Assembly (NCBI GenBank): GCA_015075175.1
Contig: JABTUV010000004.1
Coordinates: forward strand, 62,001 to 126,000
Direction: 5' to 3'
Length of the DNA stretch: 64,000 bases
Origin: a bacterium
Lineage (GTDB): Bacteria; Hinthialibacterota; Hinthialibacteria; H5-UNCL2
Shown here: piece by piece, positions 1 through 64,000 of the stretch
How the letters are laid out: each line of letters opens with the position of its first letter
Numbering within the stretch: the stretch's first letter is position 1
Notes under the pieces: model-generated
Database searches by the model: none
Told to the model about the DNA's origin: nothing
The model's input: the letters and a program-made list of their open reading frames with translations, nothing else
Position numbers and translations under genes: made by a program

Positions 1-1108
1 CGACAGCTCGAGGGCCTGCTGGCCAGGCGCTGCTCCAGCCGGGACAGGGAGGTTCGCAGTTCCCTGCCGTCGCTCGTCGGAGTGCTCCAGGCTGTCCAAT
101 CGGGCGCGCGCTTCGGTGATAGTACTGGAGCACGCGATCCAGGCCGCCGCCGCGCTTGTGCGCCAGGCCGGAGAGGACGCAGACGTTCTTCGGCAAAGAG
201 CAGGCGTTGAGGATCGGCCTCCAGTTGTTCGGCGTAATCGAACATGCGCGGGCGATGTCGTCCAGATAGCCGCGCGCGGACAGGACGTCGTCGACCATCC
301 AGCGGCAGGAGGCGTCCAGGGCGACCATGCCGTCCACGATGCGTTCCAGTTGGGAGAGGCGCGCCAGGGATGCCGCCGTCGCCGGACTCGTCGCCCTCCA
401 CCAGCCGATGGATGGAAGCGGCGGCGGCGCGCAGTTCTCGACGTGGCGCAGGCGTTCGATCTCCTCGCGCAACGACTCGATCTCGTTCGGATCGTCGATG
501 GCGGCTTTCTCGATCTCATCGACCTGGAAGGAGAGCAGGTCCAGTTCGCGCGCGGCCGCCTGGTCGCTCTCCAGCGCAGCGATGTCGTCCCGGAGGCGCC
601 GGCGGGTGGCGTACAGCCTCGACTTCGCCTCGCGCGTCCTCCAGTTTCGCCGTAGGCGTCCAGGAAGCGCAAGTAGAAGTCGGGGCGCATGGAGCGATTG
701 ATGCCGTGCTGGCCGTGCACGTCCACCAGCAGGTCGCCGAGTTCGCCAGCGTTTTCAGGACCACGGGGAGCCGTTGACGAAGCAGCGGAGGGCCGGAGGC
801 GGCGACGGTGCGGCGCACGATGAGCCTGGCCGTCGGCGCTCCAGGCCCGACCGGGAGAGCAGGGCCTCGATGCTCCTGCCCGGCTCGCGCGTGGGAATGT
901 ACTCGAAGACGGCTTCGACGCTGGCGGAGTCCGCCCCTTCGCGCACCAGGTTGGGACTGGCGCGTTCGCCCAGCACCAGCGAGAGCGCCTCCAGGAGGAT
1001 GGTCTTGCCCGCGCCGGTTTCGCCGGTAATGGCGACCAGGCCCGGCTCAAACTCCAGGTCGGCTTCGGCGATCAACACGAAGTTTCTAATCCGCAGGAAC
1101 TTCAGCAT
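1..1108 (-). pseudogene. recN: DNA repair protein RecN, 5' part, frameshifted, runs off the left edge
   Basis: RecN is an SMC-like ATPase acting in double-strand-break repair. The start at 1108 (MLKFLRIRNF) opens a typical N-terminal ATPase half with Walker A GETGAGKT near residues 28-35 and LGERASPNLVREGA after it. After about residue 90 the RecN sequence continues only by changing frame: FVNGSPVV near 780, LVDVHGQHG near 720 (Q-loop region), then a helical region with LLSFQVDEIEKAAIDDPNEIESL near 500 and FDYAEQLEADPQR near 230. At least four small indels are needed. The start overlaps the 3' end of the DUF374 gene, as in a co-transcribed set. Family identity is clear. Whether the breaks are real or consensus errors is open; the latter seems likelier because residues are conserved in every frame. 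Confidence 0.8.
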
Positions 1109-1760
1109 GGGGGCGGTCCCAGTAACGTTCGGCACGCAGGGTGAGCGCTGCGAGGGCGCGTTCCAGCTGGACGCGTTTCTCTTCCAGGCGCCGTTTGTCG
1201 CAACCGGAGGGTACTTCAATCGGCGCGCCGATCAAGAGGATTCCTTGGCCGTAGCCGCGGGGGAGGAGGAACCGGTCCCAGCTCTTCAGGCGCCAGGCGG
1301 GCCGGCAGTCGAAGGTCATGGGGAGGATGGCGGCGCCGGAGAGCGAGGCGAGTTCGATGATGCCGCCCTGTACGACTTCGCGGGGGCCGCGAGGGCCGTC
1401 CACGGTGAGGGCGCCGGGCCGGCCCTCGCGCACGCGGCGGGCCAGCGCCGCCAGCGCCGGAACCCCGCCGCGCGAGCTGGAGCCGCGCACCGCCTCGTGT
1501 CCGAACCAGCGCATGATCCGCGCGATGTACTCGCCGTCGCGGTTCCGGCTCACCATCACGCTCGCGCCCCGCAACAGCGGGCAGTAGCAGAGATACAGCA
1601 GCCGGCTGTGCCAGAAGGCGTAGACCACGGGCCGGCCCGCGTCCCGCAATTGCGTCAGGCGCTCCGCTCCCTGTGTTTGCACGCGCACAAACCGGCACAG
1701 CAGCCAGACCACGAGAGGTCCGAGCGTGGAAGCGAGCAGGCAGTAAAGGCGGTGCTTCAT
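1086..1760 (-). CDS. DUF374 family lysophospholipid acyltransferase-like protein
   Basis: A 224-residue protein of the DUF374 family, related to the PlsC/LpxL-type acyltransferases that move acyl chains onto membrane lipids or lipid A precursors; the exact substrate is not known. An N-terminal hydrophobic segment (about residues 5-22) suggests membrane attachment. The motif FWHSRLL near residue 50 resembles the HX4D-type catalytic motif with His conserved, and TVDGPRGPR near residue 118 is the family's second signature. Its ATG overlaps the uvrC stop (ATGA), and its own end overlaps the recN start, so uvrC, this gene and recN probably form one operon. Length is normal for the family. Confidence 0.8.
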   Translation of the reverse strand: MKHRLYCLLASTLGPLVVWLLCRFVRVQTQGAERLTQLRDAGRPVVYAFWHSRLLYLCYCPLLRGASVMVSRNRDGEYIARIMRWFGHEAVRGSSSRGGVPALAALARRVREGRPGALTVDGPRGPREVVQGGIIELASLSGAAILPMTFDCRPAWRLKSWDRFLLPRGYGQGILLIGAPIEVPSGCDKRRLEEKRVQLERALAALTLRAERYWDRPHAEVPAD

Positions 1761-3619
1761 GGGGCGCGCCGGGCGCCTTGCGCCAATTGAGCATGGATGC
1801 GTTGGGCCAGTTGGACCGAAATGCCGGGAACGCGGGCGATCTCGCCCGGGGTGGCGCGCGACAGTCCCTCCAGCGAGCCGAAGTGGCGGATGAGGCGCAG
1901 CTTGCGCGCACGCCCGACGCCGGGAACGGCGTCCAGGGTCGAGGCCTCGGTCAAGCGACGGCGCAGCGCGCGATGGTAGGTGACGGCGAAGCGGTGGGCT
2001 TCGTCGCGGATCGCCTGCAAGAGATGCAGCGCCGGATCATCCCGCTCCATGCGCAGGGGCTGCGACGAGGTGCAGGTGAAGACCAGCTCCTCTTCCTTGG
2101 CGAGACTGATGGTGGGAAATCGTCCCGCGCCGACGGCTTCCATCGCCTTGCGCGCGGCGTGGAGGTGGCCGAGGCCACCGTCGACGACGACCAGATGAGG
2201 AGGCTCGGCGAAGCGGTCGGCCTCAGGTGTGGAGAGCTGAGCCACTCCGTCCGGGGACAGGTCCAGCCCGTGGGTGAAGCGGCGCGAGAGCATTTCCGCC
2301 ATCATGGCGTAGTCGTCGGGGAATTCCTCGCGGCGGATTTTGAACTTGCGGTAGCTGCTCTTCTGCGGACGTCCGCCCCGGAAGACGACCAGGGAACCGA
2401 CCGCCTGTTTGCCCTGCAAGTTGGAGATGTCGTAACACTCGATGCGCATGGGGGGATCGGAAAGGCCGAGATGTTCGGCCAGTCGCACCAGGCCGGGATG
2501 CAGCGGTCCGGTGATGCCGTGGAGTTTGCGGTAGCGTTCCTCCCCGCGGAAGGCGGCGTTCTTCTCCGCCAGGGCGAGCATGGCGCGCTTGTCGCCGCGC
2601 TGCGGCACGCGCACTTCCACGGCCCGCTCGGCGCGCTCCGCCAGCCAGGATTCCAGCGTGTCGGCGTTGTCGGGAAGGGATGAACAAAGTAGACGGTGCG
2701 GAATGGTAGTACGAAAGGCGTAGTGCTGGAGAATGAACGCGGCGAAGATTTCCCCCTCGGGCACGCCCTCGGTCTCCTTCAGAAAGTAGTGTTCGCCGGA
2801 GGAGAGCTTGCCTTCATAGCGCCGCATGACGGTCATACAGGTGACGTCGTGAAAGCGCGCCAAGGCGAGGTAGTCTTCGTCTTCCTGTCGCAGGGCGATC
2901 ATTTTTTGCTTTTCGACGACTTTGTCCATGCTCGTGAGCATGTCGCGGTAGAAGGCGGCTTTCTCGAACATCTGGCGGGCGGCGAAATCCTGCATGCGCT
3001 TCTCGATGCCGGCGCGTACGTCGCGGCGGCGGCCCAGGAGGTAGGCCTCGACCTGGCGGCAGAGGTCGCGGTACTCGCCGCGGGTCGCCGCCGCAATGCA
3101 AGGGGCGACGCAGCGGCCCATTTCATAGTCGATGCAGGGGCGGGGCAGGTTGAGTTTGTGCGAGGGATACTTGCAGGAGCGGATGGGGAAGATTTCGTGC
3201 AGGGCGCGCAGGATGAAACGAGCCGGGCGCACGCTGGGGAAGGGGCCGAAGTAGGACGCCCCGTCGCGCGCCGCCCGCCGCACGACCGTGAGGCGCGGAT
3301 AGTCCTCGTTCCAGGAGAGCTTGATATAGGGGTAACGCTTGTCGTCCTTCAGCTGCACGTTGTAGCGCGGGAGGTGCTTCTGCACGAGGGTGTGTTCGAG
3401 CAGGAGGGCTTCGCCTTCCGTGTCGGTCAGGAGCACGTCGATGGTCGCCACGTGGGCCTTGAAGGTCTCCTGGCGCGGACCGGTGAAGTGGGAGCGGACG
3501 CGTTTCTGGCGCGACTTGGCCTTGCCGATGTAGAGGATGGCTCCGTAGGCGTCTTTCATTAAGTTGACGCCGGGGGAGTCGGGCAACTGGTTGATGCGGG
3601 CCTTCAGTTCCTCGCGCAT
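1757..3619 (-). CDS. uvrC: Excinuclease ABC subunit C (UvrC)
   Basis: UvrC makes both incisions in nucleotide excision repair together with UvrB. I chose the ATG at 3619 (MREELKARINQLPDSPG), which aligns with the family start; an upstream extension to 3751 would translate a repeat-rich leader. The 620 residues contain an N-terminal GIY-YIG domain (about 12-92), a UVR/UvrB-binding motif (about 200-235), an RNase H-like nuclease domain with RIECYDISNLQG, VVVDGGLGHL and HRFAVTYHR carrying the expected acidic and His residues, and C-terminal helix-hairpin-helix motifs. Oddity: residue 19, normally the Tyr of the 'GIY' element (PGVY), is Asn (PGVN), while Tyr30, Lys33 and Arg40 are kept. First gene of the uvrC-DUF374-recN run. 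Confidence 0.95.
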   Translation of the reverse strand: MREELKARINQLPDSPGVNLMKDAYGAILYIGKAKSRQKRVRSHFTGPRQETFKAHVATIDVLLTDTEGEALLLEHTLVQKHLPRYNVQLKDDKRYPYIKLSWNEDYPRLTVVRRAARDGASYFGPFPSVRPARFILRALHEIFPIRSCKYPSHKLNLPRPCIDYEMGRCVAPCIAAATRGEYRDLCRQVEAYLLGRRRDVRAGIEKRMQDFAARQMFEKAAFYRDMLTSMDKVVEKQKMIALRQEDEDYLALARFHDVTCMTVMRRYEGKLSSGEHYFLKETEGVPEGEIFAAFILQHYAFRTTIPHRLLCSSLPDNADTLESWLAERAERAVEVRVPQRGDKRAMLALAEKNAAFRGEERYRKLHGITGPLHPGLVRLAEHLGLSDPPMRIECYDISNLQGKQAVGSLVVFRGGRPQKSSYRKFKIRREEFPDDYAMMAEMLSRRFTHGLDLSPDGVAQLSTPEADRFAEPPHLVVVDGGLGHLHAARKAMEAVGAGRFPTISLAKEEELVFTCTSSQPLRMERDDPALHLLQAIRDEAHRFAVTYHRALRRRLTEASTLDAVPGVGRARKLRLIRHFGSLEGLSRATPGEIARVPGISVQLAQRIHAQLAQGARRAP

Positions 3620-3652
3620 GGCGGGTGCAGTATAGCACGGCTCGGGCGACAG

Positions 3653-3692
3653 GGCGATAGGACCCATAGGACTCATGGGACCCATGGGACGT
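3653..3692. repeat. Phased GGAC(C/T)CAT(A/G) short tandem repeat upstream of uvrC
   Basis: Imperfect units of about 9-10 bp of the form GGACCCATA / GGACTCATG / GGACCCATG follow each other just 5' of the uvrC start. Related GGAC-type units recur at 55877-55907 and, in the other orientation, at 55987-56015. Seen directly; function unknown. Confidence 0.6.
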
Positions 3693-3801
3693 GTGGCGCG
3701 GGACTCCATGGGGCAGGCCGGCCTCGATAGCATGGGGTTGTCATTGGCCATAACTTGGCCGTAGCATGGCGCTTTAAGAGACTGTCGTCAGGAGGCCGCC
3801 C

Positions 3802-5355
3802 ATGTTGTGCGTTCGCTCATTCTGCGTCGTCGCCGGACTGAATGTCGCGTTCTTGGCGGGCGCACCATCCCGCGTCGCAGACTCCGTTCCCGAAAACGTG
3901 CTCGTCGTGCATTGCGACCAGGGCAAGGACCTGATCTCCCGCAACATCTATGGTCACTTCGCCGAGCACCTGGGCGATTGCATCTACGGCGGCGTCTGGG
4001 TGGGCGAAGACAGCCCCATTCCCAACACGCGCGGCATCCGCAAAGACGTGGTGGAGGCGCTGAGGCGCCTGCACGTCCCCGTCTTGCGCTGGCCGGGGGG
4101 ATGTTATGCCGATGAATATCATTGGCGCGAGGGCATCGGCGCGCGTGACCAGCGGCCGGCGACCGTCAATACTCACTGGGGCATGGTGGTCGAGAGTAAC
4201 CATTTTGGCACCCACGAGTTTCTCGACTTCTGCCAGCAGATCGGCGCGGAGGCCTACATTTCCGGCAATCTCGGCAGCGGCACGGTGCAGGAGCTGTCGC
4301 AGTGGGTGGAGTACGTGAATTACAGCGGCGAGAGCGCGCTGGCCGAGCTGCGCCGCAAGAACGGCCGACGAGAACCCTGGGGAGTCACGTACTGGGGCGT
4401 CGGCAACGAAAGCTGGGGCTGCGGCGGTAACATGACGGCGGAGTATTACGCCGACCAGTATCGTCGCTACGCCACCTACCTGCGCGACTACCCGGGAATG
4501 CGAATCACCCGCATTGCCTGCGGCGCCAGCGACGCGGACTACCGCTGGACCGAGGTACTCATGCGCGAGGCGGGCCGCTCCATGCAGGGACTCTCGCTGC
4601 ATCACTACACCTGGGCGCGGGGCAAAACCGCCGACGACTTTGACGAAGCGGGCTGGTTTTCCATCATGAAAAACGCCCGCCTGATGGACGAATTGATCAC
4701 CAAACACTCCGAGATCATGGACAAGTACGATCCCCGCGGCCGTGTGGGTTTGGTCGTCGATGAGTGGGGGACCTGGTACGACGTCGATGCGGGGACCAAT
4801 CCGTCCTTTCTGCGCCAACAGAACACGCTGCGAGACGCGCTTGTCGCCGGGTTGACGCTCAATATCTTCAACAACCACTGCGACCGGGTGAAAATGGCGA
4901 ACCTGGCGCAGCTGGTCAACGTGCTGCAGTCCGTGATCCTGACACAGGGCGAGAAGATGGTCGTGACGCCGACGTACCACGTGATGGAGATGTACCGGCC
5001 GCATCAGGATGCCACGCGACTGCCGGCCGAGCTGGTCTGCCGGGATTACCGCCTGGCGCAGGACCGGTTGCCGGCGTTGTCGGCATCGGCGTCTCGGGAT
5101 GCTTCCGGCGCGATCACGCTTTCGTTATGCAACTTAGACCCTAAGCGGTCCGGGCTGCTGCAATGCGACTTGCGCGGGGCGTCGCCGGCGCGCGTCTCAG
5201 GTCGCATCCTGACGGCGCGCGCCATGAACGCCCACAATACTTTCGACAAACCTCACGCGCTGGAGCCGGCAACCTTCAACGGCGCGAAGCTGACGGGCGC
5301 GACGCTGCAAGTTACGCTCCCGCCCAAATCGGTGGTGGTGTTGCGGCTGGAGTGA
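3802..5355 (+). CDS. Secreted alpha-L-arabinofuranosidase, glycoside hydrolase family 51
   Basis: Retaining GH51 enzyme removing terminal alpha-L-arabinofuranosyl units from arabinan or arabinoxylan. Length 517 aa, usual for the family. The N-terminus has a short basic start and a hydrophobic stretch (residues 5-22) consistent with a signal peptide, so it probably acts in the periplasm or outside. Motifs include [11 protein letters not shown] near residue 48, [13 protein letters not shown] near 96, the acid/base region GVGNESWG near 200 and the nucleophile region [11 protein letters not shown] near 318. A GGAGG-like ribosome site lies just upstream. It stands alone, divergent from uvrC and convergent with the nucleotidyltransferase module. 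With GH28 and GH115 in the same window it indicates use of plant hemicellulose and pectin. Confidence 0.92.
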
Positions 5356-5356
5356 T

Positions 5357-5382
5357 GTGGAGTGCGGCTGCTTGCTGCCGCG
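5357..5382. repeat. Dispersed repeat family A (GGAGTGCGGCTGCTTGCTGC type), copy 1
   Basis: A GC-rich hairpin-forming unit directly after the GH51 stop. The same unit recurs at 13603-13629, 21549-21675 (four units), 48326-48352 and 63429-63539. The GCGGC-TGCTT-GCTGCCGC core can fold on itself. It lies in intergenic DNA between convergent genes and could assist termination. Confidence 0.65.
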
Positions 5383-5415
5383 TGCACAAACAAATGGGTG
5401 CCACCCTTTAGTACT

Positions 5416-5607
5416 CTATAGGGTGCGATCGCGCTCGATCTTCCAAACCACCACCTGCCGACCGCGTGCACGCAGCAGCGGTGCGGCCAGCTCCTGCAAG
5501 CGCACAAGTATTCTGATCTTCTCCTCGATCGGCAGCCGCGCCAGCCGCATCCGCCGCGCCTGCTTGGCGTCCCAGATACGCTGCAACTCGTCGCTGTCTA
5601 CTTCCAT
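5416..5607 (-). CDS. Small hypothetical protein paired with the nucleotidyltransferase
   Basis: A 63-residue acidic/basic helical protein (MEVDSDELQRIWDAKQ..., ending VVVWKIERDRTL). I see no catalytic motif; the middle LPIEEKIRILVRLQELAAPLL looks like one long amphipathic helix. A GTG at 5616 would add three residues. It overlaps the 3' end of the upstream nucleotidyltransferase gene by about 10 bases, so the two are very likely translated from one message. By position it could be the partner (antitoxin or accessory subunit) of a two-gene toxin-antitoxin-like module; that role is inferred from gene arrangement only. Confidence 0.65.
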   Translation of the reverse strand: MEVDSDELQRIWDAKQARRMRLARLPIEEKIRILVRLQELAAPLLRARGRQVVVWKIERDRTL

Positions 5608-6092
5608 TGATTCCACCGATCCATCAATCTGTGGCGAGCGATGATGTCCCGAAGACGCTCCTCTTCGATCCTGGCTTCGACCATGAATGCCGCAAGTCGT
5701 TGGCGATCCTTGTCGCGTCCGGTTTGCAGCATGATGGCCGCCAGGTGTTCCGGCGCAAACACGCGCGTCGTCACGCCGTGGTAGTCCGCCTCGCGGGCCT
5801 CACGCAGCGCCTCTTCCACCAGCGCATTATACGCAGGCAGAAACTGAACCGCAATGCCCTCGATGTTGACGCACTCCGCCTCGGAGGCATAACCGCGGCT
5901 TTGGAGTTCTTGATACAACGGCGTGAGGGAAAGCAATCCACCGCTCGTGGAGGGAAGCAGGACGAAAACATCCAGGTCGTAGGTCAAGAAGGGTTCCATG
6001 TAAAAGATGGCTCCAACGGCGCCGCCGATGGCGTAGCGCGCAATCACGCCGGCTTTCTCCAATTCATTGAGAACGCGAATGGCGCGCTCCAT
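5598..6092 (-). CDS. Nucleotidyltransferase-like protein (AbiEii/MNT-type fold)
   Basis: A 164-residue protein with the minimal nucleotidyltransferase signature: YAIGGAVGAIFY near residues 20-31 (glycine-pair motif) followed by TYDLDVFVLLP near 37 (DxD metal-binding pair). Such proteins occur as AbiEii-like toxins or MNT antitoxins that transfer nucleotides to RNA or protein, and as unrelated substrate-specific transferases; the exact subgroup cannot be told here. The start lies 6 bases after the stop of the NIF3-like gene and the end overlaps a 63-residue gene, so it sits at the end of the folD/NIF3 run and forms a compact pair with the small protein. The C-terminal half is helical with no second known domain. 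Confidence 0.75.
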   Translation of the reverse strand: MERAIRVLNELEKAGVIARYAIGGAVGAIFYMEPFLTYDLDVFVLLPSTSGGLLSLTPLYQELQSRGYASEAECVNIEGIAVQFLPAYNALVEEALREAREADYHGVTTRVFAPEHLAAIMLQTGRDKDRQRLAAFMVEARIEEERLRDIIARHRLMDRWNQWK

Positions 6093-6097
6093 GTCGC

Positions 6098-6922
6098 CTA
6101 CAGCCCGCTGATCCTGATGATCTGCGCGCCCTCCTTCTCCAGCGCGGCCAGCAGCGGATTGATGCCCACGCGGTCCGCCGGCATGTGGCCGAGGAGGACG
6201 AGGTTCTTGCCCGCCGCCTCGGGCATGGCGCGCAGCTTCTTGAGGTTGTCATAGGCCAGATGGAAGTAGAGCAGCGTGTCCACGCCGTGGGTGAAGTAAG
6301 CCTTGGCGACTTCCGCGCCGCCGTTGGTCCCACCCGCGGTCGCCGTGAAGATGGCGCCGGCAGGGTTGTCGGGGCTGCCCAAAACGCACACGGGTTGCAC
6401 GGGATCGCCCTGGTACTCGGGCAGGGACGCGATCCCGTCGATGACGTCTTGCACCGTGCCGTTGGGCCCGACCTTGCTGCGGGCGGCTTTATCCAGAATC
6501 GCCCGCCCGATGATGTCGCAGGGCAGATGCACGTTCATGTAGGGCATCCCCAGCGCCTTGGCGAAGGAGGGATTGTGGCCGTAGTTGCCGTTGTTGGCGG
6601 TAAGGCGGCGGTTTTCCTGCAGTTCGGCGATGGCGGCGCGCGCGGCGGCTTCCGGCACGCCCACGGACATCATCTGGCCGACCTGGCGTTCGATCACTTT
6701 ATGGAAGTCCAGGCTGGTGGAACCGCCGGTGGGATGGTGGGCCAGGGCCAATCCGCAGCCGAGATGCCGGGCCAGCAGCAGCTCGGCCGGGCCGATGTCG
6801 ATGCCGGCCAGGATTTTTTCCAGGTGCGCGCCGGAGACCTGGATGCCGGTGTCAGCGGGAGCCTCGGTCAGTCCGGCCAGGTCCAGCGCGATTTGCAGAA
6901 TTTTTTCGGTAGAAAGCGGCAT
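6098..6922 (-). CDS. NIF3-related protein (dinuclear metal centre family)
   Basis: I chose the ATG at 6922 (MPLSTEKILQIALDLAG) because a strong CCGGAGGAT ribosome site lies just upstream; the longer open frame to 7063 would translate repeat B. The 274-residue protein resembles NIF3/YbgI-type proteins that bind two metal ions: LALAHHPTGG near residue 59 could supply metal-binding His, TATAGGTNGGAEVAKAYF near 190 and LLGHMPADRVG near 242 look like the second half-site. The biochemical role of NIF3 proteins is poorly defined; some have been called GTP cyclohydrolase I type 2. It lies between folD and the nucleotidyltransferase on the same strand. Assignment is by motif recognition and is moderately sure. 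Confidence 0.6.
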   Translation of the reverse strand: MPLSTEKILQIALDLAGLTEAPADTGIQVSGAHLEKILAGIDIGPAELLLARHLGCGLALAHHPTGGSTSLDFHKVIERQVGQMMSVGVPEAAARAAIAELQENRRLTANNGNYGHNPSFAKALGMPYMNVHLPCDIIGRAILDKAARSKVGPNGTVQDVIDGIASLPEYQGDPVQPVCVLGSPDNPAGAIFTATAGGTNGGAEVAKAYFTHGVDTLLYFHLAYDNLKKLRAMPEAAGKNLVLLGHMPADRVGINPLLAALEKEGAQIIRISGL

Positions 6923-7005
6923 GGCGAATATCCTCCGGAAAAAAATCGCAGGCGAGGGGCTCCTGCGTCGGGAAGCTCCATTGTAGAGCAAAGGGCGCAC
7001 GCCGT

Positions 7006-7073
7006 CACGCCGTAGTTGCGCAGCGTGCTGCGCGGGGGGCCGGCGGCGCAGTACGCTGCGCAACTACGGCGTG
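7006..7073. repeat. Dispersed repeat family B, perfect-stem hairpin at the folD 3' end
   Basis: Two 28-base arms (7006-7033 and 7046-7073) containing CCGTAGTTGCGCAGCGTGCT and its complement, with one mismatch and a GC-rich loop of about 12 bases. The right arm overlaps the last codons and the stop of folD. Related units are at 13628-13652 and 58272-58363. It could act as a terminator between folD and the NIF3-like gene, but has no T-run. Confidence 0.8.
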
Positions 7074-7936
7074 GGAGCCGTGGCCGCCGTCCAACTGTCC
7101 ACGGTGTTAGACAACAGCATGGCGATGGTCATGGGACCGACGCCGCCGGGCACGGGGGTGATCAGGCTGGCCCGCTCCGCCGCTTCCGCAAAGGCCACGT
7201 CGCCCACCAGCTTGTTCTTGCCGTCGCGCGGCACGCTGTTGATGCCCACGTCGATGACAACGGCGCCCGGCTTGACCCAGTCACCGCGGATCATCTCCGC
7301 CTTGCCGATGGCCGCTACCAGTATATCGGCACTGCGACACACGCCGGGCAGATCCTGCGTGCGCGAGTGGCAGATGGTGACGGTGCAATGGCGGGACAAG
7401 AGCAGGAAAGCGACCGGCTTGCCCACGATGTTGCTGCGGCCCACGATGACGGCGTGCTTGCCCTTCAGCTCGACGCCGCTGCGTTCCAGCATGACCAGGA
7501 CCCCGAGGGGCGTGCAGGCTACGTGGCCGGGAAGCCCCGTCATCAACTTGCCCTGGTTGACCGGATGGAAGCCGTCCACGTCCTTCTTGTAGTTGATCTC
7601 CTCCAGAATGGCCTGGCTGTTAATGTGCTCGGGTAGGGGCAACTGGACCAGAATGCCGTCCACGGCGGGATCGGCGTTCCATTCGTGCACTTTGGCCAGA
7701 AGGTCGGCCTGGGTGATGGTCGCGGGCGGGTCGAAGGAAAGCGACCGGATGCCGATCTCTTCACAGGCCTTCTTCTTGTTGCGGACGTAAACCTGGGATG
7801 CGGGATTCTCGCCTACCAGGATGACCCCGAGGCCGGGCGGGCGCACGCCCGCGGCCGTCCGTTCGCGTATTTTTTCCGCCAGTTCCGAGCGGATTTGCGC
7901 CGCCAATGCCTTACCGTCCAGGATGCTTGCCGTCAT
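7064..7936 (-). CDS. folD: Bifunctional methylenetetrahydrofolate dehydrogenase / methenyltetrahydrofolate cyclohydrolase
   Basis: FolD interconverts 5,10-methylene-, 5,10-methenyl- and 10-formyl-tetrahydrofolate with NADP, feeding one-carbon units to purine and fMet-tRNA synthesis in the cytoplasm. The 290 residues match the family length. Catalytic signature [14 protein letters not shown] (about 50-63) has the expected Tyr and Lys; QLPLP near 98, DVDGFHP near 121, the nucleotide-binding [11 protein letters not shown] near 165, VIDVGIN and the C-terminal [15 protein letters not shown] are all present. The last codons and the TAG stop lie in the right arm of a family B hairpin, so the C-terminus (TAATAPTP) may have been reshaped by that repeat. 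First gene of a minus-strand run with the NIF3-like protein. Confidence 0.96.
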
Positions 7937-8051
7937 GGGGGAGCCTCAATTCTTGCAGGTAGTAGTTAAGCCACGAAAGGTTTGTAGCATTCCGCGTCAA
8001 GTGCGTCAATCGGAACCGAAATCGCGGTTTCGATCATTACCTGCTTGACAA

Positions 8052-8083
8052 ACTTGACTTAAGGTAGCAAAAATAAGTCAAGT
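8052..8083. promoter_or_regulatory. Perfect 10-bp inverted repeat in the folD/FapA divergent spacer
   Basis: ACTTGACTTA (8052-8061) and its exact complement TAAGTCAAGT (8074-8083) flank a 12-base AT-rich centre, about 30 bases before the FapA-like ATG and within the divergent spacer between it and folD. Extra copies of CTTGAC at 8044 and of GTCAA near 7997 stand close by. This fits an operator for a dimeric regulator; no clear -10/-35 pair could be assigned. Confidence 0.4.
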
Positions 8084-8114
8084 AATATCAAATCGCCAAG
8101 TCCTCCGGGGACCC

Positions 8115-9701
8115 ATGACACTGGCCATCGCCGACCCATCCGGCAAACTCAAGGTCCGCATCCCGGCCAGCGGCGAAGATATCCTGTCGCAGATCCTTCT
8201 GGCCATCGCCCACAAGGGCGTGATTCGCGCCAGCTATAAGAAGCTCAAGCGCAACGTAGCCCTCAACCAGGGCAAGATCCTGGAGGTCGCCGACGCCGTC
8301 CTGCCCTACCAGCGGGAAGACCTCACGGTCAGGATCGTGGACGACGGCTACCAGGCGCTGCTGGGGTACATGCCATCCGTCCAGTTTCCCCAGGCTCCGC
8401 ATTTTTTCGAGATGCTGTGGATTCTCGTGAACCAGCACGTGATTTTCGGCATCGATTTCGATGAATTGGACCGGATCGCGTCGGAGCACGACTTCAGCCG
8501 CGGGGGCGAGTGGGTCGTGGCCAAGGGGCGGCGGCACGTGCCGGGTCGACCGGCGCAACTGGAGTATCACGTTTCGACCGAGGTCAGCCACGCGCCGCTG
8601 GTGCTGGCCAACGGGCGCGTGGATTACAAGAGCATCGACGCGGTCAAGCTGGTGGTGGCCGACCAGAGGTTGGTGACGAAGCATCCGGCGACGGACGGGG
8701 CGCCGGGAATAACCGTCACGGGGCGCACGGTGGAGGTGCAACCCGGGTCGGACACGAGCCTGCCGGGGGACAACACCTACGTCAGCGAGGACGGCCGCTC
8801 TCTCCACGCCAAGGTTTCGGGGCATCTTTATGTCACGAGCGGGCTTCTCAACGTTGAGAAGGTGCTGATTATTCGCACCAACGTGGATTACTCGACGGGG
8901 CATCTGCGCTTTGCGGGCGACGTGGTGGTGATGGGGGACGTGGTGTCGGGATTTGAAGTGGAGGCGGAGGGGGGAGTCTTCATCAAAGGCAACGTGGAGG
9001 CGGCGCGGGTGCGAGCAGCCAAAGGGAACGTGGAGGTGCTGGGAGGGGTGTTCGGCAACGGGCGCGCCGAGTTGTGGGCGGGACGCAGCCTGCGCGTGGA
9101 TTTCGCCGACAACGCGAAACTCTCGGCCGGCGAGGACATCGTGGTCAACAAGTACCTCACCAATTGCAGCGCGACGGCGGGGCGGGCGCTGGAAGTACAC
9201 GGCTCGGGCGGGGCGATCATCGGCGGCACGGCGGTTGCGGGCGAGAGAATCCTGGCGACGGTAGTCGGCTCCGACCGCGGAGGGCGCACGCGCCTTGTGG
9301 TCTCTCATCGTGAGGGGGAAGTCGATGGGCTGTCCCTGGACCAGTTGGACAAGGAGATCGCCGGCATCGACGCGCAGCTGGCGGAGGCCGAAAAAGCGGC
9401 GGCGCTGGTGGCGCAGCTGAAGGGGGACCTGTCTTCGCTGACGCCCAGCCAGCGCAACAAGATCGCGGCGCTGGTGCGTGGAGCGGCGGGAGAGAAGGCG
9501 CGGCGCGCCACGCTGGAGGAGCGCCGGCTGGCGCTTCTGCAGCGCCGCAAGCGCATCAAGTTCGGCGCCGTCCGCATCGAGCGCGACATCTTCCCCGGCG
9601 CCGAGGTCGAAATCCTCGGCGCCGTCTATCACGTCACGGCTCCGATGTCGGGAACCATTTTCGGACTGTCGGACGACGGGGCGATCACGCTGAACAAGTG
9701 A
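8115..9701 (+). CDS. FapA/DUF342 family protein (polymer-forming beta-helix)
   Basis: A 528-residue DUF342 (flagellar assembly protein A-like) protein. The N-terminal part (about 1-180) is the family's mixed domain, followed by a right-handed beta-helix rich in V/G repeats (about 215-405, e.g. LRFAGDVVVMGDVVSGFEVEAEGG, shown in part) and a C-terminal coiled-coil (about 410-480: DQLDKEIAGIDAQLAEAEKAA). FapA homologues in Vibrio affect flagellar placement, but most bacterial members lie outside flagellar loci, and no flagellar gene occurs in this window. Divergently transcribed from folD, with a 10-bp palindrome in front. Family assignment is firm; role is not known. Confidence 0.8.
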   Translation: MTLAIADPSGKLKVRIPASGEDILSQILLAIAHKGVIRASYKKLKRNVALNQGKILEVADAVLPYQREDLTVRIVDDGYQALLGYMPSVQFPQAPHFFEMLWILVNQHVIFGIDFDELDRIASEHDFSRGGEWVVAKGRRHVPGRPAQLEYHVSTEVSHAPLVLANGRVDYKSIDAVKLVVADQRLVTKHPATDGAPGITVTGRTVEVQPGSDTSLPGDNTYVSEDGRSLHAKVSGHLYVTSGLLNVEKVLIIRTNVDYSTGHLRFAGDVVVMGDVVSGFEVEAEGGVFIKGNVEAARVRAAKGNVEVLGGVFGNGRAELWAGRSLRVDFADNAKLSAGEDIVVNKYLTNCSATAGRALEVHGSGGAIIGGTAVAGERILATVVGSDRGGRTRLVVSHREGEVDGLSLDQLDKEIAGIDAQLAEAEKAAALVAQLKGDLSSLTPSQRNKIAALVRGAAGEKARRATLEERRLALLQRRKRIKFGAVRIERDIFPGAEVEILGAVYHVTAPMSGTIFGLSDDGAITLNK

Positions 9702-9803
9702 ACGCCGCCGTAGGGTTGACGGGGATACGGCCTTGACTTACAGCCTGAGATACTCGAGGTTTGAATAAATGCGAGCCTCTTGGCAGGAGTACTGAAGGAC
9801 GCC

Positions 9804-11039
9804 ATGGGAGAAGGGCAACGGCCGCCGGTCATTGATAACCTGCGAGTCACGAATTACCGCGCCCTGCGGGACCTGGAACTGAAATCGATGACGCCGTTGA
9901 CGGTGCTGGTGGGGCCCAACGGAAGCGGGAAGTCCACCGTTTTTGACGTGTTCGCTTTCCTGTCCGAATGTTTCTTGTATGGTCTGCGCCGAGCTTTGGA
10001 CAAACGCAACAGGTTTTCCGAATTGCGCTCGAGGGGATCGCAAGGGCCGATCACGTTTGAACTTAGGTACCGCGAATCGAGCCACTATCCCAGAATCAAG
10101 TACCACCTGGAGATTGACGAAGGGCCGTATGGGCCGACCGTCAGCCAGGAATGGCTGGAATGGACTCGTGGTCCCCGCGGGCGCCCTTTTCGCTTTCTTG
10201 ATTTTTCCCATGGCAAGGGTCGTGTTATTTCGGGGGAACAACCCGAGGAGAAGGACGAGCGAATTGATGAAACGTTGGACTCGCCGGATGTTCTGGCCGT
10301 CAATACGTTGGGCCAGTTCGCCAAGCATCCGCGCGTCAGCGCGCTGCGCCGCTTCATTACCGACTGGCATCTGTCCTATCTGACCGCCGACAACACGCGA
10401 GGGCTTCCCGAGGCCGGGCCCCAGGAACGGCTTTCCTCGAAAGGGGACAATCTCCCCAACGTCATTCAGTACTTGAAGGAGCGGCATCCCGAACGTTTGG
10501 ACGACATTCTACGGGTTCTGTCGCAGCGTGTTCCCCGTTTGGAAAAAGTTGAAGCGGAACCGCTGGTAGACGGGCGGCTCCTGTTGCGCATCAAGGACGC
10601 GCCTTTTTCCCAGCCGGTCCTGGCCAAGTACGCCTCCGACGGGACGCTGAAAATGCTTGCGTATTTGATGCTGCTTTACGATCCGAGTCCGCCGCAGCTG
10701 ATTGGAATTGAGGAACCCGAAAACCAATTGTATCCGCACCTGCTGCGGGAATTGGCGGAAGAGTGCCGGCAGGCGGCGGGGCGTTCCCAATTGCTGGTGA
10801 CCACCCACTCGCCCCACTTCGTCAATGCCCTGCGGCCCGAGGAGGTGTGGTTCCTGCAACGGGATTCCGACGGTTACACCCGGGCATCTTCAGCTTCTCG
10901 CATTCACGGTATCGAGCAGTTCGTGGAGGCGGGTGCTCAATTAGGTTCCCTGTGGATGGAGAAATTTTTTGAGCTGCCGCCCTGGGAAGAGGACGTTCCC
11001 GGCAAACGGAAACGGTCCCCAGGTCGTGGAAGGGCCTGA
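9804..11039 (+). CDS. AAA family ATPase (RecF/OLD-like), partner of DUF4276 protein
   Basis: A 411-residue ABC/SMC-type ATPase. I chose the ATG at 9804 ([20 protein letters not shown]), preceded by GAAGGA; a TTG at 9780 would add eight residues. Walker [10 protein letters not shown] is at residues 37-45; a signature-like region SDGTLKM and Walker [17 protein letters not shown] lie near 285-315, and the H-loop [11 protein letters not shown] near 335. This layout matches the ATPases of overcoming-lysogenization-defect (OLD), RloA and PARIS AriA type. The DUF4276 gene starts three bases after its stop, so the pair forms one operon. ATPase plus TOPRIM-like partner is the recurring arrangement of several phage-defence systems, and defence is the likeliest role by inference. 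Confidence 0.85.
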
Positions 11040-11042
11040 GCC

Positions 11043-11657
11043 ATGGCGCACGTGGAAGTATTGGTCGAGGAACCCTCCGCGGAAGCCGCGCTGCAGCGAG
11101 TCATTCCCCGTATTCTGCCTTCGAGCAGCTTCCTCATTCATCCCTTCTCAGACAAGCGGGACTTGTTGAACAAATTGCCCCAGCGGCTTGACGGTTATAG
11201 CAGGTGGCTGCCAGCGGACTGGCGGATCGTTGTGTTGTTGGATCGCGACCGTGACGATTGTCGAGAGTTGAAGTCGCAATTGGACGAGTGGGCCGCGCAG
11301 CGTCTCTTGGTGACGCCTTCGCACGCGCAGCGGAATCGCCCCGCGAATCTGGTGAATCGCCTCGCCATCGAGGAGCTGGAAGCGTGGTTTTTCGGGGACA
11401 TCGAGGCCTTGCGCGCGGCCTACCCCCGCGTGCCCGCCAATCTGGGCAAGCGAGCGCCGTATCGCGATCCCGACGCCATTGCCGGTGGTACGTGGGAAGC
11501 TTTGGAGCGAGTACTGCGGAAGGCCGGCTATTATCCGACTGGATTGCCCAAAATCGAAGTCGCCCGGCGCGTTTCAGAATATATGGACCCTGACCGCAAC
11601 CACTCCAGGAGCTTCCAGGTCTTCCGCGACGGGTTGCGCCGCCTTGTCGGAGCGTGA
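11043..11657 (+). CDS. DUF4276 family protein (TOPRIM-like effector candidate)
   Basis: A 204-residue protein of the DUF4276 family. VEVLVEEPSAEAAL at residues 4-17 provides the first conserved acidic residues of a TOPRIM-like fold, and IVVLLDRDRDDCRELK near 62-77 the DxD motif; RLAIEELEAWFFGD near 105 is a further family hallmark. Such a fold suggests a metal-dependent nuclease or related activity, as in OLD and AriB partners. It follows its ATPase by 3 bases and its stop lies only 12 bases from the stop of the convergent DUF488 gene. Family membership is well supported; the role as a defence effector is inferred from the ATPase pairing. Confidence 0.78.
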   Translation: MAHVEVLVEEPSAEAALQRVIPRILPSSSFLIHPFSDKRDLLNKLPQRLDGYSRWLPADWRIVVLLDRDRDDCRELKSQLDEWAAQRLLVTPSHAQRNRPANLVNRLAIEELEAWFFGDIEALRAAYPRVPANLGKRAPYRDPDAIAGGTWEALERVLRKAGYYPTGLPKIEVARRVSEYMDPDRNHSRSFQVFRDGLRRLVGA

Positions 11658-11669
11658 ACTCGGGCGCCG

Positions 11670-12107
11670 CTATCCCAAGTGCACGATCTCCACGTCGCCC
11701 CATTTTTCGCTCAGGTACTCCGCGACCAGCCGGCGGTGGCAGCACTCGGGTTTCTCTTCGCTGCAAAGCAGGCATGCGTTGTCCAGCGTCTCGCGCGAGA
11801 GGGTCTCTTCGACCTTGCGCTCGCGCATGAGCGCCAGGAAGTCGCGCTCGTAGGTTTCCCAGTCGCCCTTGTTTTTCCTGTAGGCGTCCAGGATATCCTG
11901 CGTCGGGGCCAGCTCGGGCAGGTGCACGTAATCGATATCACAGATACTCTTGACGAAAAAACGCAAGTCGTTCCTCTTGGCAAAACCGGCCAATTGTGAG
12001 GTATTGTTGAGTCGAATATCCACCAGCCGCGCGACGCCCGCGCGGGTAAGAGCGGTGAAGAACGCTTCGGCGGATTTCTTGGTGAAGCCGATGGTGAAAA
12101 TCTTCAC
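11670..12107 (-). CDS. DUF488 family protein, first copy (distal)
   Basis: A 145-residue DUF488 protein. I chose the GTG at 12107 (VKIFTIGFTKKSAEAFF) because it overlaps the upstream gene's restored stop as GTGA; an ATG at 12122 would add five residues. Core features are FTIGFTKKS at the N-terminus, VDIRLNN (about residue 30) and the Cys/His pattern CLLCSEEKPECCHRR (about 110), which may bind metal or form the active site. DUF488 proteins have no established biochemical function. It is the last gene of a three-gene minus-strand cassette with a second DUF488 gene and a dual-OB protein. Confidence 0.8.
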   Translation of the reverse strand: MKIFTIGFTKKSAEAFFTALTRAGVARLVDIRLNNTSQLAGFAKRNDLRFFVKSICDIDYVHLPELAPTQDILDAYRKNKGDWETYERDFLALMRERKVEETLSRETLDNACLLCSEEKPECCHRRLVAEYLSEKWGDVEIVHLG

Positions 12108-12723
12108 GGCTCGTCGCTCCATTGCAACTCATCATCCAAACCAGATTCCGCCTGCCGGTACCCGATGCGCTCGCCCTGGCGCAGGTAGGCGTCCTCGATG
12201 ATCTCTCGCGGGTGCGAAAGAGGTCGTGCTCCATCTTCAGCAACCGGAGAAGGCGCCGGATCGCCCGCTCGTGACTTTCCAGAGACCCGTCGTCCAGAAT
12301 ATGTTCGATGCGGGCGCCGCGCGCCGCCAGATGGCGGGAGACGAGAATGGTGCGATGGCAGGCGAGGGGGTCCTTCTCCGCGCACATGAGCGCGAGGCGC
12401 CGGGACTTGGCGGCCTCCAACACTTCGTTCAGTCCGCGCTGGAAGGCCTCGGTTTGGGCCAGGCGTTCATAGCTGACTCTGCCGTTCACGTAACAGGCGG
12501 GATCGTCGCTGCGCGCTCCCAGCTCCCTGCCCAGGAAGACGTACTCGATGCCCTGCGGCGGCAGCGTCGATTGCAGCACATCGCGGTTGAATTGGGGATT
12601 CATGGCGCTGTAGGGGCTGGAGCGCACGTCGTAGAGCGCAAGGACGCCATGCTGCTGCAAGAGTTCCAGCAGCCGCTCGAGGGGATGCGTGGAATGGCCG
12701 ATGGTGAAGATGGGCCGGCTCAT
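12104..12723 (-). CDS. DUF488 family protein, second copy (one frameshift near 12215)
   Basis: Starts at 12723 (MSRPIFTIGHSTHPLERLLELL) and shows the full DUF488 pattern: YDVRSSPYS near residue 32, FLGRELGAR near 63, MCAEKDPLACHR near 112 and the C-terminal helix. After LLKMEHDLFRTRE the homologous end (IIEDAYLRQGERIGYRQAE) lies one frame over, so a single indel near 12215 must be assumed; read straight, the frame runs on to 11938 as unrelated sequence. Its ATG overlaps the stop of the dual-OB gene by 4 bases and its corrected end overlaps the next DUF488 gene by 4 bases, a tight translational coupling of three genes. Confidence 0.75.
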
Positions 12724-13420
12724 GGCGCCTCTCCGAGCGGCGTCTCTGTGATGATGGTCGCGACCAGCTTGTATACGCAGCCCTTGTACTCCTCGCTCAA
12801 ACTAAGACAGAGAAAAGCGTCGAGCATGGGGAATTCTCCGTCGTTTTTCCCGCCGAAAGCGGCGTCCAGGAGCGGGTCGGTCGCCGGGAAGTCATAGTCC
12901 CGTCCCCGATAGGTGAAGGCGGCGCGGTAGCGCTTGCGGCGCTTTCCGTACTCGTCCACGAACGTAGTCGCGCGGACCACGGTCCGGTCTACGTGAATAA
13001 GCGCGAGGGAAGTGGAGAGCTGCGAGGCTTGGTCCAGGCTCATGCGGTTGTTTCGGCCGCTGCCGCTGGAGTCGCCGTCGATCCAGAGCGAGGGGGGCTG
13101 GTCCATCAAGAGCGGCAGGAGGTCCCAGGATGCGCGGCCGACTTTGCGCCAGCGGGCGTTCTCGGCGATCACGTGGTTTTCCGTCTGATAGTAGTGAGGG
13201 CGGGGGCGCTCGAGCGGCACGTCGAGGATGTCGAGCACGGCCGGATCGCCGCCGTCGGTGTAACAGCGGTCGGAGAGCGTCAGTTCGCCGCAGGGACGCG
13301 GGCTGACGGGGCGTATCCAGGCGCCGTAGCCGTCGGGCAGGACCTCCTTGCCGGCCACGCAGCGCTCCCAGTTCTTCTTCGAGTTGGCAAAGCAGACGAT
13401 CCGCTTGGTGTGTAACTCAT
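12720..13420 (-). CDS. Dual-OB domain protein, head of DUF488 cassette (start disrupted)
   Basis: The body (CVAGKEVLPDGYGAWIRPVS onward) resembles the dual-OB family: a GAWIRPVS element, DILDVPLERPRPHYYQTENH in the middle, and a second beta-rich half with RYRAAFTYRGRDYDFPATDP and LCLSLSEEYKGCVYKLVATI near the end. OB folds commonly bind nucleic acid. Family-like residues (KRIVCFANSKKNWERC) precede the first in-frame start at 13358, so the true start is probably the ATG at 13420 with a 2-base slip in ACACACC. The stop overlaps the next gene's ATG. Dual-OB proteins have been linked to conflict systems by comparative genomics; the link to DUF488 here is seen directly, its function inferred. Confidence 0.65.
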
Positions 13421-13602
13421 GGCCGCCGGCCCTTCACATGGAGGGAGAATCGCGCGGGCATTGTGGACAAGGGAAGGCGCGGCGTCAAGCGTGAAGCGCG
13501 CTCGGGGTGCGCCGCAGCAACTGTCTACCGCGCTGACCGCGTTCATAACACCAACCCGACAGCCCTGAGCGTAGCGCGAAACGCGAAGTCGAAGGGTGGC
13601 CT

Positions 13603-13652
13603 TGTGGACTGCGGCAGCCTGCTGCCGCGCGCAGCACGCTGCGCAACTACGG
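13603..13652. repeat. Adjacent copies of dispersed repeats A (13603-13629) and B (13628-13652)
   Basis: The 260-base spacer 13421-13680 between the dual-OB gene and GH28 holds no gene. Its right part carries a family A unit (GGACTGCGGCAGCCTGCTGC) joined directly to a family B arm (CGCAGCACGCTGCGCAACTA) and a degenerate second B arm to 13675. The rest of the spacer shows nothing recognisable. Confidence 0.6.
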
Positions 13653-13680
13653 CTGGGCGTAGCACGCCGCGCATTGCGCC

Positions 13681-15075
13681 TTATCCCCCCCAGCCTCCCT
13701 TGTCAAGGGGGGTGCCATTGATGCGGCAATTGCGCAGGAGCAGCTTGCGCACGTCGGTCGCCTGCATGCCTCTCTGGGAATTGATGGAGACGTTTTCCAG
13801 CGTGATGTTCTCGAAAGGTCGATCGGGCAGGGCGGTCAGCTCGATGGCAACGGCGGCGTGTTCGCAGGTTACGTCCTTGATGTGAATATTGCGAACGAGC
13901 GGCGGTCTATCGGTCGCCCCGCCGGCGCCCCAGCTGCTGTAGAAAGCGTTGAAGGTGATGGCCTCGCCGGCGATGTTGCGCATTTGGATGTTCTCGTACC
14001 AGATGTCCTCGACCACCCCGCCGCGGCCGCGCGTGGACTTGATGCGCAGCCCGCGGTCCGTACCGTGCATCATGCAGTCGTGGGCGTAGACGTTCCGCAC
14101 GCCGCCGGACATCTCGCTGCCGATCACGACTCCGCCGTGGCCGCGCTCCATGGTGCAATGGCGGATGACCACGTTCTCGGTGGGACGACCCACGCGCCAG
14201 CCGTCCTCGTTCAGGCCCGATTTCAACGCCAGGCAGTCATCGCCGGTGTTGAAGGTGCAGTATTCGATCAGCGCGTTGAGGCAGGAATCGAGATTGATCC
14301 CGTCGTTGTTGGGTCCCGGGCCGTTCTGGAAGCTGTCGATGGTGACGTTGCGGATCACGACGTTCTCGCAGTAGATGCACTGGATGGTCCAGAAGGGTCC
14401 ACCGTTGAGCGAGATGCCTTCGATGAGGACGTCTTTGCAGTTGATGGGCGAGATGAATTGGGGGCGCATGGAGCCTTGCGACGTACCGAAGACCCGCTCC
14501 TCGACGGGCGTGCCGCTGCGACCCATCTCCATCAGTCGCACCATGGCGGCTTGTTGGCCCTGGCGGCTCCACGCCCACCATGGATTGCCTTGGCCGTCCA
14601 GCTTGCCCGTTCCCGTAATGGCGATGTTGGCGCAATCGCGGGCGTAGATGAGGGGCGAGTAGTTCCAGCACTCGAAGCCGGCCCAGCGCGTGAACACCGG
14701 CGGCAGGTAGTCGCCCGGGTCGGTACTGAAGCGCAGAACGGCGCCGGCCGAGAGGTGCAGTTCGATGTTGCTCTGCAAGTGGATGGCGCCGGAGAGCCAG
14801 ACGCCCTCGGGGACGAGCACGCGCCCGCCCCCTGCCTCCGAGCAGGCGAGGATGGCGCGGGCGATGGCGCGGGTGTTGAGCCTCCGGCCGTCGCCGACCG
14901 CCCCATGATCGCGGATGTCGATCGTGCGGTCGGGGAAGACGGGGCGTTGCAGTTGGGGCATGGCGAATGGGGCCTGTATGGGGGCGACGTCGGGCGGGGG
15001 TCCTGCCGACCATGCGACGTCTGCGGCGATGATAGCCAAGCAGATCCAGCGTCCCAGCCCACGAATCGTAATCAT
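13681..15075 (-). CDS. Secreted glycoside hydrolase family 28 (polygalacturonase-like)
   Basis: Inverting GH28 enzymes hydrolyse galacturonan backbones of pectin. I chose the ATG at 15075 (MITIRGLGRWICLAIIAADV) because GGAGG lies 5 bases upstream; the ATG at 15087 overlaps that ribosome site. The first 25 residues form a signal peptide. The protein (464 aa) has the N-terminal DIRDHGAVGDGR, then a parallel beta-helix with the catalytic GPNNDGINLDS, NTGDDCLALKSG, GHGGVVIGSE and RGLRIKSTRGRGG in the expected order. It stands alone between repeat-filled spacers. Exact substrate (homogalacturonan, rhamnogalacturonan or xylogalacturonan) cannot be told. Confidence 0.93.
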   Translation of the reverse strand: MITIRGLGRWICLAIIAADVAWSAGPPPDVAPIQAPFAMPQLQRPVFPDRTIDIRDHGAVGDGRRLNTRAIARAILACSEAGGGRVLVPEGVWLSGAIHLQSNIELHLSAGAVLRFSTDPGDYLPPVFTRWAGFECWNYSPLIYARDCANIAITGTGKLDGQGNPWWAWSRQGQQAAMVRLMEMGRSGTPVEERVFGTSQGSMRPQFISPINCKDVLIEGISLNGGPFWTIQCIYCENVVIRNVTIDSFQNGPGPNNDGINLDSCLNALIEYCTFNTGDDCLALKSGLNEDGWRVGRPTENVVIRHCTMERGHGGVVIGSEMSGGVRNVYAHDCMMHGTDRGLRIKSTRGRGGVVEDIWYENIQMRNIAGEAITFNAFYSSWGAGGATDRPPLVRNIHIKDVTCEHAAVAIELTALPDRPFENITLENVSINSQRGMQATDVRKLLLRNCRINGTPLDKGGWGG

Positions 15076-15089
15076 GGCGACCTCCATGC

Positions 15090-15222
15090 AAACTGAAGTT
15101 TGTACTCCGCCGTGCCCGGAGTACAGGCTTCAGCCTGCGGGGAGCAAACTGAAGTTTGTACTCCGCCGTGCCCGGAGTACAGGCTTCAGCCCGCGGGGAG
15201 CAAACTGAAGTTTGTACTCCGG
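15090..15222. repeat. Dispersed repeat family C, tandem cluster upstream of GH28
   Basis: Three copies of AAACTGAAGTTTGTACTCCG (15090, 15146, 15202) alternate with two inverted partners CGGAGTACAGGCTTCAGCC (15117, 15172), giving a nearly perfect tandem of about 56 bp. A further pair is at 19314-19367. The cluster lies between divergent GH28 and amrS and therefore within both 5' regions. Confidence 0.85.
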
Positions 15223-15290
15223 CGATGCTCCAAACAATCACCATTTCAGCACTTGCCTGCGGCGAGCGCCGTTGGTAAACTAATCTCGCC

Positions 15291-16346
15291 ATGCCGGGAC
15301 TGGCGACTGAATCCATCCCCGAGACCTGGCCCGCCCGCTGGTGGGAGACCCAGCCGGACGGGAAGGTCCATTGCTATCTGTGCCCACGCCATTGTCGCAT
15401 CGGCGAGGGGCAGTCGGGCTTCTGTTTCATCCGCAGGAACGACGGCGGCTCGCTGGTGACGCTGGGTTACGGACGCCTGGCGGCCGTCAACATTGATCCG
15501 ATCGAGAAGAAGCCGCTCAATCACTTCCTGCCGGGCACGTCCATTCTGTCACTGGGCGGGGCGGGTTGCAACATGGGCAGCATGTTCTGCCAGAACTGGA
15601 GCATTTCCAAGGCGAAGGACGACCACGTGCGGGCGGCAGTGCTCTCGCCCGCGCAGGTCGTGCGCACGGCCGGCCAGTACGGCTGCCCCAGCCTCGCCTA
15701 TACCTACAACGAGCCGACCATCTGGGGCGAGTTCATCATTGACACTGCCCGCCTGGCGCGCGAGGCGGGGCTGGCCAACGTGATGGTCACCAACGGCTAC
15801 ATCACACCCGAGGCCCTCTGGGACGTTTACGAACACATCGACGCGGCCAACATCGACCTGAAGGCGTTTACCGACGACTTCTATCGGCGCGTCACGCTCT
15901 CCAAGTTGGACCCCGTGCTCCAGACCATCGAGACGCTGTGCCGGAGCGGGCGGGTGTGGGTCGAACTGACGACGCTGCTGATTCCCAACCACAACGACAG
16001 CGACGAGGAGATCCGCAAGCTTTCGGACTGGGTGCTGGAGCACGTGGGGCCGGAAGTACCGCTGCACTTCACGGCGTACCATCCGGATTACAAGCTGACC
16101 AAGGACCCGCCGACGCCGCCGGCGACGCTGCGGCGGGCGCGTGAGATCGCGCTCGGCAGGGGGCTGCATTTTGTTTACTTGGGCAACGTGCACGACCGCG
16201 AGGGTTCCACCACGTGGTGTCCGGGCTGCGGGGCGCCGTTGATCGTGCGCGACTGGCACTCGATTTTGGCTGCCCGCCTGGTGGATGGATGCTGCGCGAA
16301 GTGCGGGCGGCGCATTCCGGGCCGCTTTCCCGCCCGCCGGCACTAG
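15291..16346 (+). CDS. amrS: AmmeMemoRadiSam system radical SAM enzyme (AmrS), atypical cluster motif
   Basis: A 351-residue member of the AmrS (PflA-like) radical-SAM family that co-occurs with AMMECR1 and Memo proteins; its substrate is not established. Typical parts are the Cys-rich N-terminus (CYLCPRHCRIGEGQSGFC, residues 28-45), YGRLAAVNIDPIEKKPLNHF, TYNEP near 140, NGYITPE near 165, NIDLKAF near 185 and the C-terminal CPGC...CAKC zinc-like pairs. Oddity: the family motif GCNFRCKFCQNW reads GCNMGSMFCQNW (residues 92-103), so the middle cluster Cys is Ser97. AMMECR1 and Memo genes are not in the window. The GH28 gene is divergent across repeat C; speD follows 145 bases downstream. Confidence 0.9.
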   Translation: MPGLATESIPETWPARWWETQPDGKVHCYLCPRHCRIGEGQSGFCFIRRNDGGSLVTLGYGRLAAVNIDPIEKKPLNHFLPGTSILSLGGAGCNMGSMFCQNWSISKAKDDHVRAAVLSPAQVVRTAGQYGCPSLAYTYNEPTIWGEFIIDTARLAREAGLANVMVTNGYITPEALWDVYEHIDAANIDLKAFTDDFYRRVTLSKLDPVLQTIETLCRSGRVWVELTTLLIPNHNDSDEEIRKLSDWVLEHVGPEVPLHFTAYHPDYKLTKDPPTPPATLRRAREIALGRGLHFVYLGNVHDREGSTTWCPGCGAPLIVRDWHSILAARLVDGCCAKCGRRIPGRFPARRH

Positions 16347-16490
16347 AACCTCCCTCAGTCAGATAGAGACGCCACGGACAAGGGTTTTTTCTTGACATCC
16401 CCACAGCCGCGCGGAATATTCCCCCCGGCAAGTCGGCCGCAGGCGCGGTCGACTCGAACCAACCTGAATTCCAAGGACGACAGGAGACTG

Positions 16491-16913
16491 ATGGGAGCCT
16501 CGATTCAACCTCGTACTTCAAGTGCGCCCGCCGCCGTCAAGGCCAAGGGTTTTCACGTCATACTGGACATTGCCGGCGTGCCGGCGCAGGTGTGCGAGGA
16601 CGACAAGGGCATCCTGGACCTGCTCGTGCGCGCGGCGACCGAGGCGGGGACGAACGTCATCAACTCCTGCCGGTACCATTTCGGGCACAACTCACCTCCC
16701 GGTTGCACCTGTTTTGTCATGCTGGACGAGAGCCACATCTCGGCCCACTCCTATGCCGACTTGGGTCTTTTGGCGATTGACGTGTTCACCTGCGGCGACA
16801 CGGCCGAGTCCAAGGCCGACGTGATTACTGAAATCATCTGCAAGTGGTTGCCGGACGTGGACATCCGGGTGAGTCGCCTGCCGCGGTTCGTATTGCCCCC
16901 CGGAGGTGCGTAG
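16491..16913 (+). CDS. speD: S-adenosylmethionine decarboxylase proenzyme
   Basis: SpeD decarboxylates S-adenosylmethionine to the aminopropyl donor for spermidine. I chose the ATG at 16491, preceded by CAGGAG; the open frame upstream lacks a good start. The 140-residue proenzyme has the self-cleavage site LDESHISAHS with Ser81 as the expected pyruvoyl precursor, and AIDVFTCGD with the conserved Cys near 101. FHVILDIAG (21-29) and NVINSCRYHFG (55-65) match the small prokaryotic type. Residues 1-18 are an extra Ala/Ser-rich leader. No spermidine synthase is adjacent. Confidence 0.92.
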   Translation: MGASIQPRTSSAPAAVKAKGFHVILDIAGVPAQVCEDDKGILDLLVRAATEAGTNVINSCRYHFGHNSPPGCTCFVMLDESHISAHSYADLGLLAIDVFTCGDTAESKADVITEIICKWLPDVDIRVSRLPRFVLPPGGA

Positions 16914-17091
16914 CCCCCTAAAGCCTGCGGACGGGGTCATGTGGCCATTCTCCGACTTTCGGCGCTTTCCAAGAAAAAGGGTGACGATTCTGCGTCATTT
17001 GTGGTATAAAAAAGCGGAATCCGTTCTGATTCATTGGAACTTGACGGCGCCTGTATTTCCGACCGCAGGGCTTGTCATTGCGACCGAGGCG

Positions 17092-17186
17092 CCTGTCACT
17101 TCGACCGCAGGGAGGAATCTCGCGGTCTTCGACGACCGGCGCCCGAAGCGCGGGAGAAGATTTCTCCCTGCGGTCGAAATGACAGG
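17092..17186. repeat. Long inverted repeat with 29-base arms between speD and the response regulator
   Basis: Arms 17092-17120 and 17158-17186 (core TTCGACCGCAGGGAG and its complement) match with two mismatches around a 37-base centre containing CTTCGACGACCGGCGCCCGA. A partial relative (TTGAAATGACGGG) appears near 48220. The remaining part of the spacer 16914-17216 holds no gene; the element could be a terminator for speD or a non-autonomous palindromic element. Confidence 0.75.
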
Positions 17187-17216
17187 TGATTACGAGCAGC
17201 GGCGAGGGAGTTGGGC

Positions 17217-17805
17217 ATGGCCGATTTTTCGCGTAACAGCCAGGACACCCATGGCGACGAGATGCTGGACGCCGAAGAGGCGGCGCGGTATCTGAAGATC
17301 AACGTGCAGACGCTGCGGCGCTTGGCGCGCGAGCAGCAAATCCCTTCGTTTAAAGTGGGGGTCGTGGCGCTTCATGCGCAGCCGGCTGGACCGCTGGGCG
17401 GAGAGTCAGCAGCAGAAGCGGAGGCCGACCATCCTCGTGATCGACGACGAGGAGATCGTGCGCACCTTCATCGCCCGCGTTCTGGAAGGCCACGGTTTTC
17501 GCGTCACCGGTGTGGCCGGCGGCCAGGAGGGGCTGGCTTGGATGGCGACCAACTCGCCCGATCTCGTCATCCTCGACCTGATGATGCCGGAGATGAACGG
17601 CGTGGAGACGCTGAAGTTGATGCGACAGCGCTGGGATTTCATTCCGGTGATCATCATTACCGGCTATCCCGACAGCGAGCTGATGAGCCGGGCGCTGGAA
17701 CATTCGCCCTTCGCTCTGTTGCCCAAGCCGGCGACTCCGGAGCAGCTTCTGGAGGCGGTGCGGTGGGCGATCGGGGCGGAGAACCTGCCGGGCGCGGGGC
17801 GGTGA
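17217..17805 (+). CDS. Response regulator with N-terminal excisionase-type DNA-binding domain (frameshift near 17358)
   Basis: Starts at ATG 17217 after GAGGGAG. Residues 1-45 (MLDAEEAARYLKINVQTLRR, then IPSFKVGG-SWRFMRSRLDRW after frame correction) form a MerR/excisionase-like winged helix. The second part is a receiver domain: ILVIDDEEIVRTF, phospho-acceptor LVILDLMMPEMNG, then IIIITGYPD and the Lys of LLPKPATPEQ. The join needs an indel in a run of five G's at about 17356-17360. An excisionase helix fused to a receiver is an uncommon but known order. The stop overlaps the GTG of the next gene (GTGA), so the two are coupled. No histidine kinase is in the window. Confidence 0.8.
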
Positions 17806-19352
17806 ATCCGGACGGCGCGCGCCGCTCGGTAGTGGTTGGGACGCTGACCCTCTCGTACCTTCTGGTCGTCCTCCTTTCCCTCCATTTTCATGCCCGCGCG
17901 TTCGTTTCCGGCAACGGCGACGCCGCGGATTACGCATCGATGGGGCGCAACCTGGCGCGGGGCGAGGGCTTTCGCAGCTCGGTGGTCTATCCGCTGCAGC
18001 TGGCGATGTTCTGCGAAGAGGATCCGCACCGCGCTCCCAACTTGCACCGCCCGCCGCTCTTGCCGCTGGTGTACGGCGCGCTTTTTTTGCTTCTGGGCGC
18101 GCATGGCTGGATCGTGTGGGCGGTCAGCGCGGCGATGCTGGCGGCGACGGCGTTCGTCATCGTCCGGAGCGGAAGGTTACCGTGGGAGGCGCGGGCCGCG
18201 GGCGCGGCGGCGCTGCTGGCCTATCCCACCACGGTCGTGTTCGCCGCCAGCGGCATGACGGAACCGGCGGCGGCGCTGGTGTGCGTGTTTTTGGCGGCGC
18301 GGCTCTCTGGGCACTCTTGGAAAACCCGGCGCGGTGCCGTTGTGCTGGGAGGGCTGGCGGGCCTGGCGGCGCTGCTCAAGTACCCCTTGGCGATGCTCCT
18401 GCCTTTTGTTCTGTGGGCTGCGTGGCGCGGGGCGGAAAGCCGCCTGCGGTGGAAGGCGCCGACCACGATCGGCGCCGCCTGGCTGGCGGTCGTCCTGCCG
18501 TGGTGGGTGCACAACGCCGTGGTCGTGGGCGATCCCTTCTTTACGCTGCAATCGCGCTTCGAGGTGACCAAGGGGCTGCCCGGCTATGAGCTCTTTCGGG
18601 TGGCGCGCAGCGACAGCCCGGTCGAACCGCTAAGTTTTGCGGCGCAGAACGCCGCAGCCTTGGCGGGGAAATCGCTGGCCGCGTGGCGCGGGTTCTTTTT
18701 GTCGGATTGGGGACTTCACGCCTGGCCGCTGCTCTTGGGGTTGGCGGTTGCCTGGGTATGGCGCAAGCGGGAGGAGGCGCGCGCCCTTCCATGGTGGATT
18801 GCCGTGAATGCCGCCCTGCTCCTCGCGCTCGCTCCCATCAACCTGGAACCCCGCTATCTCTATCCGACGCTGATGCCGCTGTGGGTCGGCGCAATCAGCC
18901 TGGCGTTTGCGCAAACGTCCGGGAGGGCGCGGACGATGGGCGCAACGGCCCTGCTCCTGCTGCTGTTGGGGACCAACGTTCACGTGATCCAGGCTCGTCC
19001 GCGTCCCGGCGATTTCTCGCGGGATGTCGCCATGGTGCGCTCGGCGACGGCTCCGGGCGATCTAGTACTCACCGACGTGGACAGTTTCGTGGCCTGGCAC
19101 GCGGATCGCACGGCGCTGTGGTTCCCGTGCGACGAGCGCACGCTGGAGCGGATGCTGGAGCGCCATGACGTGCGAGCCGTCTATCTGCAAGGGGGCGTCG
19201 ATTCGGAGGCTTTGTATCATTTTCGCGATCGTCGAGCCGTGCTGCGAGGGCTGCGAGCGCGGTTCGAAGTGGAGCAGGCGGCGCCCGGCGGCGGGGTGCT
19301 ATTGACGCGCCATTCGGAGTACAGGCTTCAGCCTGCCGGAGGAACAAACTGA
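17802..19352 (+). CDS. GT39/ArnT-like membrane glycosyltransferase
   Basis: Start GTG at 17802 overlaps the regulator's stop. The 516-residue protein has about ten hydrophobic segments and the luminal acidic element GNGDAADYASMGRNLARGEGF-like (shown partly: GDAADYASMGRNLARGEG) near residue 45, as in polyprenyl-phosphate-sugar glycosyltransferases of the GT39/ArnT/PMT group. HRPPLLPLVYGALF and EPRYLYPTLMPLW are further hallmarks. A soluble C-terminal tail follows the last membrane helix. The final residues (HSEYRLQPAGGTN) and the stop are encoded by a family C repeat. A longer frame starting at 17211 is an artefact of the frameshift in the regulator. Confidence 0.75.
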   Translation: MNPDGARRSVVVGTLTLSYLLVVLLSLHFHARAFVSGNGDAADYASMGRNLARGEGFRSSVVYPLQLAMFCEEDPHRAPNLHRPPLLPLVYGALFLLLGAHGWIVWAVSAAMLAATAFVIVRSGRLPWEARAAGAAALLAYPTTVVFAASGMTEPAAALVCVFLAARLSGHSWKTRRGAVVLGGLAGLAALLKYPLAMLLPFVLWAAWRGAESRLRWKAPTTIGAAWLAVVLPWWVHNAVVVGDPFFTLQSRFEVTKGLPGYELFRVARSDSPVEPLSFAAQNAAALAGKSLAAWRGFFLSDWGLHAWPLLLGLAVAWVWRKREEARALPWWIAVNAALLLALAPINLEPRYLYPTLMPLWVGAISLAFAQTSGRARTMGATALLLLLLGTNVHVIQARPRPGDFSRDVAMVRSATAPGDLVLTDVDSFVAWHADRTALWFPCDERTLERMLERHDVRAVYLQGGVDSEALYHFRDRRAVLRGLRARFEVEQAAPGGGVLLTRHSEYRLQPAGGTN

Positions 19353-19367
19353 AGTTTGTACTCCGGG
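19314..19367. repeat. Dispersed repeat family C, pair at the 3' end of the GT39-like gene
   Basis: CGGAGTACAGGCTTCAGCCT followed after 8 bases by AAACTGAAGTTTGTACTCCG. The first half is translated as the C-terminal tail of the GT39-like protein and the second half gives its TGA stop. Confidence 0.8.
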
Positions 19368-19463
19368 GGCGCTCCGGGTGCGATTGGGCTTGTCGCAGGG
19401 CTTTGTCCGTGGTATTGGTCTATACCAATTACAGTCTAGTCTCAATAGAGCCGGAGGCGGGCC

Positions 19464-21535
19464 ATGATCCGTATTTTTTTCATCCTGAGCGTTTTCATCG
19501 TCGCGACGCTTTGCGTCGAGGCCAGTCTCACCCTGTCCGCGGATACGCCGTGGATCGTGTCCGCCGGCGAGCCGGAAGCGGTGCAGCGAGCGTTGGACGA
19601 CGTGGCCGCCGATTGGTACAAGGTGCTGGGATACGACCCCATTGTCTTGCGGGAGCCGCCTGAAAACTGGCGCGGTCCGGTCGTGTATCTGGGACTGGAC
19701 GGTCCGTGGCTGAAGGACCTGGTGAAGGAACCGTGGGCGGGCGCGGAGTGCTTCGTCGTGCGGGTGGAAAAGGACGCGGCGGGCCGGACGGCGTTGGTTG
19801 CGACGGGATCGGACGTTCGCGGCGCGATCTACGCGGCCTACGCGCTCTCCGAAGAGCTTCTGGGGGTGGATCCCTGGTACTTCTGGACCGACCACGAGCC
19901 GGCCTTCAAGGGGACGGTCGAGGTCCCCGAAGAGCTTTCCCTCCGTTTCGGGCCGCCGACGTTCGAGTATCGCGGCTGGTTCATCAACGACGAGGACCTT
20001 TTCAGCGCGTTCTGCCCCGATCCCATGCGGGAGAACGTTTTTTCGCTGGAGATGTACGACCGCATATTCGAGACGGTACTGCGCTTGCGCGGCAACATGG
20101 CCGTGCCCGCCACGTTCGCCTTCCCCGACGAGCAATCGCAGGTGCTGGCGGCGCGGCGCGGGCTGGCGCTCAACATGCACCACATCCAGGTGGTAGGACT
20201 CAACACCTACCGCTGGCCGGCGGACGTGCCGTATTCGTACCAGGAGTATCCCGAGATTCTCACCCGTGAGTGGCAGCGATGCGTGGACTTCCTGTCGCAG
20301 TTCGAGAACGTCTGGACGGTGGGCTACCGGGGCAAGCACGACCGGCCGTTCTGGGTGGATGATCCGTCGCTGGACAGCCCGGAGAAGCGCGGCGCGCTGA
20401 TCAGCCGGGCGATTGCCGCGCAGGTCGAGATGATTCGCAAGAAGCAGCCGGATGCCATGATCATCTCGAACCTGTGGATGGAAGGTGCGACGTTGTACCA
20501 CGCGGGGCACATAGAGATTCCGACGGGCGTGGTGCTCGTCTGGCCGGACGACGGGGCTGGAGTTCCGCGAGACGGCGGGCAGGTGAAGGCGGGGCAGGGG
20601 GTTTACTACCACACGGCGATGCTCTCGAGTTGGCACAATCAGCTTTCGGAAATGGTACCGCCCGGGCGCATCTACGCGGAGTTAGGGCGATTTGTGCGCG
20701 CCGGCGCGACCCGGTTCTTTCTCGTCAACCTGAGCGACGTGCGGCCCGTGCCGCTCTCGACCGATTGCGCCATGAAGTTCGTCTGGGACGCTTCGGCTTA
20801 TATCGAAAAGAGCGACCAGGAGAACCGGGACGCCTTCCTTCTGGATTGGAGTCGGCGCCAGTTCGGGGCGGCCATGGCGGCCGAGGTAGCCAGGGTTTAT
20901 GGGGGTTATTTCGATCTTCCTACCACCGGCGGGAGACGCAGGGGGATCAGTGGTTTCATACCACGATTCGCATCCTGCAGCGGGAGTTGTCGCCGGCGAT
21001 GCGCGCCGGGGCGCCGCTGTCGGCGACGGGAATCGCCCGGGGGCGGAGCGCGTTGGAGATGGTCCAGTCGTCGCAGGGCCTACTGGAGCGCTGGAGCGAA
21101 GAGGCGGGTCGGCTGGAGGGACGTATCGCTCCCGACCGGCGGGATTTCTTCCGCGGGCACGTCAAGGTTCAGTTGGCATTGCACCGGCATTCCAACGAGA
21201 TGCTGGGCGCGTACGCGCGGGCGTTCCTGGCGTGGGCGAGCGGGGAGAAGGATGTGGCGTTGCGGGAGATGAGGGCGTCGCTTTCGGCGGCGGAGGCGGC
21301 GATCTCGGCGCGGCGCGAGGGCGAGTATGGTCGTTGGCGGGACTGGTACCGGGGCGATTGGTTCGTCGGTTTTCCCGTGACGCGGGACATCCTGCGGGCG
21401 AACGTGGCGCTCATGTCGGGCGAGGCGCCGGCTCCGGGCCGGGGCGTGGTGGGCTCTTCAGAGGTGTACCGGTACCAGGAGCGGTTTTCGGAGAACTTCC
21501 CGTTTCTCTATCGTGAGTCGTCGCCGGGACGGTAG
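19464..21535 (+). CDS. Secreted glycoside hydrolase family 115-like protein (frameshift near 20925)
   Basis: GH115 enzymes remove 4-O-methyl-glucuronic acid side chains from glucuronoxylan. The start at 19464 gives a signal peptide (MIRIFFILSVFIVATLCVEA). The N-terminal domain has TGSDVRGAIYAAYALSEELLGVDPWYFW (partly shown), then the (beta/alpha)8 region with YRGWFINDEDLF near 175, VLRLRGNMAVPATF near 212 and a long helical segment; residues near 480 (ARVYGGYFDLP) change frame and continue as QGDQWFHTTIRILQREL through to RYQERFSENFPFLYRE at 21535. One small indel near 20925 joins the halves. Assignment rests on motif order; sub-specificity is unknown. Confidence 0.72.
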
Positions 21536-21548
21536 AGGGGCGAGTTGC

Positions 21549-21675
21549 ACGCGGCGGCAAGCAGTCGTTGATAACGTGTGGAGTGCGCCAGCTTGCTGGC
21601 GCGAGTAGGGCGACGCGGCGGCAAGTAGCCGCAGTCCAGAGGGGGCGACGCGGCAGCAAGCAGTTGCAGTCCAGA
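21549..21675. repeat. Dispersed repeat family A, cluster of four units
   Basis: Four units at 21549, 21577, 21612 and 21647 in both orientations (GCGGCGGCAAGTAGCCGCAG, GGAGTGCGCCAGCTTGCTGG, GCGGCAGCAAGCAGTTGCAG). Spacing of about 35 bases, unit divergence and reversed orientation exclude a CRISPR. It opens the 590-base spacer 21536-22126 before the EPS locus; the remainder (21680-22126) is unusually AT-rich with no gene seen. Confidence 0.75.
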
Positions 21676-21864
21676 AATGGAGATCCAACATGAGCGCAAA
21701 GTGACGAATTTGGGTAGGCATGTATCGGCAATAGTTGGTCAATATCGACACTGTGTAAGTTCATGAAATGTTACACGGCAGATAGCGATGGATAGCTGGA
21801 TTCATAAGGATATATAAATCAGTCAATTACGGAGTTTACGAATTAATCCTCAGGATTTCCTCGT

Positions 21865-21881
21865 TTGGAATGAGCATTGCT
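21865..21881 (+). promoter_or_regulatory. Possible sigma-54 promoter of the EPS locus
   Basis: TTGGAATGAGCATTGCT has the invariant GG and GC with exact 10-base spacing and the TTGCT -12 half, but AAT instead of CAC after the GG. It lies 246 bases before the first EPS-locus gene in an AT-rich spacer that could hold activator sites. Exosortase-type EPS loci are often under a sigma-54 activator (PrsR), which fits. A weak sigma-70-like TTGACT-16-TAAATA (21979-22006) is an alternative. Confidence 0.4.
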
Positions 21882-22126
21882 AGTTGCTCAACCACGCGCG
21901 ACCGCAATAGTGCGACCCGCTCTCACATGCACAACGGCAATCATCGGCATCGAGATGAGAATCGGTATCAAAACGGTGTTGACTTCGCTCCGGGCAAGGG
22001 TAAATAGTAAGTATTTGGTCCTGTTTCGTTCAGGAAGGCCCGTCGGGCTTGGAGGTTTGCACCGCGTCGGCGAGGAATACCCAACCGGAATGCGGGGGGA
22101 AAATACGAGATCGCGGGGGTACAACG

Positions 22127-22567
22127 ATGGCCCAGGACGTGCTCTTCAACCAATTCTTTTTCGGAAGAGATAAGAGCGTGACACGAGGACTCTCAGAGCT
22201 GGAATGGATGCTGGATTACGAAATGCGCTCGGCGATGCGCTACCGGCGATTCCTGTCGCTGGTAGTCGTTGCGACGGAACGGCCGATGGACCTGCAGGAC
22301 TTCCTGAAAGACTACGTGCGCGGCAGCGACGAGGTGTTCCAGCTGGAGCAGGGCGCGGCCATCCTGATGGGCGAAACGGAACGCAGCGGGGCGTTAAAGG
22401 CGGTGGAACGCCTGCAGCGCATGGCGACCAACAACATGGGGTTGCGTTACGCGGTCAACACGTTTCCGTTTGACGGCCATACCGTGACGGAGCTGATCGC
22501 GACCGCGTTCCGGCGATTGGACAAGGCACGCAACTTGGACCCGAACGCGGTCGTCAGCAGCGGTTGA
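22127..22567 (+). CDS. Degenerate GGDEF-like small protein at the head of the EPS locus
   Basis: A 146-residue soluble protein starting at ATG 22127. The pattern LSELEWMLDYEMRSAMRYRR, then FLSLVVVA, a short acidic helix, VRGSDEVFQLEQGAAILMGE, and YAVNTFPFDGHTVTELIATA with a C-terminal helix AFRRLDKARN resembles the fold of a diguanylate cyclase domain. The GGDEF active-site loop is missing (VFQLEQGAAI in its place) so catalysis is not expected; a nucleotide-sensing or partner-binding role is possible. The N-terminal part of the priming sugar transferase at 27452 shows a similar pattern. Assignment by secondary-structure-like pattern only. Confidence 0.5.
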   Translation: MAQDVLFNQFFFGRDKSVTRGLSELEWMLDYEMRSAMRYRRFLSLVVVATERPMDLQDFLKDYVRGSDEVFQLEQGAAILMGETERSGALKAVERLQRMATNNMGLRYAVNTFPFDGHTVTELIATAFRRLDKARNLDPNAVVSSG

Positions 22568-22672
22568 GCCGGAGTCGCAGAAAAGTTGTATTTCCCCATT
22601 AAATCTGGAGAAAGGGCGGGAAAGTTGAGGTATAAATGTATGGGATTCCGATGCTGTAACAGGGAGTACCTC

Positions 22673-23386
22673 GTGGATGTAAGTGGTCGCAGGGCAAGGA
22701 CTGTGGCGGTCTGGTGTGGGGCGGCAATGGCCGCCATGGTAATCGTGGGTTGTTCCTCGAACCTACCCAGGTATACGACGACGCTGCCGGCGCCGCCGCC
22801 GAGGGACGTGGTGCGGCTGGCTCCCGGCGACGAACTGGAGATCAAATTCCAGGCGGTTCCCGAGCTGGACGACAAGCAGGTCATCCGGCCGGACGGGCGC
22901 ATCTCGCTGCAGATGGTCGACGAGGTCATGGCGGCGGGCCTGACGCCGGCGGAACTGGACCAGAAGCTGACCGAATTGTACGCGGAGAAGCTGCGCGAGC
23001 CGGTGATTACCGTGATTGTGCGCACGCTGGCCAATCAGAAGATTTACGTGGGCGGAGAAGTCAAAACGCCGGGGCTTATCGACATGGAGCCGGGCATGAC
23101 GATCCTGGAGGCGCTGATCGCCGCGGGCGGGCCGCTCAAGGAGAGCGGCGATTTGACGAACGTGGTGATCGTGCGGCACAAGGACGGCAAGCGCTACATG
23201 GCGTCGGTCAACCTGGAGGAGCAGTTCACGGCAGGAAGCGGCGAGGCGGTGACACTGGCGCCCAAGGACATGGTGCTGGTCCCGCAGACCGGCATCGATC
23301 GGGCTAATATCTGGATCGACAAACACATCAACCGGATGATTCCGCGCGGCGACCTGGCCTATCTGGGCGTGGCCGTGTCGCAATAG
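22673..23386 (+). CDS. Polysaccharide export lipoprotein (Wza-like, Poly_export/SLBB)
   Basis: I chose the GTG at 22673, seven bases after AGGGAG, because it gives a lipoprotein signal: hydrophobic AVWCGAAMAAMVIVGC with lipobox VIVGC and Cys about residue 28. The mature 237-residue precursor holds a Poly_export domain (VVRLAPGDELEIKFQAVPEL; IRPDGRISLQMVDEV) and an SLBB repeat (QKIYVGGEVKTPGLIDMEPGMT, partly shown). Short outer-membrane-type members of this kind form the export channel or its periplasmic part for EPS. The Wzz-like gene follows 22 bases downstream, so it belongs to the same operon. Confidence 0.88.
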   Translation: MDVSGRRARTVAVWCGAAMAAMVIVGCSSNLPRYTTTLPAPPPRDVVRLAPGDELEIKFQAVPELDDKQVIRPDGRISLQMVDEVMAAGLTPAELDQKLTELYAEKLREPVITVIVRTLANQKIYVGGEVKTPGLIDMEPGMTILEALIAAGGPLKESGDLTNVVIVRHKDGKRYMASVNLEEQFTAGSGEAVTLAPKDMVLVPQTGIDRANIWIDKHINRMIPRGDLAYLGVAVSQ

Positions 23387-23408
23387 CCGGAACGGGGATG
23401 AGACGCGT

Positions 23409-25027
23409 ATGGTAACACAACAGGAAGCCAGAAAACCCGCCCTGGAGTTGGAAGCGACGGGCGCGCGCGACAGCACGCTGCGGGACGTTCTCTACGTGCT
23501 GTTCCGCAACAAGTACAAGATCGCGGCGGTGTTCGTGCTGGTCGTAGCCGCGTCCATCGTGTATTCGCTGACGGCGCCGGAAGTGTTCCAGGCGGAAGCG
23601 GAGCTGTTCATCAAGATCGGAGGCCGGCAGTCGTCGATGACGGATGCGGCGGTCTCGACCACCCAGGGGCCGGTGATTCCGCCGTCGCGCAGTGCGGAAG
23701 AGGAGATCAATTCGGGGATCGCCATCCTGGAGGGACCCACGCTGGCGGGGCTGGTGATCGACGACATCGGGGCCGAGTGGTTTCTGTCGGGAATAAAGCC
23801 GGGCTCGGAGGAGGGTGGAGGCGGGGCGCAGGCGGGACTCCTGGCACGCGCCGTGGGCGCAGGCAAGGGCGCTTTGTTGGGCGTGAAGCGGATGCTGGGC
23901 GGCGGCGGTCGGCCGGTGACCCTGCGCGACCAAGCCATCCAGGTGTTTCGCTCCAACCTGGCCGTGATTCCACGCAAAAGAGCACCAATATCTACATGAC
24001 GCTGGATGCGCCGGATCCGGTGGTCGCCCAAAAGGCGCTGGAACGGGCGCTGGCGCATTTTCAGGACCTGTACATCAAGATCCACGTGTCGGATGCCACG
24101 CCGGAGTTGTTCCTGCGGCGGAAGGAAGCGGCCGAGGTCGCCTTGAAGACGGCGGAAGGCAACCTGCAACAGTTCATGTCGGCCAATTTTATCACCTCGA
24201 TGGAGCATCAGAAGAACCTGCTCCTGGAGCGGCGCGATCAGCTCAAGAAGGACCTGACGGACGCGCGCAGCGCGGTCCTCGGCTCGACGGCCAAGGTGGC
24301 GGTGATCGAGCAGAGCCTGTCGCGCGAGCCGGAGCGCATCATGCAGTCGCAGGGCACGCGGGCCAACCCGGTGGTGGAGGAGTTCAAGAAGAAGCTGGCC
24401 GAGCTGAAGACGCAGGAGCAGGGGTTGGCGATCAAGTTCAAGGACGACGTGCCGCAGCTGAAGGACGTGCGGGCGCAGATCAAGGAGTTGGAGGCGGCGC
24501 TGCGGGCGGAGCCGGCGTCCACTAACGAGACCATCCACGCGCCCAACCCGGCGCATCAGGCGTTGCGGGCCAGCCTGGCGACGGAAAGGGCCATCCTGTC
24601 CGAGCAGCAGGAGCGCCAGAAGGAGTTTGAGGACGAACTGCTCAAGGCGGAGGCGGAGCTGGCGCGGCTGACGGCGCTGGAACCGCAGCTGGCCCAATTG
24701 CAGCGCGAAGTGGAGGTCGCCAAGGCGAGTTTCAACAACGAAGTCGCCAGCTATCAGCGCGCCCAGTCGTCCGCCGACCTGGACCGCGAAAAGGTCAGCA
24801 ACGTGAGCGTGGTGACGGCCGCCACCCTTCCGGTCGAACCCATCAAGCCGCGCAAGAAGCTCAACCTGGTGCTGGGCGTGATGCTGGGGCTGTTCGGGGG
24901 CGTGGCTTTCGCGTTTGTCATGGAGTATCTGGACCAGTCGATCAAGACCACGGAGGACGTGGAGAAGCATCTTGGGTTGCCGGTACTGGCGACTGTGACG
25001 GAAAAAGAATTCAAGAAATGTATCTGA
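23409..25027 (+). CDS. Chain-length determinant protein (Wzz/GNVR type), frameshift near 23980
   Basis: An inner-membrane polysaccharide co-polymerase controlling EPS chain length. Residues 1-190 contain the first membrane helix (YKIAAVFVLVVAASIVYSL) and a large periplasmic N-terminal part; the protein continues one frame over from STNIYMTLDAPDPVVAQKAL after an indel in the A-run of CGCAAAAGAGC near 23980. The second part is a long coiled-coil (about 230-460), the GNVR-like PIKPRKKLNLVLG and a C-terminal membrane helix. Its end overlaps the ATPase gene start by 10 bases. No kinase domain is fused; the ATPase and kinase-like genes follow separately. Confidence 0.85.
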
Positions 25028-26556
25028 GTTTTTACAATCTCAGGAAGGAGCCGTTTCATATCACGCCGGATCCGGCGTTTCTGTACCTGTCGCGCGGCCA
25101 CAAGGAGGCGCTGGGGGCGGTCATCTACGGGACCGAGCAGCGCAAGGGATTCGTGGCGATCACCGGCGAGGTGGGGACGGGCAAGACGACGGTGGTGCGG
25201 GCCTACCTGGAGCGGATCGACCGGACGCGGGTGCGGCCCATTTATATCTTCAACGCCAATCTGTCGTTTAAAGAGCTGCTTTCGACCATCTTGATGGAGC
25301 TGGGGGTGGAGGCGGGCAGCGACAACGTTCACGCCATGGTGCACCGGTTGCACGAGGTGCTGATCGAGGAGTTCCGCGCCGACCACAACGTGGTGCTGAT
25401 CATCGACGAGGCGCAGAACATGCCGATCAAGACGCTGGAGAATCTGCGCATGTTGTCCAACCTGGAGACGACGCAGGACAAGCTCTTGCAGATCGTGTTG
25501 GTGGGGCAGCCGGAGCTGGAGGCCAAGTTGAACCTGCCGGAGCTGCGGCAACTGCGGCAGCGGATCGCCTTTCGCGCCAAGATTGCGCCGCTGTCGGCGC
25601 GCGACAGTTACGAATACATCAACTTTCGGCTGGAGAAGGTGGTTTTATCGCGCGAGCCTTTGTTCACCAAGACGGCGCTACGGCGGATCGTGGATTACGC
25701 ACAGGGCAGTCCGCGGGTGATCAACATACTGTGCGACAATGCGCTGATTGCGGGTTTCGGCTCGCAGACCAAGCCGGTAACGGCGCAGATCGTGAAAGAA
25801 GTCATCGCGGATTACGAGGGGCGCTCGGCGCATCGCGGGTCGCGGCTGTGGCGGTACGCGGCGGCGGTGGTGGCGCTGGGATTTTTGGGCGTGGCCGCCT
25901 CACCCTACGGCCGCGGATGGATGGAGGACCTGGGCCTGCGGGTGGGGCAGAACGAGGCGGAGCAGCCGGCAGCGCGGACGCCCGTGCCCGCGCCGGCCGT
26001 CAAACCGTCGCCGACGCCGGTGGTGGACGTGAATCGCGAGGCGACGGATGAGGATGAGCCGGTGGCGGTGGAAGCGCCGGGGCGGCCGCGGATGGCGGGT
26101 CTCCATGCGACCGAGGAGCCGGTGATAGAGCCTATCGCGACGCCGACGCCCACGCCGGAACCGGCTGCGACGGCGACGCCGACGCCCCTGCCGGCGCCCG
26201 TGGCGCTGACGCCCGCGACGGCTGAGAGCGTGCTGCCGGCGGCCGTCATGGAGACGGCGACGAGGGCAGAAGTGGTGGAACCTCCCGCGCTGGCGGTTCC
26301 CCTAGTTTCCGTGGTGCAACCTCCGATCTTCCAGGTGACCTCGGGGCGGGGAGTGACGCGAATCGTGCGTGAGGGGGACTTTTTGTCGCGGCTGTGCGTC
26401 GAGGTTTACGGCTTTTCCAACAGCCAAGTGCTGGAGCTGGTGCGGGAGGCCAATCCGCAGATCGCGGACGTCAACCGGATCATGGTGGGCGACGTGATTC
26501 GTTTTCCGGCGCTGCACGTATCCGCGCCGGCGATGATGGAGATCGGCGGCAAGTGA
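25018..26556 (+). CDS. ExeA-like ATPase of PEP-CTERM/EPS loci with C-terminal LysM domain
   Basis: A 512-residue ATPase like the 'putative secretion ATPase' found beside exosortase-type EPS loci. Opening MYLSFYNLRKEPFHITPDPA is typical; Walker A GEVGTGKTT (about 48-56), Walker B VVLIIDEAQN (about 125-134) and VGQPELEAKL follow. A single membrane helix (YAAAVVALGFLGVAASPYG, about 283) separates the cytoplasmic ATPase from a Pro/Thr-rich linker (320-430) and a C-terminal LysM (RIVREGDFLSRLCVEVYGF, IADVNRIMVGDVIRFP) that would contact peptidoglycan or glycan outside. Overlaps the Wzz-like gene start-to-stop. The LysM tail is less usual for this family. Confidence 0.88.
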   Translation: MYLSFYNLRKEPFHITPDPAFLYLSRGHKEALGAVIYGTEQRKGFVAITGEVGTGKTTVVRAYLERIDRTRVRPIYIFNANLSFKELLSTILMELGVEAGSDNVHAMVHRLHEVLIEEFRADHNVVLIIDEAQNMPIKTLENLRMLSNLETTQDKLLQIVLVGQPELEAKLNLPELRQLRQRIAFRAKIAPLSARDSYEYINFRLEKVVLSREPLFTKTALRRIVDYAQGSPRVINILCDNALIAGFGSQTKPVTAQIVKEVIADYEGRSAHRGSRLWRYAAAVVALGFLGVAASPYGRGWMEDLGLRVGQNEAEQPAARTPVPAPAVKPSPTPVVDVNREATDEDEPVAVEAPGRPRMAGLHATEEPVIEPIATPTPTPEPAATATPTPLPAPVALTPATAESVLPAAVMETATRAEVVEPPALAVPLVSVVQPPIFQVTSGRGVTRIVREGDFLSRLCVEVYGFSNSQVLELVREANPQIADVNRIMVGDVIRFPALHVSAPAMMEIGGK

Positions 26557-26593
26557 AAAACTTGCGGAAGTCACACGCAGAGAAAAGAGTCTT

Positions 26594-27331
26594 ATGACCA
26601 AGATCTTCGAGGCGCTGGAGCAGGCGAGCCAGGAACGGAGCCTCCAACAGGAACAGCGGCAGGCGCGGGCCTTGACGCTGCCCGCGCGCCTGGAGGTCTC
26701 CAAGAGCACGCTGGAGGAGACCATGGTCGGTCTCTACCAGAACATCACGGCGATGCTGCCGATGGATTCGGGCAAGGTGATCCAGTTCATCGGGTCGAAA
26801 CCGGGCGAGGGCACGTCGGTGCTGGCGCGGGAGTTCGCGCGGGTCGCGTCCCTGAAGCTGGGCAAGCGGGTGCTCCTGGTGGACGCGGATCCGCACAGGC
26901 CGGTGCAATCGGGCTTTTTCGGCATCCGCCCCGATATGGACTGGAGGCAGGTGATCCGCGAGGGGCGGGAGATCGACCAGGCGCTGTACCAGGTGGAGAC
27001 GAGCAACTTGTACATCACGCAGTTCTCCAGCAACAACGTGGCCGCGCCGCCGGTCTTCGACGCACCGCAACTGGGGGACCTGTTCGGGGAGTTGCGGAGT
27101 GAATTTGATCTCGTCATCCTGGACACGCCGCCCGGGACGAAGTCGTCGGACGGGCTGGCGCTGTCCCCTAAGACGGACGGCGTGGTGCTGGTCGTGGAGG
27201 CGGAGAAGACGCGCTGGCAGGTGGCCGAGCACGTGGTGCGCAGGATCGAGAAACAAGGCGGGAAAGTGCTGGGGGTGGTGCTGAACAAGCGCCGCTTCCC
27301 GGTACCCGAGTTCATATATCGACGCTTTTAG
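26594..27331 (+). CDS. CpsD/CapB-like P-loop protein (BY-kinase relative) without Walker A lysine
   Basis: A 245-residue relative of bacterial tyrosine kinases that partner Wzz proteins. The Walker A reads GSKPGEGTS (about 68-76), with Thr where the family has Lys; Walker A' VLLVDADPHRP (about 93) and Walker B FDLVILDTPPG (about 172) are normal. The usual C-terminal tyrosine cluster is absent: the end is FPVPEFIYRRF with one Tyr. GEGTS-type relatives accompany exosortase-type EPS loci and are likely regulators of chain length rather than full kinases; that is inference. It is separated from the ATPase gene by 37 bases and precedes the sugar transferase by 120 bases. Confidence 0.8.
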   Translation: MTKIFEALEQASQERSLQQEQRQARALTLPARLEVSKSTLEETMVGLYQNITAMLPMDSGKVIQFIGSKPGEGTSVLAREFARVASLKLGKRVLLVDADPHRPVQSGFFGIRPDMDWRQVIREGREIDQALYQVETSNLYITQFSSNNVAAPPVFDAPQLGDLFGELRSEFDLVILDTPPGTKSSDGLALSPKTDGVVLVVEAEKTRWQVAEHVVRRIEKQGGKVLGVVLNKRRFPVPEFIYRRF

Positions 27332-27451
27332 TGGCAAGGCGTCCTGCCGATCGCCGGGAGCAGCGACGGCGGAGCGCGGTGGATACGGAACCCTGACGGG
27401 TGTGAGCCGGCTCCCCGGGGAAGTCGGAGCCGACGGAGGAGCACGAACTTC

Positions 27452-28669
27452 ATGTTCAAGATTCTCAAAGAGATGTGGGCCGAGAAACGGACCGTCAAGA
27501 GCCTGGAGGAACGCATTCCCGGCCTCTTGCCGAGCGAACTGTTTCACGCCGAGTGCCGCAAGGAGAAAATGCGTGCGGACCGCACGCTGGTGCCGTTCAC
27601 GCTGCTCGTCTTCGACGTGGTCAACACCACCGGCGACCATCGCTCGCGGGAGTTGGCGCTGGAGGTGCTGGGTTCGATCGTGGTGCGGTGCAGCCGGGGC
27701 AGCGACACGCGGGGGTGGCATCGTTCGGGCGAACGGCTGCAACTGGGACTGCTCCTGCACAATACCGACGCGGGCAAGGCCGAACGGGTGATTCGCACGG
27801 TGCGCGAGCAGTTCCGGCAGCTGGCCTCGGGGTATCACATTCATAACGGCAAGCCGGCGGAGATCGTGTGCGAGGCGGCGACCTATCCCAACGTGGCCAT
27901 CGACGGCGAGCCGCCGGCGCCCGAACCGGACCGCCAGAAGGCGCGCTCCAATATGGCCCGCATCGAGGGGCGGTTGCTGCGCAGTTCGCTGCCCTGGTGG
28001 AAACGCAGCACCGACATCGTCATGTCGCTCACGGCCCTCCTCTTCCTGTCGCCGATCATGCTGGCGGTGGCGGCGCTGATCAAGCTGGTGTCGCCCGGGC
28101 CGGTGTTCTTCCGGCAGCAGCGGGTGGGCTACCTGGGTCGCGCCTTCACGCTGTACAAGTTCCGCACCATGCACGTCAATTTCGACGCCTCCATCCACGA
28201 GCAGCACCTGGCGCGATTGATCGCCACGCGCAAAGAAGGGGCGCCCGACGGCGACCAGCCGATGCAGAAGCTGGACGACAACAACCCGCAGATCATTCCG
28301 TTCGGGCGCTTTCTGCGCAAGGCGTGCCTGGACGAGCTGCCGCAGCTATTCAACGTGCTGCGCGGCGAGATGAGCCTGGTGGGACCGCGTCCGCCGATTC
28401 CCTACGAGGTCAAGGAGTATCTGCGCTGGCACTCGATGCGCTTTGACGCGGTTCCGGGCATGACCGGGCTGTGGCAGGTCAGCGGCAAGAACCGCACCAC
28501 TTTCAAGGAGATGATCCGGCTGGACATCCGCTACGCCTGCCAGCGGTCGTTTCTTTTAGACATGAAGATCATTCTGAAGACCGTGCCGGTGGTCATGTCG
28601 CAGCTTTACAGCAAGGCGACGGTGGCCCGGCCCCGTCCGACCGTGGTGGAGGCGCAGGAAAATGCTTAA
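27452..28669 (+). CDS. Priming sugar transferase with extra N-terminal GGDEF-like domain
   Basis: The C-terminal half (about 180-405) is a bacterial sugar transferase (WcaJ/PglC superfamily) that places the first sugar phosphate on undecaprenyl phosphate: a membrane helix at WWKRSTDIVMSLTALLFLS, KLVSPGPVFFRQQRVG, LYKFRTMH, CLDELPQLFNVLRGEMSLVG and GMTGLWQVSGKN. The N-terminal 165 residues are soluble and not the usual transmembrane or Rossmann region; VPFTLLVFDVVNTTGDH and SRGSDTRGWHRSGERLQLGL resemble a degenerate diguanylate cyclase fold. A GGAGGAGC ribosome site precedes the ATG. The stop overlaps the next gene's ATG by 8 bases. Confidence 0.85.
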   Translation: MFKILKEMWAEKRTVKSLEERIPGLLPSELFHAECRKEKMRADRTLVPFTLLVFDVVNTTGDHRSRELALEVLGSIVVRCSRGSDTRGWHRSGERLQLGLLLHNTDAGKAERVIRTVREQFRQLASGYHIHNGKPAEIVCEAATYPNVAIDGEPPAPEPDRQKARSNMARIEGRLLRSSLPWWKRSTDIVMSLTALLFLSPIMLAVAALIKLVSPGPVFFRQQRVGYLGRAFTLYKFRTMHVNFDASIHEQHLARLIATRKEGAPDGDQPMQKLDDNNPQIIPFGRFLRKACLDELPQLFNVLRGEMSLVGPRPPIPYEVKEYLRWHSMRFDAVPGMTGLWQVSGKNRTTFKEMIRLDIRYACQRSFLLDMKIILKTVPVVMSQLYSKATVARPRPTVVEAQENA

Positions 28670-29663
28670 CATTGCGGTCGTTGGCTGCGGTTACTGGGGT
28701 CCGAACCTGGTACGGAACTTCCGGTCGTTGCACGACTGCCGGGTGAAGGCGGTGTGCGACCTGGACGGGGATCGGCTGTCACACCTGGTGGAGTTGTATC
28801 CCGGGGTGGAGGCGGTGACGGATTTCGGGCGCGTGGTGGAGGACGGGGAGGTGCAGGCGGTGGCGGTGGCGACGCCGGTGCGTTTCCATTACGAGCTGGC
28901 GCGGGAGGCGTTGGCCGCGGGCAAGCACGTCTTCATCGAGAAGCCCATGGCCAGCCAGCGGCGGACGAGTGTCGCCAGTTGATCCGGCTGGCCGAGGAGG
29001 TCCGGCGCACGCTGATGGTGGGCCACACGTTCATTTACACGCCGGTGGTGAGGCGCATCAAGGAGATCGTGGACGCGGGGGACCTGGGCGAGATTCTCTA
29101 TATCAGCTCGCGGCGCCTGAATCTGGGGTTGTTTTAGAAGGATATCAACGGGCCTGGGACCTGGCGCCGTACGACATCCGATCATCCTGTATCTTCTGGC
29201 GAGGTGCCGGCGCGGGTCAACTGCCAGGGCAGGCACGTGGCGCCGGGCATCGAGGACGTGACCAACATCTCGCTGACTTCCGCAACGGCGGGTTCGCCAC
29301 CATCCAGAGCAGCTGGCTGGATCCCAACAAGATCCGCGAGATGACCATCGTCGGGGACAAGAAGATGCTGGTCTACGACGACATCGAGCCGCTGGAGAAG
29401 ATCAAGATCTACGACAAGCGCGCAGAGGGACCCTCGCACTACGACACGTTCGCCGAGCCCAGTATTCATACCATTACGGGGACGTATTCCCGCACATCGC
29501 TGCGTCGAGCCACTGCGCGTGGAGTGCCAGCATTTCGTGGACTGCATCCGCACGGGACGCACGCCGGAGACCTCGGGCTGGGACGGACAGGGTGGTGCAG
29601 ATCCTGAGGCGGCCTCGCGTCGATGAGGAACGGCGGGCGAGCGTGGAGATCGCGCTGGACTGA
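28662..29663 (+). pseudogene. Gfo/Idh/MocA family oxidoreductase, several frameshifts
   Basis: NAD(P)-dependent sugar dehydrogenase. The first 105 residues (MLNIAVVGCGYWGPNLVRNF; CDLDGDRL; AVATPVRFHYELAREALAAG; HVFIEKPMA) read cleanly. After 28970 the protein continues through other frames: CRQLIRLAEEVRRTLMVGHTF, YISSRRLNLGLF, WDLAPYDI, IEDVTNISL, FATIQSSWLDPNKIREMTIV, YDDIEPLEKIKIYDK and VECQHFVDCIRTGRTPETSG, ending at 29663. At least five indels are needed in 700 bases. The family includes WbpB/WlbA, which oxidise C3 of UDP-N-acetyl-glucosaminuronate; the WbpD-like and second DegT genes at 50.8-52.4 kb would be natural partners. Confidence 0.8.
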
Positions 29664-29845
29664 TGCACCTGGGCGGGGCCGCGGCGTGGACGCTATGACG
29701 AGCAGGGCGTCCGGGATCGCTCCGGTTCCGCGGTCGCGGCCGCGTCGCCAATCTAGGTCGTCGAAGGCCGGCGCGCGTCCTCGCCGCGCGCCGGACGTCG
29801 GGAGTTGCGCTGACCGCCGGCGAGAGAGGTCGCCGGCAAGCGTCG

Positions 29846-31186
29846 ATGGTGGTTGGACTGGGACTCCTGATACTGGCGACGCCTTTTCTCCCACATCTGT
29901 CGATGGTGGGAGCAGAGGGATGGACGCTTCTGGATCTCGCGCTGCCGCCTATGGCATGCCTGTGCCTGTGGTTGTGCGTGGTGCATCGCACCCTGACGCC
30001 GCGCCTGCGGCAGATGAGCCTTCTGCCAGCGGCCATGCTGTTTCTCGTGATCCTGCACGTATTCACCGATCCGCGGCTGGACGAGATCCTCTATCAGTTG
30101 ACCGCCACGCGCCTGCCGACGGGGGGGTTTCGGTTGTATTACAGCATCGCCGTCAACGTGCTTCTGTACTACGTGGCGCCGCTCGTCATCAGCGACGCCG
30201 CCAAGCTGCGACGGTTTCAGAGAATCTATCTCGGGTTCATCATCTTTCAGGTGGTGTTTACATGCCTGCGCATCCCGCTGAAAATCGACAAGGTGCCGTG
30301 GGACTCCTACGGCAGCCAGATCATGGCCTACGACGCCAACAGTTACTGGGGAGAGGGTTTGCGCCTGATCGTGCTGGGGGACATGGGAATGCATCTGTTC
30401 ATCTTCGCGCTGGTGTTCATGTCGGCGGGGACGCGCTGGCGGACGGTGATGATGATCGCGGGCATGGGTTCGATACTCTATTCCAAGGGGCGCGCTCCCA
30501 TGCTGGCGGCGCTTTTGGTCTGGGTGCTGTATCTCGTGTTGGAGCGGAGGCGCTGGATGCCGGCGTTCCTACTGATGGGCGGGGTGGGTTGCGTCCTGGG
30601 CTTCTTCGCGGTCAATACGGAACTTCTGGAGGGGTTGCCGGCCACACCCAAGCGCTTTCTGTCGATCCTTGCGCCGGACAATCCCGAGTACCAGTCGGAC
30701 ACGTACTCGCGGCGGGAGATGTGGGACGTGCAGTGGTATGTGATTCGGCGCAATCCAATCTGGGGGTCGATGAACGACTTTCCCGTGACGGCCGACGAGG
30801 ACGCCAAGAGCAGCGTGAGGCGCGGCGACACACACGGCGTCTACCTGGGCATGGCGGCGCTGTTCGGCGTGCCGGTGCTGCTCCTGTGGGTGGTACTGGT
30901 GCTGCGGCAGGTGTTGCGGGCCTACGATCTTTGGCGGCTCAACGCGAGCAACAGCGAGGCGCGACGCTGGGGGATGTGGCTGTTCATGCTCCTGGTAGCG
31001 TATCTCTTCAAGTACGGAACCAGCGGCAACGCCGGGGGCGGATACACGGACTTTTTCCTCCTGTGGGCGCTGGTGGACATAGCGCACAAGGTGGTGCAGC
31101 GGGAGGCGGCGCCGGCGCGGACGCCGCTGCGCGGGCTGCCCACGCTCGCTGCCTCGCGTTCCCGCTCGGGGGCGCCTACTCCATGA
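29846..31186 (+). CDS. O-antigen ligase / Wzy-like polymerase membrane protein
   Basis: A 446-residue protein with about eleven hydrophobic helices and one large periplasmic loop near residues 255-325 (RFLSILAPDNPEYQSDTYSR; the following WYVIRRNPIWGSMNDFPV and DTHGVYLGMAALFGVPVLLL) as in O-antigen ligase and Wzy polymerases. The loop element RNPIWG...H..Y is the typical conserved part. It would polymerise or transfer the EPS repeat unit on the periplasmic side. The start is uncertain: the region 29664-29845 after the broken oxidoreductase is not clearly coding and may hold a further frameshift. Confidence 0.75.
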   Translation: MVVGLGLLILATPFLPHLSMVGAEGWTLLDLALPPMACLCLWLCVVHRTLTPRLRQMSLLPAAMLFLVILHVFTDPRLDEILYQLTATRLPTGGFRLYYSIAVNVLLYYVAPLVISDAAKLRRFQRIYLGFIIFQVVFTCLRIPLKIDKVPWDSYGSQIMAYDANSYWGEGLRLIVLGDMGMHLFIFALVFMSAGTRWRTVMMIAGMGSILYSKGRAPMLAALLVWVLYLVLERRRWMPAFLLMGGVGCVLGFFAVNTELLEGLPATPKRFLSILAPDNPEYQSDTYSRREMWDVQWYVIRRNPIWGSMNDFPVTADEDAKSSVRRGDTHGVYLGMAALFGVPVLLLWVVLVLRQVLRAYDLWRLNASNSEARRWGMWLFMLLVAYLFKYGTSGNAGGGYTDFFLLWALVDIAHKVVQREAAPARTPLRGLPTLAASRSRSGAPTP

Positions 31187-31205
31187 TCGAGGGAGCCATT
31201 CGGCC

Positions 31206-31982
31206 ATGAAGACGGTCATTCTCTGCGGCGGCATGGGAACGCGCCTGCGCGAGCTCACCGAGATGCTGCCCAAGCCCATGGTCCCCATCGGGGGCTATCC
31301 CATCGTCTGGCACATCATGAAGTGCTACGCCTGCTTCGGGTATCACGACTTCGTCCTGTGTCTCGGATACAAGAAGGAGAACTTCATCGATTTCTTCATC
31401 AACTACCGCGAGCGCAACTCAGACATTACTGTGAGTCTTTCGGACGGCGCGGTGCAGTTTCACGACAACCACTGTGAGGACGACTGGAAGGTCACGCTGG
31501 CCGATACGGGATTGACCACCAACACCGGCGGCCGCATCCGGCGCATCGAGAAGTACATCGACGGAGAGGACTTCTTTCTGACCTACGGGGACGGGGTGTC
31601 CGACGTGGACCTGGCGGCGCTGCTGGAGTTCCACCGCCGGCACGGCCGGACCATCACCGTCACGGCGGTGCGCCCGTCCAGCCGCTTCGGTGAAATCAAC
31701 ATCAAGAGCAACCTGGTGGAGAGTTTCAGCGAAAAGCCGCAGACTTCGGAGGGATACATCAACGGCGGGTTCATGGTGGTCAACCGGCGCATCTTCGACC
31801 GATACATGAACGATGATCCGAACCTGGACTTCGAGTCGCAGGTGATGCGCCGGGTTGCGGCCGACGGGGAGATGGCGGCCTTCCGGCACGACGGCTTCTG
31901 GCAGTGCATGGACACGAGTCGCGAGTATCAACTGCTCAATGGTCTCTGGGAGAAGAATGCGGCGGCATGGAGGCGCTGGTGA
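31206..31982 (+). CDS. rfbF: Glucose-1-phosphate cytidylyltransferase
   Basis: Converts glucose-1-phosphate and CTP to CDP-glucose, the first step to CDP-6-deoxysugars. The 258 residues match the family. Features are the nucleotide-binding MKTVILCGGMGTRLRELTEM, the Lys of LPKPMVPIGGYPIVWHIM, GYKKENFIDFFINY, DTGLTTNTGGRIRRIEKYI with the CTP-type recognition region, LTYGDGVSDVDL with the metal-binding Asp, and YINGGFMVVNRRIFDRY. An AGGGAG ribosome site lies just upstream. It overlaps rfbG by 16 bases, so both are expressed together. Confidence 0.95.
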   Translation: MKTVILCGGMGTRLRELTEMLPKPMVPIGGYPIVWHIMKCYACFGYHDFVLCLGYKKENFIDFFINYRERNSDITVSLSDGAVQFHDNHCEDDWKVTLADTGLTTNTGGRIRRIEKYIDGEDFFLTYGDGVSDVDLAALLEFHRRHGRTITVTAVRPSSRFGEINIKSNLVESFSEKPQTSEGYINGGFMVVNRRIFDRYMNDDPNLDFESQVMRRVAADGEMAAFRHDGFWQCMDTSREYQLLNGLWEKNAAAWRRW

Positions 31983-33073
31983 GGATCGAAGGCGCGGCAT
32001 TTTGCGGCCGGCGGGTGCTGGTGACGGGACATAGCGGCTTCAAGGGGGGCTGGCTGTGCACGTGGCTGGAACGGCTGGGCGCGCGCGTCTTCGGCTATGC
32101 CCTTGCGCCCGATACGGATCCCGCTCTTTATCACGTTTTGCGGTTGCGCGAGCGGGTGGACGAGACGATTGAGGACATTCGCAACTATGATGCACTGTTG
32201 CGGCTGGTCCGCAGGCTCCAGCCGGAGATCGTATTTCACCTGGCGGCGCAGCCGCTGGTGCGACGCTCCTATGACCAGCCCAAGCTGACCTACGACACCA
32301 ACGTGGGCGGGACGGTGAACCTTCTGGAGGCGCTGCGAACGGTCGGCTGCGCGCGCGCCGTGGTGGTGGTGACGACCGACAAGGTGTATGAGAATCACGA
32401 GTGGGTGTGGGGCTATCGGGAGTCGGACCGACTGGGAGGGCATGATCCGTACAGCAGCTCGAAGGCGTGCGCGGAGTTGGCGGCGGCGAGTTACTATGAT
32501 GCCTTTTTCAAGGGCGGGGGCAGGACTCTCATAGCCACGGCGCGGTCTGGGAACGTAATCGGCGGCGGCGACTGGGCGCAGGACCGGATTGTCCCGGACG
32601 CGGTTCGCGCGCTCTCCTCGGGCCGGGCGGTTCCCGTGCGCAACCCCGGTTCGGTGCGGCCGTGGCAGCACGTGCTGGAGCCGCTGGCCGGATACCTGCT
32701 CTTGGCGGGGCGCTTGTGGAGCGGTGACGCCGGGTGTGCGTGCGCGTGGAACTTCGGTCCGGACCCTCGCAGCGGGTGCAGCGTGCGGGGACTGGTGGAA
32801 CTGGTTCTGGGCGCGTGGGGCGGCGGGGAGTGGAAAGACGTCTCCACGCCCGACGCACGGCGCGAGACGACGCTCTTGAGGTTGAATTCGGAAAAAGCCG
32901 AGCATGAACTGGGATGGCATCCGGTGTATGACTGCGCGCAGGCGATCCGCGCCACGGTGGAGTGGTATCGAGAATATTACGCCGGGTGCGACGACATGCG
33001 CGCGTTGACCGTGCGTCAGATCGAAGCCTTTGAGGGCGCGAGTGTAGGCCGGGCACTGGAGACGCGGCGATGA
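31967..33073 (+). CDS. rfbG: CDP-glucose 4,6-dehydratase
   Basis: Short-chain dehydrogenase making CDP-4-keto-6-deoxy-D-glucose. I chose the ATG at 31967 (MEALVRIEGAAFCGRRVLVT). The 368-residue protein has the NAD-binding GHSGFKGGWLCTWLERLG, VFHLAAQPLVRRSY, the catalytic Thr-Asp-Lys TTDKVYENHEWVWGY typical of RfbG, and the YxxxK in DPYSSSKACAE; GNVIGGGDWAQDRIVPD and RPWQHVLEPLAGYL are RfbG hallmarks. It overlaps rfbF in front and the RfbC-like gene behind by 4 bases. Confidence 0.95.
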   Translation: MEALVRIEGAAFCGRRVLVTGHSGFKGGWLCTWLERLGARVFGYALAPDTDPALYHVLRLRERVDETIEDIRNYDALLRLVRRLQPEIVFHLAAQPLVRRSYDQPKLTYDTNVGGTVNLLEALRTVGCARAVVVVTTDKVYENHEWVWGYRESDRLGGHDPYSSSKACAELAAASYYDAFFKGGGRTLIATARSGNVIGGGDWAQDRIVPDAVRALSSGRAVPVRNPGSVRPWQHVLEPLAGYLLLAGRLWSGDAGCACAWNFGPDPRSGCSVRGLVELVLGAWGGGEWKDVSTPDARRETTLLRLNSEKAEHELGWHPVYDCAQAIRATVEWYREYYAGCDDMRALTVRQIEAFEGASVGRALETRR

Positions 33074-33605
33074 AGTTTCATGCCACCCCGCTGCGCGGCG
33101 TGTATCGGATCGAATTGGAGAAGCGCGGCGACGAACGCGGGTTTTTCGCGCGCGCATGGTGCCGGCGGGAGTTCGAGGCTCACGGACTTTCGACGCATTT
33201 GTGCCAGGCCAACATATCGTACAATCGCCGAGCCGGAACGCTGCGCGGCATGCACTATCAGAAGCCGCCGTACGCGGAGAACAAGCTGGTGCGCTGCACG
33301 CGCGGCGCGGTCTTCGACGTGGCGCTTGATCTGCGCCCGGAGTCGCCCAGTTACCTGAAGTGGTACGGAGTGGAACTGTCCGCGGACAACGGAGTCATGC
33401 TCTACATTCCGGAGGGGTGCGCGCACGGGTATCAGACCCTGGTTGACGAGAGCGAGGTGTTTTACCAGGTCACGGAATGCTATGCGCGCCCGACCACGAG
33501 GGCGGCGCGGCGCGTGACGATCCGGCCTTCGGCATTGCGTGGCCGCTGCCGGTGACGGTGATATCGGAACGCGACAGGAATCATCCGCGCTGGACCGGCG
33601 CGTAG
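33070..33605 (+). CDS. dTDP-4-dehydrorhamnose 3,5-epimerase-like protein (frameshift near 33510)
   Basis: A cupin epimerase of the RfbC family, here probably acting on the CDP-4-keto-6-deoxysugar made by RfbG. Conserved parts are DERGFFARAWCRREFEAHGL, the catalytic His in GTLRGMHYQKPP, DVALDLRPESPSYLKWYG and YIPEGCAHGYQTL. After EVFYQVTECYA the conserved C-terminus (DDPAFGIAWPLPVTVISERD) is one frame over, so one indel near 33510 must be assumed; the corrected stop is 33605. Start ATG overlaps rfbG. Confidence 0.82.
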
Positions 33606-33619
33606 AGGGAAGGGAAGCG

Positions 33620-34756
33620 ATGCAGGTACGTCTGTTCAAGCCAAGCCTGGGACCGGAGGAGTTGGATGCCGTGCGGGGCGCGTTCGAGCGCGCCTGGCTC
33701 GGTCTCGGACCCAAGGTGAGTGAATTCGAGGAGGCATGGACCAAGTACATCGGAAGCGCCGTTTCAATGGGCGTGAACTCGGGCACGGCGGCGTTGCACA
33801 TGGCGCTGGCGGCCTGGCGTTTTCCCGAGGGGAAGAAGGTGCTGGTACCCGCGATGACCTTCATCGCCTCCGCCAGCGCCGCGTTGTACAACCGGCTTGA
33901 ACCTGTGTTCGTTGACTGTGACGAAGACACGCTCGGACTCGATCTGGAGGACCTGGAGAGGAAGATCACGCCGGATTGCGTGGCTGTGGTGGCCGTGCAC
34001 ATGGGCGGGCATCCGGTTCCGATGGAGCGCTTGTTGGCGATTGCGCGAAAGCACAACTTGAAGGTGGTCGAAGATTGCGCGCATTGCGCGGGCGGTGAAT
34101 ACCGGGGCAGGAAACTGGGCACCTGGGGCGACATCGGCTGTTTTTCTTTTGAAGAAAAGAAGAGCATGACGACGGGGGACGGGGGCATGCTGGTCGCCAA
34201 CGATCCCGAGCTGCTGGAGCCGCTGCGTCCCATGCGCTGGGTGGGCATCGACAAGGACACCTGGCGGCGCAACGCGCTTTATACCGACAAGACGGCGGAC
34301 GCGCATCACTGGTACTATGAGATCCACATGGTGGGCTACAAGTACAACATGAACGACTTATGCGCGAGCATCGGGCTTGTGCAGCTGGGGAAGCTCGACA
34401 ACATGAACGCCCTTCGGCGTTCGCACATCGCCCGCTACCTGGAGGGGTTGTCGGGCGTCGATCATCTGCGGCCGCTGCTGCCCTATGACCTGTCGGGGAA
34501 CTCATCCTACTGGCTTTTCGGGGTGCGCTCGGCGCGGCGTGATGACCTGATTCTGCAGCTGAAGCGGCGCGGTATCGCCACCGGGGTTCACTACACGCCC
34601 CTGAACCTGCATCCGCTCTTCGCCCACCACCGCGAACCATGCGAGACGGCGCGCGCGGTTTACCCGACGATGATCACGCTTCCGCTCTTCGCCGACCTGA
34701 CGGCGGAGGAGATTGATTACGTGGTCGATGCCGTTCGCAGTTTTCCCGCGGACTAG
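33620..34756 (+). CDS. DegT/DnrJ/EryC1 family sugar aminotransferase, first copy
   Basis: PLP-dependent aminotransferase, 378 aa from the ATG at 33620 (MQVRLFKPSLGPEELDAVRG). PLP-binding features: NSGTAALHMALAA, PAMTFIASASAALYNRLEPVFVD, VVAVHMGGHPVPM, VVEDCAHCAGGEY and the lysine loop FSFEEKKSMTTGDGGML. The Lys is present, which separates it from the RfbH 3-dehydratase that has His there. Following rfbF, rfbG and the epimerase, it probably aminates the CDP-4-keto-6-deoxyhexose at C4. It is oddly rich in the segment AHHWYYEIHMVGYKYNMND before the final domain, which is typical of perosamine-synthase-like members. Confidence 0.88.
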   Translation: MQVRLFKPSLGPEELDAVRGAFERAWLGLGPKVSEFEEAWTKYIGSAVSMGVNSGTAALHMALAAWRFPEGKKVLVPAMTFIASASAALYNRLEPVFVDCDEDTLGLDLEDLERKITPDCVAVVAVHMGGHPVPMERLLAIARKHNLKVVEDCAHCAGGEYRGRKLGTWGDIGCFSFEEKKSMTTGDGGMLVANDPELLEPLRPMRWVGIDKDTWRRNALYTDKTADAHHWYYEIHMVGYKYNMNDLCASIGLVQLGKLDNMNALRRSHIARYLEGLSGVDHLRPLLPYDLSGNSSYWLFGVRSARRDDLILQLKRRGIATGVHYTPLNLHPLFAHHREPCETARAVYPTMITLPLFADLTAEEIDYVVDAVRSFPAD

Positions 34757-34765
34757 GAGCGGCTT

Positions 34766-35199
34766 GTGGCGATTCTGATCGAGGATATTCGATTCGAAGA
34801 AGTGGGCGCCATCCGGCGGCTGTACGAACAGAGTTCGGAGCAGCTGAAGAGTGATTTTCGCGACCCGACGATTTTCGCCAACCGCAAGTGGTGGTGGATC
34901 GCGAGATTGTCGCAGACGCCGCTGGCGGGGCTTCTGCCGGCGCGTGTGCATATCAAGGTGGCGAAGAGCGACGGAGAGCTGGGATTCTGTTGTTGCTGAG
35001 AGGCGGGGCGGGGATTTAGGCATCATGGTCAAGGAGGATTTCGGGGAAGGGCATTGGGGCGATGTTGATCGACGCCGCGATAGCAGGGCGGCGCAATGTG
35101 CATCTCTCGGTGCTGCACAGTAACGAGCGGGCGCGCGCGCTGTACCGTCGGGTTGGTTTTGAGACCGAAGCGGTGATCGAATACATGGTGAAGAAGTAA
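34766..35199 (+). pseudogene. GNAT acetyltransferase, frameshifted
   Basis: Starts at a GTG (34766; AILIEDIRFEEVGAIRRLYE) ten bases after the aminotransferase. The first 75 residues read in one frame to GELGFCCC; further acetyl-CoA-binding parts follow in other frames: DLGIMVKEDF, MLIDAAIAGRRNVHLSVLHS and NERARALYRRVGFETEAVIE, stopping at 35199. Two or three indels are needed. The order of beta-strand 4, the pyrophosphate loop region and the C-terminal ALYRRVGF identifies the GNAT fold. By position it may N-acetylate the amino sugar formed by the preceding enzyme. Confidence 0.7.
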
Positions 35200-35225
35200 G
35201 CGGCGGAAGAGGAAGGCAATCCACG

Positions 35226-36503
35226 ATGCAAGCGGAATTCAACACGGCCACGTTGCAGGAGGGCCTGCAAACGGCGGAAACGCGGGCAGGCGACCATGTC
35301 AGACCCGCGCCTGTCCGGTTGTCGGAGCATCCGGTGGTCTATTTCGCTCCGGGCGACTGGTGGACCTCGAATCCCGCGGATTGGGCGCGTCTGGCAATGG
35401 AGTTTTCCAAGCATACCCCCGTGCTTTTCATCAATTCGGTGGCCACGAGCATTCCTCGGAAGGTGTTCTCGCGCAACTTCTTTCGGCGCGTGGCGCGGAA
35501 GCTGCCCAGCTTCCTGCGCGTGCTTCGCAAGCCGATGCCTAATCTTTATGTTTTTACTCCGTTGACGCTCTTTACGGGACGCCCGTGGCTGTTGAGGTTG
35601 AATACGTGGTGGTTGCAAACACAGATTAAAATATTGCGGCGTCTGCTGGGCCTGCGCAGTCCCATCCTATGGGTGTCGAACGCGGCGGCGGCGTCCATCG
35701 TCGAGGGGCTTGATTACGCCTGCCTCGTGTACAGCGTGACGGACAAGTTCGACGCCTCGCGATATATCAAGGCCCGGGAGACGCTCACGCGCTTTGACGA
35801 GATGCTGACGCGGCGCGCGGATCACGTCATGTGCGTGTCGCGGCCGCTGTTCCGGTATTATCAGGGGCGCACGCGCAAAGGGCGCGTGCACTACCTGCCG
35901 CATGCCGTGGACTTCGAGCACTTCAATCCGGCGCGCATCGCGGCTCTGCCGACTCCGGCGGACATCGCGCGCGTGCCGCATCCGATCATCGGTTACCACG
36001 GGTCGCTCACGGACTCGAACGACCTGGAGCTGCTGGCGTACTGCGCGGAGCGCAGGCCGGACTGGTCGTTCTTTCTCATCGGCAAGGCGATGCACAACGA
36101 CGTGTTGGCGCTGGCGGAGAAATTTCGCAACGTGATTCTGGCCGGGTTCAAAAAATACGAGGAAATCCCCGCTTATGCTCGGCATTTCGACGTGTGCCTC
36201 CTGTTCTGGAAACTGACGGAATGGATCAGTTACTGCAGTCCGTACAAGACGAAGGAATATCTGGCGATGGGCAAGCCGACGGTGTCCGTGCCGATTCCGG
36301 AGATCGTGGAGGAGTACTCCGATGTGATCTCGATAGCGGCTACTCCACAGGAGTTTTTGGACGCCATTGAGCGCGAGTTGCGGAATAACTCGCCGGAGAA
36401 GGAGCGGGCGAGAGTCGCGCGTGTGCAGGGGGAGACGTGGGCGCACTACGTGGAGCGGGTGGTGGAGATGTTTTTGGGAAACGATGAGGTGGTGCGGAAG
36501 TGA
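35226..36503 (+). CDS. Glycosyltransferase (TuaH/GT1-like, GT-B fold)
   Basis: A 425-residue GT-B glycosyltransferase. The N-terminal domain carries VVYFAPGDWWTSNPADWARL and LYVFTPLTLFTGRPWLLRLN; the C-terminal domain has PIIGYHGSLTDSNDLELLAY, WSFFLIGKAMHND, NVILAGFKKYEEIPAYARHF and the donor-site YCSPYKTKEYLAMGKPTVSV, in which the EYLA(M/L)GKP element is typical. Such proteins commonly add a hexose to teichuronic acid or EPS. The first 35 residues are an extra polar leader. It overlaps the next gene by 4 bases (GTGA-type). Confidence 0.82.
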   Translation: MQAEFNTATLQEGLQTAETRAGDHVRPAPVRLSEHPVVYFAPGDWWTSNPADWARLAMEFSKHTPVLFINSVATSIPRKVFSRNFFRRVARKLPSFLRVLRKPMPNLYVFTPLTLFTGRPWLLRLNTWWLQTQIKILRRLLGLRSPILWVSNAAAASIVEGLDYACLVYSVTDKFDASRYIKARETLTRFDEMLTRRADHVMCVSRPLFRYYQGRTRKGRVHYLPHAVDFEHFNPARIAALPTPADIARVPHPIIGYHGSLTDSNDLELLAYCAERRPDWSFFLIGKAMHNDVLALAEKFRNVILAGFKKYEEIPAYARHFDVCLLFWKLTEWISYCSPYKTKEYLAMGKPTVSVPIPEIVEEYSDVISIAATPQEFLDAIERELRNNSPEKERARVARVQGETWAHYVERVVEMFLGNDEVVRK

Positions 36504-37887
36504 GCGTCGGATCCCGGCTGCGCCGCGGCTTGGCGCTTCGTTTCGTCGATTGGCAGAAGCGCACGCATATGGTGCGGAACTACCATCAGCAGATGGAGTC
36601 GCAGTGGCGGCCGGCGGATGAGCTTGAGCGCGCACAACGGGAGAAGATTCAGCGGCTGTTGAGGACACGCGTATCACAACGTTCCCTACCATGCTGGGTT
36701 TTCGACAGTTGGTCTTCAAACCTGAGGACTTCAAGGAGTTCGGGGATTTGCGCGCCCTGCCGATTTTGACGAAGGCGATCATTCGTGATAATTTCGAGGC
36801 GTTGCAGGCGCGTAATAAGCAGGACTTTGCTCCCCGGCGGAATCAAACGAGCGGTTCAACGGGGCAGCCGTTGGTGTTTTTCTGGGACAGGGACGCTCAC
36901 AGTTGCGGCTGGCCCAACGCGTGGCGGGCTTTCGCGGTCGCCGGTTTCCAACTGGGCGATCCCCTGTTGATACTGTCGGGAGGCGCGTTGATGCCGAAGG
37001 TGACGCCGTTGCGTCAGCGAATCTACTACCAATTGATGGGCATTACGCAATTGCGCGCGTATCATTTGTCCGAGGAGGAGATGGCGGGATATCTCACATA
37101 CCTGCAGGGGACGCCCGGACATCCGAAGTATCTCTACGGTTATGCGTCGGCGGCGTATTTGTTCGCGCGGTATCTGATTTCACGGGGCGCTTCGGTGCAG
37201 TTCAAGGCGGTTTTTACGACGGCGGAGGTCCTGCCTTTGCAGCAGCGCGGGGTGATCGAGCGGGGGTTCGGCTGCAGGGTGTTTGACACCTACGGCAACA
37301 ATGAGTCGTGTCTGGCCGCGTTTGAGTGCGAGCAACACACGGGGCTGCATTACGCGATGGAAAACGCCTTTCTGGAGGTAGTGGACGAGAGAGGGGAGCC
37401 GGTAGGGGAAGGGGAGACCGGGCGTTTGATCGGGACGAATCTGGAGAATTATGCGATGCCGTTCATACGGTATGATTCCGGGGATCTCGGGCGTCTGACG
37501 CGGGAGCCGTGCGCGTGCGGGAGGGGGCTTCTTCGTATCGGCAATATCATGGGGCGCGCGCGCGATTTCATCTACACACCCGATGGGCGCGAGATCCACG
37601 GGGCGTTTTTCAATCATTTCGAGCCGTTCTATCGCACGCCGTGGATCGCGGGCTGGCACGTCTTGCAGGACCGCATCGACCACCTGGTGGTGACGATTCG
37701 CCCTGACGGAGAGCCGGTCGAGGCGGACGTGGAGAGGATGCTGGAGCTCATGCACGCGGGACTCGGGGAGGACATGCGCATCGACGTGGTTTACGATTCC
37801 AAACTACACACGACGCCGGCGGGCAAGCAGAAGGTGATCGAGTGTCTGATCGAGAAGCCCGGGGCAGGCGCGGGGAAACGAGATTGA
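36500..37887 (+). CDS. PaaK/CapK-like adenylate-forming ligase (frameshift near 36668)
   Basis: Relative of phenylacetate-CoA ligase and CapK of capsule loci. The gene starts at 36500, overlapping the glycosyltransferase stop. The first 57 residues end at QRLLR; continuing one frame over gives HAYHNVPYHAGFRQLVFKPE and the full ligase body: adenylation motif NQTSGSTGQPLVFFWDRDAH, LYGYASAAYLFARYLI, FDTYGNNESCLAAFECEQ, FIRYDSGDLGRL and the zinc-type Cys pair CACGRG, then KQKVIECLIEK near the C-terminus. One indel near 36668 joins both parts. CapK-like enzymes may activate a carboxylic acid for transfer to a sugar; the substrate is unknown. Confidence 0.83.
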
Positions 37888-37892
37888 CGGCG

Positions 37893-38687
37893 ATGGGCGA
37901 CATCACGGTGCTGTTCCGCAATGATGACGTGAACGCGTTGACGCCCGAGCTTCGCAACGTGACGCGCATCTTTCTGGACCGCGGCATATCGATTACACAT
38001 ACCGTGGAGCCGGGAAACGTCTCGGAGGCGTGCGTTGCGTGGTTGAAGCAAATGCGGCGGGAGCATGGCGGGCTGGTCGAGATCGTGCAACACGGCTGGA
38101 ACCACGCGAAGCATGGCCGGGGCGAGTTCGGCGACGGCCGCAGCTATGGCGAGCAGTATGATGACCTGGCGCGGGGCCGGGCGAGGATGGAGGAGCTTTT
38201 CGGCGAAGACTTTTTCCCCATGATCACCATTCCCTTCGGCGTTTACAAACAGGACACGGTGCGGGCGTGTGATGCGCTCGGATACAAGGTGTTCTGCGCA
38301 CATTACAACTATCGCCTTTCCAGGCGTTTGTTTTACGCGGTCGGGCGGCTGCTGGGCCGGGGACAGCTTTTCGGGCGGGGGATTTCGAACCATTTGAGGA
38401 ATTATCCACGCACCCGGATGTTCGAGATCGACTCGGCCATTTCGTTCATCAAGAAGTACTATGACGATTATGGGACGGAGTGCGAGTTCGAGACGGAGTC
38501 CTCCATGCTTGGGCACTTTGAACGATTTGAAAGGTTCATACCGGTGATCGTGGTATTGCTGCATCATCGGTATCACAACGACGCCCGGAAGTTGCAGTTG
38601 GTTGAAGACGTGGTGGATGCTCTGCAGAGGCGTCCCTGTGTTCGGTTTTCGAGCTATCGGGGCGTTTGGAGCGAGTATCGGAGCTGA
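37893..38687 (+). CDS. Polysaccharide deacetylase-like protein, first copy
   Basis: A 264-residue NodB-like (CE4) protein, starting at ATG 37893 just after the ligase (a TTG at 37884 would overlap it). FRNDDVNAL (residues 8-16) supplies the Asp pair and VEIVQHGWNHAKHG (about 68) the HxxxH metal motif; TIPFGVYKQDTVRACDALGY resembles the third motif with Pro before the aromatic. The C-terminal half is helical and ends LLHHRYHND..., where His may replace the usual catalytic element. Expected to remove N-acetyl groups from an EPS sugar, probably at the membrane, though no signal peptide is visible. Confidence 0.75.
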   Translation: MGDITVLFRNDDVNALTPELRNVTRIFLDRGISITHTVEPGNVSEACVAWLKQMRREHGGLVEIVQHGWNHAKHGRGEFGDGRSYGEQYDDLARGRARMEELFGEDFFPMITIPFGVYKQDTVRACDALGYKVFCAHYNYRLSRRLFYAVGRLLGRGQLFGRGISNHLRNYPRTRMFEIDSAISFIKKYYDDYGTECEFETESSMLGHFERFERFIPVIVVLLHHRYHNDARKLQLVEDVVDALQRRPCVRFSSYRGVWSEYRS

Positions 38688-38702
38688 AGGGATGGAACGG
38701 GG

Positions 38703-40562
38703 ATGCCGGGAATCTGCGGCATAGCGTGGATGCGCCGCGAGCGTGGAGCCGGAACGGTGGAGGCGATGGCGCGGCGCCTGGCTGCGGGGCGGGCGCGGCG
38801 CGTGCGGCTGGTCGTCGGGCGCGGGGCGGCTTTTGCTCGTTGCGGGATTGATGGGGCGATATTGCAGACCGAGCCGTTTACGAGCAGGGAGGGGCGCATC
38901 TTGTGCGCGGTCGACGGCTGGATCGATGGGGATTGGGGCGGCGGTTGGGCGGAGCGCATCATTGAGATGTACCGGAGGCAGGGGATTGCGGCGCTTTGCG
39001 GCTTGCGGGGGCAATATGCAATCGCGCTGTGGGACGGCGTTGAGCGAACGTTGCACCTGGTGACCGACCGTCTTGGGACGCGCAACGTTTATTGGACGAT
39101 CGTGGCCGGAGATTTCATATTTACATCCGAACTTCGGAGCCTGAGGTCGGTCGCGGGGTTGCGGTTGCGCGGAGACGATGAGGGGCTGGCGGAATACCTG
39201 ACCCTGGGATACGCGCTGGAAGATCGGACCATACTTGAGGGCGTGCGCTTGGTGATGCCGGGATCCGTGCTGACGTTTTCGGGCGGCGGCGTGCGGGTGG
39301 CGCGGTGGTGGACCGCAGACATGGGCGAGGATCGGCCTGCGCGCACGTTGGGGAATTGCGTGGCGGAGTTGAGTGCGCGGCTGGACGTGGCGGTTGGGCG
39401 ACACATGGTGGCGGGCGGCGCCTTCGGTCTGGGGTTGTCTGGAGGGAGGGACTCGCGATTACTGGCGGGCGTGCTGGCGGAACAGGGTCAGGCGTGCTGC
39501 CGGGCCTACACGTTCGGTGATGAGGGGGCGCGCGGCGAGGCACGCGTGGGGGGGCTGGTCGCGGAAGCGGTCGGGATGCGCCACGAGCGGGTGCGGATAG
39601 GGAGCGAGGGCCTTGCGGATCGGATGGAGGAGTGCGCGTGGATTTCGGACGGGGGGATCAACACATGCGAGTTCCGATCGCTGGCCGAGGCGTCGGCGGA
39701 GCGCGATGAGGCGCTATTCTGGGGATTTGGTGGGGATGTCCTATCAGGGGCGCCGCTGCATCCGTCATTTTACGGGGCGCGGGGCCGCGAGGAACTATGC
39801 GGACTGCAATTCCGCGCCGATAAGTGGGAGATGATGGGGGCGGCGGATGCCGCGGCGGTTTTTCATGGCGAATTTTACGCGCGCGTGCGCGGAGTGGTCG
39901 AGGACAATTACCGGCGGGCCTTTCGTGATCTGGAATGCGAGGCGCTGCCCAATCTGTGGATGCTCCACGAACTGCGGCAGCGACAGCGCCGGCGCACATT
40001 GCGGGTGATGAGCATCTCGGAGGCTTATCTTCCCTCTCTTTATCCCTACGCGGATGACGACGTGCTTGAGTTTCTGCTGGCGCAGCCCGTCGAGTACAAG
40101 CGCTATCGGAAGACCTACGCGGAGCTGCTGAACCGGCGGTTCCCGAGCTTGGCTGACATCGCGCATCCGGGGCATCGCATTTCGATGCGCTGGGAAACGC
40201 GGCTGTTTCGGGCGATACAGCTGGGAAGGCGGCTGCGGGATTGCTGGACGGACGCGGATTGCGGGCCGGCACGGGGAGTGGACCGGCTGTATGCCGAGGC
40301 GTTGTGCGGGCCCCTGGCGGAAAAGTCGCGGGCGGCGCTGGGTGCGCTGGCGCGTGAATACGCCTTGATTGCACCGAATTACGCGGACGCACTGCTGAGG
40401 CCCGCTCGGATCATGCAGGGGGGATACTATCGCGTCCTGAAACTTATGACGCTTTCCAGGTTCTTGTCACAGTTGCTGCGGGACGAAGCGCCGGCGCCGC
40501 CGGAGGACGTGGTGGTGGTGGAGTCAGGCGGTGACGACGAACGATGCAGAGGAGTGCAATAG
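38703..40562 (+). CDS. Asparagine-synthetase-like protein, first copy, lacking Cys2
   Basis: A 619-residue class II amidotransferase-type protein. The N-terminus MPGICGIAWMRR replaces the MCGI of glutamine-using enzymes, so the N-terminal nucleophile Cys is absent. The glutaminase-like domain (to about 200) keeps WDGVERTLHLVTDRLGTRNV and FIFTSELRSL. The synthetase domain has the ATP-pyrophosphatase loop GLGLSGGRDSRLLAGVL (about 240), TFGDEGARGEARVG, FWGFGGDVLSG and YLPSLYPYADDDVLEFLL. Family members in EPS loci are proposed to amidate sugar acids or make other amide bonds. Without Cys2 it may use free ammonia or an amine, as beta-lactam synthetase and lasso-peptide cyclases do (inference). 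A related gene follows directly. Confidence 0.88.
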   Translation: MPGICGIAWMRRERGAGTVEAMARRLAAGRARRVRLVVGRGAAFARCGIDGAILQTEPFTSREGRILCAVDGWIDGDWGGGWAERIIEMYRRQGIAALCGLRGQYAIALWDGVERTLHLVTDRLGTRNVYWTIVAGDFIFTSELRSLRSVAGLRLRGDDEGLAEYLTLGYALEDRTILEGVRLVMPGSVLTFSGGGVRVARWWTADMGEDRPARTLGNCVAELSARLDVAVGRHMVAGGAFGLGLSGGRDSRLLAGVLAEQGQACCRAYTFGDEGARGEARVGGLVAEAVGMRHERVRIGSEGLADRMEECAWISDGGINTCEFRSLAEASAERDEALFWGFGGDVLSGAPLHPSFYGARGREELCGLQFRADKWEMMGAADAAAVFHGEFYARVRGVVEDNYRRAFRDLECEALPNLWMLHELRQRQRRRTLRVMSISEAYLPSLYPYADDDVLEFLLAQPVEYKRYRKTYAELLNRRFPSLADIAHPGHRISMRWETRLFRAIQLGRRLRDCWTDADCGPARGVDRLYAEALCGPLAEKSRAALGALAREYALIAPNYADALLRPARIMQGGYYRVLKLMTLSRFLSQLLRDEAPAPPEDVVVVESGGDDERCRGVQ

Positions 40563-40567
40563 CGCTC

Positions 40568-42412
40568 ATGCCTGGGATCGCCGGCATAGTGGGAACAAGC
40601 GTCGGCGAGGCGGCGTCGGTCGTCCAAGCCATGGCGCGGCTGCAATGTTGGGGAGCGGCCACGGCGACGGAGCAGACGACGCTTGGCGGCGCCGCCTTCG
40701 CCCGCTGCGGCATTGCCGGCTCGCCATTTGAATGTGCGCTGTGTCTGGACGAGCCGGGCGGAGTGATGGTGGCGCTGGATGGTTTTGTGACCGATGTCGG
40801 CCCGCTGCAGGCGATCATCGGATCGGACGGACCCGCCCGCACGCCGGCGGAGATGCTGCGTGAGGCGTATCGCATACGCGGCGCGTCGGCGCTGTTTACT
40901 CTCCGGGGCAATTCGCCGCGGTCGTGTGGGATGCCGCCGTGCGCACGGCGTTTATGGCCACGGACAAGGCGGGCGCGCGGAACCTGTATTGGACGTTGTG
41001 CGACGGCTCGCTCATATTTACCTCGCAACTGACAAGCCTGCTGGCGGTTCGGGGGCTGTCTCTGGCGCTGGACGATCTCGGCGTGGCCGAGTTTTTGACG
41101 TTGGGCTATCCAACCGGCGATCTTACCTTGTTCAAGGACGTCCATATTTTGCGGCCGGGGCGTCTCTTGACCTATGACGGGCGCAATACAAGGCGATTGA
41201 TGTTTACCGAAAGCCGACGTGCGCGAGGGAGCGCGCGCGCCCTGGACGAAAGGCCGCGGAGGAATTGCACCACCGGTTGGAGGCCGCATCGACGGTGCAC
41301 GACCGCCGCGTCGGTTGGGTGGACATATTAGCGCGGCGCGATTCCAGGCTGGTGGCAGGCTACCTGGAATCGCAGAACGGCGCGGCGGGAGGGGCCCGCA
41401 TTCGACATCGGGGAGCATGGCGAGTCGCACATTGCCAGATATGGATCGCGACGCCTGTGGAATGGCGTTCTATGAGATACCGGTTACGCTTGAAGATTAT
41501 ATTCGCCAGCACGAGGATTGCAGCTGGATTTCCGGCGGTGGAATCAACAGCTGCGAGTTTCTCAATGTGGCGAGAGCGGCGCAGGGCAGGGAACGCCTCG
41601 TCATGGGGGTTTCGGCGGCGACACGCTGTCGGGCGCCCATTTCCCCTGTTTTGCCACGGCGAAGACTCGCGACATGAGCTTTGCCGCTTTATTTCAAGAT
41701 TGACTCGGGGTATCGATGCTGGCGGCCGAACGGCATGCCGAGTGCCTGCATCCGGAGTTTTATCGTCGCGTCCGCGGCGCGGTGCGTGAACACTATTGGC
41801 GGCTTTTTGCGGAACACGAGGCGGTGGAGCCGGTGAACCTGTGGACGCTGCATCGATTTCGCGCATCGCCAACGCCGGCGGACGCTGCGAGTGGTTTCGA
41901 TTCGGAATCTTACGTGCCCACGGTACCCGTTTCTGGATGACGAAGCACCGGTGTTTTGGCCATGCCGCAATACAAGGTATCAGCGCATACGGGCGGGTGC
42001 TGGTGCGATATTTTCCCAAGCTGGCGGCAATCCGGTGCGGGGCAGTACAATGACCTAAGGGCCGCTGCCAGCTGGCCTTTGATGAGGCGCATACAGATGG
42101 CGCGGCGCGTGAAACGGTACGTGAAGGGCCTCGGCCGCGGGTGGTTCCGCCGCGATTTCGCCATCGATCGACATGTATGCGGAGGGATTTCGCAGGGAGT
42201 TGCGCGAGTACGCGCGGGATTGCCTCCTGTCGCTGTCGCGTACGCGCGGCCTTCTGCGAGAGGAGTTCGCAATGTCGATGCTGGAGAGGCACATAAGCGG
42301 CGAGGAAACGTCTCATTATCTCTTATTGAAGTTGACGACGCTGGAAATATTCCTGCGGCAGATGCTGGACCGGCGCGCGCCGGCGGGACTGCGTGAGGCG
42401 GTGGCGACGTGA
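40568..42412 (+). pseudogene. Asparagine-synthetase-like protein, second copy, many frameshifts
   Basis: Paralogue of the preceding gene beginning MPGIAGIVGTSVGEAASVVQ at 40568, again with Pro at position 2. Frame pieces in order: ARTPAEMLREAYRIRGASAL, then AVRTAFMATDKAGARNLYWT, LAVRGLSLALDDLGVAEFLT, a corrupted PP-loop around 41335 (RRDSRLVAGYLESQNG), HEDCSWISGGGINSCEFLNV, GFGGDTLSGAHFPC (around 41620), ECLHPEFYRRVRGAVREHYW and MYAEGFRRELREYARDCLLS to 42412. About eight or more indels occur. Tandem duplication with the first copy is clear. The downstream CapA-like GTG overlaps its stop. Confidence 0.75.
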
Positions 42413-43551
42413 AGCAGCCGATCCGGATCGCGGCCGTGGGGGACATCATGCTTGGGGAGTACGCGGCGCTGGGTTTCGGCGTCCGCAGCCGCTCGGTGCA
42501 ACTTGGAGCCGACTGGCCGTTGGCGCTCGTGCGAGAGCGGTTGAACGACTTCGACCTTGTTGTGGGCAACCTGGAGGCGCCGCTTTCGGATCGTGGGCGG
42601 AATGCGTGGCGATATTCGTCCGTCGTGTTTCGCGGATTGGCGGAGGCGGCCAAGGCGCTGCGGGAGGCCAACTTCAGGGCGCTGTCGTTGGCGAACAATC
42701 ATATGCTTCAACATGGGCGGGAGGTTTTCTCCGACACCGTGAGGCATCTGGAGGACGCGGGAGTGGTCGCCGTGGGGTTGCGGAACCGGTCGGGAGGCAG
42801 CCGCCTGGCGACACTGGAGATGCGGGGCGTTCGCCTCGGGTTTCTGGGATACTCGCTGTGGCCGTCGGAGGCGCACGAACATGAAAACGACTGTTTTCCA
42901 ATGGTCGTGGGAAGAGAAGAGACGATCATCGACGACGTAAGGAGCCACGTGAAATCAGTGGATCATCTCCTCGTGTGCATTCACTGGGGATACGAGTTCG
43001 TCCATGTTCCCAGCGAGCGGGAAATCACACTGGGACGCGCCATCGTTGATGCGGGCGCGCGCGCCGTTCTCGCGCATCATCCGCATGTTCTGCAGGGTGT
43101 CGAGCGATACAAGAAGGGCCTGATCGCATACAGCCTGGGCAACTTCGTTTTCGACATGGATGATCCCGCCTGCCGCGAGAGCGCGATACTGGAGTTGACG
43201 TTGACCGACTCCACGTTGGAATACAGGTGGGAGCCGGTATGGCTGGACGATACCTTTCGACCGGCGATCGCAACCGGAGAGGACGAACGGCGGATTCTCG
43301 CTCATCTCGCGAAATATAATACCATGATCACAGACGAGTCCTCGGCCGGGGATCGCACGGTAGAGGCCTGCCGCGCCGCTTCCGCCCGCGGGAAGGTGGC
43401 GGCGCAGCGGCGCCAGAACCGGTACTTTCTCAAGAATGCGCATCGTTATCCGGTCCGCTTTGTTTTCGTCAAATTGGCGCGGAAACTCCTGAACCTGGCG
43501 CAGGGACGATACCGGACCGCACAGTACCATCGCGACATCAGTCACGCCTGA
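42409..43551 (+). CDS. CapA family protein (poly-gamma-glutamate / EPS metallophosphatase-like)
   Basis: A 380-residue protein of the PGA_cap (CapA) family with a calcineurin-like phosphoesterase fold. Start is a GTG at 42409 overlapping the previous stop. Metal-binding-type motifs in order: AAVGDIMLGEYAALG, DLVVGNLEAPLSDRG, FRALSLANNHMLQHG, FLGYSLWPSEAHEHEND, CIHWGYEFVHVPSERE, and AVLAHHPHVLQGVERYKKGL with IAYSLGNFVFDM. In Bacillus CapA takes part in poly-gamma-glutamate export, but many homologues lie in EPS loci with unknown substrates. No membrane anchor is apparent. Family assignment is strong, role is not. Confidence 0.87.
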   Translation: MKQPIRIAAVGDIMLGEYAALGFGVRSRSVQLGADWPLALVRERLNDFDLVVGNLEAPLSDRGRNAWRYSSVVFRGLAEAAKALREANFRALSLANNHMLQHGREVFSDTVRHLEDAGVVAVGLRNRSGGSRLATLEMRGVRLGFLGYSLWPSEAHEHENDCFPMVVGREETIIDDVRSHVKSVDHLLVCIHWGYEFVHVPSEREITLGRAIVDAGARAVLAHHPHVLQGVERYKKGLIAYSLGNFVFDMDDPACRESAILELTLTDSTLEYRWEPVWLDDTFRPAIATGEDERRILAHLAKYNTMITDESSAGDRTVEACRAASARGKVAAQRRQNRYFLKNAHRYPVRFVFVKLARKLLNLAQGRYRTAQYHRDISHA

Positions 43552-43572
43552 CGCGGGGAGGAGCCGTCTAAC

Positions 43573-44648
43573 GTGCCCAAGATCAGCGTCTGCATCCCCG
43601 CGTACAACCGAGCGCACCTTATCGGCGCCACGGTGCGGTCCGTGCTCGCGCAGAACTATGACGACTATGAGATCGTCGTTTCGGATAACTGTTCCAGCGA
43701 CGACACCGTCGAGGTGGTGCGGCGATTCGGTGATTCCCGCATCAAGGTCTTTCGGAACGAGCGCAATCTGGGTATGTATCCCAATTTCAACAGGTGCATC
43801 GAGAGGACGACGGGAGAGTACATCAAGTTTCTCTTGTCCGACGATTACTTTGTCACGCGCGATGCGCTGGCGACATACGTGCGGGTTCTCGACGCGCACC
43901 CGGAGGTTGGACTGGTGTCTTCGGCGTATGTTTCGGTAAACGAACGGGGGGAACTGTCGGGGGCTGCGTGCGGATCCGATCTAGAGAGGGAGACGGACCG
44001 TTTTCTGCGCAAGTATCTAAAGAGGACGGAGCAACGGAGTTTGATTACGGAGGACACGCCCTTCGTGGATGGGCGGGGAGCGGCGGTCGGCGTGGAGAAC
44101 TGCCCGGTTCCCGACCGCATTTATGACGGTCGCAAGGTCTTGAACGCGATATATCGCAGCGGCACGGACCGATTTGTGCTGACGCCCACGCACGCGTGTT
44201 TCCGGCGGTCGATTACCGGGGAAGTGGGCCTCTTCAACGAGGAGATCGACGGCGGTTGGGGCACGGAGACGGAGTACTGGACGCGGATTCTGGTTCGTTA
44301 CGACCTTTATCGGGTCGGGTTTCCGCTGATCGCGTTCCGCCTTCACGCGGGGAGCGGAACGGAGTACGTGATGAAGAAGGCGAGCCAGTACACGGACTTG
44401 AGGTTTTACTATGACATGATGCTGGCGAACTGCGGGCGCGAACCAGTGCAAGTTCGCGGATGCTGGGGCGGCTGTCGTTTAACTACAATATTGTCAAGCA
44501 CTACTTGCGGGCGCGGTTTGGGGGCCAGAGGCCGGGCGCCGAACATCTGCGTTGGGCATTGCGCCAGGACGGGTTGTTTTTTGTTCTTGCGGTCATGGGT
44601 TTTCCCGTGTTGTCGCTGTTAAAGCGCTACGGTCGGGACGGGTTTTAA
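43573..44648 (+). CDS. Glycosyltransferase family 2 (frameshift near 44455)
   Basis: Starts at a GTG (43573) after GGGGAGGAG. The GT-A domain has KISVCIPAYNRAHLIGATVR, YEIVVSDNCSSDDTVEVVRR, the DxD-like LLSDDYFVTRDALATY and RFVLTPTHACFRRSITGEVG with TETEYWTRIL as acceptor-side motif. The end of the straight frame (QVRGCWGGC...) is not family-like; a one-frame shift near 44455 restores MLGRLSFNYNIVKHYLRARF and FFVLAVMGFPVLSLLKRYGR, ending at 44648. The flippase starts 4 bases later. Probably adds a sugar to the lipid-linked repeat unit on the cytoplasmic side. Confidence 0.85.
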
Positions 44649-44651
44649 ACC

Positions 44652-46247
44652 ATGGCAGCGGACGAGTCGCGAGGCGAGAAGGGGGCGGGAGTCGACCTGA
44701 AGCGGACCATGGGACGGAATACCCTGTTCGGCGTGGGGGAGCGGGTGTTTCGCATGGTCGTGAAACTGGCGATGATGGGTTTCATCATCGACCACGTCGG
44801 CAAGGATGGTTTCGGACTGTGGGAGATTCTGGTTTCAGTGGTCGGCTTCATGAGCCTGGGAGTCGGGGGCGTGGGATCGGCCTTTCAGAAGTACGTTGCG
44901 GAGGCTTACGAGACGCGCGATTTTTTGCGCGCCAGCCGGCGGCTGTCCAACGGGGCGGCGATGATGCTGGTGCTGGCGCTGGTGATGCTCGTGCCGCTGG
45001 CGATTTTCCCCGAGTGGGTGGCGGCGGTCATGCGCGTGTCGCCGCAATTTCAGAGCACGTTTCTTTCCGCCGTGGTGCTCCTGGCGGCGACGATGGTATG
45101 GACGAATTTCGGGACGGTTTACGGTTCGATCGTGATGGGCGTGCATCGCATTGATTTGACCCGCGCGGTGGACCTTGTCTGCACGTTGCTTGAGGCGTGC
45201 CTTAACGTGGTGCTGCTGCTGTCGGGCTACGGCGTTCTGGGCCTTGTGATTTCATACGCAGTGATGGAGATTGCGCGAACCGCGCTCTATTATACGCTGG
45301 CGAGACGGATCATACCCGCGATCATAGTCAGTCCCAGGATGTTGTCGAAGTCGGAACTCAGGGAAACGATGCGTTTCGCGGGCGGCTACCAGGTCTTCAA
45401 CTATCTCCAAGTGGGGTACAATTCACTCTTGCCGATTGTGATTCAGCGCGCGTTTGGAGAGGAGGTCACCGGCGTTTATGGCATCTGCAGGCGATTAATC
45501 GGGTTTCCGGCGTTGATTTCGGAAGCGGTGCTCCTGCCGCTGTTGTCGGGGGCGACGTTGGTTTATGCGCGGCGGGAGATGGAGCGGTTCCGGCGGCTGT
45601 TTTTTCGGGTGGTAAAGTTCACCTTGGTCGCACTGGTGCCGGGGCTGGTATTCTTGTGCGTGTTCAGCAGCGCGACGTTTACGGCGATGGCGAAGTCGCC
45701 GCATGAGCTGGCGCCGCGCTCGATGATTCTGCTTTCGGTCGCAACCGTCGTGGGCGCGCTTGCGCGCGTGTACGCGGCCATGTACCGGGCGACGGGCGGC
45801 GGGTCGCGGGACATCATGTGGACGGCCGGGAGGATGGTCACTTTCGTCGCGACCTGGGCGGTTGTGTCCGCGTCGATGGGTTATTTCGGGGCCCTGCTTG
45901 CGTTCGTGGTCGCGGAATTGGCGGGTTGGATTTACATGGACGTGGCGATGGCGCACGTGATCGGTCGAGGCAGCTTGCGCAAGACCTGCATTGAGATGGG
46001 ACGGGTGCTCGCGCCCGCGGTAGTGGTGGGGCTGGTGTGCGCGCCGGTAACGTGGATCGGGCTGCCCGCAGGGTGGGAAGCGCGCTGGAGCGCGGTCGTG
46101 CAGCTCTTGCTGGCGGCGATGGTGTACGGCGTCATCGGTGGTGCGGGGTTGGTAGTTTCCGGATTCATATCAAGCGATGAGCGGGAGTGGCTGGGGATGT
46201 ATGTGCCGTGGCTGCGGAAGGGGAGTGGTTCGACGGTGGATGGATGA
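44652..46247 (+). CDS. Wzx-like flippase (polysaccharide biosynthesis MOP family)
   Basis: A 531-residue integral membrane protein with about 13-14 hydrophobic helices in the MOP/PST pattern: GRNTLFGVGERVFRMVVKLA at the N-terminus, DHVGKDGFGLWEILVSVVGF, IVMGVHRIDLTRAVDLVCTL, AGGYQVFNYLQVGYNSLLPI and the Pro-rich C-terminal helices. It is expected to flip undecaprenyl-linked repeat units to the periplasm, feeding the Wzy-like protein at 29846. Follows the GT2 gene by 4 bases. It closes the first tight block of the locus: a 147-base spacer follows. Confidence 0.88.
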   Translation: MAADESRGEKGAGVDLKRTMGRNTLFGVGERVFRMVVKLAMMGFIIDHVGKDGFGLWEILVSVVGFMSLGVGGVGSAFQKYVAEAYETRDFLRASRRLSNGAAMMLVLALVMLVPLAIFPEWVAAVMRVSPQFQSTFLSAVVLLAATMVWTNFGTVYGSIVMGVHRIDLTRAVDLVCTLLEACLNVVLLLSGYGVLGLVISYAVMEIARTALYYTLARRIIPAIIVSPRMLSKSELRETMRFAGGYQVFNYLQVGYNSLLPIVIQRAFGEEVTGVYGICRRLIGFPALISEAVLLPLLSGATLVYARREMERFRRLFFRVVKFTLVALVPGLVFLCVFSSATFTAMAKSPHELAPRSMILLSVATVVGALARVYAAMYRATGGGSRDIMWTAGRMVTFVATWAVVSASMGYFGALLAFVVAELAGWIYMDVAMAHVIGRGSLRKTCIEMGRVLAPAVVVGLVCAPVTWIGLPAGWEARWSAVVQLLLAAMVYGVIGGAGLVVSGFISSDEREWLGMYVPWLRKGSGSTVDG

Positions 46248-46394
46248 GGCCTGCACGTGAATGTGCGGGAGTCCGGCGCCGTTTAGAGCGCAGATTACGA
46301 TCAAGATCAGGACTACGAGCAAGATTTAGAGCACGATGAAGAGAAAGATCAAGAGTGAGTATTGAACATAGAGCAGAATTGAGATGAGGCTCAC
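46248..46394. other. Spacer with purine-rich low-complexity tract
   Basis: The 147-base gap between flippase and GT39-like gene carries a run of GATCAAGATCAGGA, ACGAGCAAGATTTAGAGCAC and GAAGAGAAAGATCAAGAGTG units on one strand (about 46290-46360). No coding frame is supported. Purine-rich spacers of this kind can be degenerate tandem repeats; nothing else is visible. Confidence 0.5.
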
Positions 46395-48169
46395 TTGGCA
46401 CGCTGGTTGAATGTGTCTCGACGGGGATGGGCGTGCGTGCTGCCGGCGGCGGCGATTGGGCTGTCGCGTTTCTGGGCGTTGGGATCGGATGCGCCGGCCT
46501 GGATGCCCGGGGCCTGGCTGGTCGACGCGGGCTGGTGGGCGAACGGGGCGCGGGGAGCGGTTCTGTTCGGCGATGCGCTGTCGCAGGACTTCGGCATGGC
46601 GGCGCTGATGGTACCGGATACAACTGGGCGCTGCCGCTTATCGTCGTTTCGGCGGATATTGTGTGGGGTGAGGCGCTGGCGGCGAGCCAACGTCCTAGCA
46701 TTGCGCTGGCGGCGCTGATCGTATGGCGCAACCGGGAGGCGCGCGGCGCTATAGGGCATCCTGCTCGGCGCCAGCCCGTTCTATTGGGCAACGGGCGCGG
46801 CGCTGCCCGAGTCGCTGCAGGCGCTGTTGGTGTTGGTCGCGTTCGCGGCGTGGATGCTGGGAGGACGCCGTCCTGTGTGGGCTTTCGCCGGAGGGATGGC
46901 GATGGGCGCGGCGATTCTCGTGAAGCTGAACGCCGCCACGTTGGGACTCGTCCCGCTCGTGTTGGCCTGGCTGGCGGTGTGGTTGATGACACGACGCGGC
47001 CACGCAAGCGACTGGCGCGCCACGATGAGTGGCGCGTTATCCGCAACGGTGGGACTGACGCTGGTGGGAATCGCCGGCGTCGTTCTCGTGGTCGTGCCGC
47101 ATTGGGACGCCTTCTGGACCATGTTGGCGGAGTCGCGCGCGCGCGATGGCGTGGTTGCGGAAATTGACGTTTCCCGGATACGCCTTGATCTCCGATGGAC
47201 TGCCGGAAATGAGCGCGTGCTGCCCGTGCCTGGAAGGTGGCGCGCTGGTCACCGGGCGTCATGCTCGCCCTGTGGTTGTACCTTGTCGATGCGTTGCGCG
47301 GATGGCGCAACCTGGCACGGCGGGACCGCCTGAACTCGTGTGCCTGGCGTGGGCGATGCTGGCGTGGGGCGCGATTCTCGGACTGAACCAATGGGAGTAT
47401 CAGCTACCTCTTGGTGATGCCGATATTTGGAATGTTGGGAGCCATGCACCTGGCGCGACCGGCCGAGGAGCTGGAAAACCCGAGCACTCAACCCAGCGGC
47501 GGGCTTTACGGCTGGCTGCTGTGGTTGGTGGTACTTCTACCGGTTTTCATCCTGGTCAAGGCGCCGCTGACATGCTGGGTCATGGGGGTGAGCGAGAACC
47601 TGCAGGTTGCCGGGCGGCCTGGACTGGGAACGGGGGCGGCGGGCACACCGGTCGCCGTGGCCTGGCTGCTGCTCATGGCGGCTCTGATCCCGCTGCGAGG
47701 ATGGGCGGAAAAGGCGGCGGAGTGCCTGTGCCGGGCACGCGCGCGGTGGGCCATCGCCGTGGTCGTGGCGTTGGAGGCGGCGACGGTTGCGTTCTACCTG
47801 GCGACCGCCGAGGACACGCTGCGGCGCGGCCTGCCGGCGTTCCAAGAGCACGTGGCAGCCGGAGAGACCGTCGCCGGAAGGCTGTCGGCGACCCTCTTCC
47901 ACTCGCGGCCGGTGCATACCGTGCGCAGCGCCAGCCCGGAGAGCGACCCGGACGAGTTCGACTGGGCGGCGGTGCGAGAGCGTTACCATCCTCGTTACGT
48001 GGCGTTGGTGGAAACGACCGGGGGCGTGCGCGACATGGACTACACGTTGATCCTGGAGGAGCTGCGGAACGACGGCTACCGGCCGGCGGCGCGCATGGAA
48101 GTCGGCCCCATGCTTCGACGCGGGCCGCGCTACGCCTTCGTCTTGTTTGAGCGCGGGACCGACGAGTGA
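46395..48169 (+). pseudogene. ArnT/GT39-like membrane protein, frameshifted
   Basis: A polytopic protein read across at least four frames. The first (from TTG 46395) has GWACVLPAAAIGLSRFWALG and WLVDAGWWANGARGAVLFGD; then YNWALPLIVVSADIVWGEAL near 46620; SPFYWATGAALPESLQALLV, MGAAILVKLNAATLGLVPLV and VVPHWDAFWTMLAESRARDG near 46770-47150; ALWLYLVDALRGWRNLARRD near 47265; and the clean last part from 47411 (MPIFGMLGAMHLARP, then a soluble tail ending LFERGTDE). The pattern YWATGAALPES and repeated helices fit lipid-linked-sugar glycosyltransferases (GT39/GT83). Indels cluster between 46600 and 47400. Confidence 0.65.
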
Positions 48170-48325
48170 GTTCCTGCGTCGTTCCGAAATGCCGCTTGAC
48201 GCCGCAATCGCGCTCGGTTGAAATGACGGGGGCATGGCCGAGCTGCGGGGGGCTGAGGCTGAGGATGCATTGGCAATCGGGCCTGGCGCGCGGGCACAAT
48301 GGAGCGAGAGCGAATCGCGGGAAGC

Positions 48326-48352
48326 ACGCGGCAGCAAGCAGCCGCAGTCCAG
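48326..48352. repeat. Dispersed repeat family A, single copy in front of the FemAB-like gene
   Basis: ACGCGGCAGCAAGCAGCCGC followed by AGTCCAG, 23 bases before the GTG of the FemAB-like gene. The rest of spacer 48170-48374 holds only a partial TTGAAATGACGGG relative of the inverted repeat at 17092. Confidence 0.65.
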
Positions 48353-48374
48353 AGAGAATCGGAAAGAGAGAAGC

Positions 48375-49410
48375 GTGGCGGTTTATTGCCTAGATCCGCT
48401 GGCGGATCCCCGGTGGAATGAGTTGGTGGAACGTCATCCCGAGGCGGGGGTGTTTCACACGCGACCGTGGCTGGCGAGCCTGCGGGCGGTGTATGGCTAC
48501 GAGCCGATCGCCTATACCACGGCGCCGGCGGGCCGCCTCTTGGATTCGGGCATGGTGTTTTGCCGGGTCAAGAGCCGGCTGACCGGCCATCGCTTGGTCT
48601 CCCTGCCCTTTTCCGACCACTGCCAGCCGTTGGTTGATGATCCTGTCGTGCTGGCGGAGCTGTTGGCGGCGCTGCGACAGGAGGCATCCAGTGGGCGCTG
48701 GGATTACCTGGAATGGCGGCCTCTGTTGGAGGCGACGAATCCGCCGGCGTCCGAGTCCGAGCAGTGGCACTCCCGGGACGCCTGGGTGCATCGGCTGGAC
48801 TTGACGCCGGAAGAGGACGCACTGTGGTCGCAGTGCCATAACACGGCCATCCGCCAAGCGGTACGGCGGGCGGAACGGGAGGGTGTGGAGGTGGAGCGGG
48901 GACGCGACGAGCGATTGCTTTCGGAGTTCTACCATCTGCTCCTCTTGACGCGGCGCAAGCACAAGTTGCCGCCGCCCCCGCGCAGTTGGTTTCGCACCGT
49001 CCTGTCCCAGTTGGGCGAGCAGGCGGAAATCCGCGTGGCGCGCCTGGGGGCCACGCCCATCGCCTCCGTTATCACGCTCTCGCATCGCGAGCGGCATTAT
49101 TACAAGTACAGTTGCTTCGATCTGGAGTACCGCAACTACGGAGGTACCCAACATTTGCTGTGGGACGCCATCGTGGCGGCGCGGCGGCGGGGGGCGCGGG
49201 GTTCGACCTGGGTCAGTCCGACCTGGACAACGAGTCTTAACCTTCAGGATCGCCGGGGCGCAGCGCAGCATCGCTCCTGCCATCCCCCCACGCGCGAGGT
49301 ACTCTATTCCGACGGGGGCTGGAAGATGAACCTGGCCCGCAATGTGTTCTCTTATCTGCCCGACCGGCTGCTGGTGATGGCGAAATTATCTTTACCGACA
49401 CATTGGATGA
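48375..49410 (+). CDS. FemAB-like GNAT protein of PEP-CTERM/XrtA type loci (frameshifts after 49190)
   Basis: From the GTG at 48375: CLDPLADPRWNELVERHPEA and GVFHTRPWLASLRAVYGYEP match the FemAB/peptidoglycan-bridge-like proteins tied to exosortase EPS loci. The middle CHNTAIRQAVRRAEREGVEV and LTRRKHKLPPPPRSWFRTVL are family hallmarks, followed by YYKYSCFDLEYRNYGGTQHL. After RRRGARG the conserved FDLGQSDLDNES lies one frame over and EVLYSDGGWKMNLARNVFSY in the first frame again, ending near LPDRLLVMA with a last shift (stop 49410). Three indels within 200 bases. Probably transfers an aminoacyl or acyl group to the glycan. Confidence 0.78.
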
Positions 49411-49418
49411 CACCATCC

Positions 49419-50720
49419 ATGACGACGGTTGCCACGTCACGCGCCCTAATTGATCTGTTCCGCTGCCCGGCCGCCTTTGCCATGGTGCGACCGCAAGCGG
49501 GACTGTCGTCGGAGGCGGGGTTCTTTCGCTTCGGGGAGGACGTGATCGGTTGGGGTCGGACGACCGAGGGCGCGGTCGCCGGAACCGACCGGGCGTGAAG
49601 ATATCCTGCCGCGGGCGCGGGCGGAGGCGGGCGCGCTGGTGCTGCCGTTCGACCTGGACAGAGTGGCGAGAAAATCTGCGCTGGGAACGTTACGTGGCCC
49701 TGCGCCAGAGCCTGGACCGATCGCTGTTCATCGGCGTTGCGACAGGTTTTACGCAGCTGCGGCCGCTTTTGGGGTGGCGGTGCGCAAACATCTGCAGCGG
49801 GCCTATCTGCGCTCGTGGCAGTCGATTCCTTTTCCCCGCTGGCCGGTGGATACCACGGTGGAGGCGCTCTTGTCGCGTGCGCTGGCTGACGTTGCGCGAG
49901 CAGGCTGATCGCGCGCTCATCTGGTTCTGGCCGGATGGACGCCAGGCCGCCGTGATGATGACGCACACGTCGAGGACAGCTACCAGCCGCGATTCGCCTG
50001 CTGATGGACGTCAACGATCATTTCGGCCTTGGTCGCGTTCCATGTGATTCCGGAGGGCGATACGAGGTCTCGGACGCCTGACACCTTGCGCGAGCAGGGA
50101 TTCGAGATCAACGCACGGCCTCAATCCGACGGCGGCTTTTCACCACTACAGCCTGTTCACAGTCAGGCGGCGGATCAATGCCTACCGGCAGTTCGGCGCG
50201 CGCAGTTCTGATCGCCCGTCGTATGCACCGACCTGGATTCACCATCTGGACGTGGGCACGACGCCTGTTCCCAACGTGGCGCATCGGACCCGGCGCGGTG
50301 GATGCCGCACGGTGTTCTTCGTGGGCGGCATTCTGGTTGCCGTTGACGACTTCGCAGGACTATTCGCTGTTCAACATCACGAAGGACTACAGCATCGATG
50401 TGGCGGCAGCAGATCGGCATGATCGTGGAGCGTTCCGGCTGGCGGTTTCAACTGTCATCCGACTATCTGGCGTCGGCGCGGGAATAGCGGTTACCAGTCG
50501 CTGTTGGCGCACTTGTCGGAATGCGCGAGCGGGAACGGCTGTGGTTCAACGCTGGGAGATCAACGACTGGTGGCGGCGTCGGGCGGCCATGCGGCTTTGT
50601 GCGACAGGGCGATTGGCGCATCGGGGGATGGGCAGACGCCCGGCTTTGGCGCACGATCCTGACGGCGACGGTTGGTTTTCAGACAGAAGCGGAGCGCCGA
50701 CGGGCCGATATGTCGAGATA
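49419..50720 (+). pseudogene. Polysaccharide deacetylase-like protein, second copy, heavily frameshifted
   Basis: Starts MTTVATSRALIDLFRCPAAF at 49419. Frame pieces in order: FGEDVIGWGRTTEGAV, AGALVLPFDLDRVARKSALG, LRPLLG near 49760, YLRSWQSIPFPRWPVDTTVE, then the deacetylase signature across frames near 49940-50110 (AVMMTH.VEDSY, FHVIPEG, EINA followed by a His-Gly region), NVAHRTRRGG near 50270, FFVGGILVAVDDFAGLFAVQ and DYSIDVAA near 50330-50410, MRERERLWF near 50520 and the tail MVFRQKRSADGP. Ten or so indels are needed in 1.3 kb. Identity rests on motif order. Its 3' end runs into a degraded family D repeat. Confidence 0.6.
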
Positions 50721-50800
50721 GGAAATCAGGGTCCAGCGCTGGTTTCCAGTTGGAAGGTGGAAACATATGGATGAGCGCAAGCGCTGACCCCTTAATTTTC
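50721..50800. repeat. Dispersed repeat family D, degraded copy
   Basis: GAAATCAGGGTCCAGCGCTGG, core GTTGGAAGGTGGAAACAT and GCGCTGACCCCTTAATTTTC match the intact D elements at 52399, 54198 and 54792 in order, with changes in both palindromic ends. It separates the deacetylase remnant from the acetyltransferase gene. Confidence 0.75.
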
Positions 50801-50818
50801 TTGAAAGGAACTGGCGAA

Positions 50819-51297
50819 ATGTCCAGAACATCGCCCCGGACGTCAAACGCAGGGCGAACGTCAAGATTTTTGATTTCGTCAACCTGTACGGATGCGAGAT
50901 CGGCGACGGCAGCAAGGTGGGAACCTTCGTCGAAATTCAGAAGGGCGCCCGCATCGGCAGGAATTGCAAGATTTCCAGTCATACCTTCATTTGCGAGGGT
51001 GTGACGATCGAAGACAATGTGTTTGTCGGGCACAACGTGACGTTCATCAACTACATGTATCCGCGGGCGACCAATCCGGACGGGGCGATGCAGACGGAGG
51101 CGGACTGGAAGTGTGTGCCGACGTTGATCAAAAAGGGTGCGTCCATCGGCTCGTCGGCGACGCTCCTGTGCGGGGTGACGGTCGGCGAGGGGGCCATCGT
51201 GGGGGCGGGGGCCGTGGTGACCAAGGACGTTCCGCCCCGCACCGTGGTGGCGGGCAATCCCGCGCGCATACTCAGAAAACTCGAAGAGGAGTCTTGA
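50819..51297 (+). CDS. WbpD-like hexapeptide N-acetyltransferase (start disrupted)
   Basis: A left-handed beta-helix acetyltransferase. Conserved residues from NIAPDVKRRANVKIFDFVNL through GDGSKVGTFVEIQKGARIGR, EDNVFVGHNVTFINYMYPRA and QTEADWKCVPTLIKKGASIG to GAGAVVTKDVPPRTVVAGNP match the WbpD/QdtC-like group that N-acetylates 3-amino sugar nucleotides. The likely start ATG at 50819 is one base out of phase with the body; in-frame the first available start is the GTG at 50917. A family D repeat ends 18 bases before, so its insertion or an indel altered the 5' end. The DegT gene follows after 3 bases. Confidence 0.8.
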
Positions 51298-51300
51298 CCC

Positions 51301-52419
51301 ATGAAAGTACCTTTCCTCGACTTGAAGGCTCAGTACGAGAGCATCCGCGACGAAGTCGCGGCGGCCTTGCAGGCGGTGCTGGACCGAACCGCCTTCGCCG
51401 GCGGTCCGTTCGTGGAGCAGTTTGAGAAGGAGTTCGCCGCTTTTTGCGGCGTGGAACACGCGGTCGGCGTCTCCAACGGGACGGCGGCCTTGTGGGTGGC
51501 GTTGGTGGGCCTGGGGTTGGGGCCGGGCGATGAGGTGATAACCGCGCCCAACACGTTCATCGCGACGGTTGAAGCGATCAGCCTGACGGGTGCGACGCCG
51601 GTCTTCGTGGACGTGGACGAGCGCACGCTGACGCTGGACCCGTCCCGGATCGAAGCGGCCGTGACCGAGCGCACGCGCGCCATCATGCCCGTGCACCTGT
51701 ACGGGCAGTGCGCCGACATGGACCCGATTCTGGCGATCGCGCGCCGGCACAGGCTGGCGGTGATCGAGGACGCGGCGCAGGCGCAGGGAGCGGAGTACAA
51801 GGGGCGCCGCGCGGGAAGTATGGGCGACGCCGCCGGCTTCAGCTTCTATCCCGGCAAGAACCTGGGCGCGTACGGTGAAGCGGGCGCGGTGACGACCAAC
51901 GATCCCGAGCTGGCCGCCCGCATGCGCATGTTCCGCGATCACGGCCAGTCGCGCAAGTACTACCACGACATCATCGGCTGGAACGCGCGCATGGACGGCT
52001 TTCAGGGCGCGATTCTCTCGGTCAAGTTGAGGCATCTTCCCGACTGGAACGAGGCGCGCCGCCGCCATGCCCGCCGGTACGGCGAGCTTTTGGCCGATGT
52101 TCCCGGCATCGTGCCGCCGACGGAGGCGGACTACGCGAAGCACATCTATCACGTTTACGCGGCGCGGGTGGAGCGGCGGGACGCCTTCATGGCCGCCCTG
52201 GCGGAGAAGGGCATCAGCTGCGCGATTCACTATCCCATCAACGTGCACCGCCAGAAGGCTTACGCGCATCTCGGCTTGCCCGCCGGCAGCTACCCGATTT
52301 CGGAAAAGAGCGCGGAGGAGGAGGTTTCGCTGCCCATGTTCCCGGAACTCTCCGAGGCGCAGGTGGAGTACGTCTGCCGGGAGATTCGGCGTTACGGGGA
52401 AATTAGGGTCAGCGCCTAA
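51301..52419 (+). CDS. DegT/DnrJ/EryC1 family sugar aminotransferase, second copy (WbpE/QdtB-like)
   Basis: PLP-dependent aminotransferase, 372 aa. [100 protein letters not shown] and the lysine loop [18 protein letters not shown] are all typical of the WbpE/QdtB/FdtB group that forms 3-amino sugars. It lies directly after the WbpD-like gene. With the Gfo/Idh enzyme at 28662 these make a C3 oxidation, amination, acetylation trio for a 2,3-diaminosugar (inference). The last residues (GEIRVSA) and stop are encoded inside a family D repeat. Confidence 0.92.
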
Positions 52420-52486
52420 TTTTCCGGCTGGATGGTGGAAACACGAGTAGGTGATCTGGAAAATTAGGCGCTGACCCTAATTTTTC
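52399..52486. repeat. Dispersed repeat family D, intact copy 1
   Basis: An element of about 88 bases built from two opposed palindromes (AAATTAGGGTCAGCGCCTAA and TTAGGCGCTGACCCTAATTT) around the core GGATGGTGGAAACACGAGTA. It overlaps the 3' end of the DegT gene, giving its stop, and ends 16 bases before the acyl-CoA ligase start. Confidence 0.9.
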
Positions 52487-52501
52487 ACAGGCGGCGACGG
52501 C

Positions 52502-54106
52502 ATGTTGATCGACGACTTTTTGGCGCGCAGCGCAGAGCGGTATCCCGACAAGGTCGCGGTCGTGGGCGACGGGAAGAGCCTCACCTATGGGGAGATGGAG
52601 GCGCAGGTCAACCGGCTGGCGCGGCTGCTGCGCGAAGTCGGCGTCGGGCCGGGCGAGCGCGTGGCGGTGTTTCTGCCCAACAGGGTGGAGGCGGCAGTCG
52701 CCATCTTCGCCATCCTGCGGGCGGGCGGTGCGTTTGTGGTGCTGAATCCGTCGACCAAGGCGCGGGGACTGGCTTTCATGCTTTCGGATTGCGGCGCGCG
52801 CGCCATCGTGGCCGGCGGGCGCGACCGCACCCTGCGCGAGGCGCTGGCGACCCACCCCGCGGGTCTGTCCGCCGCCGTCATCTGCGGGCATGATCCCGCG
52901 GAGGAAGAGCCGCTCCTCACTCCAACCCTCTCCCGGGGGGAGAGGGGACGGATCTCCGTGCCGGTCTACAGCTACGAACGCGACTGCGCGCGTTTTTCCG
53001 CCACGCCGCCCGAGCACCGCGCCATCGACGCGGACCTGGCGGCCATCGTCTACACCTCCGGCTCTACCGGACGTTCCAAGGGCGTCGCGTTCGCCCACTT
53101 CAACGTCGTCTCGGCCGCTCGTTCGATTACCCAGTACCTGGGGAACGTCCCCGAGGACGTGGTGCTGAACGTTTTGCCGCTGTCGTTTACTTACGGACTG
53201 CATCAGTTGATCGCCAGCGTCTACTGCGGCGGGACCCTGGTACTCCTGCAATCCTACGTTTATCCTTACGAAGTAGTGCGGGCGGTGATGGACTACCGGG
53301 TGACGGGGATTCCGGGAGTTCCGACGTTCTTTGCCATACTCCTGCAAATGAAGGACCTGGAACCCGGCTGTTTCGACAGCGTGCGCTATGTGACCAACGC
53401 GGGGGCCGCCTTGCCGCCGGCGCATTTCGCGCGCCTGCGGCAGCTCTTCCGCAAGGCGCGCATCTTCTCCATGTATGGCGTGACGGAATGCGTGCGCGTG
53501 AGCTACCTTCCGCCGGAGGAGTTGGAGGCGCGCCCGGCCTCAGTGGGCAAGGGCATGCCCAACCAGGAGCTCGACATCGTGGACGAGCGCGGCCGTCCCG
53601 TCGGACCGGGCGAGGTGGGCGAGTTGATCGTGCGCGGCAACCACGTCATGCGCGGCTACTGGAACCTGCCCGAGGAGACGGAGCGCTCGCTGCGGCCCGG
53701 CCGCTATCCGTGGGAGAGGTGGCTGTATACCGGTGACCTGTTCCGGCGCGACGAGGAGGGTTACCTTTACTTCGTGGCGCGCAAGGACGACATCATCAAG
53801 AGCCGGGGTGAAAAGGTCAGCCCGCGCGAGGTCGAGAACGTGATCTGCGAGCTGCCCGACGTGCTCGAGGTCGCCGTGGTCGGGGCTCCCGACCCCATTC
53901 TGGGCCAGGTCGTCAAGGCAATAGTGGTCAAACTACCGGACTCGCCCCTTTCCAAGCTGGATGTGGTCAACCATTGCGCGCGGCTGCTGGAGAACTACAA
54001 GGTCCCCAAGATCGTGGAATTCCGCGACGGCCTGCCCAAGACCATGTCGGGCAAGGTTCGCAAGGTAGAGTTGCGCGAGGAGACGGCGCCCCGCGAGCCG
54101 CTGTGA
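52502..54106 (+). CDS. Acyl-CoA ligase (AMP-forming) of exosortase-type EPS loci
   Basis: ANL-superfamily ligase, 534 aa. MLIDDFLARSAERYPDKVAV opens the protein; the AMP-binding P-loop AAIVYTSGSTGRSKGVAFAH (about 180), MYGVTECVRVSYLPPEEL (about 322), YTGDLFRRDEEGYLYFVARK with the hinge Asp (about 415) and the catalytic Lys in GLPKTMSGKVRKVELREE near the C-terminus are present. It resembles the acyl-CoA ligases found with exosortase A systems, whose natural acid is unknown. Oddity: residues about 138-149 (LLTPTLSRGERG) are encoded by a palindromic repeat inserted in frame. A family D element lies in front and another behind. Confidence 0.9.
   Translation: MLIDDFLARSAERYPDKVAVVGDGKSLTYGEMEAQVNRLARLLREVGVGPGERVAVFLPNRVEAAVAIFAILRAGGAFVVLNPSTKARGLAFMLSDCGARAIVAGGRDRTLREALATHPAGLSAAVICGHDPAEEEPLLTPTLSRGERGRISVPVYSYERDCARFSATPPEHRAIDADLAAIVYTSGSTGRSKGVAFAHFNVVSAARSITQYLGNVPEDVVLNVLPLSFTYGLHQLIASVYCGGTLVLLQSYVYPYEVVRAVMDYRVTGIPGVPTFFAILLQMKDLEPGCFDSVRYVTNAGAALPPAHFARLRQLFRKARIFSMYGVTECVRVSYLPPEELEARPASVGKGMPNQELDIVDERGRPVGPGEVGELIVRGNHVMRGYWNLPEETERSLRPGRYPWERWLYTGDLFRRDEEGYLYFVARKDDIIKSRGEKVSPREVENVICELPDVLEVAVVGAPDPILGQVVKAIVVKLPDSPLSKLDVVNHCARLLENYKVPKIVEFRDGLPKTMSGKVRKVELREETAPREPL
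52914..52947. repeat. Palindromic repeat in frame inside the acyl-CoA ligase gene
   Basis: CTCACTCCAACCCTCTCCCG followed by GGGGGAGAGGGGA forms a hairpin and is translated LTPTLSRGERG. This CTCTCCC-GGGAGAG type of repeat is normally intergenic in many bacterial genomes. Confidence 0.8.
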
Positions 54107-54197
54107 GTCGCAGAACCCGGCCGGTTGCGCGGGGGGGGGTCTACTTGCAATCGGCGGTGGCTTCGGCTACTGTACACCGCCGCCGGCCGCATGCGTG

Positions 54198-54287
54198 GGA
54201 AAATTAGGGTCAGCGCCTACTGTTCCGGTCGGATGGTGGAAACATGAGTGGATGATCTGGAAAATTAGGCGCTGACCCTAATTTTCC
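54198..54287. repeat. Dispersed repeat family D, intact copy 2
   Basis: Same structure as copy 1 with core GGATGGTGGAAACATGAGTG; left palindrome has one altered end (CTACTGTTCC). It fills the spacer between the acyl-CoA ligase and the hexapeptide acyltransferase. The stretch 54107-54197 holds a run of ten G's and a possible stem GCGGTGGC/CACCGC. Confidence 0.9.
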
Positions 54288-54331
54288 CCGATTAGAATCA
54301 GGATCGGGAAATCGTCATCGGGATGTGAAAC

Positions 54332-54791
54332 ATGTTTCGGAACATGATCCAGCGGTTGTTGCACAAGCTGGCGTTCATCGCGCCCGGGGGCGACACCATC
54401 CGGCCGTGGCTGCATCGCATGAGGGGGGCGAGGATCGGAAAAAACGTCTGGATCAGCCAGTTCACTTACATCGACGAGCTCCTGAATCGGTAACGATGGG
54501 GTGCACCATCGGGCTGCGCACGTCGATCTTTCGCACTTTATTTCGGTCCGCGGCGCTCGGAGCATTACGCGGGCAGGTGTTTCTGGAGAGAACGTGTTCG
54601 TGGGGCCGCACTGCGTGATTCTGCCCAACGCATCGGGGAGGGCGGTGATCAAGGCGGGTCGGTCGTCCTCGAACGTGCGGCGCACCACTGGGACCGCCGC
54701 CGGCGGTCCTGGCGCCGCGACCGTCGCCGCCGAGCATACCTACGAGGAGTTTTGCGCGGGCTGCGTCCGTGAGGCCGGGCAAACCGGATAG
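54332..54791 (+). pseudogene. Hexapeptide-repeat acyltransferase (WcaF-like), frameshifted
   Basis: From the ATG at 54332: MFRNMIQRLLHKLAFIAPGG, RPWLHRMRGARIGKNVWISQ and FTYIDEL, then in other frames MGCTIGLRTSIF, HFISVRGARS near 54530, GENVFVGPHCVILPN (54590) and AVIKAGSVVSRNVPP-like residues near 54650, ending YEEF and a stop at 54791. The order of hexapeptide turns (GARIGKNVWI, CTIGLRTSIF, GENVFVGPHC) identifies a left-handed beta-helix acetyltransferase; three or more indels. The gene is enclosed by two family D elements. Confidence 0.65.
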
Positions 54792-54880
54792 GGAAAATTA
54801 GGGTCAGCGCCTAATTTTCCGGTTGGAGGGTGGAAACATCAGTGGACGATCTGGAAAATTGGGCGCTGACCCTAATTTCA
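54792..54880. repeat. Dispersed repeat family D, intact copy 3
   Basis: Core GGAGGGTGGAAACATCAGTG between the two palindromes. It starts at the stop of the acyltransferase and runs into the 5' end of the NAD synthetase frame, which has no other start than a TTG inside the repeat. Confidence 0.9.
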
Positions 54881-55876
54881 CGGGAGAAGATGCGGCGAGA
54901 TTCAACCGGCGGGTTCTGGATATCGACGCGGCGGCGACGGCTGAGGCGCTGTGCAGGTCGATCCGCGAGCGGGTACGCAAGGAACTGCGGCGCGAGGGCG
55001 CGGTGATCGGCATCTCGGGAGGCATCGACTCGAGCGTGGTGGCGGCATTGTGCGCGCGTGCGCTTGGCCCTGAGCGCGTACTGGGAGTGTGCATGCCCGA
55101 GAGGGAATCCAGCCCGCGCAGCCGGCATCTGGCCGCCGGCCTGGCGGAGGGCCTGGGGATTGCGTTCATGGTCGAAGACATCACCGGGGCGCTGGAGGGG
55201 ATGGGCTGCTACCGCCGGCGCGACGCCGCCATGCGCCGCGTTTTTCCCGACCTGCCCCCCGACTACAAGGCCAAGATCACCATCGCCAACAATCCGCTGG
55301 AAAAGGAGTCGCTCAACTATTTCAGGTTGACGGTGGAAACGCCCGACGGCAAGACGCGGTCGCGGCGCACATGCCGGTCGGGAATACCTGGAGATCGTGG
55401 CGCATCCAACCTGAAGCAGCGCACCCGCATGATGGCGCTGTACTATCACGCGGAGAGCCTCAATCGCGCCGTGGTGGGAACCTGCAACAAGGACGAGCAC
55501 GCGCTGGGTTTTTCGTCAGATACGGCGACAGCGGGCCGATCTCTATCCATCGCCGACCTTTCAAAGTGCAGGTCTTCCAACTGGCGCAGTACCTCCAGAT
55601 TCCGCAGGCCATCATCGACCGCGTGCCCACCACGGATGCCACAGCGCCGAGGTGACGCAGACCGAGTTCTTCTTCGGCATGGACTTCCTCACGTTGGACC
55701 TGTTGTGGTGGGCGATGGAGCAGCACGTGCCGGCGGCGGAGGCTGCCGCGGTCCTGGGGCTGTCGCCCGAGCAGGTCGAGCGCGTCTACCGCGACATCGC
55801 GCAGAAACAGCGCAATACGGCGTATCTGAGGAGGCCTCCGCTGGTGGGCCTGGACGGCCGCCAGGGGGGCGGTTAG
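54823..55876 (+). pseudogene. nadE: NAD synthetase (NadE-like), frameshifted, 5' end overlapped by repeat D
   Basis: NH3-dependent NAD synthetase-type protein. The P-loop VIGISGGIDSSVVAALCARA (about 63) and LGVCMPERESSPRSRHLA are diagnostic; GCYRRRDAAMRRVFPDLPPD, NFRLTVETPDG-like residues and LKQRTRMMALYYHAESLNRA with GTCNKDEHALGF follow. Then the frame changes: FVRYGDSG and FKVQVFQLAQYLQIPQAIID, then TQTEFFFGMDFLTLDLLWWA and LGLSPEQVERVYRDIAQKQR to the stop at 55876. About four indels between 55370 and 55650. The only start is TTG 54823 in repeat D; family homology begins near RFNRRVLDIDAA. NadE-like genes recur in exosortase-type EPS loci; why is not known. Confidence 0.82.
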
Positions 55877-56022
55877 GAAAGAGGACCTAAAGGACGTAAG
55901 GGACCGAAGCCACTCATATCAGCTACACATCCGACTGCGTATTAGAGGCCCCCACCTCCCCCGGGGCTCCCCGCGAGTCCGCCTCGTAGGTCTCATGGGT
56001 CCGATACGTCCCATCTTCCCCA
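55877..56022. other. Spacer between EPS locus and giant protein, GGAC-type repeats
   Basis: Between the convergent NadE-like gene and the giant protein lie GGACCTAAAGGACGTAAGGG units (55884-55903) and, in the opposite sense, CTCATGGGTCCGATACGTCC (55992-56011), relatives of the repeat before uvrC, around a C-rich stretch. No gene seen. The opposed units could fold into a bidirectional terminator. Confidence 0.5.
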
Positions 56023-59000
56023 TTACTGTGCCGGACGATTCCACCAGAACCCGAACAGGAACCAATCCCGCAGGTCAACAACGCCGTCGCCGTCCAGGTC
56101 GTACTGGGGCGCGGCGCCGTCCAACATCAAGAGCAAATCATCGGCGTTGACGATGCCGTCGCGGTTGAAGTCGGGCACGAGGGGGACGGCCGGCGTCGCC
56201 GTGAGCGTGGCGGTCGGGGTCGGCGTGGCTGTCCCGGAAGGCGTGGCCGTCGGCGAAGGTGTCCCGGTAGCGGTCGGCGTGGGCGTTTCGGTGACGACCA
56301 CGGGCGTGGTCGGCGTCGGGGTGGGCGACGGCGTGTAGGTGCTGGTCGGCGTGGGCGTGGGCGTGGGCGTGGCCGTAAAGCTGGGCGTGGGAGTCGGTGT
56401 ATTGGCCAGGTTCACTTCCACCGCGGCAAACGCCGCGTTGTTGGTCTCATCGCTCTCCAGCACGCTGTCGGTAGCGTCCAGTTGCGCGAACAGGAGGGCG
56501 AAGTCGGCGCCCGTCATGGCCTCCAGGTGCGTGTTCCAGAAGAAGGGCAGGTCCAGCGTGCCGCCGTGCACGAGGCCCGCGACCGGCTGGTTGGAAATGA
56601 TCTCGCCGGTGGGCGCTCCTACGCGGACGGTTACAAGGAACGGTCCGCTGGGAACGGAGCCCAGGTTGACCACGCGCGTGGTGACGAGGCGCGTCGAATC
56701 GCCGACGTTGCCGGACGTGATCGTGTCAATCGCCAGGTCCGGCAGGACGGTCGCCCGTAGCGCGGTGTTGTTGCCACGGTCGCGGTCGTCGAACTGCTGG
56801 AAGGGATCGACGATGGCGACCAGCACGTGGGAGTCCAGCGTTGCCGGCACGGTCCAGGGAACGGTGACGGCGGCGGTGGTGCCGGCGACCAGCGGCGCTC
56901 CGAGCACGCGCGTGCCGATGAAAACGCCGTCACCCGCCGGATCGCCGTCGTAGAAGTCCACGCGGGCGTTCTGCGCCGCCAAGTCGCCCCGGTTTTCGAC
57001 CGTTACGGAAAGCGAAACCAGCGCACCGGGAACCGGATTGTCGCTGGACATGCGGATGCCCTCGGACGAAATCGCCATGTCGTGACCCATGCGATGCCGC
57101 AAGAGGTAGATGTCGTTTTGCCCCGGCTCGACCAGGTTCAAGTGAAAGACCGTGCCGTCGGACACCACGTCGGTGGCGGAGCGGAGCGTCTGGGTCTTCA
57201 TATAGCTGACGAGCAGCTCGTCACCCAGCGCCCCCAGCGAGAGCGAGCTCTCGACGGCGTCGTCCTCGGTGAGCGCGCGCGGCTGGGACCAGAGGTTCTG
57301 CGCGCTGTCGTAGAAGGCGGCGAGAATGTCCACGTGATCGGGATTCTGGGCGGCGTAGGCGATGGCGGCGCCGCCCGGGAGGGAGGTTCCCGCGAGCGCG
57401 GTGGGCGGGCGGGTGTTGTCCGCCTCGCGCGCGAAGACCGGCCGCGGCAGGAAGCCCTTCACGCGGCCGTAGCGCAACTCGCCGCTGCTGGACCACACGA
57501 CGACGGCCGCGCCGCCGGGTGCGATCACCACGGGCAGGATGTCCTCGCGCTGGTCGTAGGTCAGGCGGCGCATGGCGCCCCAGGCTCCGCCCACGGTCGA
57601 GACGGAGTAGAGCTCGCGGTCGGTCTCGGTCAGCATGTCCCCGTCCTCGTCCACGATCAAGCAGAGGTGCCCGTCGCCGGAGTTGTCGGCGGCGAAGGCC
57701 ATTTGGACGATACCCGTGGTCGCGGTCCAGACGGTTTGTGAAGCGCTCCAGACGCCGCCGGTGAGCTTGGACCACATGAGCCGGTCGGGGGCCGTGGCCG
57801 CGCCCAGGAGCGCACCGGCTTGGTTCTGGATCCACACCACTCCCACCGTGTCGCCGAACTCTACGGCCAGGGGGGCGCGATCCGCCGCGGCGTCGTCCGT
57901 CAGCGCGACCGGCGCCGACCAGGTTCCCGCCGTGCGGTCGAAGGTGGCGGCCACGATCTCAAGATGCGGATAGACCTGTTCGGGTTCCGTCGTTCCCGAA
58001 ACGTCGCCGGAGATGCGGGACCAGGCGGCGACCAGCGTGTTGGTTCCCGAGGCGACCACGGAGGGTTCCAGGTCGGCGGAGAGATCGTCGGTGATCTGGG
58101 CCAGGCTCCAGGAAGCGCCCGTCTTGCGGGCGGCCATCATGTCGCCGGCGGCGTACCACGGCTTGGTTTCGTCGTACTTGCCGAAGAGGATGTCCAATTC
58201 CGGCGAGGCGACGACCAACCGTGGCCGGGCCAGCGGGTAGACGTTCTCGACGACCAGCTCCTCGAGGCTTCCCGCCGTAGTTGCGCAGCGTGCTGCGCCT
58301 GTGATGCGGTCTTGCTCTCGATTTGTTCCCTCGCTCGGCGCAGCACGCTGCGCATCTACGACGTCGTCGGCGATGATGAGCGTCACCTCGGGCAGGCGAT
58401 GACCGGGGCCGAAGCGTAGGAAGTCAGGCCGGATCGGCTCCCAGATGATCTGATCGTCGCCGGCGGCAGCTAAGTCGTGCAGTCCATAGCCGGCCAGGAG
58501 CGCCTCCAGCCCTTCGACATGCACAGGGGCTGCCTCGGGCTTGAGGTTGGGATTGCTGTACAGCTCCCACTCGAAGAGGTCCCACTTACGGGTGAAGGTG
58601 AAGATTTTCCACTGGGCATAGACGGAGCCGGCGCCCTTCAGCTTGGCGCTGGCCAGGGCGAACTTGGGAGAGTACTGGAACTCGGCTACGCCGGTCAGAC
58701 CGAAGGAGGCGCCCACGTTGGCGTCCAGCGCTTGGACTCGGCGAGAATGTGCAACTCGCCTCCACGGAGACTTCGCCGGTGATGGCCTTGGTTCCCAGCC
58801 AGCCGGTTCCGTTGCCGCTGGTCGGCCACTCGCCTTCAGCGTGCCGCCCATGAGGACGAAGAGCCTGACTTTAAAGAAGTGCAGCACGTCCTTGACGTAG
58901 GGTACTTTTTCCAGCGCGGCGATGGCGGGAGCGGTGACGGGGAAGAGCAGACCCAGCTTGGTGATGGGCGAGCCGATGCCGGATTTGCCTGAAACCCAGC

Positions 59001-59139
59001 GAGAGGGCGCGGGAACGATGGTCTCGTCGCATTTGACAGAAGCCATGTTGGTAGTGTACTGCATGGCGCCCTGGGCGCCGGCGATAGACTCAGACCCTCG
59101 ATTTTGGCCATGATTTGAGGCCGCCGTTGCCGGCGGCAT
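56023..59139 (-). CDS. Giant secreted protein, C-terminal segment with CARDB-like and dockerin-like parts
   Basis: About 1,000 residues. After VSFAL-type beta regions it shows repeated sialidase/exo-alpha-like blades with [22 protein letters not shown] and [11 protein letters not shown], then two CARDB-type domains ([40 protein letters not shown]), a Thr/Pro linker (56190-56400: [10 protein letters not shown] and so on) and a C-terminal dockerin-like pair [18 protein letters not shown] and [18 protein letters not shown] with calcium-type Asp/Asn. The family B hairpin 58272-58363 is translated in frame (VDAQRAAPS through [10 protein letters not shown]). The apparent start at 59139 is arbitrary: upstream sequence continues in other frames, so this is one piece of a larger protein. 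Confidence 0.75.
58272..58363. repeat. Dispersed repeat family B hairpin inside the giant protein gene
   Basis: Arms 58272-58298 (CCGTAGTTGCGCAGCGTGCT) and 58338-58363 (GCGCAGCACGCTGCGCATCT) around a 39-base centre. The whole unit is an open frame in the giant protein, giving Ala/Arg/Cys-rich residues unlike the rest. Confidence 0.85.
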
Positions 59140-59698
59140 TGGCTTCCAGCGCGCCCGCCTCCATGTCGAACTTGAGCGCGCGGTCCAGGCCCAGCGTCAG
59201 CCCGCCCTCCAGAATCGACTCCGCCGGCTCGGGCGGGAACTGGACCTTCCAAACTTGCCGCCGATCTCCTTGCCCCATTGCGGCTTGTGCCGCTGCGGCT
59301 CCAGGACAAATCGGCAGAAAAAGTCCACCCCACCGGGTTGGGATGGAACCAGGCCGGCTCGGTCAACGCACCGTGCGGCCGAGGCCGTTGGTGATCTCCA
59401 CTTCCATCTGCTGGCAGAGTCGATGCCCTGCGGAACGGGCTATCCACTGAGACGCGATCCCAGTCGGCGTTGATGGCCTCGGCCACGCCCTGCTTGCTCT
59501 GGCCGACGGCGATGAAGTTGACCTGGCGCAGGTTCACATTCTGGTTGTTGTCGTTCCAGCGCACCACGATGGAGAAACGCATCGAGCCAGGAGGTTGGGC
59601 GAAGTGGATGCCGTCCAGAGCGCGGAAGTCGATCCCGATGGGCCGGTCTCCCGTCGGTGGAATGAGTTGGATGGTCTCGGCTCGCACCTCGTTGTAGT
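59094..59698 (-). pseudogene. Giant secreted protein, frameshifted middle segment
   Basis: The segment between the central and C-terminal pieces is covered by three frames. In order from 59698: YNEVRAETIQLIPPTGDRPI, SMRFSIVVRWNDNNQNVNLR, FIAVGQSKQGVAEAINADWD, then EPAWFHPNPVGWTF near 59330, and [20 protein letters not shown] with [20 protein letters not shown] near 59200. All read like one beta-rich extracellular domain. At least three indels. It joins the 59699-62047 and 56023-59139 pieces. Confidence 0.65.
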
Positions 59699-62047
59699 TC
59701 AGTGGAAGGTGCGGGTGGAGGCGAAGTAGTTGGGCTTGGCGGCGCTGACCACGTAGCTGCCGCGATCCAGATTGGGGAAGGTGACGGTTCCGTTGGCGCC
59801 GGTGGTGAGGGCGCCGACGCCGGGAATATTGACCTGGACGCCGGGCAGAACGCCGATTTCCTTGCCCTCGGCGGAGAGCTCGACCACGGTGAGGGTCAGG
59901 GTGGCCGGGCCGGGCGTGGGCGTGGGCGTGGGCGTGCCCAGCGTCGGCGTCGGAGTGGGCGTGACAGGCGCCTGCTCGACAAACATGCGCGAGAGAAAGA
60001 CCGCGTTGTTGGCGCGCCAGACGATATCCGTCCAGTGGGCCGAATCGCTGGCCGTCGAAATGTAGCCCACGTCCAGGCACGAGTTGAAGGTGTTGTCGCA
60101 GGAAACGAGAATGGGCCGGTCGTCGCCGGGATAGACGAAGCGCGGATGCACCCGCCGCACGAAGAGATGGTTGGCCTGGGTCTGGTCGGTGTAGGTGACG
60201 TAAACCACGCCTGAGCCTGATCCGATGTTGGGATTGGCGCTGAAAATGCCCTGCGGGGGCACGAGCAGGTTGTTGTTGGGCAGGGGCGGATTGTGGTTCC
60301 AGAGGAAGCCGGTGTCGTCCAGCCGCTGCCAGAAGCTCCGGCCGTCGGCGGTGTTGGCCCACGTCACGTCGAAGAAGTTGCGGTGGAATTGGTCCACGTC
60401 GGTGGAGATCTCCGGTCCCAGAGTGGAGCTGGAAAACAGATTGCGCTGGTCGGAAATCTCGAACCAATCGGGCGAGATTAGGCTGTTGGAATAGGCGATG
60501 CCGAAGTTGCCGCTAGTCCAGTAGGGGTCCTTATGGAGCCAGACGATGTGATAGTAGCCGCGGGTGTCGACCACGATGTCAGGGAACTGGGCGTTGATGA
60601 AGGCCACGGAGCGGTTGGGATTCTGCCAGGCGTCCCAACGCGTGTCGAGAATGGGATCACCGGCCGAATCCAGCTCCACCGCAGTGATGCTGTAGCGATA
60701 CCAGTAGTACTTGATTTCAGGGTACAGGGGATCGATGGGGACGCTGGCCTGCAGATCGCACTCGGCGGTGATGACCGCCTGGTCGGTGAGCGGATTGACG
60801 GCGATGGCCGGCCACTGATAGTCGGAGCTGGCGTCGGTGCCGAACGGAGGCGGCCAGTTGGGGAAAATCTTGACCGCGCGCGTTAGAACGGCGGGATTGT
60901 CGGTGGCGCTGTCGACGCGGACGTAGCCGAGAAAGTCCGTACTGCCGAGGGGACGCTGATAGACGATGTGGGCGCGGCCCTGGCTGTCGGCGGCCACGCG
61001 TGGGATGGCGACGTTGCTGCCGACCAGTTGGCGAGGCGGCACGGCGAAGATGTCGCCTTCCTGGGCCAGCGGATGGTGCAGGCGGCAATACCAGAGCGAT
61101 GCGCCCGTGCCGGTGCCGCGCCGCCAGACGATGTGCGTGTAGCCCTTGCCGTCAATGGCCACGTCGGGCACGAAAACGCTGTCACCGAACGGTGATATCT
61201 GGATGCCGCTGGGCGGGCACGTGGGCGTGGGCGTGTTGGTAAAGGTATGCGTGTTGGTTCGCGTGGGAGTTTCTGTCGGAGTCGGCGTCTCCGTGGGCGT
61301 ATCGGTAAATGTATGCGTGTTGGTGGGCGTGCCCGTATTGGTCGGGGTACCGGTGTCGGTGGGCGTGTGGGTAACCGTGGGCGTGTCCGTCTCCGTCGAC
61401 GTGTAGGTTGCGGTCCAAGTGAACGTCGGCGTCACGGTGATGGTCACCGTGACCGTCTCGCCGGGCGGCGTCGGAGTCCAGGTAAAGGTAGCGGTCGGCG
61501 GAACGGTTTCTGTAATGGTTAGCGTTCCCGTCGGCGTGTGCGTAGGCGTGAAGGAATAGGTCGGCGTCCAGGTGCGCGTATTGGTGAAGGTCTCGGTGAC
61601 CGTGGGCGTGTAGGTATGGGTGTGGGTGTGCGTGACCGTGACGGTACCCGTGTACGTCGGAGTGGGCGTGTACGTGGGCGTGAAAGTCTTCGTATTGGTG
61701 AACGAATACGTGAACGTCGGCGTATAGCTGGCGGTAAACGTCCGCGTGGGCGTGCCGGTCCAGGTGGGAGTGGGCGGCTCGGTCACCTGCGTGCCGGTGG
61801 GCGTGGGGGTGAAGGTTGATGTGTAGGTCGGCGTCCAGGTGCGCGTATTGGTGAAGGTCTCCGTCGGCGTGATCGTGATCGTTCCCGTGTAGGTAGGCGT
61901 GGAAGTGGGAGTGGGCGTCCAAGTGTTAGTGGGAGTATCGACGGCCGTGCCCAGGTCCTCGACGATCAGCTCGTCCCAACGCATGGCAGGCGCGCCGCCC
62001 GTGCCCGGATAGCCTGACTCCAGCCCGATAGCCAGCGTGTGGTGCAC
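59699..62047 (-). CDS. Giant secreted protein, central segment with long Thr/Pro linker
   Basis: A 782-residue open frame. After LAIGLESGYPGTGGAPAMRW (end of a carbohydrate-binding-like domain) comes a very long Thr/Pro linker (about 61205-61935, roughly 240 residues of TPTPT, TFTNT and TYTPT units), then a beta-propeller-like domain with repeated 'asp-box'-like turns (GYTHIVWRRGTGTGASLWYC, GRAHIVYQRPLGSTDFLGYV, GYYHIVWLHKDPYWTSGNFG) and a carboxypeptidase-regulatory-like domain (VQVNIPGVGALTTGANGTVT). No catalytic site is evident. The linker type is known from secreted proteins of several uncultured phyla. The N-terminal start is arbitrary because the protein continues upstream in other frames. 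Confidence 0.75.
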   Translation of the reverse strand: MHHTLAIGLESGYPGTGGAPAMRWDELIVEDLGTAVDTPTNTWTPTPTSTPTYTGTITITPTETFTNTRTWTPTYTSTFTPTPTGTQVTEPPTPTWTGTPTRTFTASYTPTFTYSFTNTKTFTPTYTPTPTYTGTVTVTHTHTHTYTPTVTETFTNTRTWTPTYSFTPTHTPTGTLTITETVPPTATFTWTPTPPGETVTVTITVTPTFTWTATYTSTETDTPTVTHTPTDTGTPTNTGTPTNTHTFTDTPTETPTPTETPTRTNTHTFTNTPTPTCPPSGIQISPFGDSVFVPDVAIDGKGYTHIVWRRGTGTGASLWYCRLHHPLAQEGDIFAVPPRQLVGSNVAIPRVAADSQGRAHIVYQRPLGSTDFLGYVRVDSATDNPAVLTRAVKIFPNWPPPFGTDASSDYQWPAIAVNPLTDQAVITAECDLQASVPIDPLYPEIKYYWYRYSITAVELDSAGDPILDTRWDAWQNPNRSVAFINAQFPDIVVDTRGYYHIVWLHKDPYWTSGNFGIAYSNSLISPDWFEISDQRNLFSSSTLGPEISTDVDQFHRNFFDVTWANTADGRSFWQRLDDTGFLWNHNPPLPNNNLLVPPQGIFSANPNIGSGSGVVYVTYTDQTQANHLFVRRVHPRFVYPGDDRPILVSCDNTFNSCLDVGYISTASDSAHWTDIVWRANNAVFLSRMFVEQAPVTPTPTPTLGTPTPTPTPGPATLTLTVVELSAEGKEIGVLPGVQVNIPGVGALTTGANGTVTFPNLDRGSYVVSAAKPNYFASTRTFH

Positions 62048-63018
62048 CGTTCCACGTCAGGCTGGTGGTATACTGAACCACTGGTCGTTGCTGCTGTCGT
62101 TGGTGGCGAGAAGACGCGCACTCGCTCCAGGCGTTGCGCGTAATCAGGGCCATAATCGTTGGCGGCGCCCTGCTCCAGGGCTTATAGCGCGTCTCCATCT
62201 CGTACCGCTTGCCCGAACCCGTCGGCAGGCCATGCGCACGCGGATGCGGATGATATGCCCGCGCGCGCCGCCATGTCGGGAACCAGGAAGCCGCGATGGT
62301 CCGCGCTGTCACCCTGGATGGACCGCCCGCAGGCGAAGCTGTCCTGATAGCGGTTGTGGGCGGTCCCAGGCGGCGTGCTGGTCGCCCCACGCGGATTGAT
62401 AGGTCCACGAAATCGGCTCGGTCTCCACTTTACGGAGAGAGCGGCGGCGTCCAGGTCCTCGACAATCAGGCTGTCCCAGCGCACCACCGGCGAGCCGCCC
62501 GAGTCTTCAATGCTGCCCGACTCCAGACCCACGGCCAGAATGTCGTTGGTCCCGTTCCAAGTGAACGTGACCGAATACTCCTCCCACTGGTTGTTGTTGC
62601 CGTCGTTGGAATCGTCGAACCACTTGACCTCGTTCCAGCCCGTGGCGTAATCCTCGCCATAGTTGGCCGGAGGAGGCGAAAGCCTTGTGGAGGTCTCCAT
62701 CCAGTACAGCTACCGGAGCCGGAGGACAGGCCATGCGCACGCGGATGCGCAGCGTGTAGCCGCCGCGTCCCGACAGGCCGGAGAGCACAAAGCCGCGATT
62801 GTCGGCGGAATCGCCGGTGGGATGGCTGGCCTGCAGCGCTTTGCCCGTATAGCCGCCCGCAGTGCGCGTCCGCGAATGTTGATCGCCCCAGGTGGACTGC
62901 AGGTAGGTCCATGGTAGGTGGGTTCGCCGTCCCAATCCACGCACAAAAGGGTCTCCCGCGCCTCTGACGCGACCAGCATCAACCCAGCCATGCACCAGAG
63001 GCTCAGTCGCCGCCACAA
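62048..63018 (-). pseudogene. Giant secreted protein, N-terminal segment with signal peptide and two CBM-like repeats
   Basis: A likely start is TTG at 63018: WRRLSLWCMAGLMLVASEAR gives a signal peptide, followed by ETLLCVDWDGEPTY. Two related beta-sandwich domains follow across frames: first TAGGYTGKALQASHPTGDSA, YTLRIRVRMACPPA, DYATGWNEVKWFDDSNDGNN and TNDILAVGLESGSIEDSGGS; then FACGRSIQGDSADHRGFLVP and the end APAMRWDELIVEDLGTAVD in the central segment. The repeat of GDSAD.RGF and RWD.LIVEDL marks a tandem duplication. Six or so indels. The true start codon is uncertain. Confidence 0.6.
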
Positions 63019-63658
63019 CGCATGGTGATACCAGGCGCGCGGTCGTGGCACGCGGTTGGGTGCATGAGCGCAGGAGCCTCCCGACGAAAGCGCAGGCTCA
63101 GACGAAAAAGACTGTCCGGCGTTCGCTGTCCTAAGAGCGAGACCAATAAGCAATGTTGGCAAAAGTGCCCAGGGTCAACGGCTTTCCCGTGTCACCTGGT
63201 TATGAGAGATGGCAAGGTTTTTGCGTAGTGAATAGAAACATAACGCAATCAGGCGATTTGCGATATATACCGACATAATGCGTTTCTTTGCCTACGATCA
63301 ATGACTGTGCCAGCCAGAAAGAACAATTGTTGTAGGCTTTGCTGACGTGCTGTAGGGGCCGCGATAATCAGGTTCAGGCCGTTTTTCATCTTTTTCACCT
63401 GCGGCGCTGCCGACAGGACATGTGGGATCTGGAGTGCGGGCTGTTTGCTGCCGCGGTATTGCTCCTTCCAACTGTCATGATGAATACGGTAGCAGCCGCA
63501 CTCAGATGGGGAGAGGCGGCGCAAACAGCCGCACTCAACGGGCTGGCCTGCACGAGCCTGAGGCGGCTGGTAACACCAATCGAGGTCGCGGTCGCACACG
63601 CAGGACGCGCGACAAAGTCATGGATCACGCGTGTCTGGTTCCTTCTGAGGTACGGTTA
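63019..63658. other. Spacer between divergent surface-protein genes
   Basis: No supported gene. The part 63170-63420 is comparatively AT-rich and may carry the two promoters. Family A repeat units fill 63429-63539. Short open frames here overlap repeats and have no recognisable product. Confidence 0.5.
63429..63539. repeat. Dispersed repeat family A, cluster of three units
   Basis: Units CTGGAGTGCGGGCTGTTTGC (63429), GTAGCAGCCGCACTCA (63479) and GGCGGCGCAAACAGCCGCAC (63515) alternate in orientation, so the cluster can form one long hairpin. Confidence 0.75.
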
Positions 63659-64000
63659 TGTCGTTTTCACTCCGTCTCTTATCACGTCCAAATCTCGTGG
63701 TCGCCGAAGAGGACCCTGCGGCGGATGCCTGACGATTCTCCTGGCGCCGTGGGCGGGCGCACCATCGTTCGTCACCGATTGCGAGCTGGTTCCGGTCGGG
63801 GAGGGCACGATGACGCTCAAAGTGTCCCTGTCAGGGCAACCGGACGACAACGTCACGGCCAGCGTGACGCGGGTGTCCGGCGATACCGACCTCTCCGTAC
63901 AGTCGGGCGCGACCATCTCGATCCCCAAGGGGTCGTGGGATACGCCGGTCAACGTGGTGCTGTCGGCCAGCGAGGATGCCGACAACCTCTGCTCGCGGGC
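63659..64000 (+). CDS. Calx-beta-like surface protein, N-terminal part, frameshift near 63710, runs off the right edge
   Basis: Starts MSFSLRLLSRPNLVVAEE at 63659. One frame over, CLTILLAPWAGAPSFVTDCE gives the hydrophobic part of a signal peptide followed by LVPVGEGTMTLKVSLSGQPD, VTASVTRVSGDTDLSVQSGA and WDTPVNVVLSASEDADNLCS. The 'VPEG...LS.QP....V.V.R.SGD.D..V.SGA' pattern is the well-known Calx-beta/Big-type repeat of large secreted adhesins. One indel in 63700-63715 is assumed. Only about 110 residues are in the window. Divergent from the giant protein, so two extracellular proteins share one spacer. Confidence 0.65.

Follow-up and report, generated by a model that had tools for sequence, protein, structure and literature searches.

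A DuOB–DUF488 gene cassette matching the phage-defence candidate PDC-M45 and its possible action on nucleic-acid ends

The three genes located on the minus strand at 11670-13420 of the window (the whole 64,000-nucleotide stretch of bacterial DNA that was analysed) belong, according to profile matches, to the PADLOC phage-defence candidate PDC-M45. All are co-directional, in the order DuOB (A), DUF488 (B), DUF488 (C). Most likely the cassette encodes an enzyme complex for nucleic-acid ends, with a role that the evidence leaves compatible with defence as well as with genome maintenance. To the catalogue entry the present analysis adds the interchange of DUF488-B and mSLOG-DUF4326, gene fusions, including those with RecQ, and the cyanobacterial distribution.

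Catalogue identity and reading frames

The assignment to PDC-M45 is based on matches of proteins A, B and C to the models PDC-M45A, PDC-M45B and PDC-M45C (E-values of 1.5e-76, 3e-74 and 3.5e-75, all below 1e-70), encoded by adjacent, co-directional genes in the same order as in the catalogue:

12720..13420, minus strand: gene A, DuOB protein (PDC-M45A), with ATG at 13420, stop at 12720 and an indel straight behind the ATG
12104..12723, minus strand: gene B, DUF488 protein (PDC-M45B), PF04343 at 4.4e-25 and PDC-M45B at 3e-74
11670..12107, minus strand: gene C, DUF488 protein (PDC-M45C) of 145 aa, with a GTG start at 12107 and an alternative ATG at 12122

A preliminary description, made from the letters alone, had named a dual-OB protein and two distinct DUF488 paralogues, and profile searches bore out both family assignments. 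The Pfam family PF22557 (DuOB) matched gene A over profile positions 1-210 of 210 (3.9e-62, 210.4 bits, cut-off 27). Genes B and C exceeded the curated PF04343 cut-off of 22.2 bits, with 89.1 bits (4.4e-25) and 85.8 bits (4.5e-24), respectively, and each has a separate PADLOC model; gene C also matched DUF488-N3a (7.3e-12). The suggestion that the system was undescribed is ruled out, since PADLOC holds PDC-M45 and Pfam models the families. The remark that no experimental description of the trio was known agrees with the literature search, in which neither a paper naming PDC-M45 nor an experiment on the trio was found. The PDC systems are guilt-by-embedding candidates, most of which await experimental validation (PMC12988326), and two others, M63AB and S04, were inactive in a native-host study (PMC12409345). 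The entry PDC-M19 resembles the trio in that a DUF488 adjoins a DuOB-family protein, but it comprises a single DUF488, and the window proteins fit the M45 models far better. A two-gene pair of this kind, DUF488 and a DuOB-like protein at 951-2211 of locus L010, matches M19A and M19B and falls under that separate entry.

The window copy differs from PDC-M45 in carrying two indels, and not one frameshift, as had been assumed. In gene A, the residues MSYTPS... are read in a frame other than that of DuOB, ...ELHTKRIVCFANSKK, which has no start codon in place. In gene B, an apparent extra GA at ~12202-12207 (CGCGAGAGATCATC) follows the DUF488 domain; it throws the sequence out of frame behind LFRTRE, so that the tail to be expected, REIIEDAYLRQGERIGY..., is found in another frame. 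The DUF488 domains of B and C are both intact despite the indels. Once these are allowed for, the A/B junction is ATGA and the B/C junction GTGA, each a 4-base overlap, as given in the preliminary description. Such an overlap is possible in relatives at 38 of 66 A/B and 49 of 88 B/C junctions, figures that are somewhat generous, as the count picks a 4-base start wherever one exists. Because the overlaps recur in relatives, those of the trio are not attributed to chance. That the three genes are decaying into pseudogenes in this genome is quite improbable; this explanation concerns the present copy only and is compatible with the alternatives considered below. Two frame breaks within three genes would fit decay, but the domains are otherwise full length with intact motifs, and a Gfo/Idh oxidoreductase gene of the window (28662-29600, plus strand) is likewise spread over several reading frames. 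Because that unrelated gene is also broken, assembly error is likelier than decay and probably accounts for the indels of the trio.

Motifs and folds of the encoded proteins

To our knowledge, no chemistry has been established for DUF488, a widespread family. Each of the two DUF488 proteins carries a conserved Cys/His motif:

12352..12384, minus strand: motif CAEKDPLACHR, gene B residues 114-124, putative active site with residues invariant in 84 sequences
11730..11765, minus strand: motif CSEEKPECCHRR, gene C residues 115-126, putative active site with residues invariant in 77 sequences

In gene B, the residues C114, E116, P119, C122, H123 and R124 are invariant in 84/84 sequences, and in a wider count the pattern C-x-E...CHR was kept in 87/87, three of which carry V or T where the others have A/S. 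In DuOB, an arginine (R36) is likewise invariant. In gene C, D30, R32, C115, S116, E117, C123, H124, R125, R126 and H143 are invariant among the 77 sequences and C122 varies; the wider count gave CSE...CHR in 127 of 129 rows, with two exceptions, one a fragment and one an N-terminal half. The structure model of gene C (pLDDT 92.5) places C115 at the close of strand 111-115 and R125/R126 at the opening of helix 124-136. Because the key residues are invariant and C122 is not, and because of this strand-end and helix-start position in a confident model, the Cys/His motif of gene C is more suggestive of an active site than of metal binding. Classical PTP and dual-specificity phosphatases have a CX5R signature loop. 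The modelled placement of C115, R125 and R126 corresponds to the layout of this loop in cysteine phosphatases, except that C115 and R125 are separated by nine residues (CX9R) instead of five.

The fold of the gene C model matched the laforin phosphatase domain (Z 7.4), SsoPTP (Z 7.2), diphthine synthase (Z 7.3) and tetrapyrrole methylases (Z 7.9), although Z of 7-8 is a range that, according to the tool itself, may reflect a mere common arrangement. The DUF488-B part of the L067 fusion model matched laforin phosphatase with Z 8.3. Foldseek alone gave no match to the gene C model at E < 0.001, and a sequence search of solved structures with B and C gave none either, the best E-values, 0.99 and 0.31, being those of chance. 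The methyltransferase rows of the fold lists (tetrapyrrole-methylase and borosin type) score level with the phosphatases and are not read as an indication of function. In the same L067 model, DuOB residues 1-105 matched the OB folds of a telomere end-binding protein (Z 7.9), of aminoacyl-tRNA synthetases such as AsnRS (7.3) and of CST (7.2), matches that cover the first half only, the second having been poorly modelled from misaligned input. The first half of DuOB is thus predicted to be OB-like.

Gene arrangements, fusions and genomic setting

The DuOB family search found 9 of 145 diverse genomes positive, every one with an adjoining DUF488. The scans of genomes were keyed on gene C, the DuOB-wide alignment A1 being too diverged for a contig scan, and the census is therefore biased towards loci that contain C. 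They gave at least 539 confirmed gene C relatives, the best 80 loci of which were fetched for inspection, as well as 35 viral contigs. Restriction of the trio to this genome is ruled out by these hundreds of relatives. Home-made profiles sorted 136 inspected loci into 63 A-B-C, 13 B-C-A and 3 AABC or ABCA, so that about 80 have the A-B-C or B-C-A arrangement and the set is widely conserved across genomes. The remainder comprised 26 A-C-D, one D-A-C, two C-D, 13 with C alone, 9 B-C (several at contig edges) and 6 others. Stand-alone DUF488-C genes with the motif kept were observed at L020, L029, L040, L043, L062, L063, L069 and L083, all in genomes that gave no DuOB match; DuOB matches were missing from 8 of 11 genomes with such a C, the genomes being incomplete.

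On plasmids and in prophages, at about 27 loci, the place of gene B is taken by a gene for mSLOG-DUF4326 (D), giving the order A-C-D, and B and D occurred together in 0 of the 136 inspected loci. Gene D consists of mSLOG and DUF4326 according to Pfam (it is annotated as DUF4326 on plasmids), carries a C...CHG motif in 27/27 sequences and, in contrast to A, B and C, has no PADLOC model. The tree of C, built on few columns and with many of its forks left open, requires three changes for the switch from B to D. The Klebsiella plasmid CP052514.1 (L131), 4167 bp long, has the A-C-D cassette at 2370-4028 as its sole three ORFs of at least 100 aa; no near match to A-C-D DNA was found in the E. coli genomes searched. 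Fusions also recur among the loci. A and B are fused in L067, L086 and L090, and B and C in L120. L039 and L080 each encode RecQ, RQC, HRDC, HTH_40 and DuOB in a single frame, and L027 and L068 hold partial copies of this fusion. The RecQ-DuOB fusions, at 317-3187 of L039 (for which HTH_40 is shown) and 6140-9046 of L080, lie upstream of B and C.

The presence of gene D bears on the proposal that the cassette works in nucleotide signalling or as an abortive system of toxin-antitoxin type. The DUF488 and DUF4326 enzymes would then process a derivative of NAD+ or ADP-ribose, and DuOB would sense nucleic acid. The mSLOG domain of D, the occurrence of A-C-D on small plasmids and the proposed action of DUF4326 on ADP-ribose derivatives (PMC9503650; PMC7824862) agree with such a role, as does the prediction, made independently by others, that DUF4326 connects NAD+/ADP-ribose signalling to the modification of DNA (PMC7824862; PMC9503650). 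However, B and C of the window are without a sensor domain, the RecQ fusion points to DNA and no toxin-like pairing was seen, and the signalling proposal is regarded as unlikely.

The distribution of the cassette is uneven. DuOB was present in 121 of 389 genomes related to G060 (~31%), which are called cyanobacteria by inference from a B-C-A order matching that of cyanobacterial loci, nearly always as a single copy and mostly as B-C-A. Synteny of the cyanobacterial loci holds within one family, with no common neighbours beyond it, and in the C tree the cyanobacterial sequences form one group, the others being scattered over phyla. The cyanobacterial cassette looks partly vertical in descent, unlike a typical defence island gene. 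In other bacteria its occurrence is patchy, at 3-6% (9 of 145 and 10 of 290 genomes, in overlapping samples). The cassette is carried on plasmids down to 4.2 kb and in prophages or viral contigs; phage records were searched for DuOB, with no match. One cassette lies within a type III-B CRISPR locus and another near a CBASS operon, and KwaB, IetAS and RmrA are further defence neighbours. In a flank census covering 142 neighbours, 110 PADLOC families were matched at 1e-15, and no enrichment of defence genes is claimed, because none of these families occurred in more than three members and the neighbours have no matched control. In the flanks of the trio loci of alignment A5, two matches to RtcB RNA ligase and two to CARF-type RtcR-like sigma-54 activators were present. 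In the window, two genes convergent with the trio (9780-11657, plus strand), which encode an AAA_21 ATPase and a DUF4276 protein, match HEC-01A and HEC-01B (best 2.1e-165 and 2.6e-88). Because this HEC-01-type pair, itself a PADLOC candidate, adjoins the trio, two candidate defence loci stand back to back.

A chromosomal module for the repair or salvage of nucleic acid, with immunity not as its main role and sometimes carried by mobile elements, would be consistent with the mostly B-C-A single copies in nearly a third of the cyanobacteria-type genomes, with the single cyanobacterial group of C, with synteny inside one family in loci otherwise lacking common neighbours, and with the RecQ-DuOB fusion. 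The patchy scatter over other phyla, the carriage by plasmids and prophages and the defence neighbours at several loci argue in the opposite direction, and the repair or salvage role, a serious alternative, is considered somewhat doubtful.

Proposed action and significance

The reading preferred here, tentatively and at a little less than an even chance, is that the trio is a PDC-M45-type cassette whose products act as one complex on nucleic-acid ends. The sequences themselves establish the gene set and its conservation, the intact motifs of both enzymes, the RecQ fusion and the replacement of B by D; the complex, its substrate, its chemistry and its part in defence are all proposed. DuOB would serve to hold on to an end of DNA (or RNA) that is single-stranded or abnormal in some other way. 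Beside DUF488-C, a second enzyme of this kind would be provided by DUF488-B or, in the mobile variant, by mSLOG-DUF4326. With an active-site cysteine, these enzymes would attach a group (phosphate, sulphur or an ADP-ribose-like moiety) to the terminal sugar or phosphate, take it off or transfer it, and on plasmids, in prophages and beside defence genes this action may be directed against foreign DNA. Action on nucleic acid had already been suggested in the preliminary description, and it is counted as probably right. The end-complex reading is supported by the PADLOC identity, the A-B-C, B-C-A and A-C-D arrangements, the fusions and the invariant motifs of B, C and D, together with the OB-like and phosphatase-like fold matches and the plasmid, prophage, CBASS, type III CRISPR and HEC-01-type settings, and by the independent prediction that ties DUF4326 to NAD+/ADP-ribose signalling and DNA modification. 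Against it stand the middling fold matches (Z 7-8), the CX9R spacing in place of CX5R, the existence of stand-alone C and the lack of a common neighbourhood around the cyanobacterial cassettes.

Burroughs and Aravind reportedly predicted in 2023 that a RapZ-C/DUF488/DUF4326 group of the rhodanese-phosphatase superfamily takes part in DNA-end processing in conflict systems. The swap of DUF488 and DUF4326 within the same cassette resembles the composition of this group, and the fold neighbours obtained here, PTP phosphatases and diphthine synthase, fit the superfamily. A more far-reaching version, which is rather unlikely, can be formulated. DuOB and DUF488-C would form a fixed core, the second catalyst could be either DUF488-B or mSLOG-DUF4326, of which mSLOG-DUF4326 would be gated by a nucleotide signal, and RecQ fusions would feed unwound ends into a cysteine-dependent chemistry of DNA or RNA termini.

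Summarizing, the cassette offers a compact handle on DUF488, since its gene set is fixed, two genes form a shared core, fusions occur naturally and the copies on small plasmids can be transferred to laboratory strains. If it is true that the enzymes act on nucleic-acid ends, this would add a new activity to those of defence or repair. If, on the other hand, the cyanobacterial copies prove to be housekeeping genes, a catalogued phage-defence candidate would need to be reclassified.
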